DNA from: an uncultured Acetobacteraceae bacterium
GTDB lineage: Bacteria > Pseudomonadota > Alphaproteobacteria > Acetobacterales > Acetobacteraceae
Direction of reading: 5' to 3'
Assembly (NCBI GenBank): GCA_903895595.1
Contig: CAITUP010000081.1
Span: 1-56,840 of the forward strand
Length of the DNA: 56,840 nt
Numbering within the stretch: position 1 is the stretch's first letter; the number at the start of each line of letters is the position of its first letter. Positions 1 through 56,840 of the stretch are shown one piece after another. The translations under genes were made by a program, and so were the position numbers. The notes below the pieces were generated by a model. The model worked only from the letters and a program-made list of their open reading frames with translations, had not been told where the DNA came from and did not search any database.

Positions 1-66
1 CAACTCAGGCCAATGGGGTATCGCCAAAAAAACCTCGCAATTTCTACGCGCCTCAAATCGCCAGAG

Positions 67-93
67 TTGGTCGGGTCAAGCCCGACCATGACG
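67..93. repeat. REP-like palindrome, family A
   Basis: Core TGGTCGGG-TCAAG-CCCGACCA at 68-88, followed by TGACG. The same core occurs near 17.1, 17.2, 20.8 and 23.2 kb. The first bases of the window (CAACTCAGGCCAATGGG) resemble the spacer of the paired copy at 20.83-20.90 kb, so this is probably the right half of an inverted pair whose left half lies outside the window. Confidence 0.75.
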
Positions 94-236
94 ATGAAGA
101 GGTGACGACCGCCATAATGAGAACTGCTGCATTCGAGTTCGACAAATCGAGCGACGGATGCGATTCAAATACCCTCCGCGGCTCCGAATATGGATGACCG
201 TTCGCCAAGGGAGCCTTGCGGCGCCCTTTGGTTTTT

Positions 237-1163
237 CTATCCCCGACGCGCCACCACGATCAAAAACGGCGCCCCGATCAGCGCCGTCAAGACCCCCAGC
301 GGCGGGGCCTGCGGCAGAACCAGCGGCATTAGCCGCGTCGCCATGTCGGCTGCCAAAAGCAGCGCCGCGCCCCCCAGACACGCGGCCGGCAGCAGTGCCC
401 CGGGGCGCTCCCCCACGAAGGGACGCAGCAGATGCGGCACCGCCAGCCCCACGAACCCAATACCTCCGGCGACAGAAGCACTCGCCCCTGCCACCAGCGC
501 GGTGCCGATCGCGGCGTTGCGTAGCGTGCGGGATGGCGGTTGCCCCAGGCTAACAGCGGTATCCTCCCCCAGCGTCAAAGCGTCCAAACCGGGACCGAGG
601 CGCAGCAGCAGCCACACCCCCGCCAGGATCGGCGGCACCGCCAGCGCCACATGCGACAGCGTCCGGTCCTGCAACCCGCCGAGCAGCCAGAAGGTGATTT
701 CGGCCAGGGCGAAGGGGTTGGGGGCGAGCGACAGTGCCAGCGCCAACAGGGACGATGCGATCGCCGACACCGCGACCCCCGCCAGGATCAGCGACGGACC
801 CGATGGCGCTCGGCCGGCAAACGTCAGCAGCAACACCGCCCCTACCCCGGCACCCGCGAGTCCGCCCAGCGGCAGCAGCGGCGCGAAGGACGCCGCCAGT
901 CCCCAGTAGAAGACCAGCGCCGTTCCCAACCCGGCGGTTCCGGTGATTCCCAAAAGGCCCGGATCGGCCAGCCGGTTGCGCAGCGCGCCCTGCAACACCG
1001 CGCCGCTCAGTCCCAGGCCGCCGCCGATTGCCAGCCCCAGCAGCGTCCGCGGCAGGCGGATTTCCAACAATATCGCGCCATCGGGCCAAGCCAGCGTGCC
1101 ATCGCCCACCAGCAGCGACAGGACCGCCAACACGCTCGTAGCCACGCCGATCCGCCCGATCAT
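237..1163 (-). CDS. FecCD/BtuC-family ABC transporter permease
   Basis: Predicted inner-membrane permease of a cobalamin or siderophore importer, 308 aa. It is almost entirely hydrophobic, with repeated Ala/Gly/Leu-rich helices and family-typical stretches: RLPRTLLGLAIGGGLGLSG early, GADPGLLGIT-like DPGLLGITGTAG, and GIGFVGLAVPHLLR with a following loop near residue 240. Length fits the family (about 310-340 aa). I chose the ATG at 1163 because it overlaps the TGA of the upstream binding-protein gene by four bases (ATGA). The frame stays open further upstream, but that stretch is Arg/Ala-rich and lies wholly within the upstream gene. No ATP-binding subunit follows in the 236 bases left in the window. 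Substrate is inferred from the family only. Confidence 0.9.
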   Translation of the reverse strand: MIGRIGVATSVLAVLSLLVGDGTLAWPDGAILLEIRLPRTLLGLAIGGGLGLSGAVLQGALRNRLADPGLLGITGTAGLGTALVFYWGLAASFAPLLPLGGLAGAGVGAVLLLTFAGRAPSGPSLILAGVAVSAIASSLLALALSLAPNPFALAEITFWLLGGLQDRTLSHVALAVPPILAGVWLLLRLGPGLDALTLGEDTAVSLGQPPSRTLRNAAIGTALVAGASASVAGGIGFVGLAVPHLLRPFVGERPGALLPAACLGGAALLLAADMATRLMPLVLPQAPPLGVLTALIGAPFLIVVARRG

Positions 1164-1912
1164 CGCGCGAGCATCGCCACGGCCCGAGCCGACCAAGGGC
1201 CGGCGCACAACGTCAGCGCGGGTGGTAAATACCGCCGCGGAATGCTCGCCAGGACGGGCGCGCGCAGCATCTCGGTCGCCAGAGACGGAAACGTGGGCGT
1301 ATCCGGCAGGATCAGCAGATCGGGCGGGTGCCGCAGCAGCGTCTCGATCCCCATGCGCCCGCCGTTCGCGGCGTTGGTCAGGCCGGCGGCCTGGATGACC
1401 GCACCCATCGGGCCGTCCGGCCCGGCGGTGTAACCCCTCGGCTCCCACGCGATGGCGCTCGGCCGCGGACCGGGCACACCTACCGATGCCAGCGTCGCTT
1501 CCATCGCCGCGATCAGCCGCTCGGCCCGGTCTGGGACGCCCAATATATCGGCGGCTTCGCGGGTCGCACGCGCGATGCCGCCGAAATTCTCCGGCAGGTC
1601 AAGGCGCCGCACGGGAATGCCGAAGCGTTCGAGCTGCGCGACCGTGGTTTGCGCCCCATACCGAGCGGCCAAAACCAGATCTGGGTGCAGCGCTAAAACC
1701 GCCTCGGCCGCTGCTCGAATCTGAGGAAACCGCCGGGCGCCGGCTGCCACGAACGATAACGCGGGATCGCGGGCCAACGACGACAGGGCAACAATCTTCT
1801 CGGGCGCCAACAACACCAGCATCTGATCCGTACACAGGTTCAGCGACACCACCCGTTCGGCGGCCCGGACCGGGGCGGCCAACAGCAGCAGGACCGCGAT
1901 CCAGCGGATCAC
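1160..1912 (-). CDS. Periplasmic substrate-binding protein, BtuF/FhuD type
   Basis: Predicted periplasmic binding protein delivering cobalamin or a siderophore to the adjacent FecCD permease, 250 aa. A clear Sec signal peptide (MIRWIAVLLLLAAPVRAAE) is followed by the class III binding-protein start RVVSLNLCTDQMLVLL and the diagnostic LHPDLVLA segment near residue 80. A second lobe contains PDLLILPDTPTFPSL. It is about 10-20% shorter than E. coli BtuF-type proteins but looks complete. The ATG overlaps the stop of the CDF gene by four bases and its TGA overlaps the permease start, so the three genes are very likely one translationally coupled operon. Ligand identity cannot be decided from sequence. 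Confidence 0.87.
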   Translation of the reverse strand: MIRWIAVLLLLAAPVRAAERVVSLNLCTDQMLVLLAPEKIVALSSLARDPALSFVAAGARRFPQIRAAAEAVLALHPDLVLAARYGAQTTVAQLERFGIPVRRLDLPENFGGIARATREAADILGVPDRAERLIAAMEATLASVGVPGPRPSAIAWEPRGYTAGPDGPMGAVIQAAGLTNAANGGRMGIETLLRHPPDLLILPDTPTFPSLATEMLRAPVLASIPRRYLPPALTLCAGPWSARAVAMLAR

Positions 1913-2796
1913 AGCACGATCACGCCGTGCTGTTTGGCTTTCTCCTCCGGCTCGACATGGATGGTGACGACCAGATGCTCCATCTCAGCGCGTAGCGCGT
2001 CCTCGATCCGGTCGCAGATTTCGTGCGACGCGGCCACGGTCATCGATCCCGGCACGACAAGGTGGAATTCCAGGAAGGTCAAGCGGCCGGCGACACGGGT
2101 GCGCAGGTCGTGCGCCTCGATCGCGCCCGATGCGGCCCCCGCGACCAAAACGCGAATGCGATCCAGCACGGCCGGTTCGGGGGCCACATCCATCAACCCG
2201 CCGGCCGAGGAAAACACCATGTGCAAACCCGAATACAATACATAGAGTCCCGTCAGCGCCGCGATCACGGGGTCCAGCACCAGCATGCCGCTGAGGATCG
2301 CGATCGCGACCCCGGCGGCGATCCCGAGCGATGTCACCACATCCGCCATCAGATGCTTGCCGTCCGCGACCAAAGCGGGGGACCGCAACCGCCGCCCCAC
2401 CCGGCCCAGCACCAGCGACCAACCGCCGTTCACCAGCGTCGCGACGGCGTTCAACGCCAGTCCCTGCAACGGCCAGGCCAAAGGCTGCGGATTGAGCCAC
2501 ACGTGAAACGCATGGGCGAAAATGGACAAGGCGGCGACGATGATCAGCACGCCCTCGATCACGGCGGCGAAAATCTCCGCCTTGTCGTGCCCGAACGGAT
2601 GATTGGCGTCGGCGGGAATCGCGGCGAAGCGCAACGCGACCAGTGCGACGGCGCTGGCGGCCACGTTGACGATGCTTTCCAGCGCGTCCGAGTACAGCGC
2701 CGCGCTGCCGGTTACCCACCAGGCCGCGCCTTTCAATCCAAGCACCAGACAGCCCAAAGCGATGCTGCCGAGCGCGATGCTTTCTCCGCGACCCAT
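1909..2796 (-). CDS. Cation diffusion facilitator (CDF) metal exporter
   Basis: Proton-driven divalent-metal (Zn, Fe, Co, Mn or Cd) exporter of the inner membrane, 295 aa, close to the usual 290-310. Six hydrophobic segments fill residues 1-200. The TM2 signature YSDALESIVN and the TM5 motif ADGKHLMADVVTS carry the metal-site Asp and His residues, and HPFGHDKAE follows TM2. The cytoplasmic C-terminal domain (about 205-295) ends with HLVVTIHVEPEEKAKQHG, which includes the His residues usual in CDF C-terminal sites. The pattern is nearest to FieF. It overlaps the downstream binding-protein gene by four bases, an unusual pairing of an exporter with an importer. Metal specificity is unassigned. 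Confidence 0.92.
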   Translation of the reverse strand: MGRGESIALGSIALGCLVLGLKGAAWWVTGSAALYSDALESIVNVAASAVALVALRFAAIPADANHPFGHDKAEIFAAVIEGVLIIVAALSIFAHAFHVWLNPQPLAWPLQGLALNAVATLVNGGWSLVLGRVGRRLRSPALVADGKHLMADVVTSLGIAAGVAIAILSGMLVLDPVIAALTGLYVLYSGLHMVFSSAGGLMDVAPEPAVLDRIRVLVAGAASGAIEAHDLRTRVAGRLTFLEFHLVVPGSMTVAASHEICDRIEDALRAEMEHLVVTIHVEPEEKAKQHGVIVL

Positions 2797-2834
2797 GCCG
2801 GCGGTCTAGCAGATGGGCGGTGCGGCCGGAAACG

Positions 2835-4139
2835 CTATGTTCGCATCAGCCTGACGCGAAGGGGCTTCAACACGAACAGCGCCAGCACCACGACCAGAAT
2901 ATTGGCGGCGGCCGCGATCAGGAACACGGTGCCCCAACTGCCGGTCGCGCCCTTCAGCACGTTGGCGAACGGCACCAGGAAGGCCGAGGTGCCTTTCGCG
3001 GTGTACAGCATAGCGGCGTTGGTGGTGGCGTATTTCGGGCCGAACGTATCGGTGCAGGTGGAAGGGAACAGCGAGAAAATCTCCCCCCAAGTGAAGAAGA
3101 TCAGCCCGGCGCACAGCACGAACATCCAGGGGGAGCCGCCGATCCAGGCCAGCAGCCCGTAGCTGGCGGCTCCCAGGGTAAAGGCAATGGCCATCGTCGC
3201 TTCCCGCCCGATACGGTCCGACACGGCGCCGAAGAAGGGGCGGGCGAAGCCGTTCAACACATTGTCCACCACCAGCGCGACGCTGAGGGTCGTGGCGCCG
3301 AAGAAAATCGCGGTGTTGGAGATGCCGTAGTCCTTGGCGATCGGGGCAAGCTGCGCGGTGGCCATCAGGCCGCTGGCAGACACCATCGTGAACATGACGT
3401 ACATCAGCCAGAAGATCGGCGACCGCAGGACCTGGCCGGGGGAGAAGCTACGGACGGATTGCTTGACAACCGAGGACGGAGCTTGCGGCAGCACCACGGT
3501 CTGGGTCGGCCCCCGCAACACCTGCGACACCGCCAGCAGCACCAGCCCCTGACCGATCCCGAACCAGAGGAAGGCCGACGCATAGCCCTCGGAAGCGATC
3601 AGGATACGGATCGGAATCACGGTCACCGCCGCACCGGCCCCAAAACCGGCGGCGGTCAACCCAACCGCCAAGCCCCGCCGGTCGGGAAACCACTTCACGG
3701 CGTTGCCGACGCAGGTGGCATAGATCGCCCCGGCGCCCGTGCCGGAAATCGCCGCACCCGCGTAGAGCAGAGGCAGCGACTCAGCGACGCCGTTGATCGC
3801 CCAGCCGATCCCGACCAGCAACCCGCCGAACGCCACCGTGGTCCTCGGCCCGCTCAATGGCCCCAGGCGATCGACCCAGGCGCCCGCGGCGGGGGTCAGC
3901 CAGGTCTCGGTCGCGATGAAAATGCTGAAAGCCCACTGTATCCCGGCGATATCCCAGCCACGGGCCTGATGCATGGGATCGACGAAGAGCGTCCACGCGT
4001 ATTGCAGGTTGGCGATCAGCGCCATGCACAGCACGCCCAGCCATAGCTGAACCCACCGTCCAGCTGGCGGCGTTACGGTCGTAGTGGAGATCGAGACGGT
4101 GACTCCCTGTGGGTTCTTGTTCTTCGGTCCCCACGCCAT
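2835..4139 (-). CDS. MFS transporter, oxalate/formate antiporter (OFA) family
   Basis: Twelve-helix major facilitator of 434 aa, predicted to exchange or take up small carboxylates (oxalate, formate or similar). Evidence: N-terminal half with NLQYAWTLFVDPM and the loop WFPDRRGLAVGLTAAGFGAGA, which is typical of the OFA family, plus the second-half signature RPFFGAVSDRIGREATM. A polar loop near residue 220 separates the halves. The start ATG has only a weak ribosome-binding site. It lies 25 bases downstream of the cytochrome c gene and 38 upstream of the CDF gene on the same strand, so it may be in one transcript with them. Substrate is not determinable from sequence. Confidence 0.85.
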   Translation of the reverse strand: MAWGPKNKNPQGVTVSISTTTVTPPAGRWVQLWLGVLCMALIANLQYAWTLFVDPMHQARGWDIAGIQWAFSIFIATETWLTPAAGAWVDRLGPLSGPRTTVAFGGLLVGIGWAINGVAESLPLLYAGAAISGTGAGAIYATCVGNAVKWFPDRRGLAVGLTAAGFGAGAAVTVIPIRILIASEGYASAFLWFGIGQGLVLLAVSQVLRGPTQTVVLPQAPSSVVKQSVRSFSPGQVLRSPIFWLMYVMFTMVSASGLMATAQLAPIAKDYGISNTAIFFGATTLSVALVVDNVLNGFARPFFGAVSDRIGREATMAIAFTLGAASYGLLAWIGGSPWMFVLCAGLIFFTWGEIFSLFPSTCTDTFGPKYATTNAAMLYTAKGTSAFLVPFANVLKGATGSWGTVFLIAAAANILVVVLALFVLKPLRVRLMRT

Positions 4140-4164
4140 AGCGCAGCAACCCGCGCGCTGTCCC

Positions 4165-5019
4165 CTAATTCTTCACGGGTTTGAGAGTCCGCAAATAAGC
4201 GACCAGAGCATTCATGTCGTCGTCCCGCATTGTCTTGTACCAGTCGAACGCCATCAACCGCACGAGTTGCCGCCCATCCGGCCGCACCCCAGTACGCAGC
4301 GTGGCCTTGACCTGCGCGTCGGTCCAGCGCGCCATCCCGTCCGGATTGGCGCGTGTCAGGTTGGGGGAGAGCAACACGCCCCCCGCCGGCGCCGGCAATT
4401 CCCGTCCGCCAGCCCCGAGATGCGCCTCATCCAGGCGCCCCTTCACACGCGGCGTGTGGCATTCCAGGCAATGGCCTACGGTAGCGAGGTAGCGGCCGTA
4501 ACCCACTTGGTTTTGCCGAGGCACATCCGGCACGTGCGTAACCGGCGGACCGTAAGCCGGCGGTAATGGGATGTTGAACTTCGATTTTTCTACCGCGTGC
4601 CGCACGGGGGGCGCCGAGCGCAAGGCCGCGACGATGGCTCGCACGTCGCTGTCGGACATGTCGCGATAGAACTCGATCGGCATCGGCGGCCCGATGATGG
4701 AACCATCCGGCCGCTTACCCTCCCGGATCGCCGCGACGATCTGGGTGTCCGTCCAGGCCCCGATCCCAGTTTCCCGGTCCGGCGTGATGTTCGGGGCGAC
4801 CGCTCGGAATTCCGGCAATTCGATCGCGAAGCCGCCCGCGAGTTCCTGCCCGGGTATAACCTCGCCTTGCGGACCCCGGGTCGCATGGCAATTGCCGCAG
4901 GCTACGATGCCGTTCAGCAAATAGCGCCCGCGCGCGATGTCGCCGCCATCCGCCAGCACCGGACCGGCAAACACCGCCAGTCCCAAGGCCACCGCCATGC
5001 CCCACACCGATCCGCGCAT
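4165..5019 (-). CDS. Dihaem c-type cytochrome
   Basis: Periplasmic electron carrier of 284 aa with two covalent haem c sites. A Sec signal peptide (about residues 1-23, ending VLADG) precedes domain 1 with CGNCH near residue 41 and domain 2 with CLECH near residue 185. Each domain has a downstream segment suited to an axial Met (GPPMP near 112, RLMAFDW near 260). The order of two cytochrome domains resembles the cytochrome subunits of periplasmic dehydrogenases (gluconate or alcohol dehydrogenase type), but those usually have three haems and a membrane anchor, and no dehydrogenase is adjacent. Its partner is therefore unknown. First gene of a same-strand run leading into the MFS carrier. Confidence 0.9.
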   Translation of the reverse strand: MRGSVWGMAVALGLAVFAGPVLADGGDIARGRYLLNGIVACGNCHATRGPQGEVIPGQELAGGFAIELPEFRAVAPNITPDRETGIGAWTDTQIVAAIREGKRPDGSIIGPPMPIEFYRDMSDSDVRAIVAALRSAPPVRHAVEKSKFNIPLPPAYGPPVTHVPDVPRQNQVGYGRYLATVGHCLECHTPRVKGRLDEAHLGAGGRELPAPAGGVLLSPNLTRANPDGMARWTDAQVKATLRTGVRPDGRQLVRLMAFDWYKTMRDDDMNALVAYLRTLKPVKN

Positions 5020-5088
5020 ACCGCCCTCCCGAAACCGCCGCCGAATGGGCGGTTTTTATGGGATCGGGCGGCGACATGGCAACCGGTC

Positions 5089-5568
5089 TCAGACCGGCAT
5101 CATGTGCATACAATCGCCGCGCCGGCCGGCGCGGAACAGGAATTCAACCAAATGGCCGATCTCAGGCAATACACGCGATTTGGTGACGCCGGTGAGGTTC
5201 CACAGCTCCTCGACCGCATCCACGGCACCAACGAGGCCGGGCTCATTCCCGGTCAGCATCAGGATCGGCAGGCCGGGATCGTGATCGGCCACCTGCATCA
5301 TCACGTGGCACCCGTCCTGCCCACGCCCCTCCAGCTCCGCGATCACCGCCATCGGACGATGCCGCCGCAGCATCGGACCGACCGGGATGTCCGTCGGCAC
5401 GATCTCGACCCCGAAACCCAAAAATTCGCAGATATTATCGAGCACGGAACCGACTTCGGTATTATCGCTGACCACCACGACCACGGCCTCGCAAGCGACA
5501 ACGGCCTGGGTGGCTATTTCGATTGGGGTGAAACTATCTGGGATCACAATCGTATTGACATGGGTCAT
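5089..5568 (-). CDS. Degenerate response-regulator receiver protein
   Basis: Single-domain, CheY-like protein of 159 aa, presumably cytoplasmic. Receiver-type alternation is visible: beta-1 ACEAVVVVVSDN, beta-3 PMAVIAELEGRGQDG, beta-4 LPILMLTGNEPG. At the beta-3 end, where receivers carry the phosphorylated Asp (ILDLxxPxxDG), this protein has Glu (IAELEGRGQDG). The usual Lys after beta-5 also seems missing. It is therefore probably not phosphorylated, or is locked in a phospho-mimic state. Start ATG at 5568 is chosen because GAGAGG lies just upstream and the receiver fold starts soon after. The gene is divergent from the amidohydrolase at 5811 and no kinase is adjacent. Function unknown. Confidence 0.7.
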   Translation of the reverse strand: MTHVNTIVIPDSFTPIEIATQAVVACEAVVVVVSDNTEVGSVLDNICEFLGFGVEIVPTDIPVGPMLRRHRPMAVIAELEGRGQDGCHVMMQVADHDPGLPILMLTGNEPGLVGAVDAVEELWNLTGVTKSRVLPEIGHLVEFLFRAGRRGDCMHMMPV

Positions 5569-5810
5569 GGCAGCCTCTCGGGTTCGGAATGATCGCCTCT
5601 GGTGACAGGAGTGTGTTCCGAACCGGCCGCGCGCTACAGACCCGTCAGCGTGAATTGCGCTCACGGTTCCGTGAATTATCGTTAAATGGGTCATTCAGGG
5701 GTTTACGGCGCTGCCTTCCCGGTCGCGGCGCCGAGTCGCGTCCAACAGCTTGCGGTTTCGCGCCTATAGGCGGAAACTGGCCTCAACCAGTTTCATAGGG
5801 AGCGACGCCC

Positions 5811-7532
5811 ATGTCCAGCGCATACGATCTCGTCATCCGCGGCGGTACCATCATGGATGGCAACGGCGGCACCCCATACATCGGCGACGTCGCGGTCAAG
5901 GACGGCAAAATAGCCGCCGTCGGCACCGTTACCGGCTCCGGCGCCGAGGAAATAGATGCCAAGGGTCTGGCCGTCACCCCCGGCTTCGTGGACATCCATA
6001 CCCATTACGACGGTCAGGCGATGTGGGACTCCCACCTCGCGCCGTCGTCCTGGCACGGCGTCACCACCGTGGTCATGGGCAATTGCGGCGTCGGTTTCGC
6101 CCCTGTCCGTCCCGACACGCGCGAAAAAGTCATCGCGCTGATGGAGGGCGTGGAAGACCTGCCCGGCCCCTGCCTGAACGAAGGCCTCGCCTTCGACTGG
6201 GAAACATTCGGCGAGTACCTCGCCGCGCTCGGCCGCCGCAAACACGACATCGATTTCTGCGCGCTGCTGCCGCACGCCCCGATGCGCGTCTATGTCATGG
6301 GCGATCGTGCCATGGCGCTGGAGGACGCAAACCAGGAAGACATCGCCCGCATGCGCGAACTCACCGCCGAGGCGGTGCGCGCCGGCGCCTGGGGTTTCTC
6401 CACATCGCGGACCATCGCGCACAAAACCCTGGCGGGCGACCCGCACCCGGGCCTGCGTGCCGCCGAGAACGAACTGATGGGGATCGCGCTCGGCCTGAAG
6501 GACGCGGGCTGGGGCATGATCGAGATGACGTCCGACTGGAACACCCCCGACCCGGCGACCGAGTTCGCCATGGTCCGCCGCATCATGGAAGCGAGCGGCC
6601 GGCCGCTGGTGTTCTCCATCAACCAGCGCCACGATCGGACCGAGGCCTGGAAGGACCTGTTGTCGCTGTCCGGCCAAGCCTACGCCGACGGCCTGAACAT
6701 CCGCTGCGTCGCGCCCCCGCGCCCGATCGGCGCGCTGCTCGGCCTCACCGGATCGCAGAACCCGTTCATGGGCACCCGCACCTACCGGTCCATCGCGCAT
6801 CTGCCGCTGGAGGAACGCGTCGCGAAGATGCAGGACCCCGCGATCAAGGCCGCGATCGTTTCGGAGGACCCGAAGGAATTCAACACCTGGTCGCTGTTCG
6901 AACGCGTCGGCTTCGCGCGCATGTTCCGCTTCGCCGATCCGTTGAACTACACGCCTGCGCGCGAGGATTCGATCACCGCCATCGCCGCACGCGAGGGACG
7001 CACGGCGGAGGATGTCGCCTACGACATGCTGATCGAGGACGGCGGCAAGAACTTCATCTTTGCCTGCATCGTGAACTACGCGAACTACGACATGGAAGCG
7101 GTGAAGACCATGTACGCCGAACAGCATGTCATCCCCGGCCTGTCGGACGGTGGCGCGCACGTGGCGTTCATCTCCGACGCGTCGTTCCCGACGTTCCTGT
7201 TCAGCTACTGGGGCCGGGATCGGGAAGACGGGCGGATGCCGCTGCACGATCTGGTACGCCGCCAGACGAAAGTGCCCGCGACGTTCGCCGGATTGACGGA
7301 CCGTGGCGTCCTGGCGCCGGGGATGAAGGCGGATATCAACGTCATCGACTTCGACCGGTTGGGACTGGAGCGGCCGGAGATGGTCGTAGACCTGCCGGCC
7401 GGCGGGCGTCGTTTGATGCAGAAGGCTCGGGGGTATGTCGCGACCGTGAAGGCCGGGCAGGTGACGTACCGGGATGGGGTTGCCACGGGGGCGCTGCCGG
7501 GTGGGTTGGTGCGGCGGGAATTGGTGGGATAG
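5811..7532 (+). CDS. N-acyl-D-amino-acid deacylase-type amidohydrolase
   Basis: Predicted zinc-dependent amidohydrolase of the D-aminoacylase/dihydroorotase-like group, 573 aa, cytoplasmic. It starts with the beta-sandwich pattern YDLVIRGGTIMDGNGG, then the metal motif DIHTHYD (His63, His65) and the D-aminoacylase-type Cys in GNCGVGF (Cys92). The late catalytic Asp is in GLSDGGAH near residue 448, and the C-terminal sandwich contains GVLAPGMKADINVIDFDRL. At 573 aa it is longer than the D-aminoacylases (about 480 aa) and resembles a large set of uncharacterised amidohydrolases given the same name, so the substrate is uncertain. Upstream AGGGAGCGACGCCC gives a ribosome-binding site. It converges on the thiolase across a strong hairpin. 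Confidence 0.85.
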   Translation: MSSAYDLVIRGGTIMDGNGGTPYIGDVAVKDGKIAAVGTVTGSGAEEIDAKGLAVTPGFVDIHTHYDGQAMWDSHLAPSSWHGVTTVVMGNCGVGFAPVRPDTREKVIALMEGVEDLPGPCLNEGLAFDWETFGEYLAALGRRKHDIDFCALLPHAPMRVYVMGDRAMALEDANQEDIARMRELTAEAVRAGAWGFSTSRTIAHKTLAGDPHPGLRAAENELMGIALGLKDAGWGMIEMTSDWNTPDPATEFAMVRRIMEASGRPLVFSINQRHDRTEAWKDLLSLSGQAYADGLNIRCVAPPRPIGALLGLTGSQNPFMGTRTYRSIAHLPLEERVAKMQDPAIKAAIVSEDPKEFNTWSLFERVGFARMFRFADPLNYTPAREDSITAIAAREGRTAEDVAYDMLIEDGGKNFIFACIVNYANYDMEAVKTMYAEQHVIPGLSDGGAHVAFISDASFPTFLFSYWGRDREDGRMPLHDLVRRQTKVPATFAGLTDRGVLAPGMKADINVIDFDRLGLERPEMVVDLPAGGRRLMQKARGYVATVKAGQVTYRDGVATGALPGGLVRRELVG

Positions 7533-7599
7533 GCGAGCCGAGGGCGAATAGCCTCGCAAGGATACATCGTAGCGATCCTGCTATCGCGCTGACATGAAC

Positions 7600-7626
7600 A
7601 GGCGGGGGTTTGTTTTGCCCCCGCCT
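7600..7626. terminator. Strong hairpin between convergent genes
   Basis: Perfect 9-base arms AGGCGGGGG and CCCCCGCCT around a 9-base loop TTTGTTTTG, placed between the convergent ends of the amidohydrolase and thiolase genes. No T-run follows on either strand, so it may act as a bidirectional transcript end or mRNA stabiliser rather than a classical intrinsic terminator. Confidence 0.6.
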
Positions 7627-7635
7627 CCCGTCATT

Positions 7636-8787
7636 TCACCCCAACCGCTCGATAATCGTGACATTCGCCGTCCCACCGCCCTCGCACATCGCCTGTAGCC
7701 CGAACCGTCCGCCGGTGCGTTCCAATTCATGCAGCATCGTCGTCATGATCCGCGCCCCGGTCGCCCCGATCGGGTGCCCAAGCGAAATGCCGCCGCCGTT
7801 GGGGTTCAGACGTTCGTGTGTCACCGGCGTCTCCGCCAGCAAGGCCATGGGGACGGACGCGAAGGCCTCGTTGCACTCCACGATGTCCAGATCGTCCCAT
7901 CGCAGGCCGGAGCGCTGCATCGCCCGCTTTGTCGCCGGGATAGGGGCGGTGAGCATCATGATGGGGTCGTCGCCCATGACGCTCATATGGTGGATGCGTG
8001 CCCGAGGGGTCAGGCCGTAGCGTTTCAACGCGGCCTCCGACACGATCAACACCGCCGCCGCCGCGTCGCAGGTTTGGCTGGACACCGCCGCTGTCAGCAG
8101 CGGGAAGCCCGGCAGCGGCTGCAACGCCGCCATTTTCTCCAGCGAGGAGGCGCGCGGGGTTTCATCCCGCGTCACGCCGTTCAGGGGGACGATTTCGCGG
8201 TCGAAGCGGCCCTCGGCCTGTGCGGCCAAAGCGCGGTTGTTGCTCTCCAGCGCGAAGATTTCCATGGCTTCGCGGGTAAAGCCCCATTTTTCGGCGATCA
8301 TCGAGGCGCCGCGGAACTGCGATACCTCCTGCGTGCCGAAGCGGGCGACCCAGCCCTCGCTGCCCAGGAACGGATCGCCGAGGCCCAACGGCGCCGCCGC
8401 CCCGAACGCATAACCGATGGGAATCTGCGACATCGTCTGCACGCCGCCGGCGATGACGACGTCCTGGGTGCCGCTCATGACCGCCTGCGCGGCGAAATGG
8501 ATCGCCTGTTGGGACGACCCGCACATGCGGTCGATCGTCACGCCCGGCACCGTCAGCGGCAGCCCGGCCGCGAGCCAGCAGGTGCGCGCTATATTAAAGG
8601 ACAACGGCCCGACGGCGTCGATGGCACCGAACACGACGTCGTCGTAGTCCTCGGCCGGGATCGCGTTGCGGTCCACGATGTTGCGCAGCACGTGGCCGCC
8701 GAGATCGGCCGGATGCACCTGCGCCAACCCGCCGCGACGGCGGCCGGTGGGGGTGCGGATGGCGTCGACGATATAGGCCTGGGTCAT
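7636..8787 (-). CDS. Thiolase family acetyl-CoA acyltransferase
   Basis: Catalyses thiolytic cleavage of 3-oxoacyl-CoA or the reverse condensation of acyl-CoAs; cytoplasmic, 383 aa, normal length for the family. The nucleophilic Cys89 lies in TIDRMCGSSQQA, the C-terminal signature is NPNGGGISLGHPIGATGARI with the catalytic His, and the second Cys is in AMCEGGGTANV. CNEAFA is also present. The ATG overlaps the stop of the upstream hotdog thioesterase by four bases (ATGA), which ties both to acyl-CoA turnover. Whether it is degradative (FadA-like) or biosynthetic (PhaA-like) cannot be told from sequence. Confidence 0.93.
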   Translation of the reverse strand: MTQAYIVDAIRTPTGRRRGGLAQVHPADLGGHVLRNIVDRNAIPAEDYDDVVFGAIDAVGPLSFNIARTCWLAAGLPLTVPGVTIDRMCGSSQQAIHFAAQAVMSGTQDVVIAGGVQTMSQIPIGYAFGAAAPLGLGDPFLGSEGWVARFGTQEVSQFRGASMIAEKWGFTREAMEIFALESNNRALAAQAEGRFDREIVPLNGVTRDETPRASSLEKMAALQPLPGFPLLTAAVSSQTCDAAAAVLIVSEAALKRYGLTPRARIHHMSVMGDDPIMMLTAPIPATKRAMQRSGLRWDDLDIVECNEAFASVPMALLAETPVTHERLNPNGGGISLGHPIGATGARIMTTMLHELERTGGRFGLQAMCEGGGTANVTIIERLG

Positions 8788-9185
8788 GGTTTCTCCAGCA
8801 CGACTTGGGTTTGCGTGACTTTGGCGGCGAGGCGCCCGTTCTCATGCCGCAAGCTGGTTTCCCACACTTGCGTCCGGCGGCCGCGATGCAGCGGGATCGC
8901 CTCCGCGATCAATCTGGCGCCGGAGGGGGTGGCGGCGAAGAAGTTGGTCTTGCTCTCTATAGTGGTCGTGTTCTGCCCCTTGCGCAGGTTCATGACCGTG
9001 GCGAAGGCGCCGACGGTATCCGCGAAGGCCATGATGCCGCCGCCGTGGATGGTGTCGAAATCGGTACATAAATCCGGGCGCACCGTCAGCTCCGCCACCA
9101 GACGGTCCTTTTCGGCGTGCGTGATGACCATGCCCAGATGCCTGGCAAGAGGCGGCAGAAGGGCTTGCAGCGTCGCGATGTCCAT
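8784..9185 (-). CDS. PaaI-type hotdog thioesterase
   Basis: Predicted acyl-CoA thioesterase of the PaaI/YdiI hotdog group, 133 aa. The hallmark segment DTIHGGGIMAFADTVGAFA carries the His-Gly-Gly and the following acidic residue of the active site, and a long hydrophobic-polar strand pattern follows (IESKTNFFAATPSGARLIAE). It is translationally coupled to the downstream thiolase (four-base overlap), so a CoA-thioester substrate from the same pathway is likely. GGGGACG just upstream of the ATG can act as ribosome-binding site. Confidence 0.88.
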   Translation of the reverse strand: MDIATLQALLPPLARHLGMVITHAEKDRLVAELTVRPDLCTDFDTIHGGGIMAFADTVGAFATVMNLRKGQNTTTIESKTNFFAATPSGARLIAEAIPLHRGRRTQVWETSLRHENGRLAAKVTQTQVVLEKP

Positions 9186-9191
9186 GGGCGT

Positions 9192-9230
9192 CCCCGTTGT
9201 TCCGCCGGGAGTGTGCCCGGCGGAACGGGG
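9192..9230 (-). terminator. Hairpin between CBS-domain gene and thioesterase gene
   Basis: An 11-base inverted repeat GTTCCGCCGGG / CCCGGCGGAAC around AGTGTG, extended by CCCC/GGGG with a small bulge. It follows the stop of the CBS gene at once and lies a few bases upstream of the thioesterase ATG. No U-tract follows, so it may be a weak terminator, an attenuator or a processing barrier. Confidence 0.5.
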
Positions 9231-9236
9231 CCGCGT

Positions 9237-9671
9237 CTAGCCGGAGCCGGCAACGTAAGCGACGAGGCTTTCGACCTCCTGCTCGCGCTGGGTGATCAGG
9301 GATTTGACCACGTCGCCGATGCTCACCAGCCCGACCAGATCGCCACGATCGACCACCGGCAGATGGCGAAAGCGGCCTTCGGTCATCATTGCCATGGCTT
9401 CCTGTTCGGTGGTGCCGGGTTCGGCGAAGCGCAGCGCCTTGGTCATCAGCTGCCCCGCCGTCATCGCCAAGCCCCCTGCCCCATTCGCCGCCAGCGCCCG
9501 GACGATATCGCGCTCGCTGACGATACCCAGCAGATGGGTGGCGTCATCGACCACCAGCACCGCGCCGATGCGGTGTTCGGTCAGGATCGTGACGACCTCG
9601 GCGATGGTGGCCGAGGGGTCGACCGTGGTGACCCGATGTCCCTTGTGTTTCAAAATGGCCGCGACCGTCAT
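9237..9671 (-). CDS. CBS-domain pair protein
   Basis: Small cytoplasmic protein of 144 aa consisting of two CBS motifs (Bateman module) and nothing else: CBS1 about residues 5-62 (VDPSATIAEVVTILTEHRIG, then VLVVDDATHLLGIVSERDI) and CBS2 about 75-135 (FAEPGTTEQEAMAMMTEGRF, then PVVDRGDLVGLVSIGDVVKS). Such stand-alone modules usually bind adenine nucleotides or NAD and regulate a partner, which is not identifiable here. I chose the ATG at 9671 because AGGAGGG lies 5-6 bases upstream and homology to CBS begins directly after; the open frame extends 27 codons further without CBS features. Confidence 0.9.
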   Translation of the reverse strand: MTVAAILKHKGHRVTTVDPSATIAEVVTILTEHRIGAVLVVDDATHLLGIVSERDIVRALAANGAGGLAMTAGQLMTKALRFAEPGTTEQEAMAMMTEGRFRHLPVVDRGDLVGLVSIGDVVKSLITQREQEVESLVAYVAGSG

Positions 9672-9878
9672 GGCACCCTCCTGTTCTTGGTTGGGTGTGT
9701 TCGGTTCCGGTAGCGCTGGAAGTCGCGAAACGCCGGCTGGAACCGAACGCACGTCTTCTACGGACGGTCAGCATGCGCGCATGGCCGGCCGCAATGCAAA
9801 GAATTTCTCCGGACTTGCCCCCGCCCAGGGGCAGAGGCACAAGCAGGGCATGATCCCCTGCCCGCACGCCCTGTCCCG

Positions 9879-10853
9879 ATGAAGCATCTCCCCTACGTTC
9901 TCGCTTTGGCGGGGGCGATCATCGTGGTCGCATTGGTCAGCTGGTTCGGCTGGGGCAATGTCACCGCCGCGGTCGCCCGTATCGGCTGGCCGGAGTTCGG
10001 CGCGATCGTCGGCTGGCAATTCTTGCTTTTCGCCGTGCTGGGGTCCGCGTGGTACGCGATTACCCCAACCGGCGGCGTGCACCACCCCTGGGTGTTGATT
10101 TGGGCCCGCATGGTGCGCGATGCGTCAGGCAATTGTCTGCCATTCTCCCAACTCGGCGGCTTCGTGTTCGGCACGCGCGCAGCGACTTTGACCGGGATGA
10201 ATTGGACGACCGCGACCGCCACCACCGTCGTGGATGTCACGGCGGAGTTTCTGGCGCAGATCGTCTTCGCCGCGATCGGACTGACGATATTGCTGGCGCG
10301 AGCACCGGATTCGGCGGTGGCGCTGCCAGTGGAGATCGGATTGGGCCTCGCCGCCGCGGGCTGTGTCGCGTTCGTTTGGCTGCAGAACGGGGCCGCGCCC
10401 TTGTTCGCCCGCCTGGGACGCCTGATCGCCGCCGGCCGGTTGGAGGACGCAGCGGACCGCGTCGCGGTGCTGCAGGCCGAGTTGGGGCTGATCTATGGAC
10501 ATACGCCACGTTTGGCTTTGGGTTTCTGCATTCACCTGATCGGCTGGGTGATGGCCGGCGCCGCGGGATGGATCGTCTATCGCGCGCTGGGCGTTCCGAT
10601 CGCGTTCACGGATGTGCTGGCGATTGAGGCCTTACTCAGCGCTCTGGCAGCGGCGGCGTTTCTGGTGCCCGTGAACGCCGGAGTGCAGGAAGCGGGCTAT
10701 GCCGGGCTGGGCGCCATTTTCGGGGTCCCGCCGGAACTGTCGCTGGGCGTGTCGCTGGTCCGGCGTGCCCGCGATATCGCGGTGGGTGCGCCGATCCTGC
10801 TGTTGTGGCAGTTTTTCGAGGTACGGCGACTCAAGCGGGCGAAGGAGGGCTGA
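9879..10853 (+). CDS. hpnL: HpnL-like membrane protein (UPF0104 / flippase-like)
   Basis: Polytopic inner-membrane protein of 324 aa from the lysylphosphatidylglycerol-synthase-TM/UPF0104 group, with about eight hydrophobic helices and no soluble domain. The segment ARMVRDASGNCLPFSQLGGF near residues 75-95 matches what I know of the HpnL subgroup, which is linked to hopanoid genes and thought to act in lipid transport or hopanoid tail metabolism; the biochemical role is not settled. A second hopanoid-type gene, hpnK, is 4.6 kb away, which supports the subgroup call. It is followed after three bases by prpF-like, so the two may be co-transcribed. Subgroup confidence is lower than that of the superfamily. 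Confidence 0.72.
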   Translation: MKHLPYVLALAGAIIVVALVSWFGWGNVTAAVARIGWPEFGAIVGWQFLLFAVLGSAWYAITPTGGVHHPWVLIWARMVRDASGNCLPFSQLGGFVFGTRAATLTGMNWTTATATTVVDVTAEFLAQIVFAAIGLTILLARAPDSAVALPVEIGLGLAAAGCVAFVWLQNGAAPLFARLGRLIAAGRLEDAADRVAVLQAELGLIYGHTPRLALGFCIHLIGWVMAGAAGWIVYRALGVPIAFTDVLAIEALLSALAAAAFLVPVNAGVQEAGYAGLGAIFGVPPELSLGVSLVRRARDIAVGAPILLLWQFFEVRRLKRAKEG

Positions 10854-10856
10854 ACG

Positions 10857-11999
10857 ATGGAAGCATTGCGTTGCACGATCATGCGCGGCGGCACCAGCAA
10901 AGCGGTTTTTCTAAGGGAGGAAGACCTGCCGGCCCCCGGCGCCGAACGCGACGGGATTATTCTGCGGGTGTTCGGATCGCCGGATAAGCGCCAGATCGAC
11001 GGGCTGGGCGGGGCCGATCCGCTAACCTCGAAGCTCGCGATCATTGGGGCGCCGCGGGTGTTGAACACCGACGTCACCTACACGTTCGGGCAGGTGGAGA
11101 TCGACCGCCCGCATGTCGATTACCACAGCTTGTGCGGCAATATCTCGGCGGCGGTCGGGCAGTATGCGATTGAATCCGGCTTGGTGGAGGCGGTGGAACC
11201 CATCACCACCGTGCGCGCCTACACCACCAATCTGAAGCGTGTGCTGACGATCGAGGTGCCGGTGAAGGACGGACGCCCGGTGCGCCTCGGGACCTATCGC
11301 GTGCCCGGCGTGCCCGGCACCGGGGCGCGCATTCTGCTGGATTTCGCCGACACAGCCGGTGGGGCAACCGGTTCGCTGCTGCCGACCGGCAATCCGGTCG
11401 ACACGCTGGACGTGCCCGGCGTGGGCAAGATCGAGGCATCGCTGATCGACATCGGCAACGCCCATGTGTTCGTGCGCGCCCGCGATGTCGGCCTGACCGG
11501 CACCGAAACCCCGGCGGAGATCGATCGCGACAAAGCCCTGCTCGACCGGCTGGAATCCATTCGCGGCACCGGCGCGTTCCGCATGGGCATGGCCACCTCC
11601 CCCGAAGCCGCGCGTCGGGAAACCCCGGCGACGCCGATCCTTGGCATCATCTCCCCGCCCGCCGCCTACGTTGGACATCTGGATGGCGCGCCAGTCGCGG
11701 CCGAGGATGTCGATCTCGTGTCCCGCCTGCTGTTCATGCAGATCACGCACAAGACCTACGCCGGGACCTCGACCGCCTGCACGGGCGTCGCGGCGCGGAT
11801 TCCCGGCAGCATCGTGCATGAGGCACTGCGGAAGGACGCGCTGGACCGGGTGGAAATCCGCATCGGCCATCCGGCCGGCGTGATCGACACGGAGTCCGAT
11901 GTGGTCCTGGCCGGCGCCGGCCGCAACCACGGCGTCCGCCGAGCGACCCTGGGACGGACCGCTCGGCGGATTTTGGATGGGACGGTTTACCTCGATTAG
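10857..11999 (+). CDS. PrpF-family isomerase (methylaconitate / oxalomesaconate type)
   Basis: Predicted cofactor-free cis-trans isomerase or tautomerase of the PrpF/diaminopimelate-epimerase fold, 380 aa, cytoplasmic. The N-terminus MRGGTSKAVFL and the segment HSLCGNISAAVGQYAIE, containing the catalytic Cys, are typical. HKTYAGTSTACTGVAARIPG near residue 300 matches the second half. Known members isomerise 2-methylaconitate (PrpF) or 4-oxalomesaconate (GalD); neither prpC/prpD nor gallate genes are nearby, so the substrate is open. It starts three bases after the hpnL-like stop. Its 3' end overlaps that of the convergent hydrolase gene by four bases. Confidence 0.87.
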   Translation: MEALRCTIMRGGTSKAVFLREEDLPAPGAERDGIILRVFGSPDKRQIDGLGGADPLTSKLAIIGAPRVLNTDVTYTFGQVEIDRPHVDYHSLCGNISAAVGQYAIESGLVEAVEPITTVRAYTTNLKRVLTIEVPVKDGRPVRLGTYRVPGVPGTGARILLDFADTAGGATGSLLPTGNPVDTLDVPGVGKIEASLIDIGNAHVFVRARDVGLTGTETPAEIDRDKALLDRLESIRGTGAFRMGMATSPEAARRETPATPILGIISPPAAYVGHLDGAPVAAEDVDLVSRLLFMQITHKTYAGTSTACTGVAARIPGSIVHEALRKDALDRVEIRIGHPAGVIDTESDVVLAGAGRNHGVRRATLGRTARRILDGTVYLD

Positions 12000-13168
12000 C
12001 CGACGTTTTTGTAAACGGCCTCCTCGAACCGATCGAGCAGGCCGAGCACGGTGTGGTCGCCGAAGGGCAGCACTTGGGTCATCAGCACCCCGGCGACCTT
12101 TTTCTTCGGGTCCAGCCAGTAATAGGTGTTGTTGATCCCGGCCCAGGCCAGGCTGCCGGCACTGCGACGACCGGGCACGTCCTGGGTGTTGATCAGGAAG
12201 CTCAGGCCCCATTTCTTGTCCATGCCGGGGAACAGCTCCACGTCGTTCGACATGGCCGGCTTGTAGCTGAGCATGGGCAGCACGTTCAGATCGCCGATGT
12301 GGTTCTGACCCATAATCGCGACCGTCTCGGGCTTCAGGATGCGGGCGCCGTTGAATTGGCCGCCGTGCATCAAAGCTTGCAGGAACGTCAGGTAGTCGCG
12401 CGCGGTGGAGAACAGGCCGCCGCCGCCAGCGTAGAACTCGGGGTTCTCGGCGGGGCGGGCCGTTTCGATGGGTGTCAGGCCGCCGTCGGCGCCGCGGCTA
12501 TGGACCGAGGCCAGCCGAGTCTCCCACTCCGGCCGCAGCACGAAGCCCGTGTCGGGCATGCCCAGCGGGTCGAAGATGTGGCGGCGGAGGTAGGATTCCA
12601 GGTCCATGCCGCTGGCGATTTCGACCATGCGGCCAGCCATGTCGATGTTGATGCCGTATTCCCAGCGCTCCCCAGGGTCGAAGCCCAACGGTGCGTCCAG
12701 CGCGGCGAGCCTGCCGGTGCGGGCGGCGGGCAGGCCGGTTTCCTCGGCGAAGCGGCACATGTCCTCGTTCCAGGTGTCGTAGACGAACCCGGCAGTGTGC
12801 GTCAGCAGCTTGCGCAGCGTGACGGCGCCCTTGGCCGCGCGCATGAACGGCGTGCCCTTGGCATCGTAGCCCAACAGGACCTGCGGGTTGGCGAGCTGGG
12901 GCATGATCTCCCCGGCCGGCTGGTCGAGATCGAGCTTGCCTTTCTCCACCATCTGCATGGCGGCGGCGGCGGTGATCGCCTTGGTCATGGAGGCAATGCG
13001 GAACACCGTATCGGTTGTCATCCGCTCCGGCTTTTGAAGATTTCGGCGGCCGAACGCATCTTCGTAGATCGTGCCACCGGCATCGGCGGCGGCGGCCACG
13101 ACGCCGGCCACCTTGGTGCCGGTGATGCCGTCCGCCAGCACATGATCGATCAGCGCGGTATTCCGCAT
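11996..13168 (-). CDS. Serine hydrolase of the class C beta-lactamase family
   Basis: Predicted esterase or transpeptidase-like hydrolase with the penicillin-binding fold, 390 aa. The nucleophile motif SxxK is in RIASMTKAI near residue 60, the Tyr motif is YGINIDMAG near 167, and HTAGF follows the first helix bundle. No signal peptide is visible, so a cytoplasmic location is likely, which argues for an EstB-like or lovastatin-esterase-like enzyme rather than a periplasmic lactamase. The closing KTG-like element is not obvious. Start ATG at 13168 has AGGAG about ten bases upstream. It is divergent from the dienelactone hydrolase gene. Confidence 0.87.
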   Translation of the reverse strand: MRNTALIDHVLADGITGTKVAGVVAAAADAGGTIYEDAFGRRNLQKPERMTTDTVFRIASMTKAITAAAAMQMVEKGKLDLDQPAGEIMPQLANPQVLLGYDAKGTPFMRAAKGAVTLRKLLTHTAGFVYDTWNEDMCRFAEETGLPAARTGRLAALDAPLGFDPGERWEYGINIDMAGRMVEIASGMDLESYLRRHIFDPLGMPDTGFVLRPEWETRLASVHSRGADGGLTPIETARPAENPEFYAGGGGLFSTARDYLTFLQALMHGGQFNGARILKPETVAIMGQNHIGDLNVLPMLSYKPAMSNDVELFPGMDKKWGLSFLINTQDVPGRRSAGSLAWAGINNTYYWLDPKKKVAGVLMTQVLPFGDHTVLGLLDRFEEAVYKNVG

Positions 13169-13291
13169 GGGAGTGTCTCCTCTTTCGTGCGGCCATTATG
13201 ACGGATTTTGGGCACGGTTGCATATGCCCCCCGGCGCGGCGAAACTACGGACGTCGGCTGCCATGCAGTTTACGATTTTCGGAGGAAATCC

Positions 13292-14023
13292 ATGTACGAA
13301 GCCCACGTTACCGTCACCACCAAGCACGGCCAAATGCCGGCGTTTGTCGCCTGCCCGGATGGGGAAGGCCCGTTCCCGCCGATCATCCTGTACATGGACG
13401 CCCCCGGCACCCGCGAGGAACTGCGCAACCACGCTCGTCGTATCGCCCGTCACGGGTATTTCTGCATTCTGCCGAATATGTATTATCGCCTCGGCACCGT
13501 GATTTTCGATATTCCCCGCCGCGACGATGCCATGTCGGCGGTGATTCGGGCATCGATGAACAGCCTGACCAATGCGCTGGTGGTGGACGATACCGCGGCG
13601 ATGTTAAGCTGGCTGGACGCGAACGATCGCGTGAAACCGGGCCCGGTCGGCTGCGTCGGCCATTGCATGAGCGGGCAGTACATCACGACAGTGTCCGCGA
13701 AATTCCCGCAGCGGATGGTCGCGGCGGCGTCGCTGTACGGCGTGGGCATCATCACCGACAAGCCGGACTCGCCGCATCTGTTGCTGAATCAGATCAAGGG
13801 GGAGCTGTATTACGGTTTCGCCGAGACCGATGCCTCGGTGCCCGCGCATATTCCGCCGGCGCTGGATGAGGCGTTGAAGAAGACCGATGTGAAATACACG
13901 CTGAAAGTGTTCCCGGGCAGCGCGCATGGGTACACGTTCGCGGAACGGATGGCGTATCACGCGGAAGCATCGGAGCAGACCTGGGCGGATATGTTCGCGA
14001 TGTGGGACCGGCGTTTGAAGTAA
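13292..14023 (+). CDS. Dienelactone hydrolase family protein
   Basis: Predicted alpha/beta hydrolase of the dienelactone hydrolase family, 243 aa, cytoplasmic. The triad is visible: Cys125 in VGHCMSGQY, Asp in AETDASVP near residue 192, and His in PGSAHGYTF near 216. Enzymes of this family open lactones such as 4-carboxymethylenebut-2-en-4-olide in aromatic ring degradation, but no chlorocatechol or muconate genes are adjacent, so the substrate is unassigned. I chose the ATG at 13292 because GGAGG lies at an ideal distance upstream; the frame is open 28 codons further upstream but without family similarity. Confidence 0.9.
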   Translation: MYEAHVTVTTKHGQMPAFVACPDGEGPFPPIILYMDAPGTREELRNHARRIARHGYFCILPNMYYRLGTVIFDIPRRDDAMSAVIRASMNSLTNALVVDDTAAMLSWLDANDRVKPGPVGCVGHCMSGQYITTVSAKFPQRMVAAASLYGVGIITDKPDSPHLLLNQIKGELYYGFAETDASVPAHIPPALDEALKKTDVKYTLKVFPGSAHGYTFAERMAYHAEASEQTWADMFAMWDRRLK

Positions 14024-14048
14024 AGGGCCGCCGACGTTTGTTTTAAGC

Positions 14049-14146
14049 GTCATGGTCGGCCCGAGGGCCGGGCTTCGGCCGACCACCCACGCATTTGCGT
14101 GTATAGGGAGGGAAGGCGTGGGTCCTCGGCCTCCGCCGAGGATGAC
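14049..14146. repeat. Composite palindromic repeat (REPIN-like)
   Basis: Two palindromes in opposite orientation, each bounded by GTCAT on its outer side: GTCATGGTCGGCC...GGCCGACCACCCACGC at 14049-14091 and GCGTGGGTCCTCGGC...GCCGAGGATGAC at 14117-14146. The inner ACCCACGC and GCGTGGGT also pair. The arms differ in the core (TGGTCGGC against CCTCGGC), so the pair looks like a mosaic of two related repeat types. Confidence 0.6.
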
Positions 14147-14193
14147 AGAGTTGAGGTGGACCGTTGGCGGACGACGTCCCGCCACCGCCCGCC

Positions 14194-14530
14194 TCACCCC
14201 GGCGGCATGGTCGCCTGGAACGACGGGCGTTCGGACGTCGCGTCGAACCAGGCAGCGAGGCGCGGGCGGGGATGCCGGCAGTGATTTCCAAACCGTCGAG
14301 GGCGCGATTCGTGCGAGTCGTCGCGCACGATCGGGCCGGCGGCGAGGCGCTGGGCATGGATGAAATCCAGGATCAGTTTGCTCTCGGTCAGAACGGTGCC
14401 GTCGTCCAACGCCAGCGTCGGCACGCGGCCACCGGGATTGACCGACAAGACGTCGGCTTCCGGGGAATACAAGCGGTCGCGCGTCAGCTCCACCTTGGCC
14501 ACGCTGGCGTCGAGGCCGGATTCCTGGCGG
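14194..14530 (-). pseudogene. Glutathione S-transferase remnant
   Basis: Partial thioredoxin-fold half of a GST is readable: SVAKVELTRD, then SVNPGGRVPTLALDDGTVLT with the cis-Pro and ES(K)-type glutathione-binding stretch, then LILDFIH. The first 20-30 residues, which form beta-1 and hold the catalytic residue, are missing; the frame runs into the 3' end of hpnK with no start codon. After LAAGP the helical domain is almost wholly lost. A GLEIT-like piece is in another frame, and the typical C-terminus RLAAWFDATSERPSFQ is then back in frame. I read it as a gene that lost its 5' end and suffered an internal deletion with frameshift. Confidence 0.75.
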
Positions 14531-15319
14531 CTATTTCGCGGCGAGCAGCGCGGTCAATTCGGCCTCATGCTCGTAATCGGGCATCAGCCGGCGGAGCAAC
14601 GCGTCGCGATCGGTGGCGGGATGAAAATAAATCTCGCTGTGGCCATCGGGCAGCAGCGGCAGCAGCGACTGGACGCGGTCCGTCGTCATATGGCCGCTCC
14701 AGGCAAGGCCGAAGCAGTGATCGTTCACGGCGACGCCGGCTTTGCGAGCTTGGGCGCGGAGCAGATTGGTCCAGCGGTACAGCACTCGGTCGCCCAGCCC
14801 CTGGGGCACGCCGAGGCGCGTCATGACCGCGGGCGGTTCGGCGGGAATACGGATGGCGGGGAGGCCGAAGTCGCGCCCTATCCGCAACATCATGGCGCCG
14901 ACGGTGGGGTGCAGGTGCATGTGTTTGTGGGCGTTGGCGTGATCCAGCGTCAGGCCGGTGTCCGCGAAAGCCTCGAACTGCGCGCGGATTTCCGCCGCGA
15001 GCTGGCGGCGCACCCCTGGGCGGAAGAAGTAATTTATCCCTAACCGCAACTGGTCCGAGGGGAATTGGCCGTTGGCGTCAACCAAATCGGGGATCGCGGA
15101 CGGAGCCAGCACCGCCGGCCCCTCGATCGCCACCAGATGCAGCCCGACCTTCAACTCCGGCAACCGGCGCGCGCGCGCGACAGCGTCGGCAGCGGCGGGG
15201 GCCGCGACCATCAGGCTGGCCTGAGTCAGCACGCCGTCGCGGTGGGCACGCTCCACCGCTTCGTTCACCGTCTCGGAAAGCCCGAAATCGTCGGCGGAGA
15301 AGACGACTCGCCGGGTCAA
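14531..15319 (-). CDS. hpnK: HpnK, hopanoid-associated YdjC/ChbG-type deacetylase
   Basis: Predicted metal-dependent sugar deacetylase of the YdjC fold, 262 aa. In hopanoid producers the HpnK group has been proposed to deacetylate an N-acetylglucosaminyl hopanoid on the way to aminated tails. Metal motifs are visible: Asp-Asp in VFSADDFGL directly after the start and His residues in HANAHKHMHLHPTVG near residue 130; GLHLVAIEGPAVL is also characteristic. No ATG lies at the start of homology. TTG at 15319 gives (M)TRRVVFSADDFG and overlaps the TGA of the upstream gamma-glutamyltransferase by four bases (TTGA), so I prefer it. Coupling to that gene is unusual for hpnK. Confidence 0.82.
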   Translation of the reverse strand: MTRRVVFSADDFGLSETVNEAVERAHRDGVLTQASLMVAAPAAADAVARARRLPELKVGLHLVAIEGPAVLAPSAIPDLVDANGQFPSDQLRLGINYFFRPGVRRQLAAEIRAQFEAFADTGLTLDHANAHKHMHLHPTVGAMMLRIGRDFGLPAIRIPAEPPAVMTRLGVPQGLGDRVLYRWTNLLRAQARKAGVAVNDHCFGLAWSGHMTTDRVQSLLPLLPDGHSEIYFHPATDRDALLRRLMPDYEHEAELTALLAAK

Positions 15320-17016
15320 ACCGCGATCGCATAGGCGGGGCGGCGCGGATCGGCTCCGGCGCCCATCATGCCGGTATCGGGGTCGGTCAGAATGGCTTCG
15401 ACGGACCCCGCGAGCCATGTGTATTCCGGCCAATCCTGGATCGTGTGGCCGCGCGCGGCGAGATCGTCGCGGGTGGCTTTGTCGATCCGGCCCTCCACCG
15501 CCAAACGCCCAGGGAAATACTCGTACGGGGCGAAGGAGGACGGGAAGGAGTACGACGCGACTCGCGGCGCCTCGATGGCGTCCTGCACTTCCATGCCGAA
15601 ATGCGCGACGTTCAGGAGGACTTGCAGCATCGCCTGGATCTGCACGTCGCCGCCGGGGGTGCCAAAAGGCATGACGCCGCCGTTTTTCGTCACCAGCATC
15701 GCCGGGTTGGGCGTCAGGCGCGGGCGCTTGCCGGGGGCGACGCCGGCCGGGTGCATCGGGTCGGGGCGGCTCTGGGAGCCTCGGCCGGACGGCGTGATCC
15801 CCAGGCCGGGCACGACCGGCACATTACCGGAACCGTCGGACGGCGTGGCGCTGAACGCGTTGCCCCAGCGATCCACGACGCAGCAGTAGGACGTATCGGC
15901 CTCCACTTTCGGCAGATCGGCGTCGGTGCTCCGATACGACCGGTTCGGCCGGTCCAGCGGTGCCGGCATCTCCCCGAATGCTCTGTCGTCCCTGACCGCC
16001 GTCGCTCGGCGCGCGATGGTGGCGGGACCGAGCAAATATTCGATGGGCACATCGATGAAGCGTGGGTCGCCGAAGAAATGCTCCCGGTCCGCCATCGCGA
16101 GGTTGATGCACTCCACGATGCGATGAATGTAATCGGCGGAGTTGTGCGCCAGACCGTCGATCCCGACCTTTTCCACCAGCGCCAGCGCCTCTTGCAGCGC
16201 CGGTCCCTGACACCAGGGGCCACAGGTGATCAGTTCGGCTCCGCGCCAATTCCGGCGCACCACGGGTTCAATGGCGGACGAGTATTCGGCGAGGTCGGAC
16301 ATGGACAGATAGCCGCCCTCCTGCTTTTGGAACTTCACGATCTCCCGCGCGATGTCGCCTTTGTAGAAAGCGTCGTGCGCGGCTTGCAGGCCGGCGAGGC
16401 GGTCCGATCCGGCGGCGCGGTCCTGATCGGCGATGAACTGCATGGTGCGGGCGAGATCCGCCTGCACGAATTTCTCGCCGGTCCTCGGCACGCGACCGTT
16501 CGGCAGAAACACGGCGGTGTTGGACGCCCAGCGGCGGTATTCGTGCTCGTGGGAGCCGATGGAGCGCTCCAGCAGCGGGTAAATCGCAAAACCGTCCTTG
16601 GCGAAGCGAATCGCGGGGGCGGCGACATCGGCGAACCGCATCGTGCCGTGCCGGCGCAAGGCGGTGATCCAGGCATCCGGAGCGGCGGGGACGACGGTGC
16701 GCAGCACACCGTCGGGGATTTTGCCGCCGTGTTCGCGCATGAACAAATCGGCCGGCAACGATTTCGGCCACCAGCCGAGGCCGGCGATGCTCTCGGTCGT
16801 GCCGTCCGCCAGCCGGATCAGGATCGGCGCGACGCCGGCGAAGTTGACAAGATCGGGCTGCAACACCCCCAGCGCGATGCCCGCGGCGACCCCGGCATCG
16901 ATGGCGTTGCCACCGGCTTCGAGGATGGAAAACCCGGCGGCGGCGGCCAGATAGTGACCGGCCGAGACGGCATGCCGCGTGCCGTAGACCGTGGGGCGGT
17001 GGCTCATGACGCGCAT
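15316..17016 (-). CDS. Gamma-glutamyltransferase family protein
   Basis: Ntn-hydrolase precursor of 566 aa that would cleave itself into two chains; family members hydrolyse or transfer gamma-glutamyl groups of glutathione and analogues. The large-chain start GTRHAVSAGHYLAAAAGF and GGNAIDAGVAA are typical. The predicted cleavage and nucleophile Thr is in VEADTSYCCVVD near residue 375, followed by NAFSATPSDGSG. GTPGGDVQIQAMLQVLLNV lies in the small chain. There is no signal peptide, so this is likely one of the cytoplasmic GGT-like proteins (YwrD type), whose substrate is often not glutathione. Overlaps hpnK by four bases downstream. Confidence 0.9.
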   Translation of the reverse strand: MRVMSHRPTVYGTRHAVSAGHYLAAAAGFSILEAGGNAIDAGVAAGIALGVLQPDLVNFAGVAPILIRLADGTTESIAGLGWWPKSLPADLFMREHGGKIPDGVLRTVVPAAPDAWITALRRHGTMRFADVAAPAIRFAKDGFAIYPLLERSIGSHEHEYRRWASNTAVFLPNGRVPRTGEKFVQADLARTMQFIADQDRAAGSDRLAGLQAAHDAFYKGDIAREIVKFQKQEGGYLSMSDLAEYSSAIEPVVRRNWRGAELITCGPWCQGPALQEALALVEKVGIDGLAHNSADYIHRIVECINLAMADREHFFGDPRFIDVPIEYLLGPATIARRATAVRDDRAFGEMPAPLDRPNRSYRSTDADLPKVEADTSYCCVVDRWGNAFSATPSDGSGNVPVVPGLGITPSGRGSQSRPDPMHPAGVAPGKRPRLTPNPAMLVTKNGGVMPFGTPGGDVQIQAMLQVLLNVAHFGMEVQDAIEAPRVASYSFPSSFAPYEYFPGRLAVEGRIDKATRDDLAARGHTIQDWPEYTWLAGSVEAILTDPDTGMMGAGADPRRPAYAIAV

Positions 17017-17114
17017 CCTTTTGCTTATTCCGGGCGGGAGGTTGCGACAATCGCGCGGCCGCGTCCAGCACGCTACCGGCAGGGCTATCGCATATGACCT
17101 TTGGCGCCCCGCTC

Positions 17115-17231
17115 GTCATGGTCGGGCGTGACCCGACCATCTCCTGCGATTTTACGCACCATTGAAAAGGCAGAGTGTTTCGAACGATGCCCCATTGGCA
17201 TGAGATGGTCGGGCCTGACCCGACCATGACG
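17115..17231. repeat. REPIN: inverted pair of family A palindromes
   Basis: GTCATGGTCGGGCGTGACCC at 17115 onward, ending ACCATCTC, and GAGATGGTCGGGCCTGACCC at 17202 onward, ending ACCATGACG. The two REP-like palindromes face each other with outer GTCAT/ATGAC ends and a spacer of about 60 bases containing CCCATTGGCA. It occupies the middle of the 316-base gap (17017-17332) between gamma-glutamyltransferase and tetR, which holds no other gene I can see. Confidence 0.8.
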
Positions 17232-17303
17232 GAAAGTGTCGGAAATCGGCCATATGCGATCCCCCCGATGCTACCGGCGGGTATCCTTTCCTTCCACCCA
17301 AGT

Positions 17304-17311
17304 TAGCGCTA
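17304..17311. promoter_or_regulatory. Candidate operator upstream of tetR-type gene
   Basis: An 8-base perfect palindrome TAGCGCTA lies about 22 bases before the TetR start codon, within GTTAGCGCTAGC. Its position fits autoregulation, as is common for TetR regulators, but the motif is short and the assignment is only positional. Confidence 0.25.
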
Positions 17312-17332
17312 GCATCGGTATCTTAGGAGCCA

Positions 17333-17932
17333 ATGGCGGAGCAAATGCGCGAGGAAATTCTCGCTTACAAGCGGGACCGGATAGTCCAGGAAGCGGTGAA
17401 GCTGTTCTACGAACGTGGCTTCACCGGAACCACGCTGGACGATATCGCCGCCGAACTGGGCGTGACGAAGCCGTTCATCTACACGCATTTCCGCAGCAAG
17501 GTGGAACTGCTGGCGGCCCTGTGCCAGCCGACGATCGAAATGTCGCTGGAAGCCGTCGCCAATGCGGCGGAAAGCACCGGCACGCCCACGGAACGGCTGC
17601 GCCGAGCGATGGGGGATTTCGCGCGTGTGGTGTTGCAGCGGCAGGCGAATATCGCGATCTTTTTCCGGGAGGAGAAAAACCTGTCTCCCGAAGCGCTGGC
17701 GGAAATCAACACGCTGCGGCGGAAATTCGATCGCGTCCTGTCCGGCCTGCTGCGGGAAGGCGTGTCGGCCGGCGAATTCAACATCCCCGACATCAGCGTC
17801 GCCGCCCTCGCGCTCGGCGGCATGATCTCCTGGGCCTATACGTGGCACCGGCCGGAAGGGCGTTTGGCGCTGGACGACGTCTGCGCCGCACTGGCCGATC
17901 TGGCCCTGCGGATGACGGGTGTCGCGGTATGA
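17333..17932 (+). CDS. TetR/AcrR family transcriptional regulator
   Basis: DNA-binding repressor of 199 aa, dimeric by family. The helix-turn-helix is at residues about 15-60 (KRDRIVQEAVKLFYERGFTG, TTLDDIAAELGVTKPFIYTH, then FRSKVELL), the classic TetR signature. The C-terminal ligand domain has RQANIAIFFREEKNLSPE near residue 103, resembling KstR2/FadR-like regulators that sense acyl-CoA esters; that link is inference. AGGAG lies upstream of the ATG. Its stop overlaps the start of the aminotransferase gene (ATGA), so it is co-translated with its likely target. A short palindrome at 17304 could be its operator. Confidence 0.9.
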   Translation: MAEQMREEILAYKRDRIVQEAVKLFYERGFTGTTLDDIAAELGVTKPFIYTHFRSKVELLAALCQPTIEMSLEAVANAAESTGTPTERLRRAMGDFARVVLQRQANIAIFFREEKNLSPEALAEINTLRRKFDRVLSGLLREGVSAGEFNIPDISVAALALGGMISWAYTWHRPEGRLALDDVCAALADLALRMTGVAV

Positions 17933-18996
17933 GCCGGTTCTGGAGCCCCATCGTCGCCGGCCTGCACCCCTACGTGCCGGGGGAGCAGCCGCGTATTCCC
18001 GATTTGCTGAAGCTGAACACCAACGAAAGCCCGTTCGGGCCGTCGCCGACGGTGGCCGAGGCCATGGCCGCGGAATCGGGCGACTCGTTGCGGCTGTATC
18101 CCGATCCGGAAGCGATGGCGCTGCGGGAAACGTTGGCTGCTTATCACAACGTGCGGCCGGATCAGGTGTTTGTCGGCAACGGATCGGACGAGGTGTTGGG
18201 GCACGCCTTCTCGGCGCTGTTGAAGCACGATCTACCGCTGCTGTTTCCCGATATCGGCTACAGTTTCTATCCGGTCTGGTGCGGTTTGCTGGGGATTTCC
18301 TACGAAACCGTGCCGCTGGACGAAGCGATGCGGGTGCGGACCGAGGATTACCGGCGGCCGGCCGGAGCGATCATTCTGGCGAACCCCAATGCACCGACGG
18401 GGATCGCGTTATCGCGGGCGGAAATCGCGGCGTTGCTCGCCGAGCACGCGGATATTCCGGTGGTTGTCGATGAAGCCTATGTGGATTTCGGGGCGCAGAC
18501 CTGTATTCCGTTGATCGCCGAATATCCGAATTTGCTGGTGGTGCAGACCATGTCGAAGTCGCGCGCTTTGGCGGGGCTGCGGGTGGGGTACGCGATCGGG
18601 GATGCGGGGCTGATCGAGGGGCTGACGCGGGTCAAGGACAGTTTCAACTCCTACCCGCTCGGCCGCCCGGCGCAGGCGGGTGCGATAGCGTCCGTGAAGG
18701 ACGAGGCGTTTTTTCAGACCTGTCGTTTGGCGGTTATCGAGGCGCGGGACCGGATGGTTGCCGGTCTGTCCCGGCTCGGGTTCGAGGTTCTGCCATCGTC
18801 GGCCAATTTCGTGTTCGCGCGGCATCCGGGTCGTTCCGGTGGGGATTTGATGCGGGCGCTGCGGGAGAAAGCGATTTTAGTGCGGCATTTCGAGAAACCC
18901 CGGATCGCCGACTTCCTGCGGATTACCGTGGGGACCGTGGGGCAAGTGGATCGGTTGTTGGGGGCGCTGGCGGAGATTTTGGGGCGGAATTCGTAG
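17929..18996 (+). CDS. hisC: Histidinol-phosphate aminotransferase-type PLP enzyme
   Basis: Fold-type I aminotransferase of 355 aa, cytoplasmic, PLP-dependent. KLNTNESPFGPSP marks the HisC group, YPDPEAMALRETLAAYH and GNGSDEVLGHAF follow, ANPNAPTG and VVDEAYVDF bind the cofactor, and Lys210 in TMSKSRALAGLRVGYAIG forms the Schiff base. HisC converts imidazole-acetol phosphate to histidinol phosphate; many HisC-like paralogues act on aromatic or other amino acids. No other his gene is near and it is coupled to a TetR gene by an ATGA overlap, so a catabolic or specialised paralogue is possible. Length matches HisC. Confidence 0.85.
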   Translation: MSRFWSPIVAGLHPYVPGEQPRIPDLLKLNTNESPFGPSPTVAEAMAAESGDSLRLYPDPEAMALRETLAAYHNVRPDQVFVGNGSDEVLGHAFSALLKHDLPLLFPDIGYSFYPVWCGLLGISYETVPLDEAMRVRTEDYRRPAGAIILANPNAPTGIALSRAEIAALLAEHADIPVVVDEAYVDFGAQTCIPLIAEYPNLLVVQTMSKSRALAGLRVGYAIGDAGLIEGLTRVKDSFNSYPLGRPAQAGAIASVKDEAFFQTCRLAVIEARDRMVAGLSRLGFEVLPSSANFVFARHPGRSGGDLMRALREKAILVRHFEKPRIADFLRITVGTVGQVDRLLGALAEILGRNS

Positions 18997-19009
18997 GTCT
19001 GGGCGGCTT

Positions 19010-19063
19010 GTTCTGCTTTAAGGTTCCGCACGGAGGTTCACCGAGGAAGATGAAGCCACGGAG
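19010..19063 (+). repeat. Left inverted repeat of GxxExxY cassette
   Basis: A 54-base arm beginning GTTCTGCTTTAAGGTTCCGC and containing CCGAGGAAGATGAAGCC. It matches the reverse complement of 19567-19620 at 50 of 54 positions by hand alignment; all four differences are transitions. Confidence 0.9.
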
Positions 19064-19109
19064 GGCCACGGGGTTCATTTGCGGGTCGCAGGGTCCGTTC
19101 CCATGGCGA

Positions 19110-19484
19110 TTATACGGCGTAGCGCCGCAGACCCTGTTTCGGGCGGACCACGTTGAAATTCAGCAACAAGCCGGTGCGGTGCCTGCTTAGGCGGAGGTAG
19201 GTCAGGATTTGCGCTTCATGGAGCCGTGTCAGGGCCTCGACGAATTTCGGTTCGACGATCACCCTGTCGGCAACCACGATGTCCGCACGGTAGGTGTCGG
19301 CGATCGCGCGTCCTTTGTATACGGTAGCGACCCCGACCTGACGACGAAACGGGATGCCGGCGTCGCCGAGTTCCAGACGTAGGCAGTCTTCATAGGCTGC
19401 CTCCGGGAGGCCCGGCCCGAAGGTGGTATGTACTTCCATGGCCAGCCCGATGATACGCCCGGTCAGTTTTTCGTCTTGCAGCAT
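19110..19484 (-). CDS. GxxExxY protein (PD-(D/E)XK nuclease-like)
   Basis: Small protein of 124 aa of the widespread but uncharacterised GxxExxY family. The name motif is GLPEAAY at residues 25-31 in HTTFGPGLPEAAYEDCLR. A nuclease-like core follows: YRADIVVADRVIVEPK, where Asp and the Glu-x-Lys fit the PD-(D/E)XK pattern, then a helix EAQILTYLRLSRHRTGLLLN that often closes the domain. Nuclease activity is inferred from the fold family and, as far as I know, is not proven. Start ATG at 19484 has AGGAG at good distance. The gene is enclosed by 54-base inverted repeats and has no functional link to either neighbour. Confidence 0.85.
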   Translation of the reverse strand: MLQDEKLTGRIIGLAMEVHTTFGPGLPEAAYEDCLRLELGDAGIPFRRQVGVATVYKGRAIADTYRADIVVADRVIVEPKFVEALTRLHEAQILTYLRLSRHRTGLLLNFNVVRPKQGLRRYAV

Positions 19485-19566
19485 GGCGATCTCCTCATTG
19501 CGAGAGCTACTCTGCACGACCAAGCCGTTAAGAATTCGTTAACACGGCTTCAGATTGTTCATTGTT

Positions 19567-19620
19567 CTCCGTGGCTTTATCTTTCTCAGTGAACCTCCGT
19601 GCGAAACCTTAAAGCAGAAC
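19567..19620 (-). repeat. Right inverted repeat of GxxExxY cassette
   Basis: Reverse-complement partner of 19010-19063 (50 of 54 identical). It lies 55 bases before the start codon of the CoA-transferase, so it may be transcribed as, or interfere with, that gene's upstream region. Confidence 0.9.
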
Positions 19621-19674
19621 GCACCGCACGAACCCCGCTTGAACCCCCCCGAAGACCATGCCACCACAACACCC

Positions 19675-20817
19675 ATGACAGCATCCCGCCCTATGACAGG
19701 CCCCCTGGCCGGCCTCCTCGTCGTCTCGCTCGAGCAAGCCGTCGCCGCCCCGTACTGCGCCTCCCGCCTCGCCGACGCCGGCGCGCGCGTCATTAAGATC
19801 GAGCGTGCGGACGGCGATTTCGCCCGCTTTTACGACAAGGCCGCCAAAGGCTTGTCGTCGTACTTCGTGTGGCTGAACCGGGGCAAGGAAAGCCTCGTCG
19901 CCGACATCAAGGCGCCGGACGATGCCGCGCTGCTGCACAAAATTCTGTCGAAAGCCGATGTGTTCATCCAGAACCTCGCCCCCGGAGCCGCCGCGCGGTC
20001 CGGATTCGGGTCCGACGACCTGCGCGCCAAATATCCCCGCCTGATCACCGTCGACATCTCCGGCTACGGCGAATCCGGCGACTACGCAACCATGAAGGCC
20101 TACGACCTGCTGGTGCAGGCGGAATCCGGGTTGGCGATGATCACCGGCCACCCCGCCGGGCCCGGACGCGTCGGCGTGTCCGCCTGCGACATTGCCTGCG
20201 GCATGGCGGCCCACGCGGGCGTGTTGGAGGCGCTGATCGAACGCGGGATTACCGGCAAGGGCAAAGGCATCGCCGTCAGCCTGTTCGACGGCATGGCCGA
20301 CTGGATGAATGTGCCGCTGTTGTATTTCGAGGGCACCGGCAAAGCGCCGGAACGAGTCGGCTTGGCGCATCCGTCCATTTGTCCGTACGGCGCCTTCGCG
20401 ACCAGCGACGGCGCGCTGGTGCTTATCTCCATTCAGAACGAACGCGAGTGGGCGGATTTCTGCGCGAAATTCATGGACGATCCGGCACTGACGCTTCGGC
20501 CCGGCTACGAGTCCAATGTCGCCCGTGTCGCCAACCGCCCGGCCGTGGACGCGCATGTCGGCACCCAGTTCGCGAAAATGACCCGCGATCAGGCTGCCGC
20601 CAAACTGCGCGCGGCCAACACGGCGTACGGATTCGTCAACGACCTCGCGGCCTTCGCCCAGCATCCGGCGCTTCGCCGAGCGAGGGTGGAGACGCCGAAC
20701 GGGCCGGTCGATATCGCCGCGCCGCCGGTCATCGGCAGCGACGGACCGCGCACGCTCGGGCCGGTGCCAGCGATCGGGCAGCACTCCCAAGCGATCCGGG
20801 CGGAGTTCGCGGCCTAA
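19675..20817 (+). CDS. CaiB/BaiF family CoA-transferase
   Basis: Class III CoA-transferase of 380 aa, predicted to move CoA between carboxylic acids; cytoplasmic, usually an interlocked dimer. Evidence: GLLVVSLEQAVAAPYCASRL then ADAGARVIKIER at the N-terminus, WLNRGKESLVADIK near residue 80, the catalytic-Asp region KAYDLLVQAESGLAMITGH near 145, and a full second domain. Length is close to the 390-400 of formyl-CoA transferase relatives. Substrate unknown. Start ATG at 19675 or at 19693 (MTGPLAG) are both possible; neither has a strong ribosome-binding site. Its upstream region carries the right arm of the GxxExxY cassette. Confidence 0.88.
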   Translation: MTASRPMTGPLAGLLVVSLEQAVAAPYCASRLADAGARVIKIERADGDFARFYDKAAKGLSSYFVWLNRGKESLVADIKAPDDAALLHKILSKADVFIQNLAPGAAARSGFGSDDLRAKYPRLITVDISGYGESGDYATMKAYDLLVQAESGLAMITGHPAGPGRVGVSACDIACGMAAHAGVLEALIERGITGKGKGIAVSLFDGMADWMNVPLLYFEGTGKAPERVGLAHPSICPYGAFATSDGALVLISIQNEREWADFCAKFMDDPALTLRPGYESNVARVANRPAVDAHVGTQFAKMTRDQAAAKLRAANTAYGFVNDLAAFAQHPALRRARVETPNGPVDIAAPPVIGSDGPRTLGPVPAIGQHSQAIRAEFAA

Positions 20818-20829
20818 TTCGACCACGCC

Positions 20830-20903
20830 GTCATGGTCGGGCTTGATCCGACCAACCCAGGCCCATTGGAACGCGGCGGTCGGGTCAAGCCCGACCATGA
20901 CGG
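20830..20903. repeat. REPIN: inverted pair of family A palindromes
   Basis: GTCATGGTCGGGCTTGATCC with ACCAACC at 20830-20857, then a 19-base spacer, then GGTCGGGTCAAGCCCGACCA with TGACGG at 20878-20903. It lies between the CoA-transferase and ugpB genes. Confidence 0.8.
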
Positions 20904-20998
20904 ATGGATCGGGTGCTTCATCCAGGCGTCATATTACCGTAATAGACAGGTAACACGGCGCCGCTACGCCGCGCATGACCGGAACAAGGAAACGCCCC

Positions 20999-22324
20999 AT
21001 GAAACGCCGCACACTGATGGCCGCCGCGACTGTCCTTCCCTTCGCTCAGGCCCGCGCCGCGGAAAAGACCAAAATCGTCTGGTGGCACGCGATGACCGCG
21101 GCCTTGGGCGAGCAGGTCAACCGCATCGCCGACGAGTTCAACAAGTCGCAGGACGCGATCGAGATTCAGGCTGTCTTCAAGGGCGGTTACGCCGACACCA
21201 TGAACGCCGCCATTGCCGCGTTCAGGGCCGGGCAGGCCCCGCATCTGGTGCAGGTGTTCGAAGTCGGGACCGGCACGATGATCAACGCCCCCGGCAAGGT
21301 CGTGAAGCAGGTGTGGGAACTGTCGAAGGAAACCGGCGTCGTCCTCGAACCGAAAAACTACATCGGCGCGGTGCGCGGCTATTACAGCCTGCCGGACGGG
21401 CGGATGGCGTCGATGCCGTTCAACTCCTCCACCGCCGTGATGTGGTACAGCAAGGACGCGTTCAAAAAGGCCGGCCTCGACCCCGAGAAAGCGCCGACGA
21501 CCTGGCAGGAGGTCGTGAAGGCCGCGCAGGCCATCAAGGCGAAGGACGCGGCGGAAATTCCAATGACGTCCTCCTGGGTCAGCTGGATTCAGATGGAACA
21601 GTACGGCGCGCTGCATAATCTGCCGTTCGCGACCAAGGAAAACGGGTTCGCCGGGCTGGACGCCGAGTTGTCGTTCAACAGCAAGGCGCATGTGAAACAC
21701 ATCGACCGGCTGCTCGCGATGGCGAAGGACGGCACCTTCAAATACAGCGGCCGCGACAACGCGCCGGATCAGCTGTTGGTGTCCGGCAAGGCCGGGATCC
21801 ATTTCAACTCCTCCGGTATGCGCGGCGACATGGTGAAAAGCGCCAAGTTCGAGTGGGGCGAGGCCTTGCTGCCGTTCGACCCGGAAGTGGCCAAAGCCCC
21901 GCTGAACTCCATCATCGGCGGCGCCAGCCTGTGGACCATGACGGCACCGGGACGCACGCCGGCCGAATACAAGGCGGTGGCGCAGTTCCTGCAATTCATC
22001 GGCAAGGCCGAGAACGACGCCTACTGGCACCAGCACACCGGCTACGTGCCGGTGACGCTCGGCGGATTCGAGCTGTCGCAGAAGCAGGGTTTCTACGAAA
22101 AGAACGTCGGCGCCGATCTGCCGGTGCGGCAGCTGTCGCGCGGCACCGTCACGCCCAGCTCCAAAGGCCTGCGCCTGGGCCGCTTGGTCGAGATCCGCAA
22201 CATCGTCTACGAGGAACTGGAAAAGGCCTTCCAAGGCGGCCAGACCGGCCAGCAGGCGTTGGACACCGCCGTGGCACGCGGCAACAAAGTGCTGCGGGAA
22301 TTCCAGAAATCCATCAAAGCCTGA
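20999..22324 (+). CDS. ugpB: sn-glycerol-3-phosphate ABC transporter binding protein
   Basis: Periplasmic binding protein of 441 aa that captures sn-glycerol-3-phosphate or glycerophosphodiesters for the UgpAE permease. The N-terminus MKRRTLMAAATVLPFAQARA is an export signal with a twin arginine. KIVWWHAMTAALGEQVNRIA, FKGGYADTMNAAIAAFRAG and LVQVFEVGTGTMI align well with what I know of E. coli UgpB, which is 438 aa. GRMASMPFNSSTAVMWYSKD is the hinge region typical of the family. Start ATG at 20999 has AAGGA upstream. First gene of ugpB-ugpA-ugpE; the neighbouring ATPase gene ugpC is absent. Confidence 0.92.
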   Translation: MKRRTLMAAATVLPFAQARAAEKTKIVWWHAMTAALGEQVNRIADEFNKSQDAIEIQAVFKGGYADTMNAAIAAFRAGQAPHLVQVFEVGTGTMINAPGKVVKQVWELSKETGVVLEPKNYIGAVRGYYSLPDGRMASMPFNSSTAVMWYSKDAFKKAGLDPEKAPTTWQEVVKAAQAIKAKDAAEIPMTSSWVSWIQMEQYGALHNLPFATKENGFAGLDAELSFNSKAHVKHIDRLLAMAKDGTFKYSGRDNAPDQLLVSGKAGIHFNSSGMRGDMVKSAKFEWGEALLPFDPEVAKAPLNSIIGGASLWTMTAPGRTPAEYKAVAQFLQFIGKAENDAYWHQHTGYVPVTLGGFELSQKQGFYEKNVGADLPVRQLSRGTVTPSSKGLRLGRLVEIRNIVYEELEKAFQGGQTGQQALDTAVARGNKVLREFQKSIKA

Positions 22325-22328
22325 CGCG

Positions 22329-23210
22329 ATGGACCGGCGCACGACCTTCGACGGTTGGTTGCTGCCGGTCCTGCTCGTCTTGCCGCAACTCCTGCTGACC
22401 GGGTTTTTCTTCTACTGGCCGGCGGGGGAAGCGGTGTGGTCCAGCCTCACCACCCAGGACGCCTTCGGCACCGGAGTGGTATTCGTCGGGCTGGACAATT
22501 TCTCCGACCTGTTCGGCGATCCGCTGTACCGGCAGTCGGCACTGCTAACGGTCGGGTTCTGCCTGGCCGTCGCCGGGCTGGCGATGGGGCTGGCCTTGGC
22601 GCTGGCGGTATTCGCGGACCGGGAAATCCGCGGCAAGGGCACCTACCGCACGCTGCTAATCTGGCCCTATGCGATCGCGCCCGCCATGTCTGCCGTCCTG
22701 TTCCTGTTCATTCTCGACCCCCGCGTCGGCCTGCTCGGGCGCTGGCTGAACCGGCACGGCGTCGATTGGGATTATCATTTGAATGGCTGGCAGGCGCTGA
22801 CGATGGTGGTGTTGGCGAGCGCCTGGAAACAGGTTTCATACAATTTCATCTTTTTCCTCGCTGGCTTGCAGTCGATCCCGCGCGCGGTGACCGAGGCCGC
22901 GCGCATGGACGGCGCCAAAGGCTGGCACCGGTTCCGCACGATGACATTTCCGCTGCTGGCGCCGACGACGTTCTTTCTGCTGGTGGTCAACGTCGTCTAC
23001 GCCGCGTTCGATACGTTCGGCACCATCAACGCCCTGACCCATGGCGGGCCGGGGAAGGATACGGAAACCCTGGTGCTGAAAGTGTTCCGCGACGGAGTAG
23101 TGAACCAGGACATCGGCTCGTCCTCGGCACAATCGGTCATTCTGATGTTGGGCGTCATCGCGATTACCGCCGTGCAGTTCCGGTTCATGGGCAAGAAGGT
23201 GACGGAATGA
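22329..23210 (+). CDS. ugpA: sn-glycerol-3-phosphate ABC transporter permease UgpA
   Basis: Inner-membrane permease of 293 aa with six predicted helices. It begins with a cytoplasmic start and the helix LLPVLLVLPQLLLTGFFFYW, and has the MalF/UgpA-type sequence FVGLDNFSDLFGDPLY in the first periplasmic loop. The ATPase-contacting EAA loop is [20 protein letters not shown] near residues 190-210. It follows ugpB by four bases. Its end is followed by a REPIN-like repeat and then ugpE, so the operon is interrupted by an inserted repeat but keeps strand and order. Confidence 0.93.
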   Translation: MDRRTTFDGWLLPVLLVLPQLLLTGFFFYWPAGEAVWSSLTTQDAFGTGVVFVGLDNFSDLFGDPLYRQSALLTVGFCLAVAGLAMGLALALAVFADREIRGKGTYRTLLIWPYAIAPAMSAVLFLFILDPRVGLLGRWLNRHGVDWDYHLNGWQALTMVVLASAWKQVSYNFIFFLAGLQSIPRAVTEAARMDGAKGWHRFRTMTFPLLAPTTFFLLVVNVVYAAFDTFGTINALTHGGPGKDTETLVLKVFRDGVVNQDIGSSSAQSVILMLGVIAITAVQFRFMGKKVTE

Positions 23211-23220
23211 ACAATCGTTC

Positions 23221-23292
23221 GTCATGGTCTGGCTTGACCCGACCACCTTTATCCGAATGGCCTAGGTGGTCGGGTCAGGCCCGACCATGACG
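23221..23292. repeat. REPIN inserted between ugpA and ugpE
   Basis: GTCATGGTCTGGCTTGACCC with GACCACC, spacer, then GGTGGTCGGGTCAGGCCCGA with CCATGAC: two family A palindromes in inverted orientation. The last ATGAC of the right palindrome contains the ATG at 23287 that starts ugpE. Confidence 0.85.
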
Positions 23293-24123
23293 GGGCAAAC
23301 AAAACCCGATTACCTGTCGCACGCCGTTCTGGCGCTCGGGGTGTTCCTGTTCGCGCTGCCGGTGTGGCTGGTGCTGGCGGGATCGACGCAGGACTCCGAC
23401 GCCATCACGCGGGGCGAGATTTCCCTGATCCCGCATCTATCCGGCCTGTCGTCCTATCCCCGCGTGCTGACCGAGGGCACGATGGGCACCGAACCGGTAT
23501 GGCATATGCTGCTGGTATCCCTTGGCATGGCGCTGTGCATCGCGCTGGGAAAAATCGCGATTTCGATTCTGTCCGCCTACGCCGTGGTGTTCTTCCGCTT
23601 CCCGTTCCGCAAAATCGCCTTCTGGTCGATCTTCGTGACGCTGATGCTGCCGGTGGAGGTGCGGATCATCCCCACCTACTCCGTCATGGCGACGTTCGGG
23701 CTGATCAACACGTTCACCGGCCTCTGGGTGCCGCTGATCGCGTCCGCAACCGCCACGTTGCTGTTTCGGCAGGTGTTCGTGGCGATCCCGGACGAACTCG
23801 TGGAGGCCGCGCGTATGGACGGCGCCGGGCCGCTGCGGTTCCTGAAGGATATCGTCATTCCGGTGTCAGGTGCGAACATCGCCGCACTGTTCGTGATTTT
23901 GTTCGTCTACGGCTGGAACCAATACCTCTGGCCGCTGCTGGTCGCGACCGATCCGGGGTTGGATACGATCGTGATCGGGCTGGTGAAGATGATCGGGGTG
24001 GAGACGCAGACCGATTGGTCGGCTGTCATGGCAACGGCCGTGCTGGCCCTGCTGCCGCCGGTGGCGGTGGTGCTGCTGATGCAGCGCTGGTTCGTGGCCG
24101 GGCTGACGGAAGGGGAGAAGTAG
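23287..24123 (+). CDS. ugpE: sn-glycerol-3-phosphate ABC transporter permease UgpE
   Basis: Second permease of the Ugp importer, 278 aa, six helices. [20 protein letters not shown] near residue 178 is the EAA loop, and [20 protein letters not shown] with [15 protein letters not shown] is typical of UgpE/MalG. The first helix begins about ten residues after the ATG at 23287 and there is no later start codon before it, so translation must begin inside the upstream REPIN, at this ATG or at the GTG at 23266. No clear ribosome-binding site precedes either. ugpC does not follow; the next gene is on the other strand seven bases away. Confidence 0.9.
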
Positions 24124-24130
24124 GGCGCGG

Positions 24131-24595
24131 TCAGGCGTCCGACAGGACGGATTCCAATGTGGCCAAATCGGCAGTCAGCATCAGGTTGAGGTCGTACGGG
24201 CACTGCACCGCCAACTGTTGTGGGCCAACGCCGTCGTATCTTGCAGGCGCCAACTGGCGCAGCGCATCGGCATAAATGTCTTCCAAGTCGATCCTCTGCC
24301 GCATGGACGGCGCGAAGCGGCGGCGCATGTTGGTCTGAAACCCGACGATCTCGCCGCGCCAATGCGGGACGGAGTCGCTGTCCGGCCACCCCCGTATCTT
24401 CAGCAGGTGCACGAACATCAGCTGGAGCAAACTCTCGACCGCGTGCAGTTCCGACAGGCCCACGTCCTCGATCTCCTCGGCGACATGCAGCCAATCGACG
24501 TCGTTCACCCGCTCCCCTCGCGCGAGGCGGCGGATCATGTCCGCCTGGCATTCGGACCAGGCGAGAACGTCGCGGTCGTAGAGATCGTCCGGCAT
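24131..24595 (-). CDS. DUF29 domain protein
   Basis: Uncharacterised cytoplasmic protein of 154 aa from the DUF29 family, which is common in cyanobacteria and alphaproteobacteria. The start [20 protein letters not shown] and the segment [20 protein letters not shown] are the family pattern, followed by [15 protein letters not shown] and a Trp-Arg-rich middle. No enzymatic residues can be named. It stands alone: convergent with ugpE (seven bases apart) and divergent from tgt. DUF29 genes are often gained and duplicated, but nothing here shows that. I chose the ATG at 24595 because the family sequence begins there. Confidence 0.88.
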
Positions 24596-24652
24596 GCCCC
24601 GACAATAAGCCTTCCCTTTGCCGTTCGCCAGAGTCATGGCATGCACCCGGTC

Positions 24653-25774
24653 ATGACACTGACCTTCCAAACCGAAGCCACCGACGGCGCCGCCCGCGCG
24701 GGCACGCTGCGCACCGCCCATGGCGATGTCCAAACCCCCGTCTTCATGCCCGTCGGCACCGCCGGCACCGTCAAGGCGATGACGGCGGATTCGGTGCGTG
24801 CCACCGGCGCCTCCATCGTGTTGGGCAACACCTATCACCTCATGCTGCGTCCGGGCGCCGAACGGGTGGCGCGCTTGGGGGGGCTGCATAAGTTCATGGA
24901 CTGGCAGGGGCCGATTTTGACGGACTCCGGCGGATTTCAGGTCATGTCCTTGTCCAAGCTGCGGAAGATGGACAAGGACGGGGTGACGTTCCAGTCGCAT
25001 ATCGACGGGTCGTCGCATCGCCTGACCCCCGTGCGGTCCATCGAGATCCAGCATTTGCTGGACGCCACGATCACCATGGCGCTGGACGAGTGCACCCCCT
25101 TCCCCGCCACGCACGATCAGGCCGCCGCGTCGATGCGTCTGTCGATGGATTGGGCCCAAAGGTCGAAAGACGCCTTCGTGGCCCGTCCCGGCTACGGGCT
25201 GTTCGGAATCGTGCAGGGCAGTGTCTACCCCGATCTGCGCGCCCAGTCGGCGGCGGCATTGGTGAAAATCGGGTTCGAGGGGTACGCCATCGGCGGCCTC
25301 GCGGTGGGCGAGGGGCAGCCGGAAATGTTCCACGTCCTGGACTTCACCGTGCCGAATCTGCCGGCCGACCGTCCCCGCTATCTGATGGGCGTCGGCACGC
25401 CGGACGATCTGATCGGCGCGGTCATGCGGGGCGTGGACATGTTCGACTGCGTCATGCCCACACGGGCGGGGCGGACGGCGCGCGCTTACACCTCGGCCGG
25501 CGTGTTCAACATGCGCAACGCCCGCTTCGCCGACGATGCCGCGCCGCTGGATGCGGACTGCGCCTGCCCCCTCTGCACCCGCCACACCCGCGCCTATCTT
25601 CACCACCTCTTCAAAGCCGAGGAAATGCTCGGGCCGATGCTGCTGACGTGGCATAATGTCGCTTATTACCAGTCGCTGATGCGCGGTCTGCGCCAGGCCA
25701 TCGTCGAAGGGCGGCTTGACGCCCACGCCGCGGCGACACGTGCCGCTTGGACCAGCGCCGAGGAGCCCGCATGA
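24653..25774 (+). CDS. tgt: tRNA-guanine transglycosylase
   Basis: Exchanges guanine-34 for preQ1 in tRNAs with GUN anticodons, the insertion step of queuosine synthesis; 373 aa, as expected for bacterial Tgt. [11 protein letters not shown] is at the N-terminus, the general-base Asp is in [12 protein letters not shown] near residue 90, [10 protein letters not shown] near 190, the nucleophile Asp in [15 protein letters not shown] near 265, and the zinc site is CACPLCTRH with the later YLHH near 305-320. ATG at 24653 (MTLTF) is preferred over ATG at 24641. Its TGA overlaps the start of queF (ATGA), making a tgt-queF-queG operon. Confidence 0.96.
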
Positions 25775-26235
25775 CCACCGATCCCTACGCCGGCCTCACT
25801 CAGCTCGGGCAACGCACCGAACGCCCGGCCTCGCCGGATGCGGCGGCGATGGAGCGAGTACCTAACCCGGCGCCAGGGAAGAACTACAACGTCCGCTTCA
25901 CCTGCCCGGAGTTTACATCGCTCTGCCCGCTGACGGGCCAACCCGACTTCGCGCACATCGTCATCGACTTCGTGCCGCGCGATTGGCTGGTGGAGAGCAA
26001 GTCGCTGAAACTGTTCCTCGGGTCGTACCGGGATCATGGGGCGTTTCACGAGGCCTGCACGATGGAGATCGCCGCGAGGCTGGTCGCGCTGCTGGACCCA
26101 ATGTGGCTGCGGATCGGCGCCTATTGGTACCCGCGCGGCGGAATCCCGATCGACGTGTTCTGGCAAACCGGCCTCCCGCCCGAGGGTGCGTGGATTCCGT
26201 CGCAGGATGTGCCGGGGTACCGTGGCCGGGGGTGA
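25771..26235 (+). CDS. queF: preQ0 reductase QueF (NADPH-dependent 7-cyano-7-deazaguanine reductase)
   Basis: Reduces the nitrile preQ0 to the amine preQ1 with two NADPH, supplying the base used by Tgt; 154 aa, the length of the unimodular YkvM-type QueF. The nucleophile Cys52 and general acid Asp59 are in [16 protein letters not shown]. The NADPH-binding motif [16 protein letters not shown] follows near residue 76. HEACTMEIA is also conserved. The start ATG overlaps the tgt stop, and the end overlaps queG by 14 bases. The three-gene order gives a consistent pathway segment from preQ0 to queuosine. Confidence 0.95.
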
Positions 26236-27265
26236 TCCTCGTCCCGCGATCCGCGACCGAGCGCTGGCCCTCGGCTTCGATGCTGTCGGGTTCGCGCCGG
26301 CGGAGCTGGGGCCGGAAGCGCGGGAACGGCTGGGCGCCTTCATCGCCGCCGGCCAGCATGGGGACATGGGTTGGCTCGCCGACCGGTCCGAGCAGCGGTC
26401 CCACCCCCAGGCGCTGTGGGCCGAGGCGCGGTCGGTCATCGCCCTGGGACTGTCCTACGCGCCGGAGGACGATCCGCTCGCGACGCTGGCGATGCCAGAC
26501 CGGGGTTCGGTTTCCGTTTACGCGCGCAACCGCGACTACCACGATCTGGTCAAAGGAAAGCTGAAGCACCTCGCGCAGTTCGTGGCGTCCCGTTTCGGGC
26601 CGCTCGTGAAGGTGTTCGTGGATACGGCACCGGTGATGGAGAAGCCGCTGGCGGCACAAGCGGGTTTGGGGTGGCAGGGGAAGCACACCAATCTGGTTTC
26701 GCGCGCCCATGGATCGTGGCTGTTTCTGGGAGAGATTTACACCACGCTGGAAATCCCGCCCGATCCGCCGCACGCGGACCGGTGCGGGTCGTGTTCCCGT
26801 TGCATGACGGTTTGCCCGACCGGTGCGTTCCCGGCCCCGTACCGGCTCGACGCGACACGGTGCATCTCCTACCTGACCATCGAGCATAAAGGGCCGATCC
26901 CGCTGGAACTGCGGCCGTTGATGGGCAACCGCATCTACGGATGCGACGATTGCCTCGCGGTGTGTCCGTGGAACCGGTTCGCGACGCCAACCCTACATGC
27001 GGCTTTGCAAGCGCGGCCGGAGCTGAACGCGCCCGCGCTGCGCGATTTGGCGGCATTGGACGATGCGGGGTTCCGGGCGCTGTTCGCGGGTTCCCCGGTC
27101 AAACGCATCGGGCGCGGGCGGTTCGTGCGTAACGTCTTGATCGCGATCGGGAACTCCGGCGATCCATCATTGCGGCCAACTGCCTCCGCCCTAGCCGGGG
27201 ACCCCGACCCGGTGGTGGCCGACGCGGCCGGATGGGCGTATCGGCGACTGAGTTCGTGCGTCTGA
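26222..27265 (+). CDS. queG: Epoxyqueuosine reductase QueG
   Basis: Cobalamin and iron-sulfur enzyme making queuosine from epoxyqueuosine in tRNA, 347 aa. Two ferredoxin-type motifs are seen: [16 protein letters not shown] near residue 183 and [13 protein letters not shown] near 240. The N-terminal half has [12 protein letters not shown] and [20 protein letters not shown], typical of QueG, and the C-terminus is HEAT-like ([20 protein letters not shown]). The start is ambiguous: GTG at 26222 inside the end of queF, or ATG at 26207; homology begins right after the GTG. The cobalamin need suits a genome with a BtuF/FecCD-type importer at 0.2-1.9 kb. Confidence 0.93.
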
Positions 27266-27308
27266 ATCGACGTGTTCAGTCGGAGCGATGCGGCCATCAA
27301 GGCTGCCG

Positions 27309-29351
27309 TCACACATCCACCTCGGTCACCGAACGGGCGTGTTCCTGGATGAAGGCAAAGCGGAGTTCCGGGCGGCGGCCCATCAGGCTTTCGACCAGGG
27401 TGTTCGTCGCGGCGCGCTCCTCAGGCGCGGCGACAACCTTCAACAGGGTCCGCTTCGACGGGTCCATGGTGGTTTCCTTCAACTGCGCCGGCGGCATTTC
27501 GCCGAGGCCCTTGAAGCGGCTGACTTCCACCTTCGACCCGGCCTTGAACTCGCGCTTGGTCTTCCGTTCCAGGTCGGCGTCGTCCATCGCGTAGACCGAT
27601 TTGGCGCCCTGGGTCAGGCGATACAGCGGCGGTTGCGCCAGATAGACATGGCCGTTGCGGATCAGCTCCGGCAGTTCGCGGTAGAAGAACGTCATCAGCA
27701 GCGACGCGATATGGGCCCCGTCCACGTCGGCGTCCGTCATGATGATCACGCGGCCGTAGCGGAGCTTGCCGCGGTCGAACCGGTCGCCGACGCCGCAACC
27801 CAGGGCCTCGATCAGGTCTTTAAGCTCCTGATTGCCGCGCAGCTTGTCGGCCGAGGCGCTCGCGACGTTCAGGATCTTGCCCCGCAGCGGCAGTACCGCC
27901 TGGGTTTCGCGGTTGCGGGCCTGTTTGGCCGATCCGCCGGCGCTGTCGCCCTCCACCAGGAAGATTTCCGTCTCGGCGACGTTCGATCGGGTGCAATCGG
28001 TCAATTTGCCCGGCAGGCGCAGGCGCTTGGTCGGGGATTTGCGGGCGGTGTCCTTGCTTTCCTTGCGGCGAATGCGGTCCTCGGCCCGCTCGATGACGAA
28101 CGCGAGCAAATTATCGGCCGAACCCGGGTCGCCCGCGAGGTAATGGTCGAACCGGTCGCGCAAGGCGGTTTCGACCAGACGGGTTGCCTCCGGGCTGGTC
28201 AGCTTCTCTTTCGTCTGCCCCTGAAACTGCGGTTCGCGGATGAAGACCGACAGCTTCGCGGCCATGGGTTCCAGCACGTCGTCGGCGGTGATTTGCGCGG
28301 CGCGCTTGTTGCCCCGCTGTTCACCCCAGGCGCGCAGGCCCTTGACCAACGCGTTGCGGTAGCCGGTTTCGTGCGTGCCGCCTTGGGCGGTGGGCACGGT
28401 GTTGCAGTAGGAATGGACGAACCCGTCGGTGTTTTCCAACCAGACGGCGGCCCATTCGACCCGTCCGGTGCGGTCGCCGGGGAGATCGGCCTCCCCAGAC
28501 CATATTTGCGGCAGGACACGGGCGCCGCCATTGATATCGGCTTCCAGACTGTCGCGCAGGCCGCCGGGAAAATGCAGAACGGCCTCGGCCGGGGTTTCGT
28601 CCTTGATGATGCTGGGGGCGCAGGACCAGCGGATTTCTACGCCTCGAAACAGGTAGGCCTTGGAGCGGCAGAGCTTGTACAGCCGCGCCGGCCCAAATTT
28701 TTGCGGTCCGAAGATCGAGGTATCCGGCTTGAATCGAATGGTCGTGCCACGGCGGTTATGGACGGTCCCGGCGTTGACCAGCTTGGTCAGCGGCTTGCCC
28801 AGCGCGTAGGATTGCTTCCACAGGATGCGGTCCCGGGCGACCTCTACCTCCATCTGCTCCGACAGGGCGTTCACGACCGAACTGCCGACACCGTGCAGCC
28901 CGCCGGAAGTCTCGTATGCCTTGCCGCCGAATTTTCCGCCGGAATGCAGCGTGGTGAGAATAACTTCCAGCGCGCTGAGGTCTTTAAACTTCGGATGCGG
29001 ATCGACCGGAATGCCACGGCCATTGTCGCGGACGGTCAGCCAGTTGTCGGGTTCCAGTGTGACCTCGATGAAGCTGGCATGGCCGGCGACGGCTTCGTCC
29101 ATCGCATTGTCGAGGATTTCGGCGGCCAGGTGGTGCAGCGCGTTTTCGTCGGTGCCGCCGATATACATGCCGGGGCGGCGGCGGACGGGCTCCAGCCCCT
29201 CAAGGACCTCGATATCCTTGGCGGAGTAGTCGTCAGGCGACGGCGAGGCCACCGGTTTCGCGGCGCGAACGGGCGCAGCCGGGACGGCAGCGGGCTTGGC
29301 GGGTTTCTTCGGTTGGGGCTTGGCGGACCCTGTTCCAAACAAATCGTTCAT
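27309..29351 (-). CDS. parE: DNA topoisomerase IV subunit B
   Basis: ATPase subunit of topoisomerase IV, which decatenates daughter chromosomes; 680 aa. A Pro/Ala/Lys-rich leader of about 40 residues precedes the GHKL domain: EGLEPVRRRPGMYIGG, ILDNAMDEAVAGH (Asn and Glu of the ATP site), VRDNGRGIPVDPHP and GGLHGVGSSVVNALS. The Toprim part has EIFLVEGDSAGGSAKQARNR and IIMTDADVDGAHIASLL, and the end has SRFKGLGEMPPAQL. The dominant separation from GyrB is the short length (about 680 rather than 800) and the ParE-like spacing. It converges with queG. parC is not in the window. Confidence 0.94.
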   Translation of the reverse strand: MNDLFGTGSAKPQPKKPAKPAAVPAAPVRAAKPVASPSPDDYSAKDIEVLEGLEPVRRRPGMYIGGTDENALHHLAAEILDNAMDEAVAGHASFIEVTLEPDNWLTVRDNGRGIPVDPHPKFKDLSALEVILTTLHSGGKFGGKAYETSGGLHGVGSSVVNALSEQMEVEVARDRILWKQSYALGKPLTKLVNAGTVHNRRGTTIRFKPDTSIFGPQKFGPARLYKLCRSKAYLFRGVEIRWSCAPSIIKDETPAEAVLHFPGGLRDSLEADINGGARVLPQIWSGEADLPGDRTGRVEWAAVWLENTDGFVHSYCNTVPTAQGGTHETGYRNALVKGLRAWGEQRGNKRAAQITADDVLEPMAAKLSVFIREPQFQGQTKEKLTSPEATRLVETALRDRFDHYLAGDPGSADNLLAFVIERAEDRIRRKESKDTARKSPTKRLRLPGKLTDCTRSNVAETEIFLVEGDSAGGSAKQARNRETQAVLPLRGKILNVASASADKLRGNQELKDLIEALGCGVGDRFDRGKLRYGRVIIMTDADVDGAHIASLLMTFFYRELPELIRNGHVYLAQPPLYRLTQGAKSVYAMDDADLERKTKREFKAGSKVEVSRFKGLGEMPPAQLKETTMDPSKRTLLKVVAAPEERAATNTLVESLMGRRPELRFAFIQEHARSVTEVDV

Positions 29352-29450
29352 ATTCTGTTCCAGCGATGCGGCCGCAACCTACAATCGGCGGAGGAGTCAT
29401 GGCAACAGGGGTTTTGGGTGTTCGCGCAGGACTGGCTTTGCCACTACACC

Positions 29451-29476
29451 GTCATGCCGACGCAGGCCGGCATGAC
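29451..29476. repeat. Short palindrome GTCATGCCG...CGGCATGAC
   Basis: Perfect 9-base arms around ACGCAGGC, in the intergenic space between parE and the RND pump. It is a REP-like unit with the same outer GTCAT/ATGAC ends as family A but a different core. Confidence 0.7.
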
Positions 29477-29521
29477 GACTGGGGGCAGCCAGCCATGCGG
29501 TAAAGGTTCGGACGTTTGGTA

Positions 29522-32500
29522 TCAGTCGGCCTCGGCTTCGCCCAGCTTCGCCGCCAGGGTCGGCATTCGTCGCGTGGACGGCCCCATCAGCCAGGACTGC
29601 AGCCGCGACAGGTAAAGATACACGACCGGAGTCGTGTAAAGCGTCAGCACCTGACTCAGCGCCAGCCCGCCGACCATCGCGAAGCCGAGCGGCTTGCGCA
29701 GCTCCGATCCCGCGCCTTCACCCAGCATGAGGGGCAGGCCGGTGAGCAGCGCCGCCATGGTGGTCATGAGGATGGGCCGGAAGCGCAGCAGGCAGGCTTG
29801 GCGGATCGCGTCTTCGGGCGCGACGCCGCGCTGTCGTTCGGCGGAGATGGCGAAGTCCACCATCATGATGCCGTTCTTCTTCACGATTCCGATCAGCAGG
29901 ATCACGCCGATCAGCGCGATCACCGACAGATCGATGCCGGCGACGCGCAGGATCAGGAACGCTCCGACACCGGCCGAGGGCAGCGTGGACAGGATGGTGA
30001 TCGGCAGAACGTAGCTTTCGTAGAGGATGCCCAGGATGATGTAGACGGTGATCAGCGCCGCCGCGATCAGATAGGGCTGGGACGCCAAAGACGCCTGGAA
30101 CGCCTGCGCGGTCCCTTGGAAGGACGTGCCGAGCGAGAGGGGCACGCGCATGTCGCGCATGGCGGCTTCGATGGCGGTGACCGCGTCGCCCAACGCCGCG
30201 CCCTGGGCGAGATTGAAGCTGATGGTGATGGCCGGGAACATGCTCTGGTGGCTGATGGACAGCGGCCGCACGGGGACGGTGGTCCATGACACGAAAGATC
30301 CCAACGGCACGGCCTGACCGGTGGAGGATTTCACGTACAGCTTGCCGATGGTCTCCAGGTCGGACGCCATGCCCGGCAGCACTTCCAGGATCAGCTTGTA
30401 GGTGTTCACCTGGGTGAAATACTGCGCGATCTGTCGTTGGCCGAAGGCGTCGTACAGCGTGTCGTCGATCGCCTGCGGTTGAATACCGAACCGCGCGGCC
30501 TTGTCGCGGTCGATGGTCAGCATGGCGGTGGTGCCGCCGGACTGCTGATCTGTGGTGACGTCGCGCAGCATCGGCAGGCCGCGCAGCTTGTCCAGCACCT
30601 TGGGCGCCCAGATAAACAGCTCGTCCAGATTGGCGTCCTGCAGGGTGTATTGGAACTCGGTCTTGGACACACGTCCGCCGGTGCGGACGTCGGGGATGGC
30701 TTGGAGGAACAACTGCCCCCCTTCCACCTTCGCCAGCTTCGCTCGGTTGCGGGCAATATACGCCTGCGCGGAGCCCCCGACCCGTTGCTCCCACGGTTTC
30801 AGCGCGATGAACACACGGCCGTTGTTCGACGTCTGGCCACTGAGGCCCGTGCCCATATTGGCGGCATAGGCCGCGGTGTCGGGGTCCTGGGCAATGACGT
30901 CGGTCAGCGCCTTCTGCAAGGCGAACATCCGCTTGAAGGAGATATCCTGCGCCCCTTCCGTCGTGCCCAGGATCACGCCCGTGTCCTGCGCCGGGAAGAA
31001 TCCTTTGGGGGAGATCACGAACAAATAGGCCGACAACGCCATGGTGGCGAAGAAGGTCATCAGGGTGATGAAGCGGAAGCGCAGCGCGATATCCAGCGTG
31101 ACGCGGTAGCCGGCCAGCAAAGCGGTAAAGAAGCTCTCGATGACGCGGTAGGCGACGTTATGCTGGCCCTGATGGTGGTGCAGGAAGCGGGAGCACATCA
31201 TCGGCGTCAGCGTCAGCGACACCACAGCGGACACGACCACAGCGATGGTGACCGTCATCGCGAATTCTCGGAACAACCGCCCGACGATACCGCCCATCAG
31301 CAGCAGCGGGATGAACACCGCGATCAGGGACGCGCTGATGGACACGATGGTGAAGCCGATTTCGGCGGCGCCTTTGATGGCCGCGTCCATCGGCCGCATA
31401 CCGTCCTCGATGTAGCGGAAAATGTTCTCCAGCATCACGATGGCGTCGTCCACGACGAAGCCCACCGCGATGGTCAGCGCCATCAGCGACAGGTTATCAA
31501 GGCTGTAGTCCATCAGATACATCACCGCGAAGGTGCAGATCAGCGACACCGGCACAGTGATCGACGGGATGATGGTGGCCCAGACGTTGCGCAGGAACAG
31601 GAAGATCACCATCACGACCAGCCCGATGGAAAGCATCAGGGTGAACTGCACCTCATGCACCGACGCACGAATGGTGAGCGTGCGATCAACGATGGTACTG
31701 ACGGAAATCGAGGGCGGAATCGCCGCCTGCAACCGCGGCAGTGCGGTCTTGATGCGCTCCACCGTTTCGATGACGTTGGCGCCGGGCTGCTTGAAGATCA
31801 TCAGCATCACGCCACGCTGGCCGTTCTGGAGCCCGCCGACATAGGCGTTTTCCGGCGCATCCACCGCCTGACCGATGTCCTTCACCCGGATCGGGGCGCC
31901 GGACTTCCAGCCGAGGATGACGTTCTCGTACTCGCCCGCCTTGGTCAGCTGGTCGTTGTTGTACAGCGCATAAGCGCGCTGATCCGCGTCGATGGTGCCC
32001 TTGGGGGCATTCACGGTGGTGGTGATCAGAACCGACCGCACATCCTCCAGCGTCAGGCCCATGGCCGCGAGCTTGGCGGGATCGACCTGCACCCGCACCG
32101 CGCGCTTCTGCTCGCCGGCGATAAACACCTGCGCCACGCCGGACAGCTGCGAAATCTGCTGCGCCAGAACGGTGTCGGCGTAGTCGTTGACCTCGATCAG
32201 CGGCAACGTGTCGGAGTTGACCGCCATGATCAGGATCGGCGCTTCCGACGGATTGACCTTATAGTAAGACGGGGCCGAGGGCAGGTTGCGCGGCAACTGC
32301 CCGCTGGCGGCGTTGATCGCGGCCTGTATGTCGCCTGCCGCGGCGTCGATGTTGCGATCCAGGTCGAACTGGATCGTGATCTGGGTGGACCCGAGCACGC
32401 TGATCGAGGTCATCTGCGCGATGCCGGCGATCTGGGCGAACTGCCGCTCCAACGGCTGCGCAACGGAGGTCGCCATGGTCTCCGGGCTGGCGCCGGGGAA

Positions 32501-32650
32501 CTTGGTGTTGACGTTGACGGTGGGGAAATCGACGCGCGGCAGCGGCGCCACCGGCAGCAACGGGTATGCGGCCAAACCCACCAGAACGAGCGCGGCGATG
32601 AACAGCGAGGTGCCGACCGGACGATGAATGAACGGGGTCGAGATGCTCAT
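29522..32650 (-). CDS. RND efflux pump inner-membrane transporter (MdtB/MdtC type)
   Basis: Proton-driven drug/biocide exporter of 1042 aa with the AcrB fold: TM1 near residues 13-33 (HRPVGTSLFIAALVLVGLAA), two large periplasmic loops, and TM clusters around 335-540 and 860-1020. PLPRVDFPTVNVNTKFPGAS is the N-terminal start typical of the MdtB/MdtC/MuxBC group. TM4 has TIAVGFVVDDAIVMLENIFR with the paired Asp of proton relay; FAMTVTIAVVVSAVVSLTLT follows. It lies 24 bases downstream of the adaptor gene. No outer-membrane channel gene is adjacent; a TolC encoded elsewhere would be required. Confidence 0.94.
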   Translation of the reverse strand: MSISTPFIHRPVGTSLFIAALVLVGLAAYPLLPVAPLPRVDFPTVNVNTKFPGASPETMATSVAQPLERQFAQIAGIAQMTSISVLGSTQITIQFDLDRNIDAAAGDIQAAINAASGQLPRNLPSAPSYYKVNPSEAPILIMAVNSDTLPLIEVNDYADTVLAQQISQLSGVAQVFIAGEQKRAVRVQVDPAKLAAMGLTLEDVRSVLITTTVNAPKGTIDADQRAYALYNNDQLTKAGEYENVILGWKSGAPIRVKDIGQAVDAPENAYVGGLQNGQRGVMLMIFKQPGANVIETVERIKTALPRLQAAIPPSISVSTIVDRTLTIRASVHEVQFTLMLSIGLVVMVIFLFLRNVWATIIPSITVPVSLICTFAVMYLMDYSLDNLSLMALTIAVGFVVDDAIVMLENIFRYIEDGMRPMDAAIKGAAEIGFTIVSISASLIAVFIPLLLMGGIVGRLFREFAMTVTIAVVVSAVVSLTLTPMMCSRFLHHHQGQHNVAYRVIESFFTALLAGYRVTLDIALRFRFITLMTFFATMALSAYLFVISPKGFFPAQDTGVILGTTEGAQDISFKRMFALQKALTDVIAQDPDTAAYAANMGTGLSGQTSNNGRVFIALKPWEQRVGGSAQAYIARNRAKLAKVEGGQLFLQAIPDVRTGGRVSKTEFQYTLQDANLDELFIWAPKVLDKLRGLPMLRDVTTDQQSGGTTAMLTIDRDKAARFGIQPQAIDDTLYDAFGQRQIAQYFTQVNTYKLILEVLPGMASDLETIGKLYVKSSTGQAVPLGSFVSWTTVPVRPLSISHQSMFPAITISFNLAQGAALGDAVTAIEAAMRDMRVPLSLGTSFQGTAQAFQASLASQPYLIAAALITVYIILGILYESYVLPITILSTLPSAGVGAFLILRVAGIDLSVIALIGVILLIGIVKKNGIMMVDFAISAERQRGVAPEDAIRQACLLRFRPILMTTMAALLTGLPLMLGEGAGSELRKPLGFAMVGGLALSQVLTLYTTPVVYLYLSRLQSWLMGPSTRRMPTLAAKLGEAEAD

Positions 32651-32674
32651 ACGCGCGCGTTCCCTTCGATATGT

Positions 32675-33817
32675 TCAGCCGCCGGCTTTGGCGGGTGCGC
32701 CGGTCACAGCGACCCGCATGCCGTTGCGCAACCGGGAGTGGCCGTCGGTCACGACCGTTTGGCCTTCCTCCAGCCCTTTCGACACCACCGCCATCACGCC
32801 GTCGTCGCGAGACACTTCCACGGTTTTGGCCGAAGCCGTCTGGTCTTCGTTGATGACGTAAACGAACAGCCGTTCCTGCCCGTGCTGCACCGCGCCCGAG
32901 GGCACCGTCAGCGCGCGCGAATCGGTGCCGACCAGCAGCCGCGTGTTGACGAACTGGCCGGGCCACAGCGCGTTGCGGGCGTTGGGGAAGACGGCCTTGA
33001 CCTTGATGGTGCCGGTCGTGGCGTCGATGCTGTTGTCGATCGTGAGCAGTTCGCCGCGGTCGAGTTCGGTCGCGTTGTCGCCGGCGAAGGCCGTCACGGG
33101 CGGCTTGCCCTGCTCCATCGAACGCTGGATCGCCGGCACGTTGTCCTGCGGGACGGTGAAGGTCACCGCGATCGGCTGCAACTGCGCGAACGACAGGATC
33201 GGCGTCGCCTCGGCGGCCCGCACGAAGTTGCCGGGGTCGATGGTCCGCAGCCCGACCCGGCCGTCGAACGGCGCGACGATCGCGCAGAACCCCAGGTTGA
33301 CCTTGGCAGTCTCAACCAGGGCCGAATCGACCGCCACCAGCGCCGTGATCTGCTTGACCTGCGCCGCCTGCGTATCCACCTGCTGGCGCGACGCGAAGCT
33401 CTTCGCCGCGAGGCTGCTGTAACGGGCCAGATCGGCCTGCGCATTGGCCAGTTGCGCCTCATCCTGCTGCTTTTTGGCCAAAGCCGCGTCCAGCGCGGCT
33501 TGGTACGGCCGTGTGTCGATGACGGCCAGCAGTTCGCCCTTGCGGACCGCCTGGCCCTCGGCCACGGGAATCTGCAGCAACTTGCCGTCGACCTGGGTGC
33601 GCAACAGCACGGAATAATAGGCCTGCACGGTCCCGAGGCCGCGGATCAGCACCGGCACGTCCCGCCGCACCACCTTCGTCACCGAAACCGGCACTGCCGG
33701 CGGCGGCGGTGCGGGCGTGGCGGGGGCATCAACCGCCCAGGCAGGCCCCATAAGCAGAGCCGGCGCGGTGGCGAGCACGATCGCGGCGGCACGAAGCGCC
33801 CGAATGGTCAGTGTCAT
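32675..33817 (-). CDS. RND efflux periplasmic adaptor (MdtA type)
   Basis: Membrane-fusion protein of 380 aa joining the pump to an outer-membrane channel. Signal peptide to about residue 30 (IVLATAPALLMGPAWA), then a Pro-rich stretch, then the barrel-sandwich hybrid (RTQVDGKLLQIPVAEGQAVR), the coiled-coil hairpin (about 105-165, DAALAKKQQDEAQLANAQAD), and the beta-barrel (DPGNFVRAAEATPILSFAQL with TVPQDNVPAIQ). VTDGHSRLRNGMRV closes the protein. No lipobox Cys is present, so it is probably not a lipoprotein. I chose the ATG at 33817 because the signal peptide begins there. Transcribed before the pump gene. Confidence 0.93.
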   Translation of the reverse strand: MTLTIRALRAAAIVLATAPALLMGPAWAVDAPATPAPPPPAVPVSVTKVVRRDVPVLIRGLGTVQAYYSVLLRTQVDGKLLQIPVAEGQAVRKGELLAVIDTRPYQAALDAALAKKQQDEAQLANAQADLARYSSLAAKSFASRQQVDTQAAQVKQITALVAVDSALVETAKVNLGFCAIVAPFDGRVGLRTIDPGNFVRAAEATPILSFAQLQPIAVTFTVPQDNVPAIQRSMEQGKPPVTAFAGDNATELDRGELLTIDNSIDATTGTIKVKAVFPNARNALWPGQFVNTRLLVGTDSRALTVPSGAVQHGQERLFVYVINEDQTASAKTVEVSRDDGVMAVVSKGLEEGQTVVTDGHSRLRNGMRVAVTGAPAKAGG

Positions 33818-34041
33818 ATGCGTATCAGGTCCATCGATGTTCCGCTCATACGTCTCGGCACAGACAGCCGCGACCGGCACGCCGCGTGACGGCGCCCAGC
33901 CTTGTGTTCCTCCCCGCGTCCGCCGGTTGGGGCCTTGGATGGCTTGGCCCAGCGGTCTTTGTCCTATTTTACAGGTTCACCATTTTGGCCGAACCAGAGA
34001 ATGAGCGCCAGCATCAAAAACTGGACGAAGTGTAACGCCGT

Positions 34042-34629
34042 TTATTCCGCCACCCCCAGCGCTCGGCGGAACCGGTCGGCCAGATAGGCGCCGTCGCGCG
34101 GCGGCAGATGGCGGATTTTCTCCTCGGCGGAGATGCTAAGGACAGCGAACAGGCTCTCGGTCCGCAGGCGGGTGCGCAGGGTCGCGACTTCGTCCATATC
34201 ACGGGCGATCGCCACGTTCTGCCAGCCGCAGGCGGCGGCGACGGCGGCGAGGTCCGCACCCAGGCCGGTGTGGCTGAGCTGCGATCCGGTTTCGCCGAAG
34301 CGGGCGTTGTCCAGCACCGCGATCGACAGGTTCGGGGCTTTCGCGGCGGCGGTGGTCGCGAGCGCGCCCATGCCCATCAGCTGCTCCCCATCGCCGGTAA
34401 TGACCAGCACCCGCTTCGTCGGCTGCGCCAGTGCGATGCCCAGGCCGATCATCGCCGCGCCGCCCATGGCGCCCCAGAGGTAGAAGTTGGTGGGACGGTC
34501 GCCCGCCGCGCCGACGTCGTAGGTCGCGGCGCCCAGACCGGTCACGACCAGCAGATCGCCGGGATCGCGCATCAGTTCCGCCACGGCCACCCGGCGGTCG
34601 AGGGTTCCATCGTTCCGGAGAGCAGTCAT
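34042..34629 (-). CDS. ThDP-dependent decarboxylase, beta (C-terminal) subunit
   Basis: Small cytoplasmic protein of 195 aa that forms the cofactor-binding half of a 2-oxo acid decarboxylase, similar in layout to sulfopyruvate decarboxylase ComE or phosphonopyruvate decarboxylase beta parts. The thiamin diphosphate motif is GDGEQLMGMGALATTAAAKA ending in LDNARFGETGSQ (GDG...N spacing). Position and four-base overlap with the alpha gene show a two-gene operon. There is no coenzyme M or phosphonate gene nearby, so the true substrate is unknown. Confidence 0.85.
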   Translation of the reverse strand: MTALRNDGTLDRRVAVAELMRDPGDLLVVTGLGAATYDVGAAGDRPTNFYLWGAMGGAAMIGLGIALAQPTKRVLVITGDGEQLMGMGALATTAAAKAPNLSIAVLDNARFGETGSQLSHTGLGADLAAVAAACGWQNVAIARDMDEVATLRTRLRTESLFAVLSISAEEKIRHLPPRDGAYLADRFRRALGVAE

Positions 34630-35144
34630 TTCACGAACACCTTCGCGCCGATCAATCGTTGGGAAAACAGCACTGCCACGGGGATTTGGCTGTCGAAGGC
34701 CAGCGCGGCCGAGGCCCCGACCATCTCCGCCACTTCATCCGGCTGGTCCGCGCGCCGGACATGCACGCCGGCGGCCGTCAGCACGGGCTGGGTCGCGGCG
34801 CCCATCGGCACCTGCCAGGGATTGAACTCGCCCCACTCGCCCCGCATCGTGACCAGGGTCAGGAACGGCATGCGGCAGTTCAGCGGCAAGGACAGCATGT
34901 TGATGCAGTTCCCGACGCCCGACGACTGCATCAGGATCGCGCAGCGCTTGCCTCCGAGCCAGGCGCCGGCGGAGAGGGCAATGCCTTCTTCCTCGGTGGT
35001 GAGGACGACGGTGTCGACCTCGGGGTCGGCGTGCGCGGCTTTGATCAGATGCGCGTGGCCGGCATCGGGGACGTAGCCGATCATGGTGACATTGGCGGCT
35101 TTGAGGGCGGCGTAGACGCTCTCCTGCCAGGTGGGGTTTTGCAT
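34626..35144 (-). CDS. ThDP-dependent decarboxylase, alpha (N-terminal) subunit
   Basis: Pyrimidine-binding half of the same decarboxylase, 172 aa, paired with the gene at 34042. VYAALKAANVTMIGYVPDAG is followed by TTEEEGIALSAGAWLGGKRC, whose Glu is the residue that activates thiamin, and LMQSSGVGNCINMLS. This is the split arrangement of the ComD/ComE type. Start at 35144 is chosen because AAGGAG lies seven bases upstream; the frame is open 14 codons further. It is divergent from the Baeyer-Villiger monooxygenase across 282 bases that hold the inverted repeat at 35222-35347. Confidence 0.85.
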   Translation of the reverse strand: MQNPTWQESVYAALKAANVTMIGYVPDAGHAHLIKAAHADPEVDTVVLTTEEEGIALSAGAWLGGKRCAILMQSSGVGNCINMLSLPLNCRMPFLTLVTMRGEWGEFNPWQVPMGAATQPVLTAAGVHVRRADQPDEVAEMVGASAALAFDSQIPVAVLFSQRLIGAKVFVK

Positions 35145-35221
35145 GCTTGCTCCTTGGGGGTGGCCCATTCCCTGGAGGTTTTGCATCGGGAGGCTGGGAA
35201 GAGCAATCCGTGCCCTGGGGC

Positions 35222-35347
35222 GGCATCGCTGTTTCGCGCGGAGGGGCGGAGGAAGTGAAAGCCGCGAAGGGCGCGGGGTCTACGGAGCCCTCGGCGACCT
35301 CGGCGGCTTCATCTTCCTCGGCGTCCTCCGCGCGAAACTGCGATGCC
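35222..35347. repeat. Gene-less palindrome related to the GxxExxY cassette arms
   Basis: Arms GGCATCGCTGTTTCGCGCGG (35222 onward) and, on the other strand from 35347, GGCATCGCAGTTTCGCGCGG match at 19 of 20; the inner parts continue with one gap. The right arm contains CCGAGGAAGATGAAGCC, identical over 17 bases to the arms at 19041-19057. Only about 30 bases separate the arms. It lies in the divergent intergenic region between the decarboxylase alpha gene and the monooxygenase. Confidence 0.85.
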
Positions 35348-35426
35348 GCGACCGGTTGGACTTGACTTCGCGCGCTTGCCCTCCGAACACCGGGGCAGAA
35401 TAACGACTCAGAGGAGTGCCAGGACG

Positions 35427-37352
35427 ATGAGCAAGCAAGCTGTGTCTTCCCGAGCGGAACTGCTGGCGGCGGACGATGCGACGATCGAGGACGCGATCGC
35501 CCATGCCGACCCCATGGTGCTGCGGGGCCTGTTGTATCAGCTGACCGGCGATCCGGAGATCGCGGCGACGCAGACCAGGACGATGCTGGCCGGCTACTTC
35601 GACGTCGCGGTGCCGGCGACCGACGCGGATGTGGCGCTGCTCCGGCGCAAAGGGGCCGATTTCCTGAAAGCCTACCGCGACAGCGGCGCGGGCGACATCG
35701 ACATCGGGCCGCGGGAACGGCTCGGCGCCAGCCTGGGGTTGATGCTCGGGCGAACCATGGAGGGCGACGATCTGCGCCATCACGTCGAGGAAATGGCGCT
35801 CGACCCGGCCGTGCGGGCACTGCATTGGCGGGAGACGCCCGATCCCGCGCGGCTGAAGGACTTCACCGTCACGGTCATCGGTGCCGGCATGGGCGGGCTG
35901 AACGCCGCGCTGCAGCTGCGCGAGGCCGGGTTCCCGTTCACCGTCATCGAGAAGAACAAGGGCGTCGGCGGCACCTGGTGGGAAAACCGCTATCCCGGCG
36001 CGCGCGTCGATACGCCCAGCCGGTCCTACACGCATCTGTTCGGCGTCGATTTCCCCTATCCGAACCCGTTCTGCGAATGGCGGGAGAATGTGAAATACTT
36101 CGACTGGGTCGCCGACAATTTCGACCTGCGCAAGCACATCCAGTTCGAGACCGAGGTCAAATCCCTGACCTGGGACGAAACGGCGGGCGAATGGATAATC
36201 GACATGGTCGGGCCGGACGGCCCCCGCACGATCCGTTCCCGCGCGGTGATCACGGCCGTGGGCTTCCTCAATCGGCCGAACATTCCGAACATCGCCGGGG
36301 CGGAAACCTTCAAAGGCGGGTCCTGGCACACGGCGCGGTGGCCAGAGAATACCGATCTGAAAGGCAAGCGCGTCGCGGTGATCGGCACCGGGTGCACCGG
36401 GTATCAGATGGTGCCGGAGATCGCGCTGGAGGCCGCGCAAGTGACGGTGTTCCAGCGGACGCCGCAATGGGTGTTTCCAGTGCCCGGCTACCGGTCGCCG
36501 TTCCCGCCGCAGGTGAACTGGTTGGACCGCAACATGCCGTTCCACACCAATTTCATGCGCACTCGCACCTGCTCGCTCGATCGTATCGCCCACGTGGCGG
36601 AGATCGATCCCGACTTTAAGGACCCGTACGCCTGCAATCCGCTCAGCAAGCGCGCCCGCGAAGGTTGCATCGCCTTCCTGGAGCGTAAACTCGGCGATCC
36701 CGCGATGGTGGCGGCGATGACCCCGCCGCACCCGATCTGGTCGGCCCGCGCGGTGGTCGTCGATACCGAATATTCGATCCTCGATGCCCTGAAACGCGAC
36801 AACGTCGCGCTGGTCACGGCGGGGATCGAGCGGATCGCGCCGAACGGCATCGTGGCGTTGGACGGAACGCTGCATGAGGCCGACGTCATCGTCTACGCCA
36901 CCGGCTTCCATGCCACGGAATATTTGTATCCGATGACCATCGTCGGCCGCGACGGGCAGACGCTGGAAGACCTGTGGAAGAAGGACGGGGCGCGCGCCTA
37001 CCTCGGCTGCATGATGCCGGGCTTCCCCAATCTCTGGTCGGTCTATGGCCCGAACACCAACGGCGGCCTGACAGTGGCGACGTTCCACGAAAAGGTCGCC
37101 CATTACGCGCTGCAATGCATGGAGGCGCTGGTGTTGGGCAACGGCAACGCGATGGAGGTCCAATCGGACGCGTTCTGGCGCTACAACCATGTGGTGGACG
37201 AACGCAACATGAAGAAGGTGTGGAGCGACCCGCGCGCCCACAACTACTACTGGACCGAACACGGACGTTCGGCGGTGATGAACCCGTTCTATACGGCGGA
37301 GATGTCGGCCTTCCTGCGCCAGCCGGAGCTTGCCGATCTGGCGATCGTCTAA
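35427..37352 (+). CDS. Baeyer-Villiger monooxygenase, HAPMO-like long type
   Basis: FAD- and NADPH-dependent flavoprotein of 641 aa that would insert oxygen next to a ketone carbonyl. Two Rossmann motifs, VIGAGMGGLNAALQLREAG (near residue 152) and VIGTGCTGYQMVPEIALEA (near 320), flank the type I Baeyer-Villiger fingerprint FKGGSWHTARWPEN. GVGGTWWENRYPGARVDTPS is also typical. The N-terminal 145 residues before the first Rossmann fold are an extra helical domain, as in 4-hydroxyacetophenone monooxygenase (640 aa). Substrate is not assigned. ATG at 35427 has GAGGAG about ten bases upstream. Confidence 0.92.
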   Translation: MSKQAVSSRAELLAADDATIEDAIAHADPMVLRGLLYQLTGDPEIAATQTRTMLAGYFDVAVPATDADVALLRRKGADFLKAYRDSGAGDIDIGPRERLGASLGLMLGRTMEGDDLRHHVEEMALDPAVRALHWRETPDPARLKDFTVTVIGAGMGGLNAALQLREAGFPFTVIEKNKGVGGTWWENRYPGARVDTPSRSYTHLFGVDFPYPNPFCEWRENVKYFDWVADNFDLRKHIQFETEVKSLTWDETAGEWIIDMVGPDGPRTIRSRAVITAVGFLNRPNIPNIAGAETFKGGSWHTARWPENTDLKGKRVAVIGTGCTGYQMVPEIALEAAQVTVFQRTPQWVFPVPGYRSPFPPQVNWLDRNMPFHTNFMRTRTCSLDRIAHVAEIDPDFKDPYACNPLSKRAREGCIAFLERKLGDPAMVAAMTPPHPIWSARAVVVDTEYSILDALKRDNVALVTAGIERIAPNGIVALDGTLHEADVIVYATGFHATEYLYPMTIVGRDGQTLEDLWKKDGARAYLGCMMPGFPNLWSVYGPNTNGGLTVATFHEKVAHYALQCMEALVLGNGNAMEVQSDAFWRYNHVVDERNMKKVWSDPRAHNYYWTEHGRSAVMNPFYTAEMSAFLRQPELADLAIV

Positions 37353-37370
37353 AGGGAGGCACCACCATCC

Positions 37371-38456
37371 ATGCCGCGCACGATCGGTCTCATGAGCGGC
37401 ACATCCCTCGACGGGGTGGATGCGGCGTGGATGGAGACGGACGGGGAAACGGTCGCGGCGACCGGGCCGACCGTGACCATTCCCTACGATCCGCTGCTAC
37501 GGGCCGATTTGCGGCGTATCCTGGACCTCGCACCCACGCTGTCGCCGGATGATGCGCTGCTGGCCGATGCCGTGCACCGGCTGACCGAGGCGCATATTCG
37601 CGCGGTAGAGGGCGTCGGGCGCAAGGCAGACCTGATCGGGTTCCATGGCCAGACCATCCTGCACCGGCCGCACGAACGCTGGACGTGGCAGGTCGGCGAT
37701 GCGGCGATGCTGGCGTCTCGGACCGGGATTCCGGTCGCTTACGATTTCCGTTCGGCGGATGTCGCGGCGGGGGGGCAAGGGGCACCGCTGGTGCCGGTAT
37801 TCCATGCGGCGCTCGCCCGCGATCTGCCGAAGCCGCTGGCGGTGCTGAACATCGGCGGCGTCGCAAACGTGACCTGGATCGGGGCGGACGATACGCTGAT
37901 TGCCTGCGACACCGGCCCCGGCAACGGGCCGCTGGACGATTGGGCGGCGCGGCATACGGGGTCGGCGTACGACAAGGATGGCGCTCTTGCGGCGTCGGGC
38001 CGAGCGGATGCGGGGGTGCTGGGGCGGCTGTTGACGCATCCGTTCTTCGGACGGCCGGCGCCCAAGTCGCTGGACCGGCTGGATTTCGGGGCGGCGCTGG
38101 CGGCCAGCGGGTTGGATGTCCTGTCGCCGGGGGATGGCGCCGCGACGCTCGCTGCTTTTACCGCCCGAGCGGTTGCCGCCACCGCGTTGCCCGCACCGCC
38201 GGTCCGCTGGCTGGTGTGCGGCGGCGGACGGCACAACCCCGCGATCATGGCCGCCTTGCGCGCCGTGCTGCCCGCGCCGGTCGATCCCGTGGAGACCGTG
38301 GGCTGGGACGGCGATGCGCTGGAGGCGCAGTGTTTCGGCTTCCTCGCAGCCCGGGTTGTCGCCAGACTGCCACTGAGTTTCTCCGGCACCACCGGCGTGC
38401 CCACGCCGATGACGGGCGGGCGGATCGTGCATCCCTCACGCGGAGTGTCCCCATGA
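37371..38456 (+). CDS. anmK: Anhydro-N-acetylmuramic acid kinase
   Basis: Phosphorylates and opens 1,6-anhydro-N-acetylmuramic acid in peptidoglycan recycling, 361 aa, cytoplasmic. Evidence: start GLMSGTSLDGVDAAW, phosphate-binding GFHGQTILHRP, VADYRS-like VAYDFRSADVAAGGQGAPLV, NIGGVANVTWIG, CDTGPGN and a late GGGRHNP. Length is normal (about 360-370). GGGAGG lies eleven bases before the ATG, and the end overlaps the DUF1028 gene by four bases. Other recycling genes are not nearby. Confidence 0.95.
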   Translation: MPRTIGLMSGTSLDGVDAAWMETDGETVAATGPTVTIPYDPLLRADLRRILDLAPTLSPDDALLADAVHRLTEAHIRAVEGVGRKADLIGFHGQTILHRPHERWTWQVGDAAMLASRTGIPVAYDFRSADVAAGGQGAPLVPVFHAALARDLPKPLAVLNIGGVANVTWIGADDTLIACDTGPGNGPLDDWAARHTGSAYDKDGALAASGRADAGVLGRLLTHPFFGRPAPKSLDRLDFGAALAASGLDVLSPGDGAATLAAFTARAVAATALPAPPVRWLVCGGGRHNPAIMAALRAVLPAPVDPVETVGWDGDALEAQCFGFLAARVVARLPLSFSGTTGVPTPMTGGRIVHPSRGVSP

Positions 38457-39181
38457 CCTGGTCCATCCTCGCCCTCGACCGCACCACCGGCACGCTCGGC
38501 GCCGCCGTCGCCACGCGGTTCTTCGCCGTGGGGGCGCTGGCGATCCATGTCGAAGGGCATGTCGGCGCCATGGCCACGCAGGCGCTGATCAATCCGATGT
38601 ACGCGGTGCACGGCATGCCCCTGATGCGAGCCGGCGAGGCGCCGGTGGATGTCGCCGCGGCGCTGCTGGCCGGCGACGCGGGGCGGGAGCACCGGCAGCT
38701 GCACATCCTGGACGTCCAGGGGCGTATCTTCGCCCATACCGGGGCGGAGTGCGTGTCCTGGTGCGGGTCGGTGAGTGGGGTGGATGTGTCGGTGGCCGGC
38801 AACATGCTGGCGGGGGCAGCCGTGGTGGAACGGACTCTGGCGGCGTTCGAGGCCTCGGCGGGGCCGATGGCGGAACGGTTGCTGGCGGCGCTGGAAGCCG
38901 GGGAGCAGGCGGGCGGCGACAAACGCGGCAAGCAATCTGCGGCGCTGAAGGTGGCAACGCGGGACCCGTATCCGGATTTGGATATTCGCGCGGACGATCA
39001 CCCGGATCCGATCCGGGAGTTGCGGCGGTTGTATCGGGTGAGCCAGGAGCGGTTCGCGGTATTCCGGCGGTTTCTGCCGGGAGCGGACAGTCCTGGCGGG
39101 GTGTTCGACCGGAGGGTGATCGATGCGGCGATCCGTCGGGATCGGGGGGCTGTCTACACGGTGCCACCTGCCGGCGGATGA
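38453..39181 (+). CDS. DUF1028 family protein (Ntn-hydrolase-like)
   Basis: Protein of 242 aa from the DUF1028 family, which has an Ntn-hydrolase-type fold. MTWSILALDRTTGTLGAAVA is the family start, AVGALAIHVEGHVGAMATQAL follows, and SVSGVDVSVAGNMLAG marks the second half. The C-terminus has RVSQERFAVFRRFLPGA, seen in longer members with a peptidoglycan-binding-like tail. The family is uncharacterised. Coupling to anmK through an ATGA overlap suggests a role in wall-fragment turnover, but that is only context. It ends five bases before the terminal repeat of an IS remnant. Confidence 0.85.
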   Translation: MTWSILALDRTTGTLGAAVATRFFAVGALAIHVEGHVGAMATQALINPMYAVHGMPLMRAGEAPVDVAAALLAGDAGREHRQLHILDVQGRIFAHTGAECVSWCGSVSGVDVSVAGNMLAGAAVVERTLAAFEASAGPMAERLLAALEAGEQAGGDKRGKQSAALKVATRDPYPDLDIRADDHPDPIRELRRLYRVSQERFAVFRRFLPGADSPGGVFDRRVIDAAIRRDRGAVYTVPPAGG

Positions 39182-39185
39182 ACCC

Positions 39186-39766
39186 TAGGCCGTGTGGACG
39201 GAATCCCTGGTATGCGCATTTTGTGGATTCCGGCGCTGCCGAATGTCTGAGTCATAGGTGGTCGGTAGCGAGGATCCCGACCATGCTGACACCAATGACG
39301 GACGAGGATTGGAAACTGGTTCTGGAGGTATTCCGGGCGGTTTGTCCGCGACGCGGCGATAAGGGCCGCGACGACCGGCGCTTCCTCGAAGCGCTGCGCT
39401 ATTTCACGGTGCATAATATCACTTGGCGAGCGATACCCGCCAGCTCGGCGTTCCGATCGAGATCGGTCCAGACGTGACACCATGCTGCGTGATCGCCGAC
39501 AAAGGCTACGATTCGAAGGCCAACCGGGAGATGGCACGTGAGCGTGGGATTATACCGGTCATTCCCTATCGGAATAACGTGAAGAATCAGCCGAAGTTCT
39601 TCCCGAAGGAACTCTATCGGGCTCGTTCGGCGATCGAACAGTGCATAGGCAAGCTGAAACGGTTCAAGCGGGTCGCCATGCGATGCGAGAAAACCAAGCA
39701 GAATTATGCCTCAATCGTCGCACTGGCCTGCGGGTTTATCTTAATTAAATCCGTCCACGTGGCCTA
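39186..39766 (+). mobile_element. Internally deleted IS5-family element
   Basis: Terminal inverted repeats TAGGCCGTGTGGACGGAAT (39186-39204) and the reverse complement of 39748-39766, TAGGCCACGTGGACGGATT, match at 16 of 19. TA at each end may be the target duplication. Between them lie the first and last parts of an IS5-family (IS427-like) transposase. The unit is 581 bases, shorter than the 800-900 usual for this group. It interrupts the 3' end of a flavin oxidoreductase gene. Confidence 0.85.
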
Positions 39767-39767
39767 A
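39283..39767 (+). pseudogene. IS5-family transposase, internal deletion
   Basis: The N-terminal part (39283 to about 39440) reads MTDEDWKLVLEVFRAV and RRFLEALRYFTVHNITWRAI, the helical DNA-binding start of IS5-group transposases. The C-terminal part (from about 39426, other frame) reads CCVIADKGYDSKANREMARE, KNQPKFFPKELYRARSAIEQ and GKLKRFKRVAMRCEKTKQNY, the second catalytic Asp block and the ARSxIEQ-type Glu motif. The first catalytic Asp region is gone, so it cannot be active. The sequence TGGCGAGCGATACCCGCC at 39424-39441 serves both parts (TWRAIPA in one frame and ASDTR in the other), as expected after a deletion between short repeats. Confidence 0.85.
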
Positions 39768-40212
39768 AACATATCCGCCGTCCGTCGGACCCCGCGGCCA
39801 AATGGAAACGGTTCGGAACTGGAAGTACCGCCCCTGCCAGCCGACCGGTTCCGGTTCGGTCCAGGCCTTCAGGATCAGCTCCATCCCTTCGTCGGTCCGC
39901 CCCCGCGCCTCATCGGCATTCAAGTCGTAGCTCAGATATTCGTTCGTTGTCCCGCGCAACAATCCGGCCACGATCCTACCCGGTGCCAAGGCGTCCAGCA
40001 TCGCGAATTCCTCGGCGACGCGGATCGGATTGCTGGTCGGAACGATTGGTCCGAGCAACGCTATTTTAATGCGATCGGTGCGCTCGGTCTTCCATGCCGC
40101 GCAAGGCAAGCGACACGGCGTCCGTATCGCAGGCGGAGGACCGTACCGGCCATTCGCGCGGCATATCCGGCGGCGGAATATACCGGCCGGTTTCGAAATA
40201 GGAGATTTTCAC
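39767..40212 (-). pseudogene. Truncated LLM-class flavin-dependent oxidoreductase
   Basis: Remnant of a luciferase-like monooxygenase. From GTG at 40212 one frame reads KISYFETGRYIPPPDMPREW, the normal N-terminus. A second frame (to 39767) continues IKIALLGPIVPTSNPIRVAE, EFAMLDALAPGRIVAGLLRG and GMELILKAWTEPEPVGWQGR. About 40-50 residues between these pieces are missing, with a frame change near 40080-40100, and the protein is cut off after TVSIWPRGPTDGG where the IS element begins. The substrate of the intact gene is unknown. Confidence 0.82.
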
Positions 40213-40270
40213 GACGTTTCACCCGGTAAATTGGCGACGGCCGCCCAAACCGAACGGCCGTGCCGCAAAA

Positions 40271-40516
40271 TCAGGGCAGCTTGTTATGCGATCCGTCGCA
40301 ACGCGGCGCCTTGCCGGTCGCCTTGCAGCCGCAGAAGCCGACGATGCCGGACGTCTCGGCCTCGAACTTCATCGGGCTGAAGCTGCTGCCCTTGTGCGAT
40401 CCGTCGCAGAACGGCTGCTTGCCGCTCTTGCCGCACGAACACCACCAATAGGCTTTTCCGGCTTCGACTTCGACCTTGTAGGACCCCTTTTGGGCCACGA
40501 CGGCTGATTCGGACAT
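40271..40516 (-). CDS. CDGSH iron-sulfur domain protein
   Basis: Small cytoplasmic protein of 81 aa with two CDGSH-type 2Fe-2S sites (three Cys and one His each): CSCGKSGKQPFCDGSH near residues 26-41 and CGCKATGKAPRCDGSH near 62-77. Tandem arrangements like this are the norm for bacterial members; roles in iron or redox handling are suggested in the literature for mitoNEET-like relatives but not established for this type. It lies 17 bases after the hyuB stop on the same strand, so it may be at the end of that transcript. Confidence 0.93.
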   Translation of the reverse strand: MSESAVVAQKGSYKVEVEAGKAYWWCSCGKSGKQPFCDGSHKGSSFSPMKFEAETSGIVGFCGCKATGKAPRCDGSHNKLP

Positions 40517-40533
40517 GTGTGCTTCCTTTCAGA

Positions 40534-42243
40534 TTAAGCCGTTTCCACGGGATCGAAACCGTAATCCCGCCGAGCGGCTGCCGGGGTAACGTAACCGTCC
40601 AACAGGTCTTCGGAAAGGGCCGCCGGATCGCGTTCCCTGGGGTCGCCATAGCCGCCCGATCCTGGCGCCTCCAGCACTACCAAAGACCCCGCCGGCGCCA
40701 GAAATCCGCCCTTGCTGGTCAGCGTACGCGTATTTCCCGAAGGCGGCGTCAAAGTCGCCACGGCGGGCGCCCCCGGCAATCCGCCATCCAGACCGAACGG
40801 CGGAGTCACCGTTCGCTCGCAGCAAACCGACGCCATCGCCTGCCGTTCCAGCACCCGCCACGTCCGTCGCACGCCCAACCCGCCGCGATAGCGCCCTGCT
40901 CCGCCGCTATCGGGCACCAAAGCGTATTCTTCCACCCGCAGCGGAAAGCTCATCTCGATGATTTCGATCGGCGTATTGCTCATGTTGGAAACGGTGGAGG
41001 CGACCGCGTTGATGCCATCCTTCACCGGTCGCGCCCCAAAGCCGCCCTTCACCGATTCATAGCTGACGAACCGATCCCCGCTGCGATAGTCGGACCCGCC
41101 GAACGTGATCACCGCCGACGTCCCCTGCGACCCCGCCATGACCGTCGCCGGAGAAATCCTGAACATCGCCGCCATCACCATATCGGCGACGCGGTGCGAC
41201 ATCTCATGGTTGGCATACACCACCGGCGAGGGATGCTGCGCATTCACCACCGAACCCGGCGGCGCCGTCACCGTCACCGGACGCCAACAGCCGGAGTTCG
41301 GCGGAATCAGGCTCCCGGAATCTGCGATCATCTTCAGCGCGCAGAACACGCCCGATGCCGTCACCGTCAGCGGCGCGTTCATCGGCCCCGCGACGGCGGG
41401 GTCGGAGCCGGCGAAGTCCGCGACGATCGTATCCCCGCGTTTGATCAGCCGCAGTTTGACGGTGAAGGTCTCGTCCTCGGTCTCCCCGGGGTTCAACACG
41501 CCGTCGCCGTCGAAGACGTCCTCGAACGTCGCTTCCCCGTCCGGCAGTGCGCGCAGGGCCGCACGCATCATGGTTTCGGAGTAATCCAGCACCTCCGTCA
41601 TGATCCGCAGCAGTTCCTCGGTCCCGTATTTCGCCGCCAATTCCGCCATCCGCTGCGTGCCGCGCCAGCAGGCCGCGACCTGGGCGCGCAGATCGCCGAG
41701 CCGCTCGGCTGGAGTCCGAACATTGGCGAAGATAATGGCCTCGATGGACGGATCGGGTTTGCCGTCGCGATACAGCCGGATTGGCGGCAGCCTCAGCCCT
41801 TCCCCGTAAATCTCGGTCACCGCGCCGTAGGACCCTGGGGAGGCACTGCCGATATCCGGCCAATGCGCCCGCACGCACCCGAACCCCAGCAGCACGCCAG
41901 CGTGATAAGCCGGCGCGACCACATTCACGTCCGGCAGATGCGATCCGCCGTCGTAGGGGTCGTTATGGATAAATACATCCCCCGGCCGCACATCGGGAAA
42001 CGCCCGCACGACCGCGCGCACGGCATCGGGCATCGATCCCAGATGGATCGGCAAATCCGGCCCCTGCGCCACCATATCGCCGATCGCGTCGAACAGACCG
42101 CAGGAATAATCGCCGGCCACTTTCAGCAATGGTGAATAGGCGGTTTTAGCGAGGACGATCTTCATCTCCTCCGCCGCCGCGTAAAGCGCGTTCTTCACCA
42201 CTTCGAAGCGAGCGGGGTCGGTTTTAGGGGCGGCCATCGTCAT
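40534..42243 (-). CDS. hyuB: Hydantoinase B / oxoprolinase family subunit
   Basis: Subunit of an ATP-dependent hydantoinase or acetone-carboxylase-like enzyme, 569 aa, within the normal 550-600. RFEVVKNALYAAAEEMKIVL is the canonical start. GDVFIHNDPYDGGSHLPDVN holds a metal-binding segment; GSQGTSAVITFGG and GGFGARPVKDGINAVAST follow, with GGAGRYRGGLGVRRTW near 455. These enzymes need a HyuA partner, which is normally the adjacent upstream gene but is not present here; a histidine kinase stands there instead. Start ATG at 42243 has GGAGG close upstream. Confidence 0.9.
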   Translation of the reverse strand: MTMAAPKTDPARFEVVKNALYAAAEEMKIVLAKTAYSPLLKVAGDYSCGLFDAIGDMVAQGPDLPIHLGSMPDAVRAVVRAFPDVRPGDVFIHNDPYDGGSHLPDVNVVAPAYHAGVLLGFGCVRAHWPDIGSASPGSYGAVTEIYGEGLRLPPIRLYRDGKPDPSIEAIIFANVRTPAERLGDLRAQVAACWRGTQRMAELAAKYGTEELLRIMTEVLDYSETMMRAALRALPDGEATFEDVFDGDGVLNPGETEDETFTVKLRLIKRGDTIVADFAGSDPAVAGPMNAPLTVTASGVFCALKMIADSGSLIPPNSGCWRPVTVTAPPGSVVNAQHPSPVVYANHEMSHRVADMVMAAMFRISPATVMAGSQGTSAVITFGGSDYRSGDRFVSYESVKGGFGARPVKDGINAVASTVSNMSNTPIEIIEMSFPLRVEEYALVPDSGGAGRYRGGLGVRRTWRVLERQAMASVCCERTVTPPFGLDGGLPGAPAVATLTPPSGNTRTLTSKGGFLAPAGSLVVLEAPGSGGYGDPRERDPAALSEDLLDGYVTPAAARRDYGFDPVETA

Positions 42244-42272
42244 GCCTCCATCCGGACAGGATCGCCGGTGCG

Positions 42273-45200
42273 CTACGGTCTCATTAACGCCTTCAGCCGC
42301 GCAAGAGCCTGCGTTACCGCCGCGTCGAATTCCTCCGCCAAACCGCGCGCCTCCGACAGATCGCCGCGCCGGCACGCCTGTTCGATCGCGCGGGCCGTGC
42401 TGCTGACGATCATGGCACCGCAATTGCCGGCCACCGACACCAGATCGTGCGCTTCCTTCGCCGCAGCCATCGCGTCTTCCCCGGCCAGACCAGCCCCCAG
42501 ACGCTCGGCCCGCGCGCCGATGTCCGCGATGGTCTCATCGAGGAACGCCGCGAACTGATCGCCGGGCAGGATCGCCCGCAGCGTGTCGATCGTTTCCTCG
42601 CTGACAACCGGCGCACCCGGCGCTGCCACGACCCGCATCGTCCCCGAGGCGCCTCCGGTCGCGGCCGCCAGTTTTTCGAACAACGCCGCGGCGCTTAAGG
42701 GCTTGCTGAGATAGGTGTCCATGCCGGCCGAACGATAACGCTCCTCCGCGCCCGCCAGCGCATCCGCGGTCAGCGCGATGATCGGCACATTCCGGGCCGG
42801 CGCCGGTAGGGACCGTATGCGGCGCGTCGCCTGAACCCCGTCCATGACCGGGATTTGGACGTCCATCAGGATGACATCGAAGGTGTCCCGCATCGCGGCT
42901 TCCACCGCCTCGCGCCCGTTCGTCGCGACCGTCACGGAATGGCCTTCGGTTTCCAGCAGCACCGTCAGGAGACGTCGATTGATAGGGTTGTCGTCGACGA
43001 CCAGTACTTGCAGTTTTCGGCTGGCCGGAAGGGCGGCGTCCGTCGGGATCGCGGCCGGTCCCGGCAGGGGTGCCTCCCCGGCGACGGCCGGCAACGGTAC
43101 GGTGAAATAGAAGCAGCTCCCCTGCCCCTGTGTGCTGGTTACGTCGATCGTTCCGCCCATGAGTTCCACCAGTTCCCGGCTGATCGTCAGGCCGAGGCCG
43201 GTGCCGCCGTAACGACGCGATATGGAACTATCCGCCTGGGTAAATTTTTGGAAAACCCGGTCCCGGCTCTCGGCCGTCATGCCGATGCCGGTATCGGCGA
43301 TTTCGAACCGCGCCCAGTCGGGTCCCGCATCCGGCGCCGCCGACACGCGGACTTCGACACCGCCCTGTTCGGTGAACTTCACCGCGTTCCCGACAAGATT
43401 GAGCAACACCTGACGCAACCGGATCGGATCGCCGTGCACCGTCCGACTCAGCCCCGGTTCGATGGTCACGGACAACGTCAGGCGCTTCTCCCGCGCGTGC
43501 AGCGCCATGAACCCAACCGCCGCCCGAACAGTACCCTCCAAATCGAAGTCGCACGGCTCCAGTTCCAGCCGGCCCGCTTCGAGCTTCGATATATCGAGGA
43601 TATCGTTGATCACGACCAACAGCGCCTTGGCGGAATCGAAGACCCCCTGGGCACATTCCGTCTGCTGAGGGTCCAGTTTACCGCGCAACAAAACTTCCGT
43701 CAGGCCGATGATACCGTTCATCGGGGTGCGGATTTCGTGCGACATGTTCGCCAGGAATTCCGTCTTGGCCTGATTGGCCGAGACCGCCTGGGCACGCGCC
43801 GCCTCTGCCTGCGCCCGAGCGGCATCGACCCCGGCCTCGGCGGCCTTGCGTTCGGTGATGTCGGCATAAATGCGCACAATACCGCCGTCCGGCAGCGGCG
43901 CGCTGCGAATTTCCAGGATCGTGCCGTCTGGCCGTTCGCGCTCGTAAATATGGGCGGTATCTAAAATACCGCCAGCACGCAGCAATTCCGCGACATCCTG
44001 CGTTGCTCGGTCGAATTCCGCATGTTGACGTTGATATTCCAGAACCTGACCGAAATGGGGCCGCGACGCGATCAGGGCCGCCGGCAGATCCAACAGGGCC
44101 ATCGCGCGACGGTTGCATATCGCCACGGTCCGGTCGGCCGTGATCATCATGATCCCTTCGTCCATATGTTCGAAGGTGGTCTCCAGCAGCGTGGATTTCT
44201 CGGCTACCTCGGTTTGGCTGACGCGCAGAGCTTCGGCCGCGGACCGCAATTCGGCCGCCTGCTCCGCCAGCCGCGCGCTGCTGCGCTCCAGTTCCTCATT
44301 GCGTTGAGATAGAGATTCTTCCGACCGCGACAGGCGGTTGAATTGCGCGCCCAACAGACTGAACAGGACCGATAAAGCGCCTATCATCGCGATGGTCCCG
44401 GCGACAATGTAAACGCTTTGATGCCGCCAAACCGCGAGTGCCGTCCCTATGGGCACGACAACATTCACGAACAGCGGAAAGTCCCGCAGACGCTCGACCC
44501 AGATGGATCGCGGCCCATTCGCGGTGAGCCCCTGAGACACGTAGTGTCCGCCGCCGCGCGCGGCAACGCGATACCACGGGAAGTAAGCTGGCACGCGTTG
44601 TCCGATGATCACGCCACCATCTTCGGGATGGTGCAGCAAAATCGTGCCATCGTCCCGCACGATCGTGACGCTGCCGTCGCTGCCGGGCCGAGCGGCCTCG
44701 AACAACTCCCGGAAATAACGCAGCGAAATCGCCCCGGACACGATACCGATCGGTTGCCCGTTCCGGTCCGTCACCCGCCGCGCGAGATAGACAGTCCAGT
44801 CGTTGGTTACCTCGCTCCTTTGCGGGATGCTGATATAGCTGCCATTGTCCGTGACGGACTGGAAGTGAATGAAAACGTCCTTGTCCGATACCATGGCGCC
44901 GGAGGGTGGCCAGGCGCGCGACGTGTTGATCACCCGTCCCGTCGAATCGAGGATCACGATCGCTTCCAGCTGCGGCATATGCTCCCGGCGCAGTTGCAAC
45001 TGACGGTACACCGCCTCTTTCGAAATCGCCGCGCGGAACCGGTCCGGTGTGTCGACCCCGTCGTCCACGAGTTGATCGCGGACGTTTTGCACAACCAGAT
45101 CTACAACCTGTAACGCCCGCGTGGTCTGCTCCGCGATCACCAGCCCGATCTTGGCCTGATTGCTTTCGTATTGATCGACCGCGGCGTCTCGCGCTGTCCA

Positions 45201-45320
45201 TATCGACAACCCGGCGGCGATGGCCAGCAACGCGACCAGCGTGGCGAAGACCAGCGGCAGCAGGCGAAGCCGGCGCGCGGGGATGGGATCGGCGCTGCTG
45301 CCCGACACCTCCGCGGTCAT
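42273..45320 (-). CDS. Hybrid sensor histidine kinase with REC and HPt domains
   Basis: Membrane-bound sensor of 1015 aa. TM1 is near residues 20-40, a periplasmic dCache-like sensor covers about 45-285, and TM2 ([20 protein letters not shown]) lies near 300-320. A coiled coil leads into a PAS domain (about 385-500, ending [13 protein letters not shown]). The phospho-acceptor His is in [15 protein letters not shown] near residue 527, with ATPase boxes DTGIGM and GTGLGL. The receiver Asp is in [13 protein letters not shown] near 818, and the HPt His is in [14 protein letters not shown] near 957. The terminal phosphorelay target is not adjacent. hyuB follows after 29 bases. ATG at 45320 is preferred over GTG at 45329. 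Confidence 0.92.
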
Positions 45321-45377
45321 GCGACGCACCCGGATGATGCCTGATCGGTCGTGACCTGGGCCACCCGTCCCATAGGC

Positions 45378-45686
45378 TTAACTCCGGCGGCGGGATCGGT
45401 GAGGCGTTTTACGGTTGGTCAGGGACAGCGCGAGCCCGACCGCGACCAGCGCCAACGACGCGGGAGGTAGCCAAGCCGGGCGTAACATCAGCGGCAAGGC
45501 CAGCTTGTTCCAAATCCACGGCCCGAACCACCGGGCGATGGCAACTTGAATGCGTCCCGGCATATCGCCATCGATCCGGGCCAGCAATTCCCCAAGCAAA
45601 GTCGGCCGCGGCTCCAGGGTTCCCAGAGCCACGGCACAGACGATCATGACGGCCGCGAAGACGGCCAGGGCACGCTGTATGTTCAC
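45378..45686 (-). CDS. Small two-helix membrane protein downstream of msrP
   Basis: Unrecognised protein of 102 aa. The N-terminal helix ALAVFAAVMIVCAVALGTL could be a signal anchor. A loop with conserved-looking WFGPWIWNKLALPLMLRPAW follows, then a second helix SLALVAVGLALSL and an Arg/Lys-rich tail that should be cytoplasmic. It overlaps the msrP stop by four bases, so it is very likely made together with MsrP. It is not MsrQ, which has about 200 residues and six helices. It has the coding character of a real gene rather than a shadow. Confidence 0.7.
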   Translation of the reverse strand: MNIQRALAVFAAVMIVCAVALGTLEPRPTLLGELLARIDGDMPGRIQVAIARWFGPWIWNKLALPLMLRPAWLPPASLALVAVGLALSLTNRKTPHRSRRRS

Positions 45687-46597
45687 ATGAACAGTTTCTC
45701 GCCCTTTCGCCCTTCATACAAGCCGGCGACGAAATCGCCGTAGCCATTGTAGATCTGCGTCGGCACCATCTCCCCGGACCCGAGCAGCTTTTCGCGCGCC
45801 TGGGACCAGCGAGGGTGGGAGACGGCGGGGTTCACGTTGGCCCAGAAACCGTATTCCCCAGGGTTCAACCCCTCCCAGAACGTCTCCGGCCGCTTTTCGG
45901 TGAAGCTGATCTTCACGATGGATTTGGCCGATTTGAAGCCGTATTTCCACGGTAGCGCGATGCGCAACGGACCGCCGTTCTGCGGCGGGACCGGTTTGCC
46001 ATACAGGCCCGTGACCATGAACGCGAGGTCGTTGGCGGCTTCGTCGATCGCCAGACCTTCCGTGTAAGGCCAGGGGTAGTAAGGGCTGCGGAGGCCGGGC
46101 ATCGCTGCTTTATCGGCCGCGGACTGAAACACGACGTATTTGGCGGACCCCAGCGGTTCGGCGATCGCCAGCAGTTGCGCGAGCGAGAAGCCGCTCCATG
46201 GCACGGTCATCGCCCAGGTTTCGACGCAGCGATGGCGGTAGATGCGTTCCTCGGTCTGCACCTGCTTCAGCAGGTCGTCGAGGCCGATCGTGCGCGGCTG
46301 CTTCACCAGCCCGGCGAGTTCGATCGTCCAGGGCCGCTGCTTCAGGGCCTGCGCCTCTTTCCAGATGCTCTTGGTTTCGTCGAACTCGTAAAAATTGTTG
46401 TAGGTCGTGGCATATTTCTCGTCGGTCAGCGCCCGGCCCGCCACGAATTTCGCATTCGGTTCGGCGAGCGCTGGCAGCGCGCCGGCAACCGACAGCACAC
46501 CGGCCGCCTTCAGCAACCCGCGGCGCCCCAACATCGCGGATTCGGGGGTGACGCGGGATTCGGAAATTTCCCAACCGCGGCGGCGAAGGATATGCAT
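45683..46597 (-). CDS. msrP: Protein-methionine-sulfoxide reductase catalytic subunit MsrP
   Basis: Periplasmic molybdenum enzyme that repairs methionine sulfoxide in envelope proteins, 304 aa. A Tat signal with twin Arg (LGRRGLLKAAG) precedes the mature start. The molybdopterin Cys124 is in RHRCVETWAMTVPWSGF, and the usual YPWPYTEGLAIDEA and PPQNGGPLRIALPWKYGFKS segments are present. Start at 46597 has GGAGA upstream; the frame continues further 5' without similarity. The haem-b membrane partner MsrQ is not beside it; instead a small two-helix protein overlaps its stop. It is divergent from a D-cysteine desulfhydrase gene. Confidence 0.94.
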   Translation of the reverse strand: MHILRRRGWEISESRVTPESAMLGRRGLLKAAGVLSVAGALPALAEPNAKFVAGRALTDEKYATTYNNFYEFDETKSIWKEAQALKQRPWTIELAGLVKQPRTIGLDDLLKQVQTEERIYRHRCVETWAMTVPWSGFSLAQLLAIAEPLGSAKYVVFQSAADKAAMPGLRSPYYPWPYTEGLAIDEAANDLAFMVTGLYGKPVPPQNGGPLRIALPWKYGFKSAKSIVKISFTEKRPETFWEGLNPGEYGFWANVNPAVSHPRWSQAREKLLGSGEMVPTQIYNGYGDFVAGLYEGRKGEKLFM

Positions 46598-46682
46598 GGC
46601 GTGTCTCCTGACTGGTTTCACGTTGTATGACGAACCAGGATGAGGAACATTACATCGCTTCCCACCGTCCAGGACCGAAAAA

Positions 46683-47693
46683 ATGCATCTCGCCCGCTTC
46701 CCCCGCGTCCGCCTGTTCCCCACCCCCACGCCCCTGGAGAAGCTGGAGAATTTCAGCAAAGCCTTGGGTGGCCCGGACATCTGGATCAAGCGCGACGACT
46801 GCACCGTCGTCGCGACCGGCGGCAACAAGGTCCGCAAACTCGAATGGCTCATCGGCGAGGCCCGTCAGCTCGGCGCCACCCACATCGTGACGCAGGGCGC
46901 GGTGCAGTCCAACCATGTGCGCCAAACCGCCGCCGTCGCCCGCCGCTTCGGCATGAAGTGCACCGCGCTGCTGGAACACCGAATCGAGACCAACGACCGC
47001 GACTATCTGAACTCCGGCAACGTGCTGCTGGACAAGCTGTTCGGCTGCGCCATCGAATACCGCCCCGGCGGCGTGGACATGAACGCCGAGGCCGAAAAGA
47101 AGGGCGAAGAACTGCGCGCCCAGGGCGTCAACGCCTACGTGATCCCCGGCGGCGGATCGAACCGCGTCGGCGCGCTGGGCTACGTATCCTGCGCGCAGGA
47201 GCTGATGCAGCAGGCCGATGAGATGGGGCTGAAAATCGATCTGCTCGTCACCGCGACCGGCAGCGCCGGGACTCACGCCGGTCTGGTGGTCGGGCTGCAT
47301 GGGATCAACGCGCAGGTGCCGGTGCTGGGGATCGGCGTGCGGCTGCCTCGCGATCGGCAGGAAGCCAACGTGCACAAGCTGGCCGAGGCGACCGCCGACT
47401 ACCTGGGCATGAAGGGCGGCATCCCGCGCGACGCGGTCGTCGCCAACTGCGACTACGTCGGCGACGGCTACGGCATCCCGACCGAGGGCATGGCGAACGC
47501 CGTCCAAATGCTGGCGCGGGAGGAAGGCATCCTGCTGGACCCCGTCTACTCCGGCAAGGCAATGGCGGGGATGATCGACCTGATCCGTTCGGGAAAGATC
47601 GGGAAGGACCAGACGGTGGTGTTCCTGCACACCGGCGGCGCGGTCGGGCTGTTCGGCTATACCGGCTATCTCGAAACCGCGATGGAGGCGTAA
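46683..47693 (+). CDS. D-cysteine desulfhydrase / ACC deaminase-family PLP enzyme
   Basis: PLP fold-type II enzyme of 336 aa, cytoplasmic, that degrades D-cysteine to pyruvate, sulfide and ammonia, or a related D-amino acid. The Schiff-base Lys is in [11 protein letters not shown] (near residue 53). [20 protein letters not shown] follows, [15 protein letters not shown] is the phosphate-binding part, and [19 protein letters not shown] is also typical. ACC deaminases have other catalytic residues in the middle, so D-cysteine desulfhydrase (DcyD-type) is more likely. It is followed after four bases by a MetE-like gene. Confidence 0.88.
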
Positions 47694-47697
47694 CACC

Positions 47698-48867
47698 ATG
47701 ATCCGTAGCGAACACCGCATCCTGGCGACCCATACCGGGTCCCTACCCCGTCCCTTGGCTCTGACGTCGCTGTATGCGCGCCGGTCGAACGGGGAGGCGG
47801 TGGACGCCGCGGAATTGGACGCCGCCGGCAAAGCCGCGACCCGCCATGTCGTGCGCAAGCAGCGCGAGGCCGGCATCGACATCGGCAACAACGGCGAACA
47901 GCAGCGCGAGGCGTTCTTCCTGTATGTCCGCCATCGCATGAGCGGCTTCGGCGGCGGCTGGCACCGCAAGCCCTTCGCCGATTTGGCGAAATACCCGGGC
48001 TTCGCGGCCTGGGGGGATGTTCTGGCCTCCGGCCGTCCGTCGGTTTCCAACCGCGACGGCGTGCCGGAAGCAGTCTCGGCCGTGGAATACCTGGACCCGG
48101 CGCTGGTGCAGGCCGAATGCGACGAATTCACTGCGACCCTAGCCGAAGTCGGCGGGTTCGCCGAACCGTTCATGACCGCGCCGTCCCCCGGGATCATCGC
48201 CGCCGCCATGCGCAACGCCTGGTACGACACCGAAGACGCCTATCTGGCCGCTTTGGGCCGCGCCTTGCAGGTGGAATACGAAGCCATCGTCCGCTCCGGC
48301 TTCCTGCTCCAGATCGACGCTCCGGATTTGGCGCTGGAGCGGCATGTTTCCTACCAGGACAAACCGCTGTCGGATTTCATCGGGTTCGCCGAACGGGTCG
48401 TCGACACAATCAACAACGCGCTGGTCAACGTCCCCCGCGACCGCGTCCGCATCCACGCCTGCTGGGGCAATTATGAGGCGCCGCACGACTGCGACGTCGC
48501 CATGCACGAGATCCTGCCCGCGATAAGCCGAGCGAAGGTGGGCGGCTGGGTCCTGCCGATCGCGAATCCCCGGCACCAGCACGAATACCGCTGTCTGAAA
48601 GACCTGCCGCTGGACGACGGACAGGTGGTGGTCGCCGGCGTAATCGATCCGCTGACCAATTTCGTCGAACACCCCGAAACCGTGGCGGACCGACTGGAAC
48701 GCGTGGCGCAAACCATAGGCGATCCGACCCGCGTGATCGCCGGGACAGATTGCGGGTTCGACACCTCCGCCGGCCGAGGGCGCGTGCAGGAGGATGTAGT
48801 CTGGGCGAAGCTGGCTGCGATGGCGGAAGGGGCAAAAATCGCAAGTAAACGGCTCGGGATGGGGTGA
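47698..48867 (+). CDS. MetE C-terminal-like cobalamin-independent methyltransferase
   Basis: Protein of 389 aa corresponding to the C-terminal catalytic barrel of cobalamin-independent methionine synthase, lacking its N-terminal half. It starts ILATHTGSLPRP, the family pattern. Zinc ligands are suggested by RIHACWGNY (His and Cys near residue 258) and by IAGTDCGFDTSAGRGR near 345. Such short MetE-like proteins are common in alphaproteobacteria, and their methyl donor or acceptor is often unknown. GGAGG lies upstream. It is in a two-gene operon with the D-cysteine desulfhydrase, consistent with sulfur-compound metabolism. Confidence 0.85.
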   Translation: MIRSEHRILATHTGSLPRPLALTSLYARRSNGEAVDAAELDAAGKAATRHVVRKQREAGIDIGNNGEQQREAFFLYVRHRMSGFGGGWHRKPFADLAKYPGFAAWGDVLASGRPSVSNRDGVPEAVSAVEYLDPALVQAECDEFTATLAEVGGFAEPFMTAPSPGIIAAAMRNAWYDTEDAYLAALGRALQVEYEAIVRSGFLLQIDAPDLALERHVSYQDKPLSDFIGFAERVVDTINNALVNVPRDRVRIHACWGNYEAPHDCDVAMHEILPAISRAKVGGWVLPIANPRHQHEYRCLKDLPLDDGQVVVAGVIDPLTNFVEHPETVADRLERVAQTIGDPTRVIAGTDCGFDTSAGRGRVQEDVVWAKLAAMAEGAKIASKRLGMG

Positions 48868-48874
48868 CCCGTCG

Positions 48875-49807
48875 TCAAGCTGCGGCGGGCTGCTCGTCGC
48901 ACCTGCCAGCATAACCTGACCAAAATCGCCCCAGTGCGATCGCGCTGATCCCCACCCGCAACTCCGCACCGGTCTCGTGCGGGATCAGGCTGACCACCCC
49001 ATGGTCCGGCAATGCCGCGACCGGGCAATCCCCAAGCAACGCCCGATAGTTGGCGCGGTGCATGAAATGGGGACGCAGAGCGGCCGCTCCACCTGGCAGC
49101 GCGCGGGCACGAAAAAAAATCGCGGCACGTGGGGCATCGTTGCCCGAACGCGCGATGCTCGCCCCGATCTCGGTCCAGGTCAGCGCCAATCGCAATGGCA
49201 TCCCGGTCAACTGCCCGATTGCGTCGAGTACCGCCTCTCTGCCGGCCGCGGGACTATCCCGCAGGATATGGCGCAATCGTGCTTCGGTCGGGCTGCGCAG
49301 AATGCAATACGCCTCCTCCCATCCCTGACCGGGATCGAAGCCCGTCATGTGCAGGCGGGAATCGGACAGACAAACGGGCGCGCGTCCAGGTAATTCCAGG
49401 TAGAGCTTCCCCCGCATGCCGGTTGCGGAACCGCGCAGTCCCAACCAACATCCCCACTTCAAATGCGCACCCGCCTGTAGCCCGCGCCACAACTCGACCA
49501 AACCCGGTTCGGGGCGAGGCAGGCCGAGCGCGGACAATAGCGTCAATGCCGCGTCCAGCCGAGCATGCTCGGGGTAATCCGGCCCAGCGACTTCGAGCGA
49601 TATGCGGAACGTTTCCTCATGCGTCGAAAAACCGCATTCGATCGGGCACCCGTCGGTGTTCAGTCCGCTGAAACTCCATGCGATGTCCGGCCAGGAACCG
49701 GCCTCCAGCGACTTCAGGCATCGCCCAAGCATGCCAGCGGCACGCGGTTGGGCGTGCCCGAATCCGGCCAAAAACCGGCCGACCTCGCGTATCGCCGTCG
49801 CCGTCAC
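48875..49807 (-). CDS. Uncharacterised 310-aa protein, last gene of the beta-module operon
   Basis: I do not recognise this gene. The protein has 310 aa, no signal peptide and no membrane helix. After a helical start, FSGLNTDGCPIECGFSTHEE and FRISLEVAGPDYPEHARLD form alternating strands, LKWGCWLGLRG and GKLYLELPGRAPVC follow, and YRALLGDCPVAALPDHGVVS precedes RVGISAIALGRFWSG. The repeated strand-helix pairs with Glu/Lys/Tyr on strands remind me of the ABBA prenyltransferase fold, but no definitive motif is seen and this is weak. Its ATG overlaps the stop of the upstream 835-aa gene by four bases, so it is coupled to the operon of large paralogues. Confidence 0.6.
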   Translation of the reverse strand: MTATAIREVGRFLAGFGHAQPRAAGMLGRCLKSLEAGSWPDIAWSFSGLNTDGCPIECGFSTHEETFRISLEVAGPDYPEHARLDAALTLLSALGLPRPEPGLVELWRGLQAGAHLKWGCWLGLRGSATGMRGKLYLELPGRAPVCLSDSRLHMTGFDPGQGWEEAYCILRSPTEARLRHILRDSPAAGREAVLDAIGQLTGMPLRLALTWTEIGASIARSGNDAPRAAIFFRARALPGGAAALRPHFMHRANYRALLGDCPVAALPDHGVVSLIPHETGAELRVGISAIALGRFWSGYAGRCDEQPAAA

Positions 49808-52311
49808 GGCATATCGCCGACCAGTACGACCGGATCCTGCGTCGACACCAAATCCCCCCGGTGCTGCTGGCCGTTCGTCCCGACGGTGATGATGCGATAG
49901 CCGAACGCCGATTTCGACCGATTCAGCAACGGGATATGCAGTCGTTGCATATCCAGTTTACCGGGCGGCAGCAACAGCGTCGTCTGGAATGCGTATCCCG
50001 CATCCTGGTCCTGATACTCGACTTCCAACAGCGCGGTTTTCGTTTTAGCGGCGTCGATCGCGGGTTGCACGACGACATCGATACCGCCGGTAAACGCATC
50101 GTTGACGATGATCGCGCTCGCGGTGCTGGACACGGGGGCCGAGGTGAAGCTGGTCCCGTCCTTCAGGACACACTTTGTCGTGTACGTGTAAGTGCGCTGG
50201 GTTTTATCCGATAACCGAACTTTCCATGCCTGCGGCTGATCGCCGGGATGCACGATGTAATTGGCCGACGTCTGCCACCCCCCGGCTTCGGCGTAATGCA
50301 GCGTCACCTCCACCCGGTCCACACTGTTGGCATCAATTTTCCCAGGGCTGAGCGTAACCGTCAGAAAACCCAGCAAGGCGTAGGGATCGAGCGTGACCTG
50401 ACGGTTTTCCGTCGTCACCGCGGGAAGTTGATAACGATCCTGCGCGCCGACCCACCCCGACTGCGGATCGAAGCTGTAATCTGCCGTGTAGGTGAATTCG
50501 GTGGCTCGAACCTCTCCTTCGAACACATCCCATGAGGTGGGGGCGGTTTGCGCAGCGGTGAAATCGAATTCGCCATGCTTGGCGTCGTCGCTGTTCGGAT
50601 CGCCATAGTCGATCGCGACGTGAGCCGTTTGCAGTCCGATGCCGGCGAAATCGTGCGGCGGGGTAATGGCGACCGAAAATTTGGAGAAGAACGGATCAGT
50701 GCCATCGACCTGCAAGAAATGCTTGCTCTTGTCGATCTTGTCCAACATCAACCCGAAATAACCTTGCGGCGAGAAGGTGCGCTGCACCGCATCCATCCGG
50801 TTATATTCGTAGGTGACGGTCTTCTGTTCGTCCTGATGCACGAACTTCAGCCGCAGCGAGACACCGAAGGGCGACGCCGCCGACGATGCGGCGCTCGCAA
50901 CCCCGGCAAGCGCTTTCGCGGCATCGGCGACCTGCGCGCCGGCGCTGGGACCGGTCGTTGTGATCGTGGACGGTCCCGCGGGGGGCGCACCGGCCGGCGA
51001 CGGTGCGGCGGGTCCACCGGCCCCGGCGGGTGTGACTCCGCCGGGTGCGGGCGGGTTGGCTCCGGCGGGAGAAGGTACCGGCGCCGGTGTGGGTCCGGTT
51101 CGCGATGGCGTGGCACCGCTCGATGCCGGCTGAGCACCAGCTGGTGCCGGGTGGGCTCCCCCGGGCGCGGGCTGCGCCCCGCTGGGAGCAGGATGAGCAC
51201 CCCCAGGCGCCGGTTGCACCCCGCCGGGAGCAGGATGAGCACCCCCAGGCGCTGGCTGCGCACCGCCGGGAGCAGGGTGAGCACCCCCAGGCGCTGGCTG
51301 CGCACCGCCAGGAGCAGGATGAGCACCCCCAGGGGCTGGCTGCGCACCGCCAGGAGCCGGATGAGCACCCCCCGGAGCCGGTTGCGCGCCGCCCGACCGA
51401 ACGGGGCTACCGCCCGTTGTGGTTGTGGTCGTCGAACTGCTGGAAGACTGCGGCGCCGTCGGCACCGTGTTCGCATCCGCGGCCGCGGCCGTCGCTGGCG
51501 AAAGGCTCGGCGTGAACCACTGCGACAGGATCTGGTCCTTGAACAAAGCCAGCGCCTGCTGCTCTTTGTCAGCGTTGGATTGATCGTTGGTCAGATTGAC
51601 CACTTCGATTTTGATCGCGCCGTCCTGCCGCAATTTCTCGAACGTGGCGTCGACGCCGGCCGAAACGTAATAGGCCTGCGCGGTCAGGCCGACGCTGAAA
51701 CTATCGTACACACGCTTCAAATCGGCGGTGATCTTCACATCGAGCGCCGGACGGACGCCGGTGAATTTCAGATCGTAGATCACTCCCACGGGCGCCATGC
51801 CGTCCTCGAAGGCGGCCTTCATGATGCTGGCCCCTTCCTCCGTCAGTGTCAGCGAAAACAATGCATTGTTGTCGCCGAACAACTCCGGCGAGGTGGCACC
51901 ACTGATTTTCTCCACTGCCTCGAACGTGCCGGGTGCCGCAGTGTTGGCGGTACCGCCGCTGCCTTGCAAATCCAGTGCGACAACACGGACGGTACCTTCG
52001 TCGAACGGCACCGGCGCGATGTGCGGATTGGTAGCATTCGGAAACATCGACTGGATCTCGCCCAGAATTTTGTCCCTGGTCCGGTCGGAGATCTTCAGGC
52101 AAGTCGTCACGTTCAAAAATCCGACGCCCTTCACACCCGAGGACGCCAAATCTGGCGCGTATTCGATCAACAGAAACTGCGGTTCGTCGCTATCCGGCAT
52201 CTTTGCCAGATCGACCGGCGCGGGAAGATACCAAAACTGATTCGGATCGATATGATCCGGGAACACCGTCGCGCCATCGACCGTAAGCGAATCCGAAGAC
52301 AAGAGCAGCAT
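49804..52311 (-). CDS. Large beta-module protein, paralogue 3 (with GGAxPAP repeat linker)
   Basis: Uncharacterised protein of 835 aa, without signal peptide or membrane helix. Residues 10-120 match the two upstream paralogues (VDGATVFPDHIDPNQFWYLP, then PVPFDEGTVRVVAL), and 140-270 carry the shared SLTLTEEGASIMKAAFEDGM and VIYDLKFTGVRPALDVKIT block. Residues 284-440 are a low-complexity linker rich in Ser/Thr, then GGAQPAP/GGAHPAP heptads, then Pro/Ala/Gly. The second half has the HFLQVDGTDPFFSKFSV signature and beta modules such as VDRVEVTLHYAEAGGWQ and ALLEVEYQDQDAGYAFQTTL. ATG has AAGGAG that overlaps the preceding stop. Confidence 0.8.
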   Translation of the reverse strand: MLLLSSDSLTVDGATVFPDHIDPNQFWYLPAPVDLAKMPDSDEPQFLLIEYAPDLASSGVKGVGFLNVTTCLKISDRTRDKILGEIQSMFPNATNPHIAPVPFDEGTVRVVALDLQGSGGTANTAAPGTFEAVEKISGATSPELFGDNNALFSLTLTEEGASIMKAAFEDGMAPVGVIYDLKFTGVRPALDVKITADLKRVYDSFSVGLTAQAYYVSAGVDATFEKLRQDGAIKIEVVNLTNDQSNADKEQQALALFKDQILSQWFTPSLSPATAAAADANTVPTAPQSSSSSTTTTTTGGSPVRSGGAQPAPGGAHPAPGGAQPAPGGAHPAPGGAQPAPGGAHPAPGGAQPAPGGAHPAPGGVQPAPGGAHPAPSGAQPAPGGAHPAPAGAQPASSGATPSRTGPTPAPVPSPAGANPPAPGGVTPAGAGGPAAPSPAGAPPAGPSTITTTGPSAGAQVADAAKALAGVASAASSAASPFGVSLRLKFVHQDEQKTVTYEYNRMDAVQRTFSPQGYFGLMLDKIDKSKHFLQVDGTDPFFSKFSVAITPPHDFAGIGLQTAHVAIDYGDPNSDDAKHGEFDFTAAQTAPTSWDVFEGEVRATEFTYTADYSFDPQSGWVGAQDRYQLPAVTTENRQVTLDPYALLGFLTVTLSPGKIDANSVDRVEVTLHYAEAGGWQTSANYIVHPGDQPQAWKVRLSDKTQRTYTYTTKCVLKDGTSFTSAPVSSTASAIIVNDAFTGGIDVVVQPAIDAAKTKTALLEVEYQDQDAGYAFQTTLLLPPGKLDMQRLHIPLLNRSKSAFGYRIITVGTNGQQHRGDLVSTQDPVVLVGDMP
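51142..51393 (-). repeat. In-frame tandem repeat encoding GGA[QH]PAP heptads
   Basis: Twelve heptads (residues about 307-390 of the 835-aa protein) plus degenerate flanking copies, with Q and H alternating so that the DNA period is 42 bases. Copies near 51200-51340 are almost identical in sequence and the outer ones diverge. This looks like a minisatellite expanding a flexible Pro/Ala/Gly linker. Confidence 0.9.
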
Positions 52312-52323
52312 GGGAGAAACTCC

Positions 52324-54639
52324 TTACGAAAGCTGGCTGAGCCTGATCGTGACGGTGTTGCTGTCGGCAGCCGTCCAGTCGATCGATTTGGTCTGACCGT
52401 TGTCCAGCTGGATATCCACCCGAAACTCGGGACCGACAGACGAATCCAGGTAATCGTATGCGAAACGCTGCACGTCGGACATGCGCACGAATTTGAACGA
52501 TTTCGACACGTTGACCTTGTTCGCCGGATCGACGTAGCGCACCTGCACATCCGCCTCCGTCACATGCACCGACCCGAAATCGACCTGCTCGGGTTTGATG
52601 GTCAGAATTTGGTGGCCCTTCATTCCCGGCTGAATTGTCAGGAATTTTTCGGTGGTGACCGACGACGGTACCGACCAAATCTGACCGTTCAAGTTGATGA
52701 TCTTCGCTTCGAATGCAATCGCCGTCTGGGTCGGGTCCTCCCGGTCCGCGGTGAATGTTTGCGCCCCTGCGTTGGCTTTGTTGAAAATATAGCTCTGCTG
52801 TTCGGTTGGATTGTCGAGATCGGGATAAGCGACCGAGACCAGGACCTGATCCGCTTTGGTCCAATCCACGGCCGGCACGACCAGCAAAGTCGATTTCGCC
52901 GGGAACGGATCGACGATGTCGATTTTGCCCGCATCTGTCGTCAGCCAGGGCGCGTTGATCACCCCGCCGGAGACCTGCGTGTAATTCACCTGATACGATA
53001 GCGTCCGCTTCGCCGGATCGCGAATGAATAGCGCCCAGCTTGCCTCGGGCGTCTGGCTGTTCAGCAGCAGACTCGTGCGCATGTGGATGCGGTTGTCGTC
53101 GTCGTCGTAGCGGCAGGCGATCTCCACCAGCGAATACCTGTCCCACCGGAATGAATCGGCTCTGATCGGTATCACGGTCGTCGAATAGAGCCTGGCCCGC
53201 GGCTGGATGCTGAGGACATCGCCGATTTCCGTCAGATCGTCGCTGGATATCTGCGCCGGTCGTTCAGCCGTGTCGACGCCGGTGAAATTCACCGTATAGG
53301 TGTAGTGCACAGGCCGAACCATCTTGCCGCCCGCCATCGCACTGGTCCAATCGACCGAGGCTGTCGGATTGGCCTTGTTCAGCGCAACCGATTTGATAAT
53401 GCCGTTGTAGTTCATGTTCACATCGATCGAACCGATCCCGTCAGCGTCGAAGTCCGCGAAACTGGTCACTTTCAATGTACGCCGCTGGAACCAGGGATTA
53501 TCCAGATCCACCTTTTCGATAAACCGATCCAGCGTAACCCCGCCATGCGCCAGGGTTTGGAACAGGCCGGAAAGATGAGCCTGCGGATAAATGGTCCGCT
53601 GGACCGAGGTGCGTTCCGACAAATTGACGTCCAACACCTTTTTGTCGGTGCGCGTCAGATCGACCTTCTTGTAGGAGAAACAGGCTAGGCCCGACACCCC
53701 TCCGGTGGCGATCAGCCCGCCGATGGAGGCCGCCGCGCCTTCCACCTGTTCCAGCGTACTGGGCTTGCTGGGATCGGGTGGCGCGAGACTCGATTCGAAG
53801 AACGTGTTCTTGATCATGTCGTAGACCTCGGCCACGGCCTTATCGCGGTCGCCCGCGATATCCTTGCCGCCATCGGAATCGGTCACGAACGTGTCGATTT
53901 CCAATGAGATCACCCGGTCTTCGATCAGCTTGTCGACCACCTTCTCGATATCGGTCGAGAAAAACAGAAATCCCGCATGGAAACTGTCGTCGAGGTGGGT
54001 TTGTACCCGTTCCCAGTCTACATGCAGATGCACCCGGAACGCGGGCCGGAGGCCGACGAATTCCAGCGAATAAATCACAGCGATCGGTTGAATCTCGCCA
54101 CGCATGGCCTTTTCCATGACCGTCGCGCCGTATTGATCGAGTTGCACCGAAAAGCTGGCCTGATTGTCGCCGTACAACGATGGTTTCGTGGCGCTTTGAA
54201 TCCCAACGACGAACCGTGGCCCGGTTGCCGCCGGCACCGGAGCCGGCGCGGGTGTCGCGGGCGGCTTCGCGCCCGGCACCGGCGGATCGGCGCTTTGCGC
54301 ACCCAGTATCTGCAGCCGTACCGCCCCGTCGATGAACGATACCGGCGACAACCGAGGCGCGTCGTCCAGATGTGCCTGTTGTTGCAGCTTCTGCGCCACT
54401 TCCGTCAGCACATCCGGATTGAGCCCGAGATTGACGTCGAAATTGATGAACCCGCCCGTGCCGGCCGCCCCGGCATATTCGATCAGTTGCAGCTGCGGCA
54501 CATCGGACCCGCTCGCCATGTCCTTCGACACGGTCAAATGCGGCATCATCGGCAAATAGTAGTATTGCAGACGATCGGCATGATCGGGAAACAGCGACAC
54601 GCCGTCGATGAGGTAATAGGGCGGGTTCAAGTACAGCAT
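52324..54639 (-). CDS. Large beta-module protein, paralogue 2
   Basis: Uncharacterised 771-aa protein, no signal peptide. The start YYLIDGVSLFPDHADRLQYY aligns with both neighbours. SPVSFIDGAVRLQILG near 98-113 leads to a Pro-rich link (118-140), PSLYGDNQASFSVQLDQYGA (153-172) and VIYSLEFVGLRPAFRVHLHV (188-207). VDLDNPWFQRRTLKV (377-391) is the shared middle signature. From about residue 485 three modules follow of roughly 90-100 residues, each with a strand pattern like VLVSVAYPDLDNPTEQQSYI and a YxxxxxxxDG end. A short Pro/Ala linker sits where paralogue 3 has its long repeat-free insert. AAGGAG is upstream of the ATG; 12 bases separate it from paralogue 3. Confidence 0.8.
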   Translation of the reverse strand: MLYLNPPYYLIDGVSLFPDHADRLQYYYLPMMPHLTVSKDMASGSDVPQLQLIEYAGAAGTGGFINFDVNLGLNPDVLTEVAQKLQQQAHLDDAPRLSPVSFIDGAVRLQILGAQSADPPVPGAKPPATPAPAPVPAATGPRFVVGIQSATKPSLYGDNQASFSVQLDQYGATVMEKAMRGEIQPIAVIYSLEFVGLRPAFRVHLHVDWERVQTHLDDSFHAGFLFFSTDIEKVVDKLIEDRVISLEIDTFVTDSDGGKDIAGDRDKAVAEVYDMIKNTFFESSLAPPDPSKPSTLEQVEGAAASIGGLIATGGVSGLACFSYKKVDLTRTDKKVLDVNLSERTSVQRTIYPQAHLSGLFQTLAHGGVTLDRFIEKVDLDNPWFQRRTLKVTSFADFDADGIGSIDVNMNYNGIIKSVALNKANPTASVDWTSAMAGGKMVRPVHYTYTVNFTGVDTAERPAQISSDDLTEIGDVLSIQPRARLYSTTVIPIRADSFRWDRYSLVEIACRYDDDDNRIHMRTSLLLNSQTPEASWALFIRDPAKRTLSYQVNYTQVSGGVINAPWLTTDAGKIDIVDPFPAKSTLLVVPAVDWTKADQVLVSVAYPDLDNPTEQQSYIFNKANAGAQTFTADREDPTQTAIAFEAKIINLNGQIWSVPSSVTTEKFLTIQPGMKGHQILTIKPEQVDFGSVHVTEADVQVRYVDPANKVNVSKSFKFVRMSDVQRFAYDYLDSSVGPEFRVDIQLDNGQTKSIDWTAADSNTVTIRLSQLS

Positions 54640-54664
54640 CGTTACATCTCCTTCGCGAACCGCG

Positions 54665-56840
54665 TCAATTCGGCAACATCAGCACGAGATCGGCATCGCT
54701 CGCCTCGACGGGCTGCGTGCGGATGACCTGGGGTGGCGTCGTTCCGACATAATAGGTCGCGGACCATGTGTAGCTCGTCCGGTTCGGGTCGCGGGCATAG
54801 AATGTCCAGGGCTGTGGCGCGACATTCGGACGCAGCGTGACCTGCTGCTTGACGTCGAGGTGGTTGGCCGGGTCGGTGTACTGGAAATTCACCTGGATCA
54901 GCTTCACCTTCGTGAAATCGATCAGTGCCGGGTCCGGCAGCACCGAAATGACCACTTGGTTCGGCGGCCCGAACTCGATCAGACTGGACGTGGTGGTGAC
55001 CTCCGGCATGTTCTCCGTCGTGTGGTTTTTGTAGCTGACAACGCCTGAATAGGTGATCTTTCCCTTGCTGTGCGCCACAACGGGGATCGCCCAATCCTTC
55101 TGCCGGTTTTGCGCGGTAAACAGGAAATCGGTCTCCTGCTCCAGACTATGGGCCTCATCGGTATATTTCATCTTCAGGAAGATGTTTTCGATGCCGGCTG
55201 CGAAATCTCCCTCCGACAGGAAGCTGTAAGTCGCCGTGGTGAAGGGGCTGTTGATGGTCAGCCGGGGCATCGGAACATCCGCCCAGTCGGTCACCATCTG
55301 CGTCCCATCCGCCATGATGTATGTCGTCTGGTACTGCGCGATCTGGTCGATGTCCTTCAACAGCACGACCAGCATTTGGTCGGTCTTTTTGTCCTTGTCG
55401 AAGGTGAATTGCTGGTTGATTGGCTGACCGGTGGCATCCACATCCGGATATTTGATGGTAACCTGGACCTGGGGCGTCTTCGTGAAATCGATATTGCCCA
55501 TCGCGATCTCGACAAACAACACACCGAGGTTGTTCGCGCTGATCGTGACTTGGCCCTTATCGGTTTCTACCAGGGGCGACTGATAGGCTTGGTTCGCATC
55601 GCGATAGTTGACCGAGAACGAGTACGCATAGTGCATGTCGCCATTGTTGGTATTCGACACGAACTTGCCGATGTCGTCCGGCTTCGTCATATGGAAATCT
55701 TTGATCTCCGCCGGATTGATCTTGTTGTATTCGCAATGGACATCGACGCTGGTGATGCCGTAACGCGCGAAATCGACGTTGACCGCGACCGAGGCGTTCA
55801 CCGTGGCGAAGAACGGGTCATTGGCATCGACCTCGACCACGAAATCTTCGAATTTGAAGCCCATGTCAGCGATATTCGGCATCGTTCCACCTTGCGTGGT
55901 CCCGAACGAAACGCCCATCCGTTCGGTCAACGTGCGGTAGAAGCTGGCAGATTCCCAGGTCGTCTGCAGTTTTTGGATGTGATCCATACCATGATCGCCG
56001 CGATCCTCGGCAGCTTTGATGTCCGGCAGGACCGAGGTCTTCACCGCCGTCTCGATTTGGCCCCATCCCCAGTTGGTGATTCCGTCCTGGATTTTCTTGC
56101 GCAGGTCGGCGTCGGTGATGTAGCCGAGGCTGTCGAAATTGAAACTCACGCCACCGGCACTGGAACTGGTGAACGCTTCGTGCATCCGGTCGACCTCGGT
56201 ATTGTTGCCGCTAAGCCAGGTGCTGCCGCTTTTGTCGACCGATTGATAGAAGCTGTAGAACTTCTGAGAGTTGAACCAGACCGACCCGCTGACCGGCGGA
56301 AAGGTCGCCGGGAAATGCAAATCGTATGAAACCTGCGCCACGCCGCCCGATCCTTTCAGGCAGGCTTCCAGCACCGTCGCACCCTCTGGGGTAAGCTCCG
56401 CGGTGAAGGGGCAAATCATCGAACCGAACAACGAAGGTTTGCCGGGGCTGTCGATCTTTCCGACCAGAACGCCGGAGCTGTCGAGCAGCGTCAGACTGGC
56501 CGTCGCGTCAGTATAAGTGATGTGTTCGATCTGCGCGCTCGCCGGCTGGCCCTGAGCGTTTTTGATGCCCTTCTCTTGGACCTTGGTATCCAGGGCTGCC
56601 TGGATCTTAGCCATTTTATCCTTTGCGACGACAAATTCGCAGTCGAACACGACGAAGCCGCCGCCCTTTTTGCCATCGGCGCGGGACGCATCGAGCTTGT
56701 ATTTGATCATTTTGAACACCGGCTTTTGGGTGTCCGGGTCGATCCGGAAGCGCGGCTTCTCGGGCAGGACGTAGAACACGTCCTGCCGGTCGTCGTCGCC
56801 GAATACCGGCAGTCCTTCAATGATGTACTGGTTGCCAAGG
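54665..56840 (-). CDS. Large beta-module protein, paralogue 1 (5' end outside window)
   Basis: The frame is open to the window edge, so the visible 724 residues lack the true start; a GTG at 56779 lies inside conserved sequence and is not the start. YIIEGLPVFGDDDRQDVFYV aligns with the beginnings of paralogues 2 and 3. FTAELTPEGATVLEACLKGS is the shared GA block, VVEVDANDPFFATVNASVAV the middle signature. C-terminal modules include VQVTIKYPDVDATGQPINQQ, IFLKMKYTDEAHSLEQETDF and LIQVNFQYTDPANHLDVKQQ. It is the first of the four genes seen in the operon, with 25 bases to the next gene. Function unknown. Confidence 0.8.
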   Translation of the reverse strand, partial: LGNQYIIEGLPVFGDDDRQDVFYVLPEKPRFRIDPDTQKPVFKMIKYKLDASRADGKKGGGFVVFDCEFVVAKDKMAKIQAALDTKVQEKGIKNAQGQPASAQIEHITYTDATASLTLLDSSGVLVGKIDSPGKPSLFGSMICPFTAELTPEGATVLEACLKGSGGVAQVSYDLHFPATFPPVSGSVWFNSQKFYSFYQSVDKSGSTWLSGNNTEVDRMHEAFTSSSAGGVSFNFDSLGYITDADLRKKIQDGITNWGWGQIETAVKTSVLPDIKAAEDRGDHGMDHIQKLQTTWESASFYRTLTERMGVSFGTTQGGTMPNIADMGFKFEDFVVEVDANDPFFATVNASVAVNVDFARYGITSVDVHCEYNKINPAEIKDFHMTKPDDIGKFVSNTNNGDMHYAYSFSVNYRDANQAYQSPLVETDKGQVTISANNLGVLFVEIAMGNIDFTKTPQVQVTIKYPDVDATGQPINQQFTFDKDKKTDQMLVVLLKDIDQIAQYQTTYIMADGTQMVTDWADVPMPRLTINSPFTTATYSFLSEGDFAAGIENIFLKMKYTDEAHSLEQETDFLFTAQNRQKDWAIPVVAHSKGKITYSGVVSYKNHTTENMPEVTTTSSLIEFGPPNQVVISVLPDPALIDFTKVKLIQVNFQYTDPANHLDVKQQVTLRPNVAPQPWTFYARDPNRTSYTWSATYYVGTTPPQVIRTQPVEASDADLVLMLPN

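Follow-up and report, generated by a model that had tools for sequence, protein, structure and literature searches.

Among the described systems with which the present locus can be compared are the peptidase/EAD conflict systems, in which, according to Kaur et al. (2020; PMC7159879), a core is combined with exchangeable peptidases (caspase, trypsin, subtilisin). Other points of comparison are DMATS-type prenyltransferases, class II terpene cyclases, multi-Ig/FN3 proteins, anti-phage defence systems, and phage tails or contractile injection particles. The cassette reported here, an ordered, widely but sporadically spread set of diverged paralogues together with a DMATS-fold protein, was not found in the literature searched, which included the available parts of PMC7159879 and PMC8195603 and in which most subscription papers are not searchable.

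The operon in the window

The window, that is, the whole analysed stretch of 56,840 nucleotides, ends with four consecutive minus-strand genes, here called A to D. A (54665..56839; clade A; an ORF of 724 aa running off the contig), B (52324..54639; 771 aa), and C (49804..52311; clade C; 835 aa) encode large scaffold-like paralogues, while D (48875..49807; 310 aa, GTG start) encodes a protein with a predicted DMATS-type ABBA (PT-barrel) fold. The intergenic gaps are 25 bases between A and B and 12 bases between B and C, and C and D overlap by 4 bases. Ribosome-binding sites AAGGAG, read from the sequence, are located 8 bases before the ATG of B (54648..54653, minus strand) and of C (52320..52325, minus strand, overlapping the stop codon of B). 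The sizes, motif sets, gaps, AAGGAG sites, and overlap were all recovered as given in the original prediction, which had also noted alignable starts and the same GA-containing block and middle signature in A–C. All three motif sets are present in the translations, and BLASTP confirms the kinship far beyond chance, with E-values of 7e-19 for A/B, 3e-14 for A/C, and 2e-33 for B/C. Its claim that none of the four proteins has an export signal agrees with the lack of a hydrophobic N-terminal stretch in A–D, as assessed with a 19-residue Kyte-Doolittle window, a crude measure and not SignalP.

D is the 3' end of the operon, and the next gene lies on the opposite strand. The G+C content is 0.569 in A, 0.585 in B, and 0.652 in D, compared to 0.653 in the rest of the window; the low values of A and B are consistent with transfer of the operon core or with uneven constraint. 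The flanking genes of the window are ordinary by Pfam, encoding a hybrid sensor kinase (42273-45329), an RND transporter (29522-32650), a molybdopterin oxidoreductase (45683-46852), and a PLP-dependent enzyme (46683-47693). Genes here and in other genomes were called with a home-made ORF chooser, and some loci show merged or wrong-strand ORFs.

The window edge coincides with a contig end, and another contig of the same genome, C104, shares exactly 141 bases with it. This contig supplies the start of A, adding four residues for a total of 728 aa, and carries three more genes that precede A in the same orientation: own1 (657 aa), own2 (589 aa), and own3 (194 aa), the latter bearing the N-terminal domain common to A–C. 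The genes of the window are the 3' part of a cassette own1, own2, own3, A, B, C, D. Hence the original description of three tandem genes plus one stands for the genes themselves, but these are only the tail of an operon of at least seven genes. The same crude test detected no export signal in own1–own3, apart from one hydrophobic window in own2 (1.73 at residue 39). About 6 kb upstream of own1, genes resembling those of squalene-hopene cyclase and phytoene desaturase (L009:6160-9389, minus strand) were assigned by eye to the hopanoid pathway; they are set apart from own1 by transporter genes and are probably unrelated to the cassette.

Distribution and gene order

Genomes were searched with a profile of 12 paralogues (profile A1), with five candidates per genome scored in the family sample and two in the class and phylum samples, so that the following counts are lower bounds. 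Matches were found in 3 of 200 genomes of the family sample, including the window's own and all strong; in 5 of 387 genomes of the class sample, of which the own genome, G229, and G417 matched strongly, while G271 and G575, with E-values of 1e-4 to 3e-4, were not counted as members; and in 5 of 397 genomes of the phylum sample, with strong matches in the own genome, G629, and G927 and matches at ∼3e-16 in G810 and G906. The three other genomes of the window's genus in the family sample had no match to this profile. The cassette is also carried by two plasmid lineages, one from Paracoccus (two near-identical plasmids) and one from Pararhizobium.

For a scan of 84,980 species genomes, alignments of 12 and 7 paralogues were too diverse; a narrow alignment of B worked, and loci without a B-like gene were therefore missed. 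This one scan yielded 40 loci in 37 organisms, four of the loci belonging to one Cohnella. The hosts are Cyanobacteria, Pseudomonadota, Nitrospira, Paenibacillus and Cohnella, Actinobacteria, and myxobacteria. The cassette is seen sporadically in six phyla, and we infer that it has spread by horizontal transfer.

Each of the 40 loci contains at least three paralogue ORFs, some of them fragments; own1 is present in 28 loci, own2 in 25, D in 24, and a toroid-like protein described below in eight. Joint occurrence across genomes had been suggested as a check on the system. It holds for the paralogues, which are together in all 40 loci and never single in the B-profile scan, but only in part for the 310-aa gene, given its absence from 16 loci. 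Nine of these are contig-cut or fragmented (L054, L055, L066, L067, L070, L072, L081, L086, L087), and seven are neither, with no D at the threshold (L053, L074, L075, L076, L083, L089, L090).

Lysobacter, Hydrogenophaga, Siccirubricoccus, Nitrospira, and Paenibacillus oceani show the order own1-own2-(own3)-A-B-C-D. In several loci from Streptomyces and Sphaerisporangium, A-B-C is retained, often with D, and the left arm is rearranged and placed on the other strand. In seven loci from these two genera (L075, L076, L079, L081, L082, L084, L092), the first 7 kb, on the minus strand, hold a divergent second arm that encodes two more types of paralogue; in the tree, each of these types is a clade to itself. 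Cohnella faecalis has several decayed, fragmented operon copies on different contigs (L086, L087, L067, L091).

Phylogeny of the paralogues

The tree was constructed from 120 N-terminal domains by a quick method with SH-aLRT support only, after 9 of 129 rows with too little of the domain had been dropped; it excludes OWN, PcB, G906, G229, G629, L053, L054, L055, L067, L086, L087, and L091. The A clade contains 33 rows, 30 of them A (support 96); the B clade, 28 rows with 26 B (support 99); and the C clade, 30 rows with 28 C (support 98). The odd rows inside these clades are one from Pararhizobium and one from G417, both without a position label, and rows mislabelled by the position rule, of which there are five in total (three from L070, one from L076, one from L080), read by eye. 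There are some exceptions: the B rows of L085 and L090 sit immediately outside the B clade, the L089 B row is more distant from it, the C-position rows of L085 and Pararhizobium are on the B side, and neither the last paralogue of L090 nor two or three rows from Paracoccus could be placed; the row L056_5300 is in the wrong frame.

As the A, B, and C clades each span phyla, the three roles are probably older than the spread over phyla; according to the tree, A, B, and C represent long-standing roles and not recent duplicates. The position in the operon mostly predicts the clade, which fits the original suggestion that the paralogues may be subunits of one assembly.

The large proteins

The six cassette genes other than D match no curated family in the searches made and are labelled hypothetical wherever we have seen an annotation. 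A, B, C, and own1–own3 have nothing significant in Pfam, PADLOC, and PHROGs, and A–D likewise in NCBIfam; profile searches of PDB with A alone and with alignments of B, own1, and own2 gave nothing below E 0.2. None of the seven core proteins of the window's genome matches any PADLOC model at E 0.1. The PADLOC models for caspase and DrmC do match the L057 caspase and the Paracoccus PLD protein, respectively.

In B, the N-terminal family domain is followed by Ig/FN3-like beta-sandwiches. All structure matches of its AF2 model (pLDDT 79.2, pTM 0.45) fall in this string, at residues 385-760, and the viral ones are generic multi-Ig matches with TM at most 0.20. Since, in addition, a search of 50,697 phage records with A and one of IMG/VR with its peptides retrieved nothing, and A–D have no match in PHROGs, we dropped the phage-particle reading, and the particle or fibre offered as an example in the original prediction finds no backing here. 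A complement/alpha-2-macroglobulin reading, combining Ig strings, toroid, and proteases, was also dropped, as the structure matches are generic.

C differs in having a long Pro/Ala/Gly linker between the N-terminal domain and the middle signature; a 42-base tandem repeat (51125..51393, minus strand; Tandem Repeats Finder, 5.6 copies, 90% matches) codes its PAPGGAH/PAPGGAQ units. The C orthologues inspected have other low-complexity linkers at this place, some with a conserved insert. This weakly OmpA-like insert, present in the C-type protein of 11 of the 40 loci and absent from the window's C, has weak profile matches to YfiB (E 0.037) and YiaD; in Pfam, no OmpA family is named for it, and IglE_N is matched by 4 of the 11 (best E 2e-4). 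The G906 locus (L049:9248-11652, minus strand) encodes a short, distant relative of the N-terminal domain, G906_09; G906_08, which precedes it and resembles the N-terminal domain only on visual inspection, has a hydrophobic, signal-like start.

The prenyltransferase-fold protein D

The 310-aa gene was correctly described as present and coupled to C but was given no identity in the original prediction; we now assign its product to the DMATS-type ABBA fold. The predicted structure is an ABBA barrel of five beta-beta-alpha-alpha repeats, as in DMATS-type aromatic prenyltransferases. The closest structures are CymD, 5-/6-DMATS, IptA, PriB, and other natural-product prenyltransferases, with 12-16% identity in structural alignments. 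A profile of 23 D orthologues matches 6zrx with an E-value of 8e-8 and CymD with 4e-6. The window's D alone matches no Pfam family, and 8 of the 23 members have weak single-sequence matches to Trp_DMAT, the best at 0.012.

When the family is aligned to 6zrx, the catalytic positions are largely kept: Glu57 in 22 of 23 members, Arg68 in 20, Lys134 and Tyr136 in all, and Tyr167 in 20 to 23. Based on the work on FgaPT2, we take Glu57 (Pro-x-Glu) to be the general base, and Arg68 and Lys134-x-Tyr136 to bind the diphosphate. The second Lys-x-Tyr of the diphosphate site is replaced by Glu-x-Tyr in 22 of 23 members, and a barrel Tyr by Phe in 18. Because of the former change, we file D under the ABBA fold superfamily and not as a proven DMATS enzyme; its activity may be altered or lost.

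In four genomes (G337, G409, G886, G912), D relatives occur where the 19 kb retrieved contain no paralogue. The lone D of G337 (L106:7117-8073) looks like a deletion remnant; it adjoins a Rieske-like gene, which borders the complete operon in another genome of the genus. The other lone relatives (L107, L108, and L109, near 9-10 kb) are more distant and share a neighbourhood common to three genomes of one family; they are a separate ABBA-fold lineage.

Accessory and flanking genes

The toroid-like protein adjoins D in 8 of the 40 loci as well as in G229, G417, and G810. It comprises ∼260-300 aa, one toroid-sized domain, and has D-x-D-D-T in all seven aligned members; D-x-D-D is the catalytic motif of class II terpene cyclases. 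The best PDB matches of its profile are weak and lie around the motif (ent-copalyl diphosphate synthase, E 0.015; squalene-hopene cyclase, 0.94). Two members scanned alone have no Pfam match, and the profile has none in the window's genome. In Paracoccus, a toroid-like region is apparently fused to a D-like region (by eye; Pfam E 0.076).

The core blocks of the 40 loci include 18 non-core ORFs on the same strand, five of which are peptidases: caspases in L057, L063, and L088, a subtilase in L090, and, in L085, a Cys/His protease-like protein recognized by motif only, with no Pfam match, that can be aligned with a counterpart in Pararhizobium and another directly after D in L068. A sixth candidate, in Cohnella L091, looks by eye like a broken caspase, and caspase-like fragments occur in L086 too (BLAST cluster). 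The remaining 12 ORFs were taken to resemble own1 or own3 on the basis of HMM, BLAST cluster, or visual inspection. Downstream of the core, L074 has an M48 gene and L085 encodes a Nal1-type protein. Pfam recognized no peptidase or toroid within the window's own operon, and no peptidase in most of the 40 loci when applied to part of the flanking genes.

The Paracoccus operon directly follows genes annotated as trypsin-like peptidase, EAD1 protein, and ATP-binding protein, the first two sharing their N-terminal region; its flanks contain trypsin-like genes on both sides, and also a PLD-like gene. A tyrosinase-family gene with a twin-arginine-like leader (L013:21950-23479, minus strand) comes directly after the operon on this plasmid. 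ABC-transporter ATPases recur in the flanks, outside the core, in four sources including the own genome. The latter also has a stand-alone caspase-like gene on contig C120 (L104:8441-9313, minus strand, 290 aa), 37-39% identical over nearly the full length to the operon caspases of Hydrogenophaga, Nitrospira, and Paenibacillus oceani. That this unlinked caspase might serve the window's operon is only a guess.

Possible functions

We tentatively propose a horizontally spread cassette encoding one assembly with a prenylating D, a peptidase trigger, and a use in conflict, a proposal whose truth as a whole we would place a little short of even. Own1–own3 and A–C would build one hetero-oligomeric, mostly cytosolic assembly. 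D would prenylate an aromatic acceptor, which could be a residue in one of the subunits or else a small molecule or peptide carried by the assembly, and the terpene-cyclase-like toroid, where present, would act on the prenyl chain thus attached. A peptidase, whose family varies and which only some genomes have, would cut a subunit or another target once the assembly is triggered. The likeliest use would be a device for inter-microbial conflict or self-protection. This is the weakest step of the proposal, suggested by the sporadic distribution and by the exchangeable peptidases that a minority of the loci have, as in the systems of PMC7159879.

Alternatively, D, with the toroid, might make a prenylated, cyclised small molecule or peptide, for which the large proteins would be a carrier, store, or export scaffold, the peptidases maturing a precursor peptide. 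The structural proximity of D to natural-product prenyltransferases (CymD, 5-/6-DMATS, IptA, PriB), the D-x-D-D-T toroid next to it in 8 of 40 loci and three further genomes with the apparent Paracoccus fusion, and the ABC ATPases in the flanks of four sources all point that way. Still, the ATPases lie outside the core block, no recurrent tailoring enzyme or carrier protein stands beside the core in the listed neighbour clusters, genus-level flanks aside, and we know of no biosynthetic cluster in which one or two enzymes are accompanied by six other core genes; we consider such a biosynthetic role somewhat unlikely. If instead the Ig-like repeat proteins formed an extracytoplasmic or surface structure, bound to peptidoglycan via the OmpA-like insert of C and leaving the cell by lysis or another route, this would agree with the similarity of the Ig/FN3 strings to adhesins and pilins, with the conserved insert in 11 of 40 loci and its weak YfiB/YiaD matches, and with the signal-like start of G906_08, the neighbour of a distant relative. 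We think this unlikely, as A–D and the upstream genes have no export signal by the crude test except for the single own2 window, the insert is missing from the window's C, its YfiB match has an E-value of 0.037, Pfam gives IglE_N and not OmpA, and the core is found in Gram-positive hosts too.

The changes in D itself, Glu-x-Tyr in 22 and Phe in 18 of 23 members, would suit a former enzyme whose sole part in the assembly is now structural or sensory. However, the general-base Glu, Arg68, Lys134, Tyr136, and Tyr167 are kept in 20-23 of 23 members across phyla, unlike in a decayed site, which makes this improbable.

Under the proposal of an assembly with a prenylating D, the cassette could be a new machine of up to six kinds of subunits, several with Ig repeats, itself prenylated, with the chains cyclised in some hosts, triggered by peptidases and present in at least six phyla, although this version is doubtful. 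We know of no protein assembly modified by a DMATS-fold enzyme; that machine, if real, would be the first. A prenyl acceptor in a subunit would mean a new biological setting for protein prenylation by the ABBA fold. The cassette, of at least seven genes, is found from proteobacteria to bacilli and actinomycetes, and D and the peptidases that some hosts have in the block make its function testable.

Comparison with known systems

Unlike a phage tail or contractile injection particle, the cassette has no virion homology in the searches with A (phage records, IMG/VR) and with A–D (PHROGs), and unlike known anti-phage defence systems, its seven core proteins match no PADLOC model (E 0.1). The likeness to multi-Ig/FN3 proteins, such as pilins, adhesins, TIE protein, and alpha-2-macroglobulin, lies in residues 385-760 of B. 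The toroid shares D-x-D-D-T and a weak profile match with class II terpene cyclases (ent-copalyl diphosphate synthase, squalene-hopene cyclase), but is a single domain of ∼260-300 aa with no Pfam match in the two members scanned alone, and was not found in the window's genome.

The systems of Kaur et al. (PMC7159879), in whose main text the words prenyl and terpene are absent, have exchangeable peptidases in common with the cassette, and the Paracoccus operon follows trypsin-like, EAD1, and ATP-binding genes. By contrast, the seven core proteins of the window's genome have no EAD or NTPase match in Pfam.

Finally, D shares the ABBA/PT-barrel fold and most catalytic positions with CymD, 5-/6-DMATS, IptA, and PriB. 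Compared to the bacterial DMATS-type enzymes, to which it is 12-16% identical, it is shorter by ∼40 residues, has Glu for Lys in the second motif, and ends a scaffold operon outside any recognized natural-product cluster.
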